Origin: Betaproteobacteria bacterium
GTDB lineage: Bacteria; Pseudomonadota; Gammaproteobacteria; Burkholderiales; UBA3065
Assembly: GCA_009927815.1 (NCBI GenBank)
Contig: RFMI01000062.1
Location: forward strand, 1-44,025
Direction: 5' to 3'
Length of the DNA: 44,025 nt
How positions within the stretch are numbered: the stretch's first letter is position 1; every line of letters starts with the position of its first letter. Shown one piece after another: positions 1 through 44,025 of the stretch. Position numbers and translations under genes: made by a program. Under the pieces are notes generated by a model that searched no databases, was not told the DNA's origin, and was given only the letters and a program-made list of their open reading frames with translations.

Positions 1-168
1 GATGCCAGCGCGCGCGGCCCTGCACCGGGCGCGATGGAACTGTCGCGCTCCGGCGACACCGCATCCTCCACCATGGGACGTGCCGCCACGGCAACGCCGG
101 CGCCACCGGCCGCCGACGAGCGTGCCCGCGATGCCTTGCGCAACCGTGACCGGGAGGCCCGCCCATGA
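1..168 (+). CDS. hflK: HflK C-terminal end (partial, cut by left edge)
   Basis: This is the last 55 codons of the gene upstream of hflC, read in frame 1 and ending with TGA at 166-168. The visible piece is a Pro/Ala-rich tail ending in the charged stretch DALRNRDREARP, as expected for the disordered C-terminus of HflK. HflK and HflC form the inner-membrane SPFH/band-7 complex that surrounds and modulates the FtsH protease. The stop overlaps the hflC ATG (ATGA at 165-168), which suggests translational coupling. The call rests mainly on this position, because the conserved SPFH domain lies outside the window. Confidence 0.8.
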   Translation, partial: DASARGPAPGAMELSRSGDTASSTMGRAATATPAPPAADERARDALRNRDREARP

Positions 169-1031
169 ACCGCACCCTGATTAGCGTCGCGGTCGGCGCC
201 TTGGTGGTCCTGATTTTCGGCCTCGGCTCGATCTACACCGTTGACCAACGCCAAAGTGCGATCGTCTTCCAGCTCGGCGAAGTCGTGAATACGGTCGAGG
301 AACCCGGTCTGCACTTCAAGTTGCCGCTGGTGCAGAACGTGCGCTTCTTTGACCGTCGCATCCTGACGCTGGATGCGCCTGAACCCGAGCGCTTTATCAC
401 CTCGGAAAAGAAACGTGCTGGTCGATAGCTACGTCAAGTGGCGCATCAAGGACGTCAAGCAGTTCTACGTGTCGGTTAATGGTGACGAGACGCGTGCGGC
501 CACGCGTTTGGCGCAGACCATCAACTCGAGCCTGCGTGACGAGTTCGGCAGCCGCACCGTGCGCGACGTGGTCTCCGGCGAGCGTGACAAGATCACCGTC
601 GCCATGCGCGAGACCGCCAACGCCGAAGCGCGCAAGATCGGCGTCGAGGTGGTCGATGTGCGCATCAAGCGCGTCGAGCTGCCAGTCGAAGTGAGCGAGT
701 CGGTGTTCCGCCGCATGGAGGCTGAGCGCAAGCGTGTCGCCAATGAGCTGCGGTCCACTGGTTCCGCCGAAAGCGAGCGCATTCGCGCCGACGCCGACCG
801 TCAGCGTGAGGTCATCCTCGCCGAGGCCTACCGCGAGGCGCAGCGCATCAAGGGTGGCGGTGACGCCCGTGCCGCCGAGATTTACGGCAAGGCTTACAGC
901 GCTGACGGCGAGTTCTACGCCTTCTACCGCAGTCTTGAGGCCTACCGGTCGAGCTTCAAAGACCGCTCGGACATGCTGGTGCTCGATCCATCCAGCGAAT
1001 TCTTCAAGTACATGAAGAAATCCGGACGTTG

Positions 1032-1032
<1 letters not shown>
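165..1032 (+). CDS. hflC: HflC, SPFH-domain FtsH modulator (apparent frameshift near 411-414)
   Basis: HflC is an inner-membrane band-7 protein that partners HflK in the complex controlling FtsH. The N-terminus has one membrane segment (about residues 5-23), followed by the SPFH domain (QRQSAIVFQLGEV, EEPGLHFKLPLVQNV) and an alanine/arginine-rich coiled coil (AEAYREAQRIKGGGDARAAE). The reading frame breaks near the AAA at 411-413. Upstream reads ERFITSEKK and downstream resumes as NVLVDSYVKWRIKD. Two missing A residues, or less likely one extra, restore a protein of about 289 aa, the length usual in Pseudomonas-like bacteria. The stop TGA (1030-1032) shares one base with the hisZ ATG. I read the break as a consensus error, not a pseudogene. 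Confidence 0.9.
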
Positions 1033-3331
<2,299 letters not shown>

Positions 3332-3335
3332 CAAC

Positions 3336-3363
3336 AAAAAACCCGGCCGAGGCCGGGTTTTTT
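3336..3363. terminator. Bidirectional rho-independent terminator between purA and rplI
   Basis: A GC stem (ACCCGGCC / GGCCGGGT) with a two-base GA loop is flanked by six A on the left and six T on the right, so it can stop purA transcription on plus and the rnr-rplI operon on minus. It lies 4 bp after the purA stop and 14 bp before the rplI stop. Confidence 0.93.
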
Positions 3364-3377
3364 GTCGTGTGCGGCGA

Positions 3378-3827
3378 TCACACTTCCGCGACCACCACGA
3401 CCTTGACTTCAACCACCACGTCTTGGTGCAGGGCAACGGTGACGGCGTGTTCGCCGAGCGACTTGAGCGGGCCATCGGGCATGCGCACGTTCATCTTCTC
3501 GACTGTCTGACCGGCCTTACCCAGCGCTTCGGCGATGTCGGCGTTGGTCACCGAGCCGAACAATTTGCCATCGACGCCAGCCTTTTGCGCGACCGTGACC
3601 ACCAGGTCGGCCATGGCTTCTGCCTGAGCCTGTGCTGCAGCCAGACGGGCGGCTTCAGCGGCTTCGAGTTCGGCGCGACGGGCCTCAAACGCAGCGATGT
3701 TGTTGCTGGTCGCGCGCTTGGCTTTGCCCTGCGGAATCAGGAAGTTGCGGGCATAGCCGTCCTTGACCTTAACCACGTCACCCAGTTGACCCAGGTTGAC
3801 CACTTTTTCCATGAGGATGATCTGCAT
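3378..3827 (-). CDS. rplI: Ribosomal protein bL9
   Basis: bL9 binds 23S rRNA at the base of the L1 stalk of the large subunit. The protein has 149 aa, the usual length, with the bL9 signature in [19 protein letters not shown] and [17 protein letters not shown], then the long connecting helix and the C-terminal domain ([15 protein letters not shown]). It is the last gene of the minus-strand ribosomal unit, 14 bp after rpsR, and runs into the shared terminator at 3336-3363. A GGGGAG ribosome binding site precedes the ATG. Confidence 0.98.
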
Positions 3828-3841
3828 GTCGTGTGCTCCCC

Positions 3842-4105
3842 TCAGTGAAGGTCGGTGTACGGCAGCAGCGCGAGGAAGCGCGCGCGCTTGATCGCTTCCG
3901 ACAGCTGGCGCTGGTAGAACGCACGAGTGCCGGTGATGCGGGCCGGGCTGATCTTGCCGTTTTCGGTGATGAAATCTTTCAGCAGCTCAACGTCCTTGTA
4001 GTCGATTTGCTCGACCTTCTCGGCGGTGAAGCGGCAGAACTTCTTGCGGCGAAACAGCGCCTTGGCGCCATTGTTTTCGCGCTTCTTTTTGAAATCACGA
4101 GCCAT
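3842..4105 (-). CDS. rpsR: Ribosomal protein bS18
   Basis: bS18 is a small-subunit protein that binds with bS6 to 16S rRNA. The 87 residues contain the conserved core [20 protein letters not shown] and [14 protein letters not shown]. It is about ten residues longer than the 75-76 aa E. coli form, because of a short N-terminal extension ([11 protein letters not shown]). It lies between rpsF and rplI. No priB is inserted between rpsF and rpsR, which argues against a betaproteobacterial origin. Confidence 0.97.
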
Positions 4106-4134
4106 GTTCTAGTCTCTCTCGGTTCGTCGGGCGC

Positions 4135-4518
4135 TCAGGCGGCCGGTTGTGCAGGGGCTGCGGCGGAGTCGGTGTCGCGGCCAACCAGGCTGCGCGACTT
4201 CTCTTCCTTCATCATCGGCGACGGTTCGGTCTGGGCCTTGTCCATGCGGATGGTGAGGTGGCGCAACACGGCGTCGTTGAACTTGAACGCGTCTTCCAGC
4301 TCGGCCAGGACCTCCGACGAACACTCAATGTTCATCAGTACGTAGTGGGCCTTGTGGATCTTCTCGATCGGGTAGGCCAGCTGACGGCGGCCCCAGTCTT
4401 CCAAGCGGTGGATATGACCACTGCCGTTGGCCACCGTGGCACGGTAGCGCTCGATCATGCCCGGAACCTGCTCTGACTGGTCCGGATGCACGATAAATAC
4501 AATCTCATAGTGACGCAT
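4135..4518 (-). CDS. rpsF: Ribosomal protein bS6
   Basis: bS6 forms a heterodimer with bS18 on the 30S platform. The start [20 protein letters not shown] and the region [20 protein letters not shown] are typical. The protein has 127 aa with an Ala/Pro-rich, poorly conserved tail ([10 protein letters not shown]). A strong AAGGAG ribosome binding site lies at 4524-4529, five bases before the ATG, and a sigma-70-type promoter lies further upstream at 4601-4629, so rpsF-rpsR-rplI can be transcribed separately from rnr-rlmB. Confidence 0.97.
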
Positions 4519-4600
4519 CGCATCTCCTTGTGGATTGAAGCCTGCCGGTGCGAACGGTCAGGCAAGGTGAACGCCAGTTGCCCAGCGCGGAAAGCCAAAG

Positions 4601-4629
4601 ATTATGGCGCCCTAGGCTAGAACGCGCAA
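4601..4629 (-). promoter_or_regulatory. Sigma-70-type promoter for rpsF-rpsR-rplI
   Basis: Read on the minus strand, a -35 box TTGCGC (4624-4629) is followed after 17 bp by a -10 box CATAAT (4601-4606). It sits in the 138-bp gap between rlmB and rpsF and would give a leader of roughly 75 nt before the rpsF ATG. The spacing is ideal; the call is by eye. Confidence 0.65.
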
Positions 4630-4656
4630 GTCCCCGCAAGGTACGCCCGAGCCGAG

Positions 4657-5397
4657 TTACACCGCGGGCAGGCGTCTTCGGGTCTCGGCCAGGCAAATGC
4701 CGGTGGAGACGGACAGGTTTAGGCTTTCGACCGTGCCGCTCATCGGGATGTGTGCCAGCGCGTCGCAATGTTCGCGGGTCAGGCGCCGCAGGCCACTGCC
4801 CTCAGCGCCCAGCACCCAGGCCATCGGCAGCCGCAGGTCGACGTCGTAGAGCGGCTTGGAGCCGTCCATGTCGGCGCCGACCGTGAGGATGTCCCGATCT
4901 GCCAGCTCCTCCAGGAACCGCGCCAGGTTGGTCACCATCAGGTAGGGCACGGTTTCGGCGGCGCCACAGGCCACGCGCGACACCGCAGGCGTCAGGCCCA
5001 CCGAGCGGTCCTTCGGGGCTACCACGGCGTTCACGCCGAAAGCATCAGCGACGCGCAAACACGCACCCAGATTGTGTGGATCTTGGCAGCCGTCGAGCAC
5101 CAGCAGCAGCAGGTGGTCGCCAGCGGCGTCCATCACCGCGTCAATGTCGGTGGCCAACACCTGCGCTGAGACGCGGGCAATCACGCCCTGATGGCGCGCA
5201 CCGCGGGTCATGCCATCGAGGCGGTCGGTGTTGGCCGGGTGCAGCTTGACCCGGTGCTGCTCGGCCAGCGCGACCAGCGCCTTGAGGCGGCCGTCGCGGC
5301 GGTTGTCGGCGAACCAGATCTCCTGCACCGAGGCCGGGTTCTGCCGCAGGCGCGCGGTGATGGCGTGAAAGCCGAGCAGCAGTTGTCCTTCAGCCAT
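4657..5397 (-). CDS. rlmB: 23S rRNA (guanosine-2'-O)-methyltransferase RlmB
   Basis: RlmB is a SPOUT-class enzyme that methylates the ribose of G2251 (E. coli numbering) in 23S rRNA with S-adenosylmethionine. The 246-aa protein has an N-terminal substrate-binding domain (LLLGFHAITARLRQNP) and the SpoU domain with the knot motifs LVLDGCQDPHNLGACLRVAD, WVLGAEGSGLRRLTRE and ESLNLSVSTGICLAETRRR. The start is ATG 5397. A longer open frame exists, but MAEGQLLLGFHAI is the family start. ATG overlaps the rnr stop by 8 nt (ATGGCTGA), so the two genes are probably translationally coupled. Confidence 0.96.
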   Translation of the reverse strand: MAEGQLLLGFHAITARLRQNPASVQEIWFADNRRDGRLKALVALAEQHRVKLHPANTDRLDGMTRGARHQGVIARVSAQVLATDIDAVMDAAGDHLLLLVLDGCQDPHNLGACLRVADAFGVNAVVAPKDRSVGLTPAVSRVACGAAETVPYLMVTNLARFLEELADRDILTVGADMDGSKPLYDVDLRLPMAWVLGAEGSGLRRLTREHCDALAHIPMSGTVESLNLSVSTGICLAETRRRLPAV

Positions 5398-7666
5398 GGC
5401 GCGGCCCCTTTTTGCCCGCGCTCGTCTTGCCGCTGGTCTTGCGTGCGCCCGAGGCCTTGCGGATGGGCACAACGTCGCCCGCTGAGTCGTCCTCGCCGCC
5501 AGCGACCAGCGTGAAGTCGATGCGCGTGGTCTCGACGTCGGCGCGCACCACTTGCACCGTCAGACGGTCGCCGAGGCGAAACTGCTTGCCGGTGCGCTCG
5601 CCCAGCAGGCGGTGCTTGTCGGCTTCAAAGTGGAAGTAGTCGGTGCCCAGCTCGGAGATGTGCACCAGACCCTCAATGAACACGTCGTCGAGCGTGACAA
5701 AGATGCCAAAGCCGGTGACGGCGCTCACGGTGCCGGCAAACACTTCACCGATACGGTCGGACATGAACATGCACTTAAGCCAGTTCAGAACGTCGCGGCT
5801 GGCTTCGTCAGCGCGGCGCTCGGTCATCGAGCACTGGTTGCCGAGTGCGTTCCAGTCCCCCGCGTCGTAACGCTTCTTTTTGATCACGGCCTTGATGGCG
5901 CGATGCACCAGCAGGTCGGGGTAGCGGCGGATCGGCGAGGTGAAGTGCGCGTAGGCCTCGTAGGCGAGGCCAAAGTGGCCGATGTTGTCGGGGCTATAGA
6001 CCGCCTGACTCAGCGAGCGCAGCATCACCGTTTGCAGGAGTCCGGCGTCGGGCCGCTGACGGATCTGCGCCAGCAATTTGCCGTAATCCTTGGCGCTGGG
6101 TTTTTCGCCGCCGCCCAGACCAAAGCCAAACTCCGCCATAAACGCGCGCAGGTTGTCCAAGCGGTCGGGCGAGGGGCCGTCGTGGATGCGGTAGAGGCCG
6201 GGGTGCTCGTGCTTTTCGAGAATGTCAGCAGCGCAGACATTGGCTGCGAGCATGCACTCCTCGATCAGGCGGTGGGCGTCGTTGCGAACCACCGGCACCA
6301 CGCGGTCGATGCGCCCCTCCGGAGTAAAGAGAATCTGCGTCTCAGTGGTCTCGAAGTCGATGGCACCACGCTGTTCTCGGGCCTTGAGCAAAACGCGGAA
6401 CACCTGGTGCAGGTTTTGCAGCTCGGGCATCAGGCGGGCGGTGTCGTCGTCGGTGGCGCCAGCGTTGAGCGCATCCCAGACGCGGGTGTAAGTGAGCCGC
6501 GCCTGCGAATGCATCACCCCCGGGTAGAAGCGGTAGCCGATGATTTCGCCTTTGGCACTGATCTGCATGTCGCAGACCATGCACAGGCGGTCGACGTGCG
6601 GATTGAGCGAGCACAGGCCGTTGGACAGGCTCTCCGGCAGCATCGGGATCACCCGCCGCGGGAAGTACACCGAGTTGCCACGCTGGATCGCCTCGGTGTC
6701 GAGCGCGTCGCCCGGCTGCACGTAGTGGCTCACGTCGGCGATGGCGACGATCAGGCGGAAATCCTTGCCTTGCGGTTCGCACCACACCGCGTCATCGAAA
6801 TCTTTGGCGGTTTCGCCGTCGATGGTCACCAAGGGTAGTTGGCGGATGTCTTCGCGGCCACGGAGGTCGGTCTTGCGCACCTCGGCCGGGAGCTTGCGCG
6901 CTTGTTCGGCGGCAGCCGGCGAAAACTCGTGCGGCAGATCGTGCTTGCGCAGCGCGATCTCGATCTCCATGCCGGAGTCGCCGTAGTTGCCCAGCACCTC
7001 GGTGACGCGGGCGGTGGCCTCGGCCGACGTTGAGGGCTGCGTCAGAATCTCGACCGTCACCACCTGGCCCGGCCGCGCGCCGCCGTGCTGGCCCGGCGCG
7101 ATCAAGATGTCCTGGGCGATGCGGCGGTTTTCGGCGGCGACGAACCAGACGCCGTTCTCGCAGTAGATGCGTCCGACCAGGCTGCGGTTTTTGCGCTCCA
7201 GCACCTCGACGATCGCGCCTTCGGGACGGCCGCGGTTGTCGCGGCCCTTGAGCCGCACTGCGACGCGGTCGCCATGCAGGACTTGGTGCATCTCGCGCGG
7301 CGACAGCCAAATGTCGGCACTGCCGTTGTCGGGGATGCAAAAGCCGAAGCCGTCGGGGTGGCCATCGACGCGTCCGGCGATCAGGTCGAGTTTGTCCATC
7401 AGGCCGATCGCGCCCTTGCGGTTGCGCAGGATCTGGCCGTCGCGCTCCATGGCCGACAGCCGTCGGCTAAACACGTCGAATTCGGCCGGGGTGATGTCCA
7501 GCAGCTTGGCCAGCTGCACCTCGCCCAGGGGCACGCCCTGCTCGCGCAAAGTGTCCAGAATGAACTCGCGACTGGGCAGGGGGTTGTCGTAGCGTTGGCG
7601 CTCCCGCGCCAGATGAGGGTCCTGCGTGCGGCGTGACGTGTCGGCCGCTTTTTTTCTGTTCTTCAT
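5390..7666 (-). CDS. rnr: Ribonuclease R
   Basis: RNase R is a 3'-5' exoribonuclease that degrades structured RNA and takes part in rRNA and tmRNA quality control. The 758-aa protein has an N-terminal winged-helix region (ILDTLREQGVPLGEVQLAKL), two cold-shock-type OB folds (DGHPDGFGFCIPDNGSADIW), the RNB catalytic domain with its acidic cluster (TIDGETAKDFDDAVWCEP), an S1 domain (GTVSAVTGFGIFVTLDDVFI) and a Lys/Arg-rich C-terminal tail. The start is ATG 7666, followed by the basic MKNRKKAADTSRR; a longer frame upstream runs through the tRNA-Leu gene and is rejected. The start codon overlaps the -35 box of the divergent tRNA-Leu promoter. Confidence 0.96.
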   Translation of the reverse strand: MKNRKKAADTSRRTQDPHLARERQRYDNPLPSREFILDTLREQGVPLGEVQLAKLLDITPAEFDVFSRRLSAMERDGQILRNRKGAIGLMDKLDLIAGRVDGHPDGFGFCIPDNGSADIWLSPREMHQVLHGDRVAVRLKGRDNRGRPEGAIVEVLERKNRSLVGRIYCENGVWFVAAENRRIAQDILIAPGQHGGARPGQVVTVEILTQPSTSAEATARVTEVLGNYGDSGMEIEIALRKHDLPHEFSPAAAEQARKLPAEVRKTDLRGREDIRQLPLVTIDGETAKDFDDAVWCEPQGKDFRLIVAIADVSHYVQPGDALDTEAIQRGNSVYFPRRVIPMLPESLSNGLCSLNPHVDRLCMVCDMQISAKGEIIGYRFYPGVMHSQARLTYTRVWDALNAGATDDDTARLMPELQNLHQVFRVLLKAREQRGAIDFETTETQILFTPEGRIDRVVPVVRNDAHRLIEECMLAANVCAADILEKHEHPGLYRIHDGPSPDRLDNLRAFMAEFGFGLGGGEKPSAKDYGKLLAQIRQRPDAGLLQTVMLRSLSQAVYSPDNIGHFGLAYEAYAHFTSPIRRYPDLLVHRAIKAVIKKKRYDAGDWNALGNQCSMTERRADEASRDVLNWLKCMFMSDRIGEVFAGTVSAVTGFGIFVTLDDVFIEGLVHISELGTDYFHFEADKHRLLGERTGKQFRLGDRLTVQVVRADVETTRIDFTLVAGGEDDSAGDVVPIRKASGARKTSGKTSAGKKGPRHG

Positions 7667-7694
7667 TGATTTCCGGTTGGGATTTGCATATATT
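7666..7694 (+). promoter_or_regulatory. Promoter of tRNA-Leu
   Basis: A -35 box TTGATT (7666-7671) and a -10 box TATATT (7689-7694) are separated by exactly 17 bp. The predicted start lies a few bases before the mature tRNA 5' end at 7710. The -35 box overlaps the first base of the divergent rnr start codon. Confidence 0.7.
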
Positions 7695-7709
7695 TCGCCG
7701 TCCTGAATT

Positions 7710-7796
7710 GCCCAGGTGGCGGAATTGGTAGACGCACTAGGTTCAGGTCCTAGCGGTGGCAACACTGTGGAGGTTCGAGTCCTCTCCTGGGCACCA
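7710..7796 (+). tRNA. tRNA-Leu (anticodon CAG)
   Basis: This 87-nt class-II tRNA has a 7-bp acceptor stem (GCCCAGG with CCTGGGC), an anticodon stem CTAGG/CCTAG with loop TTCAGGT giving anticodon CAG, a long variable arm typical of Leu, the GGTTCGAGTCC T arm, and an encoded CCA end (7794-7796). It reads CUG codons, which are abundant in this GC-rich genome. A promoter lies upstream and a terminator directly downstream, so it is a monocistronic unit. Confidence 0.97.
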
Positions 7797-7801
7797 CGAT
7801 C

Positions 7802-7828
7802 AAACCCGGCCACTAGCCGGGTTTTTTC
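7802..7828 (+). terminator. Rho-independent terminator of tRNA-Leu
   Basis: An 8-bp stem AACCCGGC / GCCGGGTT with loop CACTA is followed by a T-rich run. It begins 6 nt after the tRNA CCA end. The stem and tail are nearly the same as those of the purA/rplI terminator at 3336-3363. Confidence 0.92.
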
Positions 7829-7937
7829 TTGTCCTGCGCAGGGTAACGCAAAGGCGATGACTCGTCGCGGAATTTGATTCGTAGCGGCGAGTGCTTGGGC
7901 GTGGCGATATGATAGCCAGCCGCACTCAACTTCTCCG

Positions 7938-9338
7938 GTGACCCGCGCGTTGGCCGACCTCGACCCGATCTCGCAGTTCAAAGTCCCACCGCACTCGCTG
8001 GAGGCCGAGCAGTCGGTGATCGGCGCGCTGCTGCTCGACAACGCCGCTTGGGAGCGCGTGCTTGACAAGGTCAGCGCCGAGGACTTCTACCGCGCCGAGC
8101 ATCGCCTGCTGTTCAAGCACATCGCCACGCTGGTGGACGCCGACCAGCCGGCTGACGCCATCACCGTCATGGAGTCGCTGCAGCGCTCCAACGCGCTGGA
8201 TGCTGCTGGTGGCAGTGCCTATCTCACCAGCCTGGTGGCCAACGTGCCGGGCACCAGCAATGTGCAGAAGTACGCCGAACTGGTGCGCGAGCGCTCGGTG
8301 ATGCGACGACTCCTGGGCGTGGCCAACCAGATCGCCGACAGCACCTTCAACCCCGCTGGTCGCGGCGCCAAGGACCTGCTCGAAGAGGCCGAGAAGCTGG
8401 TGTTCGAGATCGCCGAGTCGCAAGGCCGAAGCACCGTCGGCTTCCAGAAGGTCGACGACCTCATGAAAGAAGTGCTGGACCGTGTGACTGCCCTCTACGA
8501 GCGCGAAAACAAAGACGATGTCACTGGCATTGCCACCGGTTTTAACGATCTGGATGAGCGCACCTCGGGCTTGCAACCGGGCGATCTGATCATCGTCGCC
8601 GGACGCCCGAGCATGGGCAAGACCGCGCTCTCGCTCAACATCGCCGAGCACGTTGCGCTCAACCTGAAAAAGACCGTGGCGGTGTTTTCCATGGAAATGG
8701 GCGGTGCCCAGCTGGTGATGCGGATGCTCGGCTCGGTGGGTAAGCTCGACCAGCACCGGGTGCGCAACGGCAAACTGGGCGACGATGAATGGGACCGCCT
8801 GAGTCTCGCGCTCGACAAGATGCAGGGCGCGCCACTGCACATCGACGAGACCGCTGCGCTCAACCCGTTTGAATTGCGCTCGCGGGCGCGTCGACTGGCG
8901 CGGGATACGGCGGCCACCGGCGGCCTCGGCTTGATCGTCATCGACTACCTGCAGCTGATGAGCGTGCAGGGTGACGGCGAGAATCGTGCCACCGAGATCT
9001 CGGAGATCTCGCGGTCGCTCAAGGCGCTGGCGAAGGAGCTCAAGGTGCCAGTGATCGCCTTGTCGCAGCTCAACCGTAGTCTCGAGCAGCGCCCCAACAA
9101 GCGGCCGGTGATGTCGGATTTGCGCGAGTCGGGCGCCATCGAGCAGGACGCCGACCTGATCCTGTTCATCTACCGCGACGAGGTGTACAACCCCGAGACG
9201 CAAGAGAAAGGTGTTGCCGAGATCATCATCGGCAAGCAGCGCAATGGCCCGATCGGCACCGTGCGACTGGCTTTCCTGGGCGAGCACACGCGCTTCGAGA
9301 ACCTGAGCTATCGCGGCGACTCGCGCCACGATGATTGA
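7938..9338 (+). CDS. dnaB: Replicative DNA helicase DnaB
   Basis: DnaB is the hexameric 5'-3' helicase of the replication fork. The 466-aa protein has the N-terminal DnaG-interacting domain (PPHSLEAEQSVIGALLLDN), a linker, and the RecA-like motor with Walker A GRPSMGKTALSLN, Walker B-like GLIVIDYLQLMSV and the downstream SQLNRSLEQRPNKRPVMSDL. There is no intein. The start codon is GTG at 7938, because no in-frame ATG precedes the conserved N-terminus. It normally follows rplI on the same strand, but here the rplI block is inverted and tRNA-Leu precedes dnaB. It converges on the phosphomannomutase gene with a 6-bp gap. Confidence 0.98.
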   Translation: MTRALADLDPISQFKVPPHSLEAEQSVIGALLLDNAAWERVLDKVSAEDFYRAEHRLLFKHIATLVDADQPADAITVMESLQRSNALDAAGGSAYLTSLVANVPGTSNVQKYAELVRERSVMRRLLGVANQIADSTFNPAGRGAKDLLEEAEKLVFEIAESQGRSTVGFQKVDDLMKEVLDRVTALYERENKDDVTGIATGFNDLDERTSGLQPGDLIIVAGRPSMGKTALSLNIAEHVALNLKKTVAVFSMEMGGAQLVMRMLGSVGKLDQHRVRNGKLGDDEWDRLSLALDKMQGAPLHIDETAALNPFELRSRARRLARDTAATGGLGLIVIDYLQLMSVQGDGENRATEISEISRSLKALAKELKVPVIALSQLNRSLEQRPNKRPVMSDLRESGAIEQDADLILFIYRDEVYNPETQEKGVAEIIIGKQRNGPIGTVRLAFLGEHTRFENLSYRGDSRHDD

Positions 9339-9344
9339 GCTGTC

Positions 9345-10723
9345 CTAGAACGGCGCCGATAGTCCAGCGCCTGCGAGCACCGCCCGAAACTCGCCCTGAA
9401 TGCGCACCAGAGCCTCGGCGTTGTCAGCCTCGAAGCGCAAGACCAGGACCGGCGTCGTGTTGGAGCCGCGCACCAGGCCGAATCCGTCGGTGTATTCGAC
9501 GCGCAGCCCATCCAGCGTCACGACTTCGCGTGCGCTTGGGAATTGCGCCTCGCGCTGCAGTTGGGCGATGAGCGCATGGTGGTCGCGGCCGTCAACGCGA
9601 ATCTGCAGCTCCGGCGTGCACAGCGAGTCGGGCAGGGCGGCGAACGCGGCGTCAATGTCGTCACGATGTGACAGGATCTCCAGCAGCCGCGCGCCGGCGT
9701 AGAGACCGTCGTCGAAGCCGAACCAGCGCTCCTTAAAGAACATGTGGCCGCTCATTTCGCCGGCCAGCAGCGCACCGGTCTCGCGCATCTTCGCTTTGAT
9801 CAGCGAGTGGCCGGTCTTCCAGAGGGTCGGCTTCCCGCCATGCTGTCTAATCCAATCAAAGAGATGCCGCGTGCACTTAACGTCAAATATCACTTCGGCG
9901 CCAGGGTTGCGGGATAGCACATCGGCGGCAAACAGCATCAGTTGCCGGTCCGGGAAGATCACCTGGCCTGTGCGCGTGACCACGCCCAAGCGGTCGCCAT
10001 CGCCGTCGAAGGCTAGACCGATGTCGGCGTGACCTTTGGCGAGTTCGGCGATCAGGTCCTCCAGGTTGTGCGGGTCGGACGGGTCCGGGTGGTGGTTGGG
10101 GAAGGTGCCGTCCACTTCGCAGAACAGCTCGGTCACCTCGCAGCCGAGGCGCCGGAACAGCTCGGGCGCCACCGCGCCGGGCGAGCCGTTTCCGCAGTCG
10201 ACAATCACCCGTAGCGGTCGTGCCAGACGCACGTCGCCAGTGATGCGGTCAGGTAAGCCTCGCGCACGTCGGCGGTGCTGTAGTGACCGGGATGCGCGGG
10301 TGCGGGCCCGAAATCGAGCGCCTCGATGCGTCGTCGCAGACCCTGGATCGCCTCGCCCGAGAGCGTTTCGCCGGCCAGCACCATCTTCAGGCCGTTGTAT
10401 TGCGGCGGGTTGTGACTGCCGGTCACCATTACGCCGCCGCCCTGATGCAACTGGTGCACCGCGAAGTACAGCATCGGTGTCGCACAGACGCCGATGTCGG
10501 TGACGTGTACACCGGTGGCCTGCAGGCCCTCGGCCAGCGCGTCGCTGAGGTCCGGGCCTGACAGGCGCCCGTCACGACCGATGACCAAGTGGCTCTGGCC
10601 GCGCGCCCGCGCCTCGGCGCCGATGGCGCAGCCGATCTGCGTCACCGCGGCGGGGGTGAGGTGAGTGTCGACCACCCCGCGGATGTCGTAGGCCTTGAAC
10701 AAACTGGCTGCGGGGATGGTCAT
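9345..10723 (-). CDS. algC: Phosphomannomutase/phosphoglucomutase (apparent frameshift near 10247)
   Basis: This alpha-D-phosphohexomutase interconverts the 6- and 1-phosphates of mannose and glucose, feeding GDP-mannose, UDP-glucose and surface-polysaccharide synthesis. All four family signatures are present: the phosphoserine loop VMVTGSHNPPQYNGLKM, the metal loop AFDGDGDRLGVV, the sugar loop AGEMSGHMFF and the phosphate-binding RGSNTTPVLVLRFEAD. The N-terminal part (about 10249-10723) and the C-terminal part (9345 to about 10247) are in different frames. One missing C in the minus-strand run ACCGC (GG at 10247-10248 on plus) joins them as YLTRITGDVRLARPLRVIVD, giving about 459 aa, the normal AlgC/ManB length. 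GGAG lies before ATG 10723. queF lies 12 bp upstream on the same strand. Confidence 0.92.
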
Positions 10724-10735
10724 GGCGGTCTCCGG

Positions 10736-11155
10736 TCAGCCGCGGGTGTTGGACTGCGGCTCGAATGCCGGCAGCTCGACCACCGGCGCTGGCGTCCAGC
10801 CTGGCTTACGGTGCTCGGCGACCACATTGGTGAAGACGCCGCCGCGCACGTACCAGCGTGCGGTCAAGCGCATGAAGCGCGGTTGGGTAGCCGCCACCAG
10901 ATCGTCGAGGATGCGGTTGGTGACCGCCTCGTGGAAAGCGCCCTCGTCGCGGTAGCTCCACATGTAGAGCTTCAAGCTTTTTAGCTCGACGCAGGCTTGG
11001 TCGGCGATGTAGTCGAGCGTGAAGTGCGCGAAATCTGGCTGGCCGGTCTTGGGGCACAGGCAGGTGAACTCCGGGATCTCCATATGGATCAGGAAATCGC
11101 GTTCGGGCTTGGGATTGGGGAAGGTCTCGAGGGTTTTGCTGGGTTGTAGGGCCAT
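10736..11155 (-). CDS. queF: NADPH-dependent 7-cyano-7-deazaguanine reductase QueF (short type)
   Basis: QueF reduces the nitrile of preQ0 to the aminomethyl group of preQ1 in queuosine biosynthesis. The 139-aa protein is the unimodular (YkvM-like) type. The catalytic cysteine lies in [17 protein letters not shown], and the substrate-site glutamate region is [20 protein letters not shown]. The start is ATG 11155. It is upstream of the phosphomannomutase gene on the same strand and divergent from smc. I looked for a preQ1 riboswitch in the roughly 100 bp upstream and saw none; a TACAAT -10-like element lies there on the minus strand. Confidence 0.96.
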
Positions 11156-11262
11156 GGGCTGGGTCTGGTGCTGGATGTTGGGTAGAATCGCGAAATTGTA
11201 GCCTAGCCACGGCGTCCGACCTCTGCGGTCGCCTGTCCGATCATGCGTCTGACCTGTCCGCC

Positions 11263-14200
11263 GTGCGCCTGACCCAGATCAAGCTCGCCGGCTTCAAGAG
11301 CTTCGTCGATCCCGTGGCGATTCCGGTGCCCGGACAGTTGGTGGGCGTGGTCGGGCCCAATGGCTGCGGCAAGTCCAACATCATCGATGCAGTGCGCTGG
11401 GTGCTCGGCGAGTCGGCGGCCGGCCGGCTGCGCGGCGAGTCGCTGCAGGACGTCATTTTCAACGGCTCGAGCGGGCGCAAACCGGTGGCGCGCGCGTCGG
11501 TGGAACTGCTGTTCGACAACCGCGAGGGACGGGCGCCCGGGCAGTGGCAGCCGTTTGCCGAGATTGCGGTGCGTCGGGTGCTCGAGCGCAACGGTGACTC
11601 GCAGTTCTTCATCAACAACCTCGCGGTGCGCAAGCGTGATGTTGGCGACCTGTTTTTGGGCACTGGCGTGGGCGCCCGCGCCTACGGCATCATCGAGCAG
11701 GGCATGGTCAACCGCATTGTCGAGGCGCGTCCCGAGGAGTTGCGCAACTTCCTCGAAGAAGCCGCCGGCGTGTCGCGCTACCGCGAGCGCCGAAGGAGAC
11801 CGAGGGCCGGCTGGGCGACGCCCGCATCAACCTCGACCGCGTCGAGGACGTGCTGCGCAGCCTTGATGAGCAAATCGCCCGTCTGACCACACAAGCCGCT
11901 GCCGCTCAGCGCTATCGCGATCTGTCTGCCGAGCTGAAGACGGTGCAGGCCACGCTGGTGGGTTTGCGGGCGTATCTGGCCAGCGAGCAGGCACGGGCCG
12001 CTGAGATCGAGGCCGCCGCCACCGAGACCGCGATTGAGGCACAAATGTCGCAGGTGCGCGCGCTCGAAGCCGATGTCGAGGCTCTGCGGCAGACGCAAGT
12101 TCACGCCGCCGATGAGCTCAGTTCCCGTCAAGCGGCAATGTATGCGGCCGGCGCCGAGGTCGCTCGCATCGAGCAGAGCCTGCAGCATGTGCAGCAGACT
12201 CGCGCGGCGCTCGACGCCCGCATTCGGGCCCAGCAGCAGCGCGAATCCGAGGAGACCGAGCGCGCGCGTCAGCTTGCCGCTGCGCAGGCCACCGTCGCCG
12301 ACGAAATTGCCGGGGCGCAGGCGCTGGCCGCCGACGCTACGCGCCGTCAGCACCAGGCCGAGTCCGACTGCAGCGCCGCTGAATCGGCTGAGGCCGGGGC
12401 GCAGCAGGCGCTGGGGGAGATCGCAAGCCAGCGCCAGAGTGCCCGCAGCGCAGTGCAGACCGCCGAGTCCGAGGTGCGCATGGTTGGCCAGCGGCTCGAC
12501 ACCATCGCCCGCCAGCTGGCGCGGCTCGAATCGGAGATCGCGGCTGCGGCAGCCGACGGCAGTGCTGCCGACGATGCGGCGGCCGACTCCCGACTGGCCG
12601 ACCTGCAGCGCATGCTCGACGAGCAGACCGCCCTGGGGCAGTCATTGCAGGGCGAGATCAGCGCACGCGAGCCAGAGTTGGCCGTGTTGCGCGACGAGTT
12701 GACGCAACTGACTCGCGACCTCGCTGCCGCCCAAGCCCGCGCCGAATCGCTGGATGCGCTGCGCCGTCAGCAGGGCGCTGGGCTCGATCCCTGGCTCAAG
12801 ACACGCGGCTTGTCCGCGGCGCCTCGGCTGCTCGATGGTTTGCGGGTCGTGGCGGGTTGGGAGGCGGCTTTCGAGGTGGCGCTTGGGGCACGCCTGCAGG
12901 CGCGGCAGGTGCAGTCGATCACCGATCACAGCAGCGATGAGTTGCCACCCACGCTGGCTTTGATCGAGGCCGGTGCCAGTGATGCACGGTCGGCTGACGC
13001 GTCGGACGGCCTGACGCCGCTGGTGACCCGGCTGCAGGCGTGTCCAGCCGGTCTGGCCGCGTCGCTGCATGCGGCGCTGGCTGGCGTCTTCTGTGCTGAC
13101 GACCTCGCCAGCGCCTTGCGGGACCGCGGGCGTTTGCGCGACGGCGAGTCGCTGGTGTGCCCGAACGGCGTGCTGGTGTGGCGGCATGGCCTGCTGGTGG
13201 GTGGGCAGGGCGGGCAACTCTCGGTCCAGGCCGATTGGCTGACCCAGACCGCGCGGGTCGCCGAACTGGTTGCAGCCCGAGCGCCGCTGCAGGTCCGCCT
13301 AGAGGACGCGCAGGTGGCCCAGCGCCGCGACCAGCAGCAATGGCAGGCACTGCAACCGACCCTCGAGCAGACCCGTCGGGAGTTGCGAGGCCTCGAGGTG
13401 GCCGCTGCCCGCCGGCGCGAGGCGCAGGCGCAGGCGCAGGCGCGGCGCCAGGCCATTACCAGCGAACAAGCGCATCTGCAGTCGGATCAGCACGTGCAGC
13501 AGGACACGCTGTTGCGGGCGCAGGCCGAGGTTGCGGCGATGGCCGGCGAGGCGGCCGCCTTCGACGCGAGCTGGCAGGATGCGCAGACCGCTGCTGCCGA
13601 ATCGCGGGCCACCGCGCAGTCGGCGCGTGAGCGTCGTCGCCAAGCAGAGCGCGCTGCCCAAGAGGCGGCCTACCGCGTGCAGACCCTGCAGTCACGGGCT
13701 GCCGAGCTCGAGGCCAGCCGCGTCCAGGCGACGCAACGGGTGCAGCAACTGGCGGACGAGCTGGCCACTCTGCGTGCCGAGTCTGCGGCGCTGGAGGACC
13801 AGACCCTGCCGGCCAGTTTGGCGGAGGCGGTGCAGGCGCGTTTGCAGTCCGAGAGCGACCTGCAGACTGCTCGCGAGGCCAGCGAGGCAGCAGTGACGGC
13901 GCTGCGCGAGTCGGAGCAGCAGCGCATGGTCGCAGAACACGCTTTGACTCCGCTGCGCGAGCAACTGGCAACCTTGCGGGCGCGAATCGAGGCGGCGGTG
14001 CTGCAGCGAGGCCAGCAGCTCGATCTGCTGACAGGGATGGGGGTGGCGCCGCAGGCGGTCGATGTCCCCGAAGATCTCGATGAGGAGCCGCTGCGCCGCC
14101 GCGTCGGGCGTCTGCAGCGCGATATCGAGGCGCTTGGCGACGTCAACCTGGCGGCGATCGCCGAACTGGCCGAAGCCAGCGAGCGACGGGGCTTTCTGGA

Positions 14201-14747
14201 TGCGCAGGCGACCGACTTGCGCGCTGCCATCGGCACGCTGGAGGACGCCATCCGCCGCATCGACCGCGACAGTCGCGAGCGGCTGCAGCACACCTTCGAC
14301 GAGGTCAACCGTGGCCTGGCCGATTTGTTTCCAGCCATGTTCGGCGGCGGTGAGGCGCGCCTCGAACTCACCGGCGACGAGATTCTCGATGCTGGTCTGC
14401 ACCTGACAGCCCATCCGCCGGGCAAGCGCAACACCAGCCTAGCGCTGCTCTCCGGCGGTGAAAAAGCGCTCACCGCGCTGGCGTTGGTGTTTGCCCTGTT
14501 CCGCCTCAATCCGGCCCCGTTCTGCTTGCTCGACGAGGTCGACGCGCCTCTCGACGACAGCAACACCGAGCGTTTTTGCCAGCTGGTGCGGCGCATGTCG
14601 GCGCAGACGCAGTTCTTGTTCATCACCCACAACAAGGTGACGATGGAGATGGCCGCCCAGCTGGTCGGGGTGACCATGCCTGAGCCTGGCGTGTCGCGGG
14701 TGGTGGCAGTCGATGTCGCCGAGGCGGTGCGTTTGGCGGCGGCTTGA
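11263..14747 (+). CDS. smc: Chromosome segregation ATPase SMC (apparent frameshift near 11793)
   Basis: SMC is the long coiled-coil ATPase of the bacterial condensin (with ScpA/ScpB). The N-terminal head has Walker [19 protein letters not shown] (from about residue 31). Two Ala/Gln/Arg-rich coiled coils flank a hinge (near 12830-13230: [20 protein letters not shown]). The C-terminal head has the ABC signature [18 protein letters not shown], Walker [16 protein letters not shown] and the H-loop [11 protein letters not shown]. The frame breaks in YRERR: one missing A in the run at 11793-11794 restores [20 protein letters not shown], giving 1161 aa, matching Pseudomonas SMC. The start GTG 11263 gives [17 protein letters not shown], the family start. 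It heads the smc-zipA-ligA block. Confidence 0.95.
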
Positions 14748-14769
14748 GCAGGCTCGCGCGTCTCGGCCG

Positions 14770-14775
14770 TATAAT
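14770..14775 (+). promoter_or_regulatory. Candidate -10 box upstream of zipA
   Basis: A perfect TATAAT lies 38 bp before the zipA ATG in the 66-bp smc-zipA gap. The best -35 candidate, TTGAGC at 14744-14749, is 20 bp away, which is long, so the promoter is only possible. Confidence 0.4.
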
Positions 14776-14813
14776 CAAGTGATTGGCGGACAATTCGAGA
14801 GTGATTTTCAGAT

Positions 14814-18737
<3,924 letters not shown>

Positions 18738-18738
<1 letters not shown>

Positions 18739-19477
18739 TGCTGGCCATCATCGGTGGAAGCGGCTTCGACAGCAGCGCTGTGCTGCAAGAGCCTCGCGAG
18801 ATGCTGGAGACCACGCGTTTTGGCGAGCCCTCGGCGCCCCTGTGGTCGGCTCGCTTGGCGCCACCCGGGTGATTGTGCTGGCGCGCCACGGGCGTCCGCA
18901 TCGCATTCCGCCGCATCGGATCAACTACCGCGCCAACATCCTCGCGCTGCGCCAAGCCGGCGTGCGGCGTGTGGTGGCGGTGGCGTCGGTCGGCGGTATT
19001 GCGGCCGGTCTGGGTGCCGGCGCCGTGATTGTTCCCGATCAGATCATCGATTACACGCACTCGCGCGACCACACTTTTTGCGACGATGGCAGCGACCCGC
19101 TTCGCCACATCGACTTCACCCAGCCGTTCGACACCGACCTGCGCGAGCGTTTGATCGACGCCGCGCATCGGCTTGGCATCTCGGCGCGATCTGGCGGCAC
19201 CTACGCCGCCACGCAAGGGCCGCGACTGGAGACCGCCGCCGAGATTCGGCGCCTGCAGCGCGACGGCGCCGATATGGTCGGCATGACCGGGATGCCGGAA
19301 GCCGCGCTGGCTCGAGAAGCCGGTTTGGCCTATGCCATGTTGGCGGTGGTGGCCAACGACGCGGCGGGTATCGGCGAGAGTGCCGAGCGCGTCTCGCTGG
19401 ATGCTGCACACACTGCTTTCGCGGCGGCTATGCAGCAGGTCGTGCGCATCGTGCAGCACCTGGCGGAGGACCTCTGA
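18738..19477 (+). CDS. S-methyl-5'-thioinosine/thioadenosine phosphorylase (apparent frameshift near 18840)
   Basis: This is a trimeric purine nucleoside phosphorylase of the MtnP family, which cleaves methylthio-nucleosides from polyamine synthesis to a purine base and 5-methylthioribose 1-phosphate. Visible motifs are [49 protein letters not shown] and [18 protein letters not shown]. The base-site region reads [10 protein letters not shown], unlike the TDYD motif of adenosine-specific MTAPs. This suggests a 6-oxopurine (methylthioinosine) preference, as in the Pseudomonas PA3004 enzyme (inference). The frame breaks in the C run at 18837-18840: one more C gives [19 protein letters not shown] and 246 aa. 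Start and stop overlap hpt and def by one base each. Confidence 0.88.
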
Positions 19478-20010
19478 TGGCTGTGCGGCCAGTATTGCGA
19501 ATGGGCGACCCGCGGTTGCTGCAGGTCTCGGCGCCGGTCAGCACCTTTGGCACGCCTGAGTTGCGCGAGCTGGTGCACGACCTGCAAGACACCATGGCGG
19601 CGCTCAACGGCGCAGGCATCGCTGCGCCTCAGATCGGCGTGTTGCTGCAAGTGGTGATCTTTGGCGTGGGCAGCAATCCGCGCTATCCCGACGCCGACCA
19701 AGTGCCCTACACCGTCCTTTGCAATCCGGCCATTACGCCGCTCGACGATGCGGAGGAGGAGGGCTGGGAGGGCTGCCTGTCGGTGCCGGGGATGCGTGGT
19801 GTCGTGCCGCGTCACGCAAGGGTGCGTTACACCGGTTGCGACCTCGACGGCAACCCGATCGACCGCACGGTCGCGGGCTTCCATGCCCGCGTGGTCCAGC
19901 ACGAGTGCGACCACCTCTGGGGCATCCTCTACCCGATGCGCGTCCGTGACATGAGCCGGTTCGGTTTTACCGAGGCGCTGTTTCCTGGACAGGTTATCGC
20001 CGACGACTAA
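19477..20010 (+). CDS. def: Peptide deformylase
   Basis: Peptide deformylase removes the N-terminal formyl group from nascent proteins at the ribosome exit. The 177-aa protein has all three metal-site motifs: [23 protein letters not shown] (metal-ligand Cys) and QHECDHLWG (two His ligands and the catalytic Glu). ATG 19477 overlaps the preceding stop by one base and has GGAGGA at 19465-19470. It is the last gene of the smc-to-def run and converges on sppA with a 37-bp gap that holds no convincing terminator. A second def near fmt is usual in such genomes but lies outside this window. Confidence 0.95.
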
Positions 20011-20047
20011 GTGGCCCGGCAGATCGTCTGGGCGACGTCGCGGTGCT

Positions 20048-21004
20048 CTACCGAACCTCGAGACTGCCCAGCGCCTTTGCCAAGGCGGCGCCAGCGGTCG
20101 CGCCCAGTCGCCGCGCGAAGCGCTCGCTGAAATCCGGTTTCTGCGTGTAATCGACGACGTCTTCGGCTTTGAACACGTCGCGAGCGACGCTGTCGGTGCT
20201 GCCGATGGCGTCGGCCAGGCCCAGGTCTACGGCCTGCGTGCCGGTCCACATCAGGCCGCCGAATAGACGAGCGTCCGGCTTGAGCCGCTGCCCGCGGCCA
20301 CGTTTGACCGCGTCGATGAAATGCGCGTGGATGTCGTCGAGCAGGCGCCGGGCGTGCGCCACCTCGTCCGGTTTGACCGGCGAGAACGGGTCGAGAAAGG
20401 CTTTGTTCTCGCCCGCGGTGAGCAATCGGCGTTCGACACCGAGGCGCTCCATACCACCGGTGAAGCCGAATCCATTCATGATCACACCGATCGAACCCAC
20501 GATGCTCGACGGGTTGACGTAGATGCGGTCGGCGGCTGCGGCGATGTAGTAACCGCCCGAGGCGCAAATGTCCTGCACCACTGCGTGCAAGGGGACGTCG
20601 GGGTGTAGCTGGCGCAGCCGGCGGACCTCGCGGTAGATCAGATCGGATTGCACCGGGCTGCCGCCCGGGCTATCGATCTGCAGCAGCACGCCGCGCGTGT
20701 TCTCGTCCTTGAAAGCGGACTGCAATGCTTCAATCACGTGGTCCGCGGAGACTTCGCCATCCGCTTCGATCACGCCCTCGATGCGCACCAGCGCCGTGTG
20801 CGGTTTGCCGTGACCAGCGGGTTCGCCGCCGAGGCTGGCCACCACCAGCACCGCGCCCAGCAAGATCAAGCTGTTGATGCTGCGGAAGGCGATGCTCCAG
20901 CGTCGCGCGCGGCGTTTTTCGTCCAGCGCTTCACGGGCCAAGTCGACCAGGATGTCGCGGGCCGGATCGGTGGACTGAAGGGAGTGCGGGTTCGGGTCGG
21001 TCAT
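20048..21004 (-). CDS. sppA: Signal peptide peptidase SppA-type S49 protease
   Basis: This is a short-form (one-domain) S49 serine protease of the inner membrane that degrades cleaved signal peptides. The 318-aa protein has one membrane segment near residues 38-58 (SINSLILLGAVLVVASLGG) and the protease domain with VLLQIDSPGGSPVQSDLI, the nucleophile serine in CASGGYYIAAAADRI and the general-base lysine in GENKAFLDPFSPVK. ATG 21004 (MTDPNPHS) is preferred to an upstream start, which would add an unconserved basic extension into the neighbouring gene. The order rluC, HAD phosphatase, sppA matches Pseudomonas. Confidence 0.93.
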   Translation of the reverse strand: MTDPNPHSLQSTDPARDILVDLAREALDEKRRARRWSIAFRSINSLILLGAVLVVASLGGEPAGHGKPHTALVRIEGVIEADGEVSADHVIEALQSAFKDENTRGVLLQIDSPGGSPVQSDLIYREVRRLRQLHPDVPLHAVVQDICASGGYYIAAAADRIYVNPSSIVGSIGVIMNGFGFTGGMERLGVERRLLTAGENKAFLDPFSPVKPDEVAHARRLLDDIHAHFIDAVKRGRGQRLKPDARLFGGLMWTGTQAVDLGLADAIGSTDSVARDVFKAEDVVDYTQKPDFSERFARRLGATAGAALAKALGSLEVR

Positions 21005-21012
21005 GGACAGTG

Positions 21013-21693
21013 TTATAGCGCAGCGACGGGTTCGTGGGTGCGCAACCAGCGATCGAGTTGACCGTAGTCGTCGCACAGGATGCGGGTGGCGGGTCCGTGC
21101 AGCGCTTCGCGCGGGTGCGCGCCAAAGGTCACACCGACAAAGGCAGTTCCCGCCGATTCGGCCATCAGCCGGTCATGGCTGGTGTCGCCGATCATCAGCG
21201 TGCGCGAGGGGCTCACGCTGAACTCGTCCATCAGCTCGAGCAGCATCGCCGGATGCGGCTTGGGGTGGGTCTCGTCGGCGCAGCGCGATCCGTGGAATAG
21301 CGGGCCGAGGCCGGTGGTGCCGAACTGCCGGTCAAGTCCAGCGCGGCTTTTGCCGGTGGCGACAGCCAGTCCGCTGCCGCGAATGCTGAGCCAGCCGAGC
21401 AGGTCGCGGGCGCCGCTGAAAGGCTGGATCACGCCGCCGGCGTCGCGGCCGACGAAGATGCGCTTGTAGTGCGCGACCACGTCGAGCAGCACGCCATGCG
21501 CCACGCCAGGGAAACAATAGGCCAGCGCATCGTCCAGACCCAGCCCGATGACATGTCGGGCGTCATCCAGCGACGGGCGGGGTGCGCCAGCAGCGTCCGC
21601 TGCGTCGAGGATGCACTGGGCGATGAGTCCGGCCGAGTCGACCACGGTGCCGTCCCAGTCGAACACGATCAGGTCGAAATCAGTGGCTGCCAT
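21013..21693 (-). CDS. HAD-superfamily phosphatase (phosphoglycolate phosphatase-like)
   Basis: This is a subfamily-IA haloacid-dehalogenase hydrolase. Motif I is LIVFDWDGTVVDS (catalytic DxD), motif II is VATGKS, motif III is HPKPHPAM and motif IV is MIGDTSHDRLMAESAG. The 226-aa length and the alpha-helical cap after motif I fit the Gph/PGP group. The substrate is not known. Homologues always next to rluC are often annotated as phosphoglycolate phosphatase-like without proof. It overlaps the end of rluC by 14 nt and ends 8 bp before sppA, so the three genes probably form one transcript. Confidence 0.88.
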   Translation of the reverse strand: MAATDFDLIVFDWDGTVVDSAGLIAQCILDAADAAGAPRPSLDDARHVIGLGLDDALAYCFPGVAHGVLLDVVAHYKRIFVGRDAGGVIQPFSGARDLLGWLSIRGSGLAVATGKSRAGLDRQFGTTGLGPLFHGSRCADETHPKPHPAMLLELMDEFSVSPSRTLMIGDTSHDRLMAESAGTAFVGVTFGAHPREALHGPATRILCDDYGQLDRWLRTHEPVAAL

Positions 21694-22726
21694 GGCTGTC
21701 TCCGCCTAGGGCTGCGTCAAGCCGGTCGACAAATCCTTGCAGAGCAGGCGGCAAGGGCGCGGTGACGGTCATCGGCTCGCCGCTGGCGGGGTGGGTGAAC
21801 GTCATCTGGTGGGCGTGCAGGAACATCCGCTTAAGACCCTGCTTGGCCAGCGTCCGGTTCCATTCGAAGTCGCCATATTTGTCGTCACCGGCGATCGGGT
21901 GGCCGGTGTGTTGCAAGTGGACGCGGATCTGGTGGGTACGACCCGTCAGAAGCTCGCAGTCGAGCAGGCAAGCGTCCGGCCAGCGTTGTTGCAACCGGAA
22001 TACGGTCTCGCTGGCCTGACCGTCGGCCGACACACTCACCCGCCGTTCGCCGTCGGCGTTGACGTACTTGTGCAAAGCCGCCCGCACCGTACGCTTGTCG
22101 TCGCGCCATGCGCCATCGACCAGCGCGAGATAGTGTTTGTCGGTGGCGCCGTCGCGCAACTCGTCATGCAGGCGCCGCAGCGCCGAGCGTTTTTTGGCCA
22201 GCAGCAGTACGCCAGAGGTTTCGCGGTCAAGGCGATGCACCAGCTCGAGGTCGCGCAATTCGGGCCGCGCCATCCGCACCTGTTCGATCAGGCCGAAGCT
22301 CACGCCGCTGCCGCCATGCACGGCCACGCCAGCCGGCTTGTCGACGATCAGCAGGTGTGCGTCCTCGAACAGCAGCGGGAAGTCGCGTGGCGGCGCCGCG
22401 CGCGTGTCATCGCGCTCGGCGATGCGCACCGGCGGGACGCGCACCGTCTGACCGATGGCCAGCTTGTGCTCGGGCTTGACTCGGCCGCCGTCAACCCGCA
22501 CCTCGCCACTGCGCAGGATCCGGTAGATGTGGCTCTTCGGCACGCCCTTAAGCAGGCGGGTGAGAAAGTTGTCGACGCGCTGGCCGTCGCTGCCCTCGTC
22601 GACGGTGACCAAGCTTACTTGCGCCGCACTGACGATATCTTTACGCGGAGGCGCTGAAGTCCCTATACTTGGTGCTCCACCCGGTTGGGTCCGGGCCGGA
22701 CGATTTCCCTGGTTAATGTCGTTCAC
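21680..22726 (-). CDS. rluC: 23S rRNA pseudouridine synthase RluC
   Basis: RluC makes pseudouridines 955, 2504 and 2580 (E. coli numbering) in 23S rRNA. The 348-aa protein has an N-terminal S4 RNA-binding domain (QRVDNFLTRLLKGVPKSHI) and the RluA-family catalytic domain with the active aspartate in ELVHRLDRETSGVLLLAKK, followed by LLTGRTHQIRVHLQHTGHPI. The only usable start is GTG 22726, which gives a low-complexity extension of about 37 residues before the S4 domain. It is divergent from rne, as in E. coli and Pseudomonas, and a possible rne promoter lies inside its 5' end. Confidence 0.94.
   Translation of the reverse strand: MNDINQGNRPARTQPGGAPSIGTSAPPRKDIVSAAQVSLVTVDEGSDGQRVDNFLTRLLKGVPKSHIYRILRSGEVRVDGGRVKPEHKLAIGQTVRVPPVRIAERDDTRAAPPRDFPLLFEDAHLLIVDKPAGVAVHGGSGVSFGLIEQVRMARPELRDLELVHRLDRETSGVLLLAKKRSALRRLHDELRDGATDKHYLALVDGAWRDDKRTVRAALHKYVNADGERRVSVSADGQASETVFRLQQRWPDACLLDCELLTGRTHQIRVHLQHTGHPIAGDDKYGDFEWNRTLAKQGLKRMFLHAHQMTFTHPASGEPMTVTAPLPPALQGFVDRLDAALGGDSHGSH
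22641..22669 (+). promoter_or_regulatory. Candidate rne promoter inside the rluC 5' end
   Basis: On plus, a weak -35 box TTACGC (22641-22646) is 17 bp from a good -10 box TATACT (22664-22669). If used, the rne leader would be about 430 nt. The call rests on the -10 box and spacing. Confidence 0.4.
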
Positions 22727-23102
22727 CAGCTGCGTTTAGCGGACAAGCAACGAGTCTACCCAAGATTGCGTGCTCGAGACCGACAAGGTTTTCGGGCGGC
22801 GTCCAAGGCCCAAGTGATGGCGCGCCGCGCTGTCGGCCCCGATTGGTGAGGACCTGAGTCCCCGATCGCAGCCACAGCAGAGCTCCGCAGGCAGGTGCCG
22901 GCTTCAGTCGGCCCCCGCGTGAGATGGTCCGTCAACGGCTGAACGCGCCACCCTGGCATTGAGTGTCTGTGCTGACCATCCGGAAGTCCCCCGACGATAG
23001 CGTTTCTACCCGTGCTGCCCAAGCAGCCGCGGGTTTTGTCGCGTCGCGACCGACGACTGGCTGACGGCTGATACGTCCCGCTCGAGCGCGCGGGAGAGTG
23101 AA
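22727..23102 (+). promoter_or_regulatory. Long structured rne leader (376 bp, no gene)
   Basis: This gap between the divergent rluC and rne starts holds no convincing gene. Several potential hairpins are visible on plus: GGAC-CTGA-GTCC at 22850-22861, a long-range pair GATGGTC (22923-22929) with GACCATC (22974-22980), and a strong stem built on GCTGC/GCAGC with outer CCCG/CGGG and a TTTT tail (23008-23037) that looks like a terminator about 65 nt before the ATG. In E. coli the 361-nt rne leader mediates RNase E autoregulation. A similar role here is inference from position and structure, not from sequence similarity. Confidence 0.45.
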
Positions 23103-25795
23103 ATGAAGCGCATGTTGTTCAATGCGACGCAGGCCGAAGAGCTGCGCGTCGCCATCGTCGATGGTCAGAAGCTGATCGACCTCGACATCGAAACCGCTGG
23201 CCGCGAGCAGCGCAAATCCAACATCTACAAGGCAAGGATCACCCGCGTCGAGCCGAGTCTCGAAGCGGTGTTCGTCGATTACGGCACCGACCGCCACGGT
23301 TTTTTGCCGTTCAAAGAGATCACCAAGAGTGGTCTTGCCAGCGACGCCGAGCCTGTTAAGGGCCGGCCCGCGGACTGGATCAAGGAAGGCCTTGAGCTGA
23401 TCGTTCAGGTCGACAAGGACGAGCGCGGCAACAAGGGTGCGGCGCTCACCACCTACATCAGTCTGGCAGGTCGCTATCTGGTGCTGATGCCCAACAACCC
23501 GCGCGGCGGTGGCGTCAGCCGCCGCATCGAGGGCGAGGACCGCAACGAGCTGCGCGACCTGATCGCCCAGCTCGAGATTCCTGCCGGCATGAGTGTGATC
23601 GCGCGCACCGCAGGCATCGGCCGGGCGCTCGAAGAGCTGCAGTGGGACCTCAACTACCTGCTGCAACTGTGGCGCGCCATCGAGGGCGCCGCCGACAGCG
23701 CGCCGGGTCCGTTCTTGATTTACCAAGAATCGAGCCTGGTCATTCGCGCCATCCGCGATTACTTCACCGCCGACATCGGCGAGATCCTCATCGACACCCG
23801 GCTATTCACGAGCAGGCCGAGCAGTTCATGAGCCACGTGATGCCGGCCAACGTCAATCGCGTCAAGCTCTACAAGGACGACGTGCCGCTGTTCTCGCGCT
23901 TCCAGATCGAGCACCAGATCGAGACCGCGTACTCGCGGCAGGTCAACCTGCCGTCGGGTGGCGCCATTGTCATCGACCACACCGAAGCGCTGGTCGCGGT
24001 GGACGTCAACTCGGCGCGTTCGACCCGCGGTTCGGACATCGAGGAGACCGCCTTCCGCACCAACCTCGAAGCTGCCGACGAAGTCGCTCGCCAGCTGCGA
24101 CTGCGCGACCTTGGCGGTCTGGTGGTGATCGACTTCATCGACATGGAGTCGGCGAAGAACCAGCGCGACGTGGAGAACCGTCTCAAGGACGCGCTGCATC
24201 TGGACCGCGCCCGCGTGCAGATGGGCAAGATCTCGCGCTTCGGCATGCTCGAGCTGTCGCGTCAGCGGCTGCGTCCAGCCTTGTCGGAGGGCAGCCATAT
24301 CCCGTGTCCGCGCTGCCACGGCACTGGGTTTGTGCGCGACACCGAATCGACCGCGCTGCACGTCCTGCGCATCCTGCAAGAAGAGTCGATGAAGGAGAAC
24401 ACGGCGGCTGTGCACGTGCAGGTTCCGGTGGATGTCGGCACCTTCCTGCTCAACGAGAAGCGCAATGAGATCTGGGGCATGGAAGCGCGCCTCAAGGTCA
24501 ATGTGGTGGTGATTCCGAACTCGCACCTTGAGACGCCGAATTACGAGATCAAGCGTCTGCGTCACGACGACCTCAAAGACGCCGATCAGACCATCGCCAG
24601 CTACCAGATGGTCGAGGAGCCTGCGGAGCCGGAGCAGGCGCAGCGCAACAAGGATCGCGAGCCGCAACGGCAGGAGGCCGCTGTTAAGGGCATCACTCCG
24701 GCTCAGCCGGCGCCTGTGGTGGCTGAGGCTGCAGCCGCCCCGGTGGCGCCGCCGCCATCGTCGGGTGGTGGCTTCCTGAGCAAACTGTTCGGCTGGTTGG
24801 CGCCCAAGGCGCCAACGCCAGCACCGGCGCCGGTGGTTGCTGAACCCGCGGCCCGCCCCGAGCGCGACGGTGGCCGTGGTGGACGCGGTCGCGGCGAGCG
24901 TGGTGGACGTGGTCGTGGCCGTGGCGAAGGTGGTCGTGGTGAGCGCAGCGAATCGGCCGAGGGTCGTAGCGAGCGCAGCGAATCGCGTCAGACCGAGGGC
25001 CGTGGTGGCCGTGGTCGTGGCGAGGGCCGTGGCGCCGAAGCCCGTGCTGAGCGCGCTGAGAGTGCCGCTGCCGAGCGTCCGCAGGTGCCGGCGAGCGATA
25101 CCGCAGCGGTTGAGGCAGCTGCCGGTGAGGGCCGCTCACGCCGTCGTCGTCGCCGCCGCGGCGGCGGTGGCGGTGGTCGGGACGCCGAGAGCGACGTCGC
25201 GGTTAGCGCAACCAAGGTTGACATGGTCAATGACGAGGTTGAATCGAACGACGCTGACGTCGTGGTCGGTCTGGACGAGATCGTTCCGGTTGAGACCGTA
25301 GACAACGGTGCGCCATCGGAGTCGCCGGCTAGCGAGGCAGCGCCAACCGGTGCGCGGGGCTCGCGTCAGCGTCGGCCGCGCCGCGCCGAGTCGCCGGCTG
25401 ACGCACCAGTCGAAGCGCCCGAGGACGCTAGCGCTGACCTGGCGGCTGAGGCGGCATCGCCGGTGGTCGAGGCCGTCGCTGATCAGCCGGCTGCGCCTGT
25501 AGCCGAACCGGTCGCTGCCCCTTTGGCCGAATCGGTCGCCGAGCCCGTGGCCGCCGCTGAGCCCGCCGTCGACGCACCCGCGCCACGTCGACGCAGCCGT
25601 GCCGCGCCGAAGATCGAGATCCCGGTTGATCCCAACCTTGAACAGGTTGAGACGGTCGCGGTTGCGGTGCCGGCACCAGTGGCTGAGGTCGAAGCCGAGC
25701 CTGCCAAACCTCGCCGTCCGCGCGCCCGCCGCGCGCCGGCAGCCAAAGTGGTCGACGAGCCGCTGGAGCAGGTCGAGACCCGCAACGGCGAGTAG
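23103..25795 (+). CDS. rne: Ribonuclease E (apparent frameshift near 23800)
   Basis: RNase E is the endonuclease that starts most mRNA decay, processes rRNA and tRNA and scaffolds the degradosome. The 897-aa protein has the S1 domain ([23 protein letters not shown]), the DNase I-like catalytic core ([30 protein letters not shown]), and the Zn-link cysteines in [10 protein letters not shown] (Cys402, Cys405). [15 protein letters not shown] segment near residue 558 has the look and place of the E. coli membrane-targeting helix. After it comes an Arg-Gly-rich region, an Arg cluster ([14 protein letters not shown]) and an acidic Ala/Pro/Glu tail. The frame breaks at GG 23800-23801; one more G joins IDTR to [25 protein letters not shown] precedes the ATG. 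ygfZ follows by 5 bp. Confidence 0.95.
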
Positions 25796-25800
25796 GCACG

Positions 25801-26808
25801 ATGTCCGCGTCCGACGTGATGGCAGAGCTGGCGGGTGGTGCGTTTTGCCGCCTGAGCCAGTTCGCGGTCAGCCGGGCCTGCGGCGACGACGCCCGGGTTT
25901 TCCTCAACGGGCAGCTGTCTAGCGACGTCAAAACCTTGCCTGCGGGCTGCTGGCAGCTGTCCAGCTACAGCACGCCCAAGGGCCGGGCATTGGCCACCTT
26001 TGTGCTCGCCAATGACCCCACTGAGTGCGTTGAGAGCGGCTTTTGGCTGATCACCCGGCGCAGTGTCGCCGAGCTCACCTTCAAGCGTTTGGCGATGTTC
26101 GTCATGCGCAGCAAGGTGGCGTGGGCCCACGACACCCACGCAGCCTTTGGGGTGTGTGGCACTGGCGGTCGCGAGCTGTTGGCGACTTGGCTCGGCTGCG
26201 AACCACCGGCCGAGGGGGCTTGCGTGGTGGCGACGCTTGACACTGTGGGGCTTGATGCAGACGCGACGGCTACAGATTGCCGCGTTTTGGGGCTGGGTGG
26301 AGCGGCTTGGTGGCTGCTCGTCCCGCTGGCACAAGCGGATGCGCTCGCTGGCCGTTTGGCGCACTGTCTGCCCGAGCGGTCGTCTGCCGACTGGGACGCC
26401 GTTGAAGTGGCCGCTGGTAGGCCGTGGGTCGAGAGCGAGACCCGTGAGGCCTTTGTCCCGCAGATGCTTAACCTCGACCTCACTGGCGGCATCAGCTTCA
26501 AAAAGGGCTGCTATCCCGGTCAGGAGATCGTCGCGCGTACTCAGTACTTGGGCAAGGTCAAGCGGCGCATGTTGCGTTTTGCGGTCGACGGCGTAGCGGC
26601 CTCGGTGGCTGCTGGTACATCGGTCTTTGCCGCTGCAGACGCCGATCAGGCCCTCGGACAGGTGGTTCTGGCGGCGCCGGGTGATGCCGGCTCGCAGCAG
26701 CTGCTGGCGGTGCTGCAGATGGACCTGGCCGCAGGTGCTGACCTGCGTCTTGCCGAAGCCTCCGGCCCCGCGCTGCGCCCCTTGCCTCTGCCGTATCCGC
26801 TGGACTGA
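25801..26808 (+). CDS. ygfZ: YgfZ-type folate-binding protein (Fe-S cluster repair)
   Basis: YgfZ is a GcvT-like tetrahydrofolate-binding protein that helps assemble or repair certain Fe-S enzymes such as MiaB. The 335-aa protein carries the family signature with its essential cysteine, KKGCYPGQEIVARTQYLG, and the N-terminal VFLNGQLSSDVKTL. It starts 5 bp after the rne stop and is thus likely cotranscribed with the end of the rne message. The 92-bp gap to recA holds the recA promoter. Confidence 0.92.
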   Translation: MSASDVMAELAGGAFCRLSQFAVSRACGDDARVFLNGQLSSDVKTLPAGCWQLSSYSTPKGRALATFVLANDPTECVESGFWLITRRSVAELTFKRLAMFVMRSKVAWAHDTHAAFGVCGTGGRELLATWLGCEPPAEGACVVATLDTVGLDADATATDCRVLGLGGAAWWLLVPLAQADALAGRLAHCLPERSSADWDAVEVAAGRPWVESETREAFVPQMLNLDLTGGISFKKGCYPGQEIVARTQYLGKVKRRMLRFAVDGVAASVAAGTSVFAAADADQALGQVVLAAPGDAGSQQLLAVLQMDLAAGADLRLAEASGPALRPLPLPYPLD

Positions 26809-26900
26809 ACGGCGATCCAAACCATCGGTCGGATGGCCGAAGATTCGCCCCAACCCGCGTGCAATAATCCGCCGCACCCACCCGATATCAGGAGAATTTG
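26809..26900 (+). promoter_or_regulatory. recA promoter region without a recognisable SOS box
   Basis: This 92-bp gap contains an AATAAT -10-like box at 26863-26868 and an AGGAG ribosome binding site at 26890-26894. I found no CTG-N10-CAG sequence of the E. coli LexA type and no clear alternative palindrome. The -35 region is weak. Confidence 0.5.
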
Positions 26901-27909
<1,009 letters not shown>

Positions 27910-27926
<17 letters not shown>

Positions 27927-28497
27927 GCCCAAGTCAGGTCGCAAGGGCGCCGGGAAACCGGCGTCGACCCTCGCACGGGCGGTGCGACTGCTTGCCCGGC
28001 GCGACATGAGCCGGGCAGAGTTGCTGGCTCGCCTGTCACCGCGCCCAGGTCCGCGTGACGATGGTGCACCGCCGCCAGACGATGCAGCTGAATCCTCGCA
28101 AGCCCAAGTCGGGTCTGAAGCTGCGACGGGGGCGGATGAATTGCACCAGGTTCTCGACCGATTACAGTCGCTGGGCCTCCAGTCGGACCAGCGCTTTGCC
28201 GACAACTATGTCCGTGGACGCCAGGCTCGAACCGGCAGTCGGCGGCTGGCTGCGGAGTTGCGTCAGCGCGGAGTCGACGCCGAGGCGGCAACTGAGGCCT
28301 TGCGAGAGGCGGCCGATAGCGAATTGGAGCGCGCCCGGGCTTTGTGGGCACGCAAATTTTCGTACAGTCGGGATCCAGCCGAGCGCGCCCGGCAGATGCG
28401 GTTTCTCGCCTCGCGAGGCTTCGACCTCGGTGTGATTCGCAGCGTCGTGGGGTCTGCGCCTGACGACGCGCCAATCGACGACCCTATGGAGCCTTGA
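27910..28497 (+). CDS. recX: Regulatory protein RecX with an inserted Pro/Asp-rich loop
   Basis: RecX caps RecA filaments and limits RecA activity. The first helical repeat reads [22 protein letters not shown]. The second and third appear in [36 protein letters not shown] and [18 protein letters not shown]. Between the first helix pair and LHQVLDRLQ there is an insertion of about 30 residues ([20 protein letters not shown] and onwards) that RecX normally lacks, which lengthens the protein to about 195 aa. The likely start is GTG 27910, overlapping the recA stop by 17 nt. No ATG precedes the conserved core. Its stop abuts that of the next gene on the opposite strand, sharing TGATCA. Confidence 0.88.
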
Positions 28498-29451
28498 TCA
28501 GAAGCCTAGATCGAAGCAGCGCCCGTTCAGGCAGCGCAGGCGTTTCTTGCGGGCGATCTCAGCCAGACGCTCGTCCTCGGCTTTTTTGAGGGCAGCGGCC
28601 TCGGCCTCGGCTTTGCGCGTAGCCTCTTCGGCTTTACGCACGAGTTCCTTTTCCTCGGCGGCGGCCTTGGCGGCCTCTTCGGCGGCGAGTTTGTCGCGGG
28701 CGTCCTGCTCGGCTTGTAGGCGTTCGCTGCGCACTGTGTCCGATTCGCGAGCTTCCAGTTTGACGGTCTTGCCGGACAGTACAGCTTCGACAGCCGTCGA
28801 TTCGTCGATGACTTTGGTCGATCGCCCCACAACCAGAACGTAGACATCGTTGCAGCGCGTCTTGCGGGGGTCGCGAGCACTCACCGGACACTCCACATCG
28901 ACGCGAGGTTTGAGCGCGACGAACCGTTCGCAGGCCGCCAGCACCGGCTTGGCTTGGGGTGAGTCGGGAGTCGGCAGGGTGGTCGGGTCGGCTGCTGCAC
29001 CGCGAAGATTGCGCCGCGCCAGGCCGGTCTCGATGCATTCGCGATGCTTGGGCGAGAGGGGTGCGTAAAACGTTTCCCACACCTTCCCGATCTGCTCTGG
29101 TGCTGGCTTGACGTCTAGTCGCCGCGAGTAGCGCCCGGTACAGCCCGATACCGAGAGCGAGCCTTTGAAGCGGAATTTGCCTTCCCAATAGACCGTTTGC
29201 GGACCTTCGCTGCGAGGCGTAAACGGCACGACCGTCTCAAAATCGGGCGGTGCCAGCTCGCGCTCGATGCGCTCTCCAGTCGGCAGCAGAATTTCGATAT
29301 TGCAATTTTGCAGGCCCTCGGGCGGGACTGAGATGTTCAGCGCCGTCTCGCGGCCGACCATCAGCGGGCCGGCTGCCGATGAGACGGCCGGGGCGAGGCC
29401 CGACAGGGCGAGAGCAAGCGGCGGCAGAAGGCGCCAGAAGTTCGCGATCAC
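28498..29451 (-). CDS. Exported cysteine-rich protein with C-terminal coiled coil, unknown function
   Basis: I do not recognise this 317-aa protein. It starts with a signal peptide (hydrophobic residues about 6-25, likely cleavage after SSAAG), then a beta-rich N-terminal part (TALNISVPPEGLQNCNIEIL), a middle part with several cysteines (HRECIETGLARR, LAACERFVAL, DVECPVSARDPRKTRCNDV), a long Ala/Glu/Lys coiled coil of about 65 residues, and a basic end with two more cysteines (KRLRCLNGRCFDLGF). The cysteines suggest disulfides in the periplasm. GTG 29451 is the start, 18 bp after the stop of the hybrid kinase gene on the same strand. A TACAAT box at 29458-29463 could also drive it alone. Confidence 0.75.
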   Translation of the reverse strand: MIANFWRLLPPLALALSGLAPAVSSAAGPLMVGRETALNISVPPEGLQNCNIEILLPTGERIERELAPPDFETVVPFTPRSEGPQTVYWEGKFRFKGSLSVSGCTGRYSRRLDVKPAPEQIGKVWETFYAPLSPKHRECIETGLARRNLRGAAADPTTLPTPDSPQAKPVLAACERFVALKPRVDVECPVSARDPRKTRCNDVYVLVVGRSTKVIDESTAVEAVLSGKTVKLEARESDTVRSERLQAEQDARDKLAAEEAAKAAAEEKELVRKAEEATRKAEAEAAALKKAEDERLAEIARKKRLRCLNGRCFDLGF

Positions 29452-29469
29452 GCCCCGATTGTATGCCGC

Positions 29470-32297
29470 CTAGCGCACCTTGTTTGCGACGGCTGATTCG
29501 ATGGTCTCAAACAACTTGATCTTGTCGATGGGTTTGCTCAGGACCGCATTGGCGCCCGCTTCGAACACGCGGTCGCGGTCGTCACTCATGGTGTCAGCCG
29601 TGAACGCGATGATGGGCAGCAGTTGTCCATGAGGCATCTCGCGGATCAGGCGTGTGGCTTCGATGCCACCCATGACCGGCATACGCATGTCCATCAGCAC
29701 CAGATCGAAGGCCTGCGCCGGGGCGCTGGCCGCCCGCACCTGTTCGACCGCCTTGCTGCCATCCTCGGCTTGCGAGACCCTGGCATTGGCCCGCTCCAGC
29801 ATGGTGCTCACCACCTCGCGGTTGATGATGTTGTCGTCCACAACCAAGATGCGCAGCCCCGAGACGTCTGCCAATGGGCGCTCTTCGTTGGATGCGTTGC
29901 CCTGGTCGATTTGCGCCACTGACGCCAATTCAACTTCGGCCCAGAAGCGCGATCCCTCACCGGGGGTGCTCGAGACGCCGACCATGCCTTGCATCAGTTG
30001 CGCCAGTTCGCGGCAGATATAGAGTCCGAGACCGGTGCCACCGTATTGGCGGGAGGTCGACGCATCGGCCTGCACGTAGGGCTGGAACAGTCGCTGCTGC
30101 GCGTCCGTGTCGATGCCGACACCGGTGTCGATCACTTCAAAGCGGAAGCGGTTGGCGCCGACCAGTTTTACGCTGAGGCGAATACTGCCGTTGCTGGTGA
30201 ACTTGAGGGCGTTGCTGATGAAGTTGGCAAGGATCTGGCGCAGCCGAACCGGGTCGCCAAACACGAGGCGTGGCAATTTTGGGTCGGCGTCGTAGACGAA
30301 ATCGAGTTCGCGGGCGCGTGCGATCGGCCCATACAGGCCACGAACGCCATTCATCAGTCCGGGCAGATCGAAGATCACCTGTTCCAGTTGCAGTCGGCCG
30401 GCTTCGATCTTGGTCATGTCGAGCACTTGCGTCATCAGGTCGGCCATTTCCTTGCCACTGATGACGATCTGGTTGATGTAGCTGTTGCGGACCGTGTGAT
30501 CGAGGTCAGGCGAACGCGCCAGTTCGGCCATACCGAGGATGCCATTGAGCGGAGTGCGCAGTTCGTGGTTGATGGTGGCGAGGAACTCGGTCTTCGCGTG
30601 ATTGGCGTTGCGCTGGCTCTCGGCCAAGGCTTCGGCCGCTTCACGGCGATCGCGTTCGAGGCGTAGCGATCTTCCAGCATTTGCCGGTTCTCGCTCTCCA
30701 GGCGCTGCGCCCGGACAATGGCCTGCTCGGCGAGTTTGCGTTCGGTGATGTCCGCGACCACACCGAGCACGCGTGTCGCCCGTTGGTCGTCTTTGAACAC
30801 GCCGGCATAGGCCGACAACCAGTGTTCGGAGCCGTCCGGCCAGATCACCCGGAACTCGCCATGCCAATCGCGCTGAGCGGTGATCACCGTGTCCTGCCAA
30901 CCTTTGAGGACGGCATCACGCTCGTCGGGGTGTATGGCCCGGTAATAGGTGTCGAGGGTCCAGAGCGGTTGCAGGCTGGTGTAGCCGTAACACTGGTCGT
31001 GGCGTAAAGACCGTTCGAAGGTGCCGCTGTCGATATTGAGCTCCCACGTGCCCATGTGGGCGACGTCCATCGCGTAGCTCAAGCGGGTTTGGCTCTCCCG
31101 CAACGCCGCCTGGGCGCGCTCACGCTCGGCGATGTCACGTGCGATCAGTGAGCCACCGACGATCTTGTTGCTCGCGTCGAAGATCGGCGACATGGTCACG
31201 GACACGCTGACCGAGCGACCGTCCCGATGGCGACGTGTGGCGTCGTAGGGCGGGACACGCAAGCCGCCGGCCAGGTTACCCAGAATGATGGATTCCTCAG
31301 GGGCTTGGTCGTCAGGCACCAGCATGAGGACTGATTTGCCGATCGCCTCATTGGGCGCGTAGCCGAACAGATCCTGGGCAGCACTGTTCCAACTGACGAT
31401 GGTTCCGTCCAGATCCATCGACACGATTGCGTCGGTCGACGATTCGACGATCTTAGCCAGCCGGTCGGCTGCGCTTTCGGCGGTTTTGAGTTGGGTCTCG
31501 TCGCGGATCAGCATGGTCAGGCCGCGCAGTTCGCCGGCCTCGCTGCGGTTCAGCGCGCAGGTCAGTGACACCATGGTTCGGACCCCTTGGGCCGACTCCA
31601 GGCACAAGCTGTGCTCGGTGGCGTGGTCGCCGGCCAAGGCATGGATCGATTCGAACAGCCGGCCGTCGGTGTCGCTGCCCGTGGCGACGCGGAACACCTC
31701 GGCCAGGCGGCGCTGAGCGGCTTGTGTCAGTTGCCAACCCGTGATGCGCTCGGCGACCGGGTTCATGCGCAGTATCCGGCCGTCGGCATCGGTGGTGATG
31801 AAGCCGGCCCCGATCAAGTCGAGTGTGGCTGACAAGCTCTGTTCTGTGTCCGCCAGGTGTTCCTCGGCGGTTTTGCGTTTGGCGACTTCGCTTTCAAGTG
31901 CCGAGATGGCGTCTTGCAATTGTTTGACCGACGGGATCTTGAGGATCTTCGGCAGCAGTGGCCACAGCCCGACCGCGGTGGCGACGGAGACCACAGCGGT
32001 GAACATCTTGGTTACCGCGTGCAGGCCGTAGTCGGGTGTCCAGATGGTCCAGATGTCCATCACGTGGGTCGTGCCACAGGCAAAGATGAAGACGCTGAAC
32101 AGCACCGCAACCCACCGGTACGGCACGTCCGGCCGCCGGCGCAGGAACGCAACGATTACCGCAGGGATCGAGAAGTAGGACAGGGCCACCACCGCGTCAG
32201 CGGTGACCATCGACCAGAGCAGAGTCGGGGTCCAGGTGAAGCAATACCCGTGCGGCAAATAACCTTGGCGGCCAAGAAAATCGCCCATGAACTCCAT
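29470..32297 (-). CDS. Ethylene-receptor-like hybrid sensor histidine kinase (apparent frameshift near 30660)
   Basis: This is a membrane-bound hybrid kinase of about 942 aa. Residues about 24-112 form a three-helix domain that matches plant ETR1: Asp34, Tyr41, Pro45, Ile71, Cys74 and His78 occupy the spacing of ETR1 Asp25, Tyr32, Pro36, Ile62, Cys65 and His69 (seen in ALSYFSIP and FIFACGTTH). A short coiled coil and three PAS domains follow, then HisKA with His578 (LATINHELRTPLNGILGM), HATPase_c (DPVRLRQILANFISNALKFT, GGTGLGLYI) and a receiver domain with Asp870 (FDLVLMDMRMPVMGG). One missing C (GG at 30660-30661 on plus) breaks the frame between PAS3 and HisKA; adding it gives RYALERDRREAAEALAE. 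ATG 32297 has GGAGAG before it; ATG 32348 is an alternative. Confidence 0.92.
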
Positions 32298-32364
32298 TCG
32301 CGGCTCTCCGTGAAGTCTGTCGGTCAGTGTTGTGGCGAATCTCGCCATCGCGCCTGCGAGAGGG

Positions 32365-32383
32365 CTCGCTTGTGTTAAGCGAG
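32365..32383 (-). promoter_or_regulatory. Inverted repeat upstream of the hybrid kinase
   Basis: A perfect 7-bp inverted repeat CTCGCTT-N5-AAGCGAG lies just before the kinase gene, next to an AT-rich stretch (32384-32417) that stands out from the GC-rich surroundings and probably contains the promoter. It may be an operator or an mRNA hairpin; no regulator can be named. Confidence 0.35.
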
Positions 32384-32465
32384 TTTATCTACTCAATTAG
32401 ACAGAATAAAGCCAAAGGCCGACTTGGTGGGCGCTAATAACGGGCGGGATGGGCTCGGCTGAATC

Positions 32466-32490
32466 GACAAAGCCACCCGAAGGTGGCCTT
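32466..32490 (-). terminator. Rho-independent terminator of tRNA-Thr
   Basis: On minus, a 6-bp stem GCCACC / GGTGGC closed by a UUCG-type tetraloop is followed by TTTGT. It starts 14 nt after the tRNA 3' end. Confidence 0.75.
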
Positions 32491-32500
32491 GTGAAAGAGG

Positions 32501-32576
32501 TGGTGCCGGCAAGAGGAGTCGAACCCCCGACCTTCGCATTACGAATGCGCTGCTCTACCAACTGAGCTATGCCGGC
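32501..32576 (-). tRNA. tRNA-Thr (anticodon CGT)
   Basis: This 76-nt tRNA has acceptor stem GCCGGCA/TGCCGGC, a D arm GCTC-AGTTGGTA-GAGC, an anticodon loop TTCGTAA giving CGT (reads ACG), a T arm GGGGGTTCGACTCC and an encoded CCA. The outermost pair of the anticodon stem appears to be a G-A mismatch, as in some proteobacterial tRNA-Thr(CGT) genes. A consensus promoter lies upstream and a terminator downstream. Confidence 0.96.
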
Positions 32577-32592
32577 CTGGCAAAGAAGCGCG

Positions 32593-32622
32593 ATTATAAG
32601 GCGCGAGCCGCTTTCGCGGCAA
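32593..32622 (-). promoter_or_regulatory. Promoter of tRNA-Thr
   Basis: On minus, TTGCCG (32617-32622) is 18 bp from a perfect -10 box TATAAT (32593-32598), with the predicted start about ten bases before the tRNA 5' end and a GC-rich discriminator typical of stringently controlled stable-RNA promoters. Confidence 0.7.
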
Positions 32623-32657
32623 CGCGCCGGGTCAGGCTCTGGCCGGCTGCCGCAGCC

Positions 32658-33095
32658 TCAAGCGGCCTCGGCGGGGCTTTCGCTGCGCCGCACCCGCAAG
32701 GTGAGGTCGATGCGTTCTACTTTGAACCCACGGGCAATGCGCTCCAGCGGGAAGCCTTGCAGCATGTCCAGCGGGATGTCGTGCAAGGTATCGCTGTCGA
32801 TGTCGTGGATGTGCAGGTGCGGTTCGGTATTGGGGTCATACAGCGTGACGCCCGCGCGCGAAGTGACGGTTTGCAACAGGCCTCGATCCACGAACAGGTT
32901 GAGCGTGTTGTAGACCGTCGCTCGAGAGATCCGTGGTCGGCTCTGGTTGATCACGGTGAACACCTGCTCGGCAGACAAGTGCTCTCGGCGCGTCATGATT
33001 AATTCAGCGATTCGCAAACGCGGCGAGGTGGTGTTGACGCCGATGCTGCGCAGGAGGCCCGTTAAGGCATCAGGGCTGATGAGGGGTCCGTTCAT
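32658..33095 (-). CDS. Fur-family transcriptional regulator (Irr/PerR-like)
   Basis: This 145-aa protein has the Fur-family winged helix (NTTSPRLRIAELIMTRREHL, RISRATVYNTLNLFVDRGLL) and a dimerisation domain with DPNTEPHLHIHDIDSDTLHD. The HHxHxxC metal motif of Fur is replaced by HLHIHD, and the C-terminal CxxC structural zinc pairs are absent; the NTxxHxH layout is closest to the Irr (haem/iron response) and peroxide-responsive branches. The ligand is therefore uncertain. A perfect palindrome (33119-33142) and a TTGACA -35 box upstream suggest autoregulation. It lies between the MazG-like gene and tRNA-Thr, all on minus. The start ATG 33095 has AAAGGA before it. Confidence 0.85.
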   Translation of the reverse strand: MNGPLISPDALTGLLRSIGVNTTSPRLRIAELIMTRREHLSAEQVFTVINQSRPRISRATVYNTLNLFVDRGLLQTVTSRAGVTLYDPNTEPHLHIHDIDSDTLHDIPLDMLQGFPLERIARGFKVERIDLTLRVRRSESPAEAA

Positions 33096-33118
33096 GGCTG
33101 CCGTCCTTTCTCATGTGT

Positions 33119-33142
33119 CACCCAAACTGGACAATTTGGGTG
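33119..33142 (-). promoter_or_regulatory. Candidate operator of the Fur-family gene
   Basis: A perfect inverted repeat CACCCAAA-N8-TTTGGGTG is centred about 35 bp before the Fur-family ATG. On the minus strand it lies downstream of a TTGACA -35 box, where a bound repressor would block transcription. The sequence is not a classical Fur box, and the binding protein is inferred from position. Confidence 0.55.
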
Positions 33143-33178
33143 TAAGTAAGGTTGGACACTGCGCCGCTGCCGCTCAAG

Positions 33179-33184
33179 TGTCAA
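33179..33184 (-). promoter_or_regulatory. Candidate -35 box of the Fur-family gene
   Basis: The minus strand reads a perfect TTGACA here, but the hexamer 17 bp further on (CAGTGT) is a poor -10 box. If it is a promoter it is weak or needs an activator. Confidence 0.35.
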
Positions 33185-33218
33185 GCGGTTTTTTTGATCG
33201 GACTGAGGTGCTCGACGT

Positions 33219-33524
33219 TTAGTTTGCCGAGCCCGGCGATGCTGCAGCGCCAATGGAGCAGCGGGCCAAGGATTTGTCGCACTTGTTGCGCAGCGTGCTA
33301 GCGAGTTCGTCGACGGTGACGTCGGCGAATGCGGCGGCCACCAGCGCGGTGATGATGACGTCGCAGGCTTCTTCGATGATTGCCTCACGGGGCAGTTGAC
33401 GGGTCCAGGTGCGCGCCAGCTCGCCAGTTTCCTCTGTCAGTTTGACGAGATTGTGGGCTGGGCTGTTGCCGGGGATGCCGTGGGCGATGCGCTGTGCGGC
33501 GTCGATCAGTTCGTTCAAGTCCAT
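33219..33524 (-). CDS. MazG-like all-alpha nucleotide pyrophosphohydrolase
   Basis: This 101-aa protein resembles the MazG/dUTPase-like all-alpha NTP pyrophosphatases, which hydrolyse (d)NTPs to the monophosphate and pyrophosphate. The metal-binding helix pair is visible as LVKLTEETGELARTW (ExxE) and AIIEEACDVIITAL (EExxD). The substrate cannot be told from the sequence. ATG 33524 (MDLNELIDAAQRIAHG) is preferred to a longer frame that would run through a conserved-looking inverted repeat. It is divergent from the M20 amidohydrolase gene and lies upstream of the Fur-family gene on the same strand. Confidence 0.75.
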   Translation of the reverse strand: MDLNELIDAAQRIAHGIPGNSPAHNLVKLTEETGELARTWTRQLPREAIIEEACDVIITALVAAAFADVTVDELASTLRNKCDKSLARCSIGAAASPGSAN

Positions 33525-33538
33525 GGAGAGTTTTGGGG

Positions 33539-33665
33539 TGCTGTCGGGGTGGCGCGAGTGTCGCACGCCGCTCTGCCTTGCAGGCCCGAACCGTCCCAGG
33601 TGACGGTTGGGATCGCCGCGATTGGCGGTTGACCGGGTGGTGGTCTCGCGCGCACCCCGACAGCA
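33539..33665. promoter_or_regulatory. Divergent control region bounded by a 20-bp inverted repeat
   Basis: The arms are 33539-33558 (TGCTGTCGGGGTGGCGCGAG) and 33645-33665, whose reverse complement is the same sequence with one extra C after TGCTGTCGGGGTG. The first arm begins 14 bp from the MazG-like ATG and the second ends 17 bp before ATG 33683. Between them lies a smaller palindrome AACCGTC-N6-GACGGTT (33589-33608). The arrangement fits a shared operator for two divergent genes. No gene is visible in the region. Confidence 0.5.
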
Positions 33666-33682
33666 GTTGTATGCTCGCCGAC

Positions 33683-34846
33683 ATGAGCGATTCCTTCATT
33701 GACCGCCATCAAGACAACTGGACCGCGTTGCGCCGTGATCTGCACGCGCATCCGGAGCTGGCGTTCGCCGAGACACGCACCAGCGATCGTGTTGCCGAGC
33801 GCCTGGCCTTGGCCGGTCTCGAGGTGCGACGGGGGCTCGCGGGTACTGGTGTGGTCGGGTTGCTGCAGGGACGACGCCCCGGTCCGATGATTGGTCTGCG
33901 TGCCGACATGGACGCATTGCCCCTGCACGAGGCCAACGACTTTGCTCATCGCTCCACCCATGCCGGCCGCATGCACGCCTGTGGTCACGATGGCCATACC
34001 GCGATGCTGGTGGCCGCCGCCGAGACGCTGGCTGACGCGCCAGACTTTGCCGGCGCGGTGGCGTTCATCTTCCAGCCCGCCGAAGAGGGCGATGGCGGCG
34101 CGCGGCAGATGATGGACGAAGGCCTGTTCGCCGAATTCCCCTGCGAGGAGGTCTACGCGCTGCACAACTGGCCTGGCCTCGCGGCGGGCAGTTTTGCCGT
34201 GCACCGCGGCCCGGTCATGGCCTCGGCCGACCAGTTCGACATCGTCCTGCATGGCCATGGCGCGCACGCCGCGATGCCACATCAGGGGCTGGATCCGGTC
34301 ACTGCCGCTGCGGCCCTCATCCAAACCTTGCAGACCGTGGTCAGCCGACGCACCGACCCGCTCAAGGCGGCGGTGGTGAGCGTCACCCGCATGCAAGCCG
34401 GCGAGGCCTACAACATCATCCCCGAGTCGGTGACGGTTGGCGGAACGGTGCGGGCGCTGGACAACGGGGTTCGCGATGCGCTGCAGCTGCAAATCAGCGA
34501 GGCAGCTGCTGGCATCGCAGCGGCGCATGGTTTGCGGGCCACGGTGGAGTACCGGCGCGGTTATCCGGCCACCGTCAACCACCCGACCCAAGCCGATTTC
34601 GCGCGTGCCATTGCCGAGGAGGTGGCTGGCCGGGAGTCGGTGCGCACAGATCTGGCGCCGTCGATGGGCGCCGAGGATTTCGGCTTCATGCTGATGGACA
34701 AGCCGGGCGCCTACTTGTGGATTGGCAACGGCCCGGGCAGTGGTGGCTGCATGCTGCACAACCCGCACTACGACTTCAACGACGCGATCCTGCCGCTGGG
34801 CGTGCGCTTCTGGCGCGCCTTGGTGCAGCGTCGCTTGCCGCTCTAG
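33683..34846 (+). CDS. M20-family amidohydrolase (hippurate/N-acyl-amino-acid hydrolase type)
   Basis: This is a dinuclear-metal M20D peptidase-like hydrolase that removes acyl groups from N-acyl amino acids. The 387-aa protein has GLRADMDALPLHE (metal Asp), MHACGHDGHTAMLVAA (metal His), IFQPAEEGDGGARQMMDEG (catalytic and metal Glu) and the dimerisation-domain histidine in LHGHGAHAAMPHQGLDPV. The family includes hippurate hydrolases, carboxypeptidase Ss1 and plant auxin-conjugate hydrolases, so the substrate is open. ATG 33683 (MSDSFIDRH) gives the usual length; ATG 33671 is four codons earlier. It is divergent from the MazG-like gene and converges on pgi with a 7-bp gap. Confidence 0.9.
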   Translation: MSDSFIDRHQDNWTALRRDLHAHPELAFAETRTSDRVAERLALAGLEVRRGLAGTGVVGLLQGRRPGPMIGLRADMDALPLHEANDFAHRSTHAGRMHACGHDGHTAMLVAAAETLADAPDFAGAVAFIFQPAEEGDGGARQMMDEGLFAEFPCEEVYALHNWPGLAAGSFAVHRGPVMASADQFDIVLHGHGAHAAMPHQGLDPVTAAAALIQTLQTVVSRRTDPLKAAVVSVTRMQAGEAYNIIPESVTVGGTVRALDNGVRDALQLQISEAAAGIAAAHGLRATVEYRRGYPATVNHPTQADFARAIAEEVAGRESVRTDLAPSMGAEDFGFMLMDKPGAYLWIGNGPGSGGCMLHNPHYDFNDAILPLGVRFWRALVQRRLPL

Positions 34847-34853
34847 AGCGGCT

Positions 34854-36359
34854 TCAGCCGGGCTCTCCGCGCAGGATCGACTGTGCCACTTGCTTGCCGA
34901 GCTCCACGCCCCACTGGTCGAAGGCATTGATGTGCCAGACGCAGGCCTGTGTGAACACCTTGTGCTCGTAGCAGGCCAGCAGGGCGCCCAGCGATTCGGC
35001 GTCCAGCCGTTCGGCGCGGATCACCGTCGAGGGCTGGTTGCCGGGCAGGTCACCGTGCGGTGCTGGGGCTGCGGCGACCTGTCCGCCAGTACACAGCACG
35101 CGCGCCTGAGCATGGGCGTTGGCATTGAGCGCCGGTTCCAGCGCCGCGGTGTCGTCGAACACGATGATGTCGGCCGGGATCAGGGCGGTGCCCTGGTGCA
35201 AGAGCTGCAAGAAGGCGTGCTGAGCGTGGGAGCCGGCCGCGCCGAACAGCACGCCGCCCGTGTCCCATGTCACCGGGTGGCCATCAAGGTCGGTGCGTTT
35301 GCCCAGCGACTCCATCTCGAGCTGCTGCAGGTAGTCCGGCAGGCGCCGCAGCGGCCACGCGTAGGGCAGTACGGCGTGCGCTTGTGCACCCCAGAAATTG
35401 CGGTACCAGATCCCCAACAAGCCCATCAGCGCTGGCAGATTGCGTTCGATTGGGGTGTCGGCGAAATGCGTGTCGATGGCGTGCGCACCGCGGTGCAGTG
35501 CGGCGACGACCGCCGACCCGCAGGCGATCTGCAGCACCAGACCCACGGCCGACCAAAGCGAGTAGCGGCCGCCCACCCAGTCGCCGAAGGCAAAGCATTG
35601 CTCGCCAGCGACGCCCCATTCGCGGGCGCGCTGCGGGTTGGCTGTGACGGCGACAAAGTGGCGCTGGACTTGTGCTGGCGGGATGCCGCCGTCCAGCAGC
35701 CAGTTGCGGGCGCGCTGCGCGTTGGCCAGCGTCTCCAAGGTGCCGAAAGTCTTTGAGCAGACGATGAACAGCGTCGAGGCGGGCTCGCAGTCGCCTAGGG
35801 CAGCGGCCAGCGCACGCGGGTCGAGGTCGCTGACGCAGCGGGCGATCGGGCCGTCGGCGCTTGCTGCGAGGGCGTCCAGTGCCAGCGCTGGACCCAGATC
35901 CGAGCCGCCGATGCCGAGGTTGATGACGTGGCGTATCGATGCCCCGCTGGCGCCGCGCCAGTCGCCACTGCGCACCGCTGCAGCAAACTCGCGCTCAGCC
36001 TGCTGACCAGCGGCGATGTTTGCGCGCAGGTCGGTGCCGCCGACCACAAGCGGTGTGTCGCTGCGCAGGGCGGTGTGCAGCGCGGAACGGCCTTCGGTCA
36101 GATTGACCGGGTCGCCCCGCAGCATCCGGGCGAATCGGGTTTGCACACCGGCTTGATCGGCCAACTCGGCAAGCAGCTGCAGCGTATCGCCGCTGATCCG
36201 GTGGTGAGCACAGTCGGCCGTCAGCGGGCCGGCCTCCACCGTCAAGCGCTCTCGGCGGCTTGGGTCGGCTGCCAGCGCAGCATCGGCGCGCCAAGCGTCC
36301 AGCGTCTGCCGGTGACTGTGCAGCTGCTGCCAGGCGGGAAGTTCGGTCGGACGCGGCAT
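34854..36359 (-). CDS. pgi: Glucose-6-phosphate isomerase
   Basis: Pgi interconverts glucose 6-phosphate and fructose 6-phosphate. The 501-aa protein has both family signatures, DWVGGRYSLWSAVGL and CVWHINAFDQWGVELGK, plus VINLGIGGSDLGPALA and the phosphate-site CSKTFGTLETLANA. In the loop that in many Pgi proteins reads GEPGTNGQH with the catalytic glutamate, this protein reads FGAAGSHAQHAF, so that glutamate is an alanine. Other proteobacterial Pgi proteins also vary here, so loss of activity should not be assumed. It is divergent from glnB. The protein is about 45 residues shorter than E. coli Pgi. Confidence 0.95.
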   Translation of the reverse strand: MPRPTELPAWQQLHSHRQTLDAWRADAALAADPSRRERLTVEAGPLTADCAHHRISGDTLQLLAELADQAGVQTRFARMLRGDPVNLTEGRSALHTALRSDTPLVVGGTDLRANIAAGQQAEREFAAAVRSGDWRGASGASIRHVINLGIGGSDLGPALALDALAASADGPIARCVSDLDPRALAAALGDCEPASTLFIVCSKTFGTLETLANAQRARNWLLDGGIPPAQVQRHFVAVTANPQRAREWGVAGEQCFAFGDWVGGRYSLWSAVGLVLQIACGSAVVAALHRGAHAIDTHFADTPIERNLPALMGLLGIWYRNFWGAQAHAVLPYAWPLRRLPDYLQQLEMESLGKRTDLDGHPVTWDTGGVLFGAAGSHAQHAFLQLLHQGTALIPADIIVFDDTAALEPALNANAHAQARVLCTGGQVAAAPAPHGDLPGNQPSTVIRAERLDAESLGALLACYEHKVFTQACVWHINAFDQWGVELGKQVAQSILRGEPG

Positions 36360-36436
36360 TCGGCAAGTGTAGCCAAGTTCCGGGTCAGCCCGGAGAGCGG
36401 AGACACAACGCGAATCGGGGCGATTGGCTACACTAG

Positions 36437-36799
<363 letters not shown>

Positions 36800-36801
36800 A
36801 C

Positions 36802-37701
36802 GTGCCGGAGAGCCTGGTCGGCAAACTGGTTGTTGCGATCTCCTCGCGCGCGCTGTTCGATTTTGAGGAGGAGAACCAGGTTTTCGAGGAGACCGACGAC
36901 CGCGCCTATCGGGCCCTGCAGCTTGAGCGGCTAGACATCCCGGCCAAGCCGGGCGTCGCTTTTTCGCTGGTGCGCAAGTTGTTGGCGTTCAACACCGACG
37001 ACGCTCAACGGGTCGAGGTGGTGATCCTTTCGCGCAACGACCCGGTCTCGGGCATGCGCGTGTTTCGTTCCGCGCAGCATTATGGTTTGCCGATCCAGCG
37101 CGGCAGCTTCACCCGCGGTCAGCCGCCGTGGCGCTATCTGCGGCCGCTTCATGCCAACCTGTTTCTCTCCGCGCATCTGTCGGACGTGCGCTCGGCACTC
37201 GAGGCCGGTGTGCCGGCGGCGCAGGTCTACCCGCACTCGACGCGAGCCACCGATGCCCACCCGCATGAGGTCCGCATCGCCTTTGACGGTGACGCGGTGT
37301 TGTTCTCCGATGAGGCCGAGCGGGTCTATCAAACCCATGGGCTCGACGCCTTTCAGGCCCACGAGCGCGACAATGCGGCGCAACCGCTGTCCGAGGGGCC
37401 ATTCAAGCCGCTTTTGGCGGCTTTGCATCGTTTGCAGCAGGAGGGTACCCCGGCGATGCGCATCCGCACCGCGCTGGTCACGGCGCGCAGCGCGCCGGCG
37501 CATGAGCGCGCGATTCGCACTCTGATGGACTGGAACATCGAGGTTGACGAGGCGATGTTCCTCGGCGGTCTGGCCAAGGGCGATTTCTTGCGCGAGTTCG
37601 AGCCCGATTTTTTCTTCGACGATCAGGCCGGGCACTGCGAATCGGCGGCGGCGGCGGGTCCTGCAGGCCAGGTGTTGTTCGGCATCCGCAATCCGGTTTA
37701 G
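36802..37701 (+). CDS. 5'-nucleotidase (cytosolic type-1 family)
   Basis: This 299-aa protein belongs to the 5'-nucleotidase family related to mammalian cN-I, which dephosphorylates nucleoside monophosphates. Family features are the N-terminal VAISSRALFDFEEENQVFEE (nucleophile Asp region), VVILSRNDPVSGMRVFRSAQ, IAFDGDAVLFSDEAERV (second acidic motif) and the end FLGGLAKGDFLREFEPDFFF with DDQAGHCESA. The start is GTG 36802, two bases after the glnB stop, so the two genes are almost certainly one operon. It converges on ygfA with a 24-bp gap. Substrate preference (AMP, IMP or other) cannot be told. Confidence 0.88.
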   Translation: MPESLVGKLVVAISSRALFDFEEENQVFEETDDRAYRALQLERLDIPAKPGVAFSLVRKLLAFNTDDAQRVEVVILSRNDPVSGMRVFRSAQHYGLPIQRGSFTRGQPPWRYLRPLHANLFLSAHLSDVRSALEAGVPAAQVYPHSTRATDAHPHEVRIAFDGDAVLFSDEAERVYQTHGLDAFQAHERDNAAQPLSEGPFKPLLAALHRLQQEGTPAMRIRTALVTARSAPAHERAIRTLMDWNIEVDEAMFLGGLAKGDFLREFEPDFFFDDQAGHCESAAAAGPAGQVLFGIRNPV

Positions 37702-37725
37702 GCCGGTCTTCAGCCAAGTGCCGCC

Positions 37726-38316
37726 TCAGAGGCGCTGCCAGCAGCCGGTCTCGCTGACCAGCCAATCCATCGGCAGGTCTTGCGCATGCGGTTGGACATC
37801 GTCGATGCGTCCGAGCTCATAGGCGACGCCCACGGCGACCGGACGCGGTTGCAGCGTGGCGAGCGTGCGGTCGAAATGGCCAGCGCCGTAGCCGATGCGG
37901 TAGCCGCGCGCGTCAAAGCCGTTGCACGGGATCAGCAGCAGTTGCGGGACCACGTCCGGGCCGTCGCCGGGGAACGGGATGCCATAGCGGTCCAGCGGCA
38001 TCTCGTGGCCGGGGTCCCAGCGGCGAAAGCGCATCGGCGTGCCAGTCGGGCCGACTACAGGCAGCGCTGCCCACCGCGTTTCGGCTGCGGCTAGCCAGTC
38101 GCCGATGACCGCTCGAGCGTCGAATTCAGCTTTGTAGGGCCAGCAAAAGCCTACGGATGTCGGTTGCAGGCGCTGCAGCAGGTCGCTGAGATGACGGCTA
38201 AGTGCCGCGTCGGCGTCGATCCGATCGCGCGGGTTCATGCGTTGACGCGCTTCGATCAGCGCCAGCCGCATAGCGCGGCGGGCGGCGCGAGCCGGATCGG
38301 TTGCGGCGTCGGTCAT
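37726..38316 (-). CDS. ygfA: 5-formyltetrahydrofolate cyclo-ligase
   Basis: This enzyme converts 5-formyl-THF to 5,10-methenyl-THF with ATP, returning a dead-end folate to the one-carbon pool. The 196-aa protein has the N-terminal basic helix ([16 protein letters not shown]), [27 protein letters not shown] and the phosphate-binding signature [20 protein letters not shown]. In E. coli the homologue is linked to ssrS (6S RNA); no 6S RNA is next to it here. The ATG overlaps the pyrD stop by 4 nt (ATGA), so the two are coupled. Confidence 0.94.
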
Positions 38317-39311
38317 GCGGCCGCGACCTCGGTGACCAGCTCGGGTCCCCGGTAGATCAGACCGGTGTAGACCTGCACCAGGCTTGCGCCAGCTTCGAAC
38401 TTGGCGCGCGCGTCAGCCCCAGAGGCGATCCCACCGACGCCGATGATCGGCAGCGCCCCGTCGAGTCGTCGGGCGAGCGCGGCGAGCCGTTCAGTGCTGC
38501 GCGCGAACACCGGCCGCCCGCTCAGTCCGCCGGCTTCTTTGGCGAGCGGATGGCCTGCCACGGCAGCGCGGTCGAGTGTGGTGTTGGTGGCGATGACTGC
38601 GTCCATCGCGTGTCGCGTCAGGCGCATCGCGATGTCATCGAGTTGGGCGTCGTCGAGGTCGGGCGCGATCTTCACCGCCAGCGGCACGTAACGGCCGTGG
38701 TGGTCGGCCAGGCGGGTTTGCGTTTGCTTCAGGGTGGAGAGCAGGGTGTCGAGTTCGTCGCCATGTTGCAGGCTGCGCAAGCCTTGCGTGTTCGGGGAGC
38801 TGATATTGACCGTCACGTAATGGGCAAGCGGGTAGACAGCCTCCAGCGCGGTCCGGTAGTCGTCGACGGCGTGTTCGAGGGGCGTGGTCGCGTTCTTGCC
38901 GATGTTGATGCCCAGAATGCCCCGCCAGCGCGTCGCGGCGACGTTGGCGAGTAGCGCGTCGAGTCCGCCATTGTTGAAGCCGAGGCGGTTGATCAGTGCC
39001 TCGTGCTCTGGCAGACGAAAGATGCGCGGTTTGGGGTTTCCGGGCTGCGGCCGCGGTGTCACCGTACCGACTTCGATGAAGCCGAAGCCTAACGCCGCCA
39101 GACCGTCGATGTGCGCGCCGTTCTTGTCGAGTCCGGCGGCAAGGCCGACCCGATTCGGGAAGTCGATGCCCATGACCCGCGCACTGGCTCCCGGCGCCGG
39201 ATGCGGATGGCGAACAAGCCTGCCGAGTATGTCGACCCCGCGCAGCACCCAGTCATGGGCGGTCTCGGCATCGAGGGCGAAGAGGGCGGGGCGCAGCAGG
39301 GCGTAGCTCAT
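38313..39311 (-). CDS. pyrD: Dihydroorotate dehydrogenase (quinone), class 2
   Basis: PyrD oxidises dihydroorotate to orotate at the inner membrane using FMN and ubiquinone. The 332-aa protein has the N-terminal membrane-associating helices of class 2 ([20 protein letters not shown]), [20 protein letters not shown], the catalytic serine in [26 protein letters not shown] and the FMN-phosphate region [23 protein letters not shown] 39311 is chosen; an upstream frame adds an unconserved stretch that overlaps the ftsK promoter. It is divergent from ftsK with 52 bp between the starts and is cotranscribed with ygfA. Confidence 0.96.
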
Positions 39312-39363
39312 GCGGCGGATTGTACGGTCATCTTTGGCGGCCGATTGCCGGTATCCTTGCGCG

Positions 39364-41660
<2,297 letters not shown>

Positions 41661-41690
41661 GGCAGACGGGCGATTTACCCAGTCGCGGGC

Positions 41691-42932
41691 TTAAACCAGA
41701 ACCTGTCCGGCCTGCGGGTGCGACAGAAACGCCGAGGGACTGGCACTCGCGCCGTAGGCCCCAGATTGGCCGATAGCGATCAGGTCGCCGACCTCGGCGC
41801 GCGGTAGCGCCACCTGCCGTCCCAGCACGTCCAGCGGCGTGCACAGCGGTCCACACACGTTGACGGTTTCGATTGCGGGCGCGTGCGGGTCTCGCGCCAG
41901 CCAAACTGGATAATCGCGCCGCAACACCTGGCCGAAGTTACCGGACGCTGCCAAGTGATTGTGCATGCCGCCATCGCAGAGCAAAAAGGTCTCGCCGCGC
42001 GAGGTCTTGCGGTCGATCACACGGGTCAGGAAGACGCCGGCTTCACCCACCAGGTAGCGCCCGAGTTCCAGCAGCACCGTCGTGCCCGGCAAGTGCTGGC
42101 GGGCGCTTGCTGCAATGTCGTGTAGTGCGGTGCGTATCGGTGCCAGATCGAGTCGGGTGTCGCCGGCAAAGTAAGGGATGCCGAATCCGCCACCGAGGTT
42201 GATCAGCGCGGGCGGGCAGGGTGCGTGATGCGCCAGGTCCCGGCACAGCTCGTAGGTCTTGTGGAGGGCCGCGGCGATTTGCGTACCGCTGAGGTTCTGC
42301 GATCCGGCGTAGACATGAAAACCCTCGAAATCGATAGTGTCGGGCCATGACTTGAGGATCGACGGCACGTGCTCGGCGTCGATGCCAAAGGCTTGCGCAC
42401 CGCCACCCATGCGCATCCCGGAGTGGCGCAACTCAAAGTCCGGGTTGACCCGGATGGCTGCGTGACCCCGCTGCGCGCCAGTTGCAGCCAGCGCTGATAG
42501 CCGCGCCAATTCGCCAGCCGATTCGACATTGACCACTGCGCCACAGTCGAGCGCCGCCTGCAGCTCGACGTCGCGTTTGGCTGGCCCGGCAAAACCAAGG
42601 TCGCGTCCGGTCTTGCCGGCGGCTACTGCCGCTTGAAGCTCGCCGAGCGAGGCGATATCGAAGCCGTCCACTAGCTTCGCAAGCAGGCTCAGGAGTTCCG
42701 GCAAGGGATTGGCTTTGACCGCGTAATGCAGACGCATGCCTGCGGGCAGGATGGCCCTTACCTCGGCGACTCGCGTACGCACCAGCGCAGCGTCGATGGC
42801 GTAGAGCGGCGTGCCATGGCGTTCGGCCAGCAGCGAGGCCGGCACGCCGCCGATGCAGAGCATGCCCGCCGCGTCCACCGCCAGCAGCGTCGGCGCGTGA
42901 CGTGGTTGCTCCGAAGCAGCGGCGTCAGTCAT
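41691..42932 (-). CDS. PLP-dependent decarboxylase, exosortase A system-associated type
   Basis: This is a fold-III (alanine racemase-like barrel) decarboxylase related to LysA. The 413-aa protein has the PLP lysine in LHYAVKANPLPELLSLL, HSGMRMGGGAQAFGID, the phosphate loop LINLGGGFGIPYFAGD, ELGRYLVGEAGVFLTRVID and the active-site cysteine region NVCGPLCTPLDVLG. The wording NHLAASGNFGQVLRRDYP and GQSGAYGASASPSAFLSHP matches the subgroup found beside exosortase A/PEP-CTERM polysaccharide loci, not true diaminopimelate decarboxylase. Its physiological substrate is not known to me. ATG 42932 overlaps the stop of the upstream ligase gene by 8 nt (ATGACTGA). It converges on ftsK. Confidence 0.82.
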   Translation of the reverse strand: MTDAAASEQPRHAPTLLAVDAAGMLCIGGVPASLLAERHGTPLYAIDAALVRTRVAEVRAILPAGMRLHYAVKANPLPELLSLLAKLVDGFDIASLGELQAAVAAGKTGRDLGFAGPAKRDVELQAALDCGAVVNVESAGELARLSALAATGAQRGHAAIRVNPDFELRHSGMRMGGGAQAFGIDAEHVPSILKSWPDTIDFEGFHVYAGSQNLSGTQIAAALHKTYELCRDLAHHAPCPPALINLGGGFGIPYFAGDTRLDLAPIRTALHDIAASARQHLPGTTVLLELGRYLVGEAGVFLTRVIDRKTSRGETFLLCDGGMHNHLAASGNFGQVLRRDYPVWLARDPHAPAIETVNVCGPLCTPLDVLGRQVALPRAEVGDLIAIGQSGAYGASASPSAFLSHPQAGQVLV

Positions 42933-44025
42933 GGCGATGGCGGCGCAGCGCCTCGGAGCGGATCAGCATGCGGTCGAACTTACCATTGGCGTTGCGCGGC
43001 AGGGGGGTGCCCAGGTGATCGATGCTGCGCGGAACCTGCCAGCTGGCGAGCGCCCCGCGCAGGCCGTGCAGCAGCGTCTCGACATCGGGCGCCGCGGCCG
43101 GCGTTTGGCCGACCACCAGCACGATGGCCTCGCCCAGCAGCGGGTCGGGGACGCCCACCGCAACGCATTCGGGCACACCCAGCGCTGCCGCCGCCGACTC
43201 CACCTCAGTCGGGCTGACCCGGTAGCCCGAGGTCTTGATCTGCTCGTCGCGGCGGGCGACAAAGTACAGATAGCCATCCGCATCTTGGCGCACGGTGTCA
43301 CCTGACCAGACCGCCGGTTCGCCGTCGGGTCCCGCGCGGAAGCGTTCGGCTGAGCGCGCCGGATCGTTCCAGTAGCCGCGCGTCACCAGCGAGCCCTGCT
43401 GGACCAGTTCGCCGGGCTCGTCAGGCGCGCAGCGGCTGCCATCGGCTCGCAACACGTGCAAGCGCGCTCCCGGGATGGCAATGCCCATCGAGTCGGGTCG
43501 CTGGTCGAATTCGAACGGCGGTAGCCAGCTGGCGCGGAACGCTTCGGTGAGTCCATACATGGCGATTGGCTGCGCTTTTGGCCAGCGCGCGCGCAGGGCT
43601 TGCCACGCGGAGCGCGGCAGGTGGCCGCCGGTGTTGGCAAAGTAGCGCAGCGAGTCGCCCTTGCCGGTATTTGACGATGTCGCCAGCAGTTGCAGGTACA
43701 GCGGCGGCACGGCCGTGAGTCCTGTGATGGCGTGTTCGTCGATGGCGCGGGCCACGTCGCTGGCGAATAGGTGGTCGAGCAGCACCACGCTGGCGCCCAC
43801 CGCAAAGGCAGTGCTTAGCTGCGAAAACCCGGCGTCGAAGGACAGCGGCAGTGCTGCGAGGAGGCGGTCATCGGCGCGGTTCTGCAGGTAGGACGCCACG
43901 CTGGTGGCACCGGCCAACAGATTGGTGTGAGTCACCATCACGCCCTTGGGCGCGCCGGTGCTGCCCGAGGTGTAGAACAAGATCGCGAGTTCGTCGGCGC
44001 TGCGCTGCTCTGGCTCGAATCCCCC
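42925..44025 (-). CDS. AMP-forming acyl-CoA ligase, exosortase A system-associated type (partial, cut by right edge)
   Basis: This is the C-terminal 366 codons of an adenylate-forming enzyme that activates a carboxylate as an acyl-AMP. The adenylation-domain P-loop is LFYTSGSTGAPKGVMVTHTN, followed by ALPLSFDAGFSQLSTAFAVG, MYGLTEAFRASWLPP, the hinge region TVRQDADGYLYFVARRDEQI and the catalytic lysine region PRNANGKFDRMLIR. The frame stays open to the window edge, so the N-terminus is missing. Paired directly with the PLP decarboxylase, it fits the ligase-decarboxylase pair of exosortase A loci, suggesting that the rest of such a locus lies to the right. Confidence 0.85.
   Translation of the reverse strand, partial: GGFEPEQRSADELAILFYTSGSTGAPKGVMVTHTNLLAGATSVASYLQNRADDRLLAALPLSFDAGFSQLSTAFAVGASVVLLDHLFASDVARAIDEHAITGLTAVPPLYLQLLATSSNTGKGDSLRYFANTGGHLPRSAWQALRARWPKAQPIAMYGLTEAFRASWLPPFEFDQRPDSMGIAIPGARLHVLRADGSRCAPDEPGELVQQGSLVTRGYWNDPARSAERFRAGPDGEPAVWSGDTVRQDADGYLYFVARRDEQIKTSGYRVSPTEVESAAAALGVPECVAVGVPDPLLGEAIVLVVGQTPAAAPDVETLLHGLRGALASWQVPRSIDHLGTPLPRNANGKFDRMLIRSEALRRHRHD

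Follow-up and report, generated by a model that had tools for sequence, protein, structure and literature searches.

The region between the divergent MazG-like (minus strand) and M20 amidohydrolase (plus strand) genes contains a 127-nt element with two inverted arms, and these arms most likely pair as the stem (P1) that closes a structured element specific to the genus. Our preferred reading, to which we give slightly less than even credence, is that the element would function as minus-strand RNA, as a structured 5' leader of the MazG-like mRNA closed by P1. The window is the whole stretch of 44,025 nt that was analysed (contig RFMI01000062.1, assembly GCA_009927815.1). The comparison set was composed of the window species and four other species of its genus (L002, L003, L004 and L005). 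The coordinates of the features are given in Table 1.

Table 1. Genes, repeat arms, hairpins and predicted signals around the element (window coordinates)
Feature	Position	Strand	Evidence or remark
Fur-family regulator, downstream of the MazG-like gene	32658..33095	-	PF01475 E 4e-20; syntenic in 5/5 species
MazG-like protein, 101 aa	33219..33524	-	PF03819 21.9 bits, just under the cut-off of 22
Proposed structured RNA element (P1 and inner hairpins), 127 nt	33539..33665	-	fold rank, z-scores, pair counts
Left arm	33539..33558		TGCTGTCGGGGTGGCGCGAG; 3' strand of stem P1 if minus-strand RNA
Inner hairpin HP1	33586..33611		CCGAACCGTC ... GACGGTTGGG; two pairs changed on both sides
Inner hairpin HP2	33614..33630		about CGCCGCGATTGGCGG here; CATCGC-GAATG-GCGATG in a relative
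Right arm	33645..33665		5' strand of stem P1 if minus-strand RNA
Predicted minus-strand transcript start	33664..33664	-	same -10 box read on the other strand; 18-bp rule of PMC10268837
TATGCT, proposed -10 box of the M20 gene	33670..33675	+	inside invariant CAGTTGTATGCT
M20 family amidohydrolase, 387 aa	33683..34846	+	PF01546 E 1e-46; TIGR01891 over cut-off

The gene order Fur / MazG-like // M20 is kept in all four congeneric species, and a tRNA-Thr lies beyond the Fur-family regulator, on the MazG-like side of the element. A survey of 150 genomes of the order detected the MazG-like gene in this genus only. The first-pass annotation had proposed a divergent control region here, and the region is indeed conserved between the MazG-like and M20 genes in five species. 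A stretch within the Fur-family gene (32861-32987) is among the best plus-strand folders of the window after GC correction.

The inverted repeat is real and has the form that had been described, i.e. 20-bp arms with one extra base in the right one, 86 bp apart. The right arm is the reverse complement of the left arm plus this extra base: the outer ends pair at 13 of 13 positions (33539-33551 with 33653-33665) and seven more pairs follow past a 1-nt bulge. A dinucleotide-shuffled window contains on average 0.65 inverted repeats of 13 bp with arms at most 150 bp apart; none of 60 such shuffles contained the 13+7 form. The left arm is located 14 nt from the MazG-like ATG (33524) and the right arm 17 nt from the M20 ATG (33683), with an alternative in-frame ATG (33671) 5 nt beyond the arm. 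Genome-wide search, suggested by the first-pass annotation, gave a single match for the whole element in its own 1.76-Mb genome and no dispersed copies; the 13-mer of the arm has one additional exact copy, on a different contig.

Conservation of the arms in related genomes, the other check suggested, was observed for both arms in all four congeneric species. TGCTGTCGG ... CCGACAGCA are found in the same place in each, the left-arm core TGCTGTCGG is invariant across the five species, and the right arm continues into the invariant CAGTTGTATGCT, so that about 20 bases are unchanging in five species. The arms are kept in spite of a DNA identity of only about 73% between species, and their distances to the start codons are near constant: 11-14 nt on the MazG-like side and 17 nt on the M20 side. 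The control consisted in tracing the 58 inverted repeats of the window (at least 9 bp) across the relatives. The element is the best conserved of the 58, as established in three relatives by automatic mapping and in L003 by direct reading. A 9-bp inverted repeat at 40617-40720 was kept in three of the four relatives; it lies within a long plus-strand ORF (39310-41163) and probably reflects coding conservation.

The span of the element is 111-113 nt in the relatives versus 127 nt in the window species. Among the four relatives the identity of the interior reaches 0.89, compared to 0.51 and 0.71 for the two adjacent intergenic stretches, and to 0.76 and 0.87 for the MazG-like and M20 genes in the same comparison: in its conservation the interior matches coding sequence. 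That of the window species is more diverged (0.52 to the relatives in this alignment). A reading frame through the element was considered and rejected, the lengths (127, 111 and 113) and the arm-to-start offsets breaking the frame between species. The record of L005 (CAMDGF010000004.1) is titled as a Klebsiella pneumoniae MAG, yet it is congeneric with this betaproteobacterial genome; this public record is probably mislabelled.

To characterize the fold, stretches of the window were ranked by GC-corrected energy. The element has the lowest folding energy of the 2,196 stretches of 127 nt on each strand, with GC correction as well. Its z-scores against shuffles are about -6.3 (minus) and -5.5 (plus) in the window species. 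Single-sequence values range from about -2.2 to -6.3 and are inflated because the segment was picked by its arms, so that the alignment tests weigh more. With column shuffles the z-score of the alignment is -5.4 on the minus strand, a value matched by none of 150 shuffles, and -3.5 for the plus strand. When P1 is left out, the remaining interior scores about -2.4 to -2.5 on either strand, with 3 of 150 shuffles as good. The near self-complementarity of the element makes the plus strand fold too; in the alignment and in four of the five species, the better fold is that of the minus strand.

Read by hand, P1 comprises 13 minus-strand pairs in all five species, with a single 1-nt bulge, in L005. 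Between species, position 10 varies from G-C to G.U, position 11 from G-C to A-U, and position 12 from C-G to U-A. The G.U pair, present on the minus strand in three species, corresponds to A.C in a plus-strand RNA or a DNA cruciform and so favours minus-strand RNA; its presence in three species may reflect a single evolutionary event. The helix that follows inside P1 (P2) has lost part of its pairing in the window species and is not kept there. In the model-fitted minus-strand alignment, 93% of cells are paired and five pairs are changed on both sides (0/500 shuffles), P1 and the hairpins staying paired through such changes, and the fit to the structure collapses once partners are slid. These counts, obtained from five sequences with a covariance model built on the same sequences, an alignment that favours structure and shuffles that ignore relatedness, support the structure without proving it. 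Two features by which cis-regulatory RNA leaders are recognized were found: a conserved fold with paired changes, of moderate weight with five sequences, and recurrence upstream of homologous genes, in 5/5 species of the genus.

The search for promoter signals pointed to TATGCT, which is the best plus-strand -10-like box of the region and is unchanged in five species. It lies exactly 7 nt from the ATG at 33683 in all species, most of these bases being variable. This arrangement fits a predicted leaderless M20 mRNA starting at about 33682; the in-frame ATG inside the box (33671), if used as start codon, would be an alternative reason for the conservation of the box. In bidirectional promoters, the starts are most often 18 bp apart (PMC10268837). 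Here -11A (33671) and -7T (33675) are complementary on the other strand, and the predicted starts, 33682 and 33664, are 18 bp apart; the T at -18 is absent on both strands and the -35 is weak or missing. The predicted start at 33664 corresponds to the outer edge of the right arm, which would place P1 at the 5' end of a minus-strand transcript, a coincidence that is suggestive only. No conserved strong minus-strand promoter was found across the five species, no intrinsic terminator at the element, and no Shine-Dalgarno before the MazG-like start.

According to the preferred reading, the minus-strand transcript would begin near 33664, launched by the symmetric box TATGCT/AGCATA as read on that strand, and the same box would drive a leaderless M20 mRNA on the plus strand. 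The arms would pair as P1, enclosing two hairpins and closing 11-14 nt ahead of the MazG-like start codon, and the folded leader would affect translation or stability of the MazG-like mRNA. We infer from sequence the transcription itself, its strand, both start sites and the effect on MazG-like expression. The complete arrangement, i.e. a genus-restricted leader having its 5' end at the divergent start of a symmetric -10 box, leaderless one way and with a folded leader the other, is possible and rather more doubtful than the leader as such. If true, it would be an undescribed structured RNA beside the MazG-like gene of small-genome betaproteobacteria, and a compact example of a bidirectional promoter that may yield one leaderless and one strongly structured mRNA. 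Its scope is narrow: one genus, and no ligand or partner known.

A serious rival, which we nonetheless consider rather unlikely, is that the arms are paired operators, one copy per divergent promoter, bound by a regulator that may loop the DNA. Divergent operator pairs with DNA looping carry the same sequence inverted at two divergent promoters; the resemblance here extends to the distance of about 100 bp, and the differences are the lack of a regulon signal in the genome, the conserved and foldable interior, and a regulator that is only hypothetical. In the M20 promoter, the right arm would then occupy the spacer between -35 and -10; the left arm would lie near the MazG-like transcript start, and the inner dyads would be further sites. 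The near-constant distances of the arms to both starts agree with this layout, as do the invariant -10-like box that the right arm abuts and a CAGAAT -10-like box that the four relatives have before the left arm. In the rest of the five genomes, however, the arm pattern is about as frequent as a reversed control (a regulator with a single target would be missed by this search), and the single exact extra copy of the 13-mer in the own genome was not seen as a promoter site. The core-to-core distances are 102-104 bp in the relatives and 118 bp in the window species, a difference that is no whole number of helical turns. In two lineages the two arms changed together, and two binding sites leave the coding-level conservation and the paired changes of the interior unexplained. 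The first-pass annotation had suggested a dimer bound to both arms and looping the DNA: such binding is possible, but we do not favour it, since arms that change together yet stay complementary, around a conserved and foldable interior, fit a base-paired stem better than independent operators. A Fur-type operator for the adjoining regulator was set aside as improbable, the arms being unlike AT-rich Fur boxes.

The other explanations carry less weight. A structured RNA read from the plus strand, either as M20 5' leader or as a separate small RNA, is improbable: the plus strand does fold, as the best of the window in the energy ranking and with a negative z-score in the alignment test, and the M20 start codon comes shortly after the right arm, but folding is better on the minus strand, a plus-strand P1 would contain A.C in three species, and the conserved -10-like box with its fixed spacing suggests an M20 mRNA start past the element. 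A little less probable still is a quasi-palindrome held complementary by replication template switching, with little function beyond the two promoters. Template switching can make stems and restore pairing in one event (PMC8794818), and the longer, more perfect stem of the window species could come from one such event; this accounts poorly for a core arm sequence that is itself invariant in five species, for an interior conserved like coding DNA in four species, and for the other inverted repeats of the window, which are not kept likewise. The proposal of the first-pass annotation that the arms are the ends of a decayed mobile unit draws on the general likeness of inverted terminal repeats, but the element is found once in the genome and at a fixed place in five species, and its inside is conserved instead of decaying, so that this origin is highly improbable. 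Integron attC-like ends were rejected as well, their core (GTTRRRY) not being fitted by GTTGTAT.

Comparison with known families was also carried out. Rfam gave no match to the window element up to E 5 and no meaningful match over the element in the relatives. Searching the order with the invariant 20-mer returned three 2-mismatch matches outside the genus, and a covariance-model search of 200 genomes returned two weak ones; all were treated as chance, and neither search gave a homologue outside the genus with real support. 6S RNA (RF00013), a bacterial RNA, is long and almost self-complementary like the element and broadly comparable to it in size, but the element has no match to this family, and a separate 6S-like match (C7, 40.7 bits, cut-off 46.4) is located elsewhere in the genome. 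With candidate structured RNA motifs (e.g. the 104 of PMC2864571) it shares a conserved intergenic fold upstream of a gene, paired changes and no known ligand or protein; it differs in being represented by five sequences of one genus, without Rfam match and known from sequence alone. Bidirectional sigma-70 promoters with a shared symmetric -10 (PMC10268837) are similar in their divergent genes, in the A/T at -11/-7 of both strands as in TATGCT, and in starts 18 bp apart, which are here only predicted; unlike them, the present region lacks the T at -18, has a -35 that is weak or absent, and would have a folded leader in addition.

Two further observations were made in the window. A strong hairpin, AAAAAACCCGGCC-GA-GGCCGGGTTTTTT, at 3334-3365 is predicted to be an ordinary bidirectional intrinsic terminator. 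An ORF at 30435-32348 (minus strand), recognized by eye as a PAS-type sensor protein, has C-terminal residues that look out of frame, and its end is overlapped by a long minus-strand ORF (29470-30900); a frameshift in the gene or in the assembly is possible.
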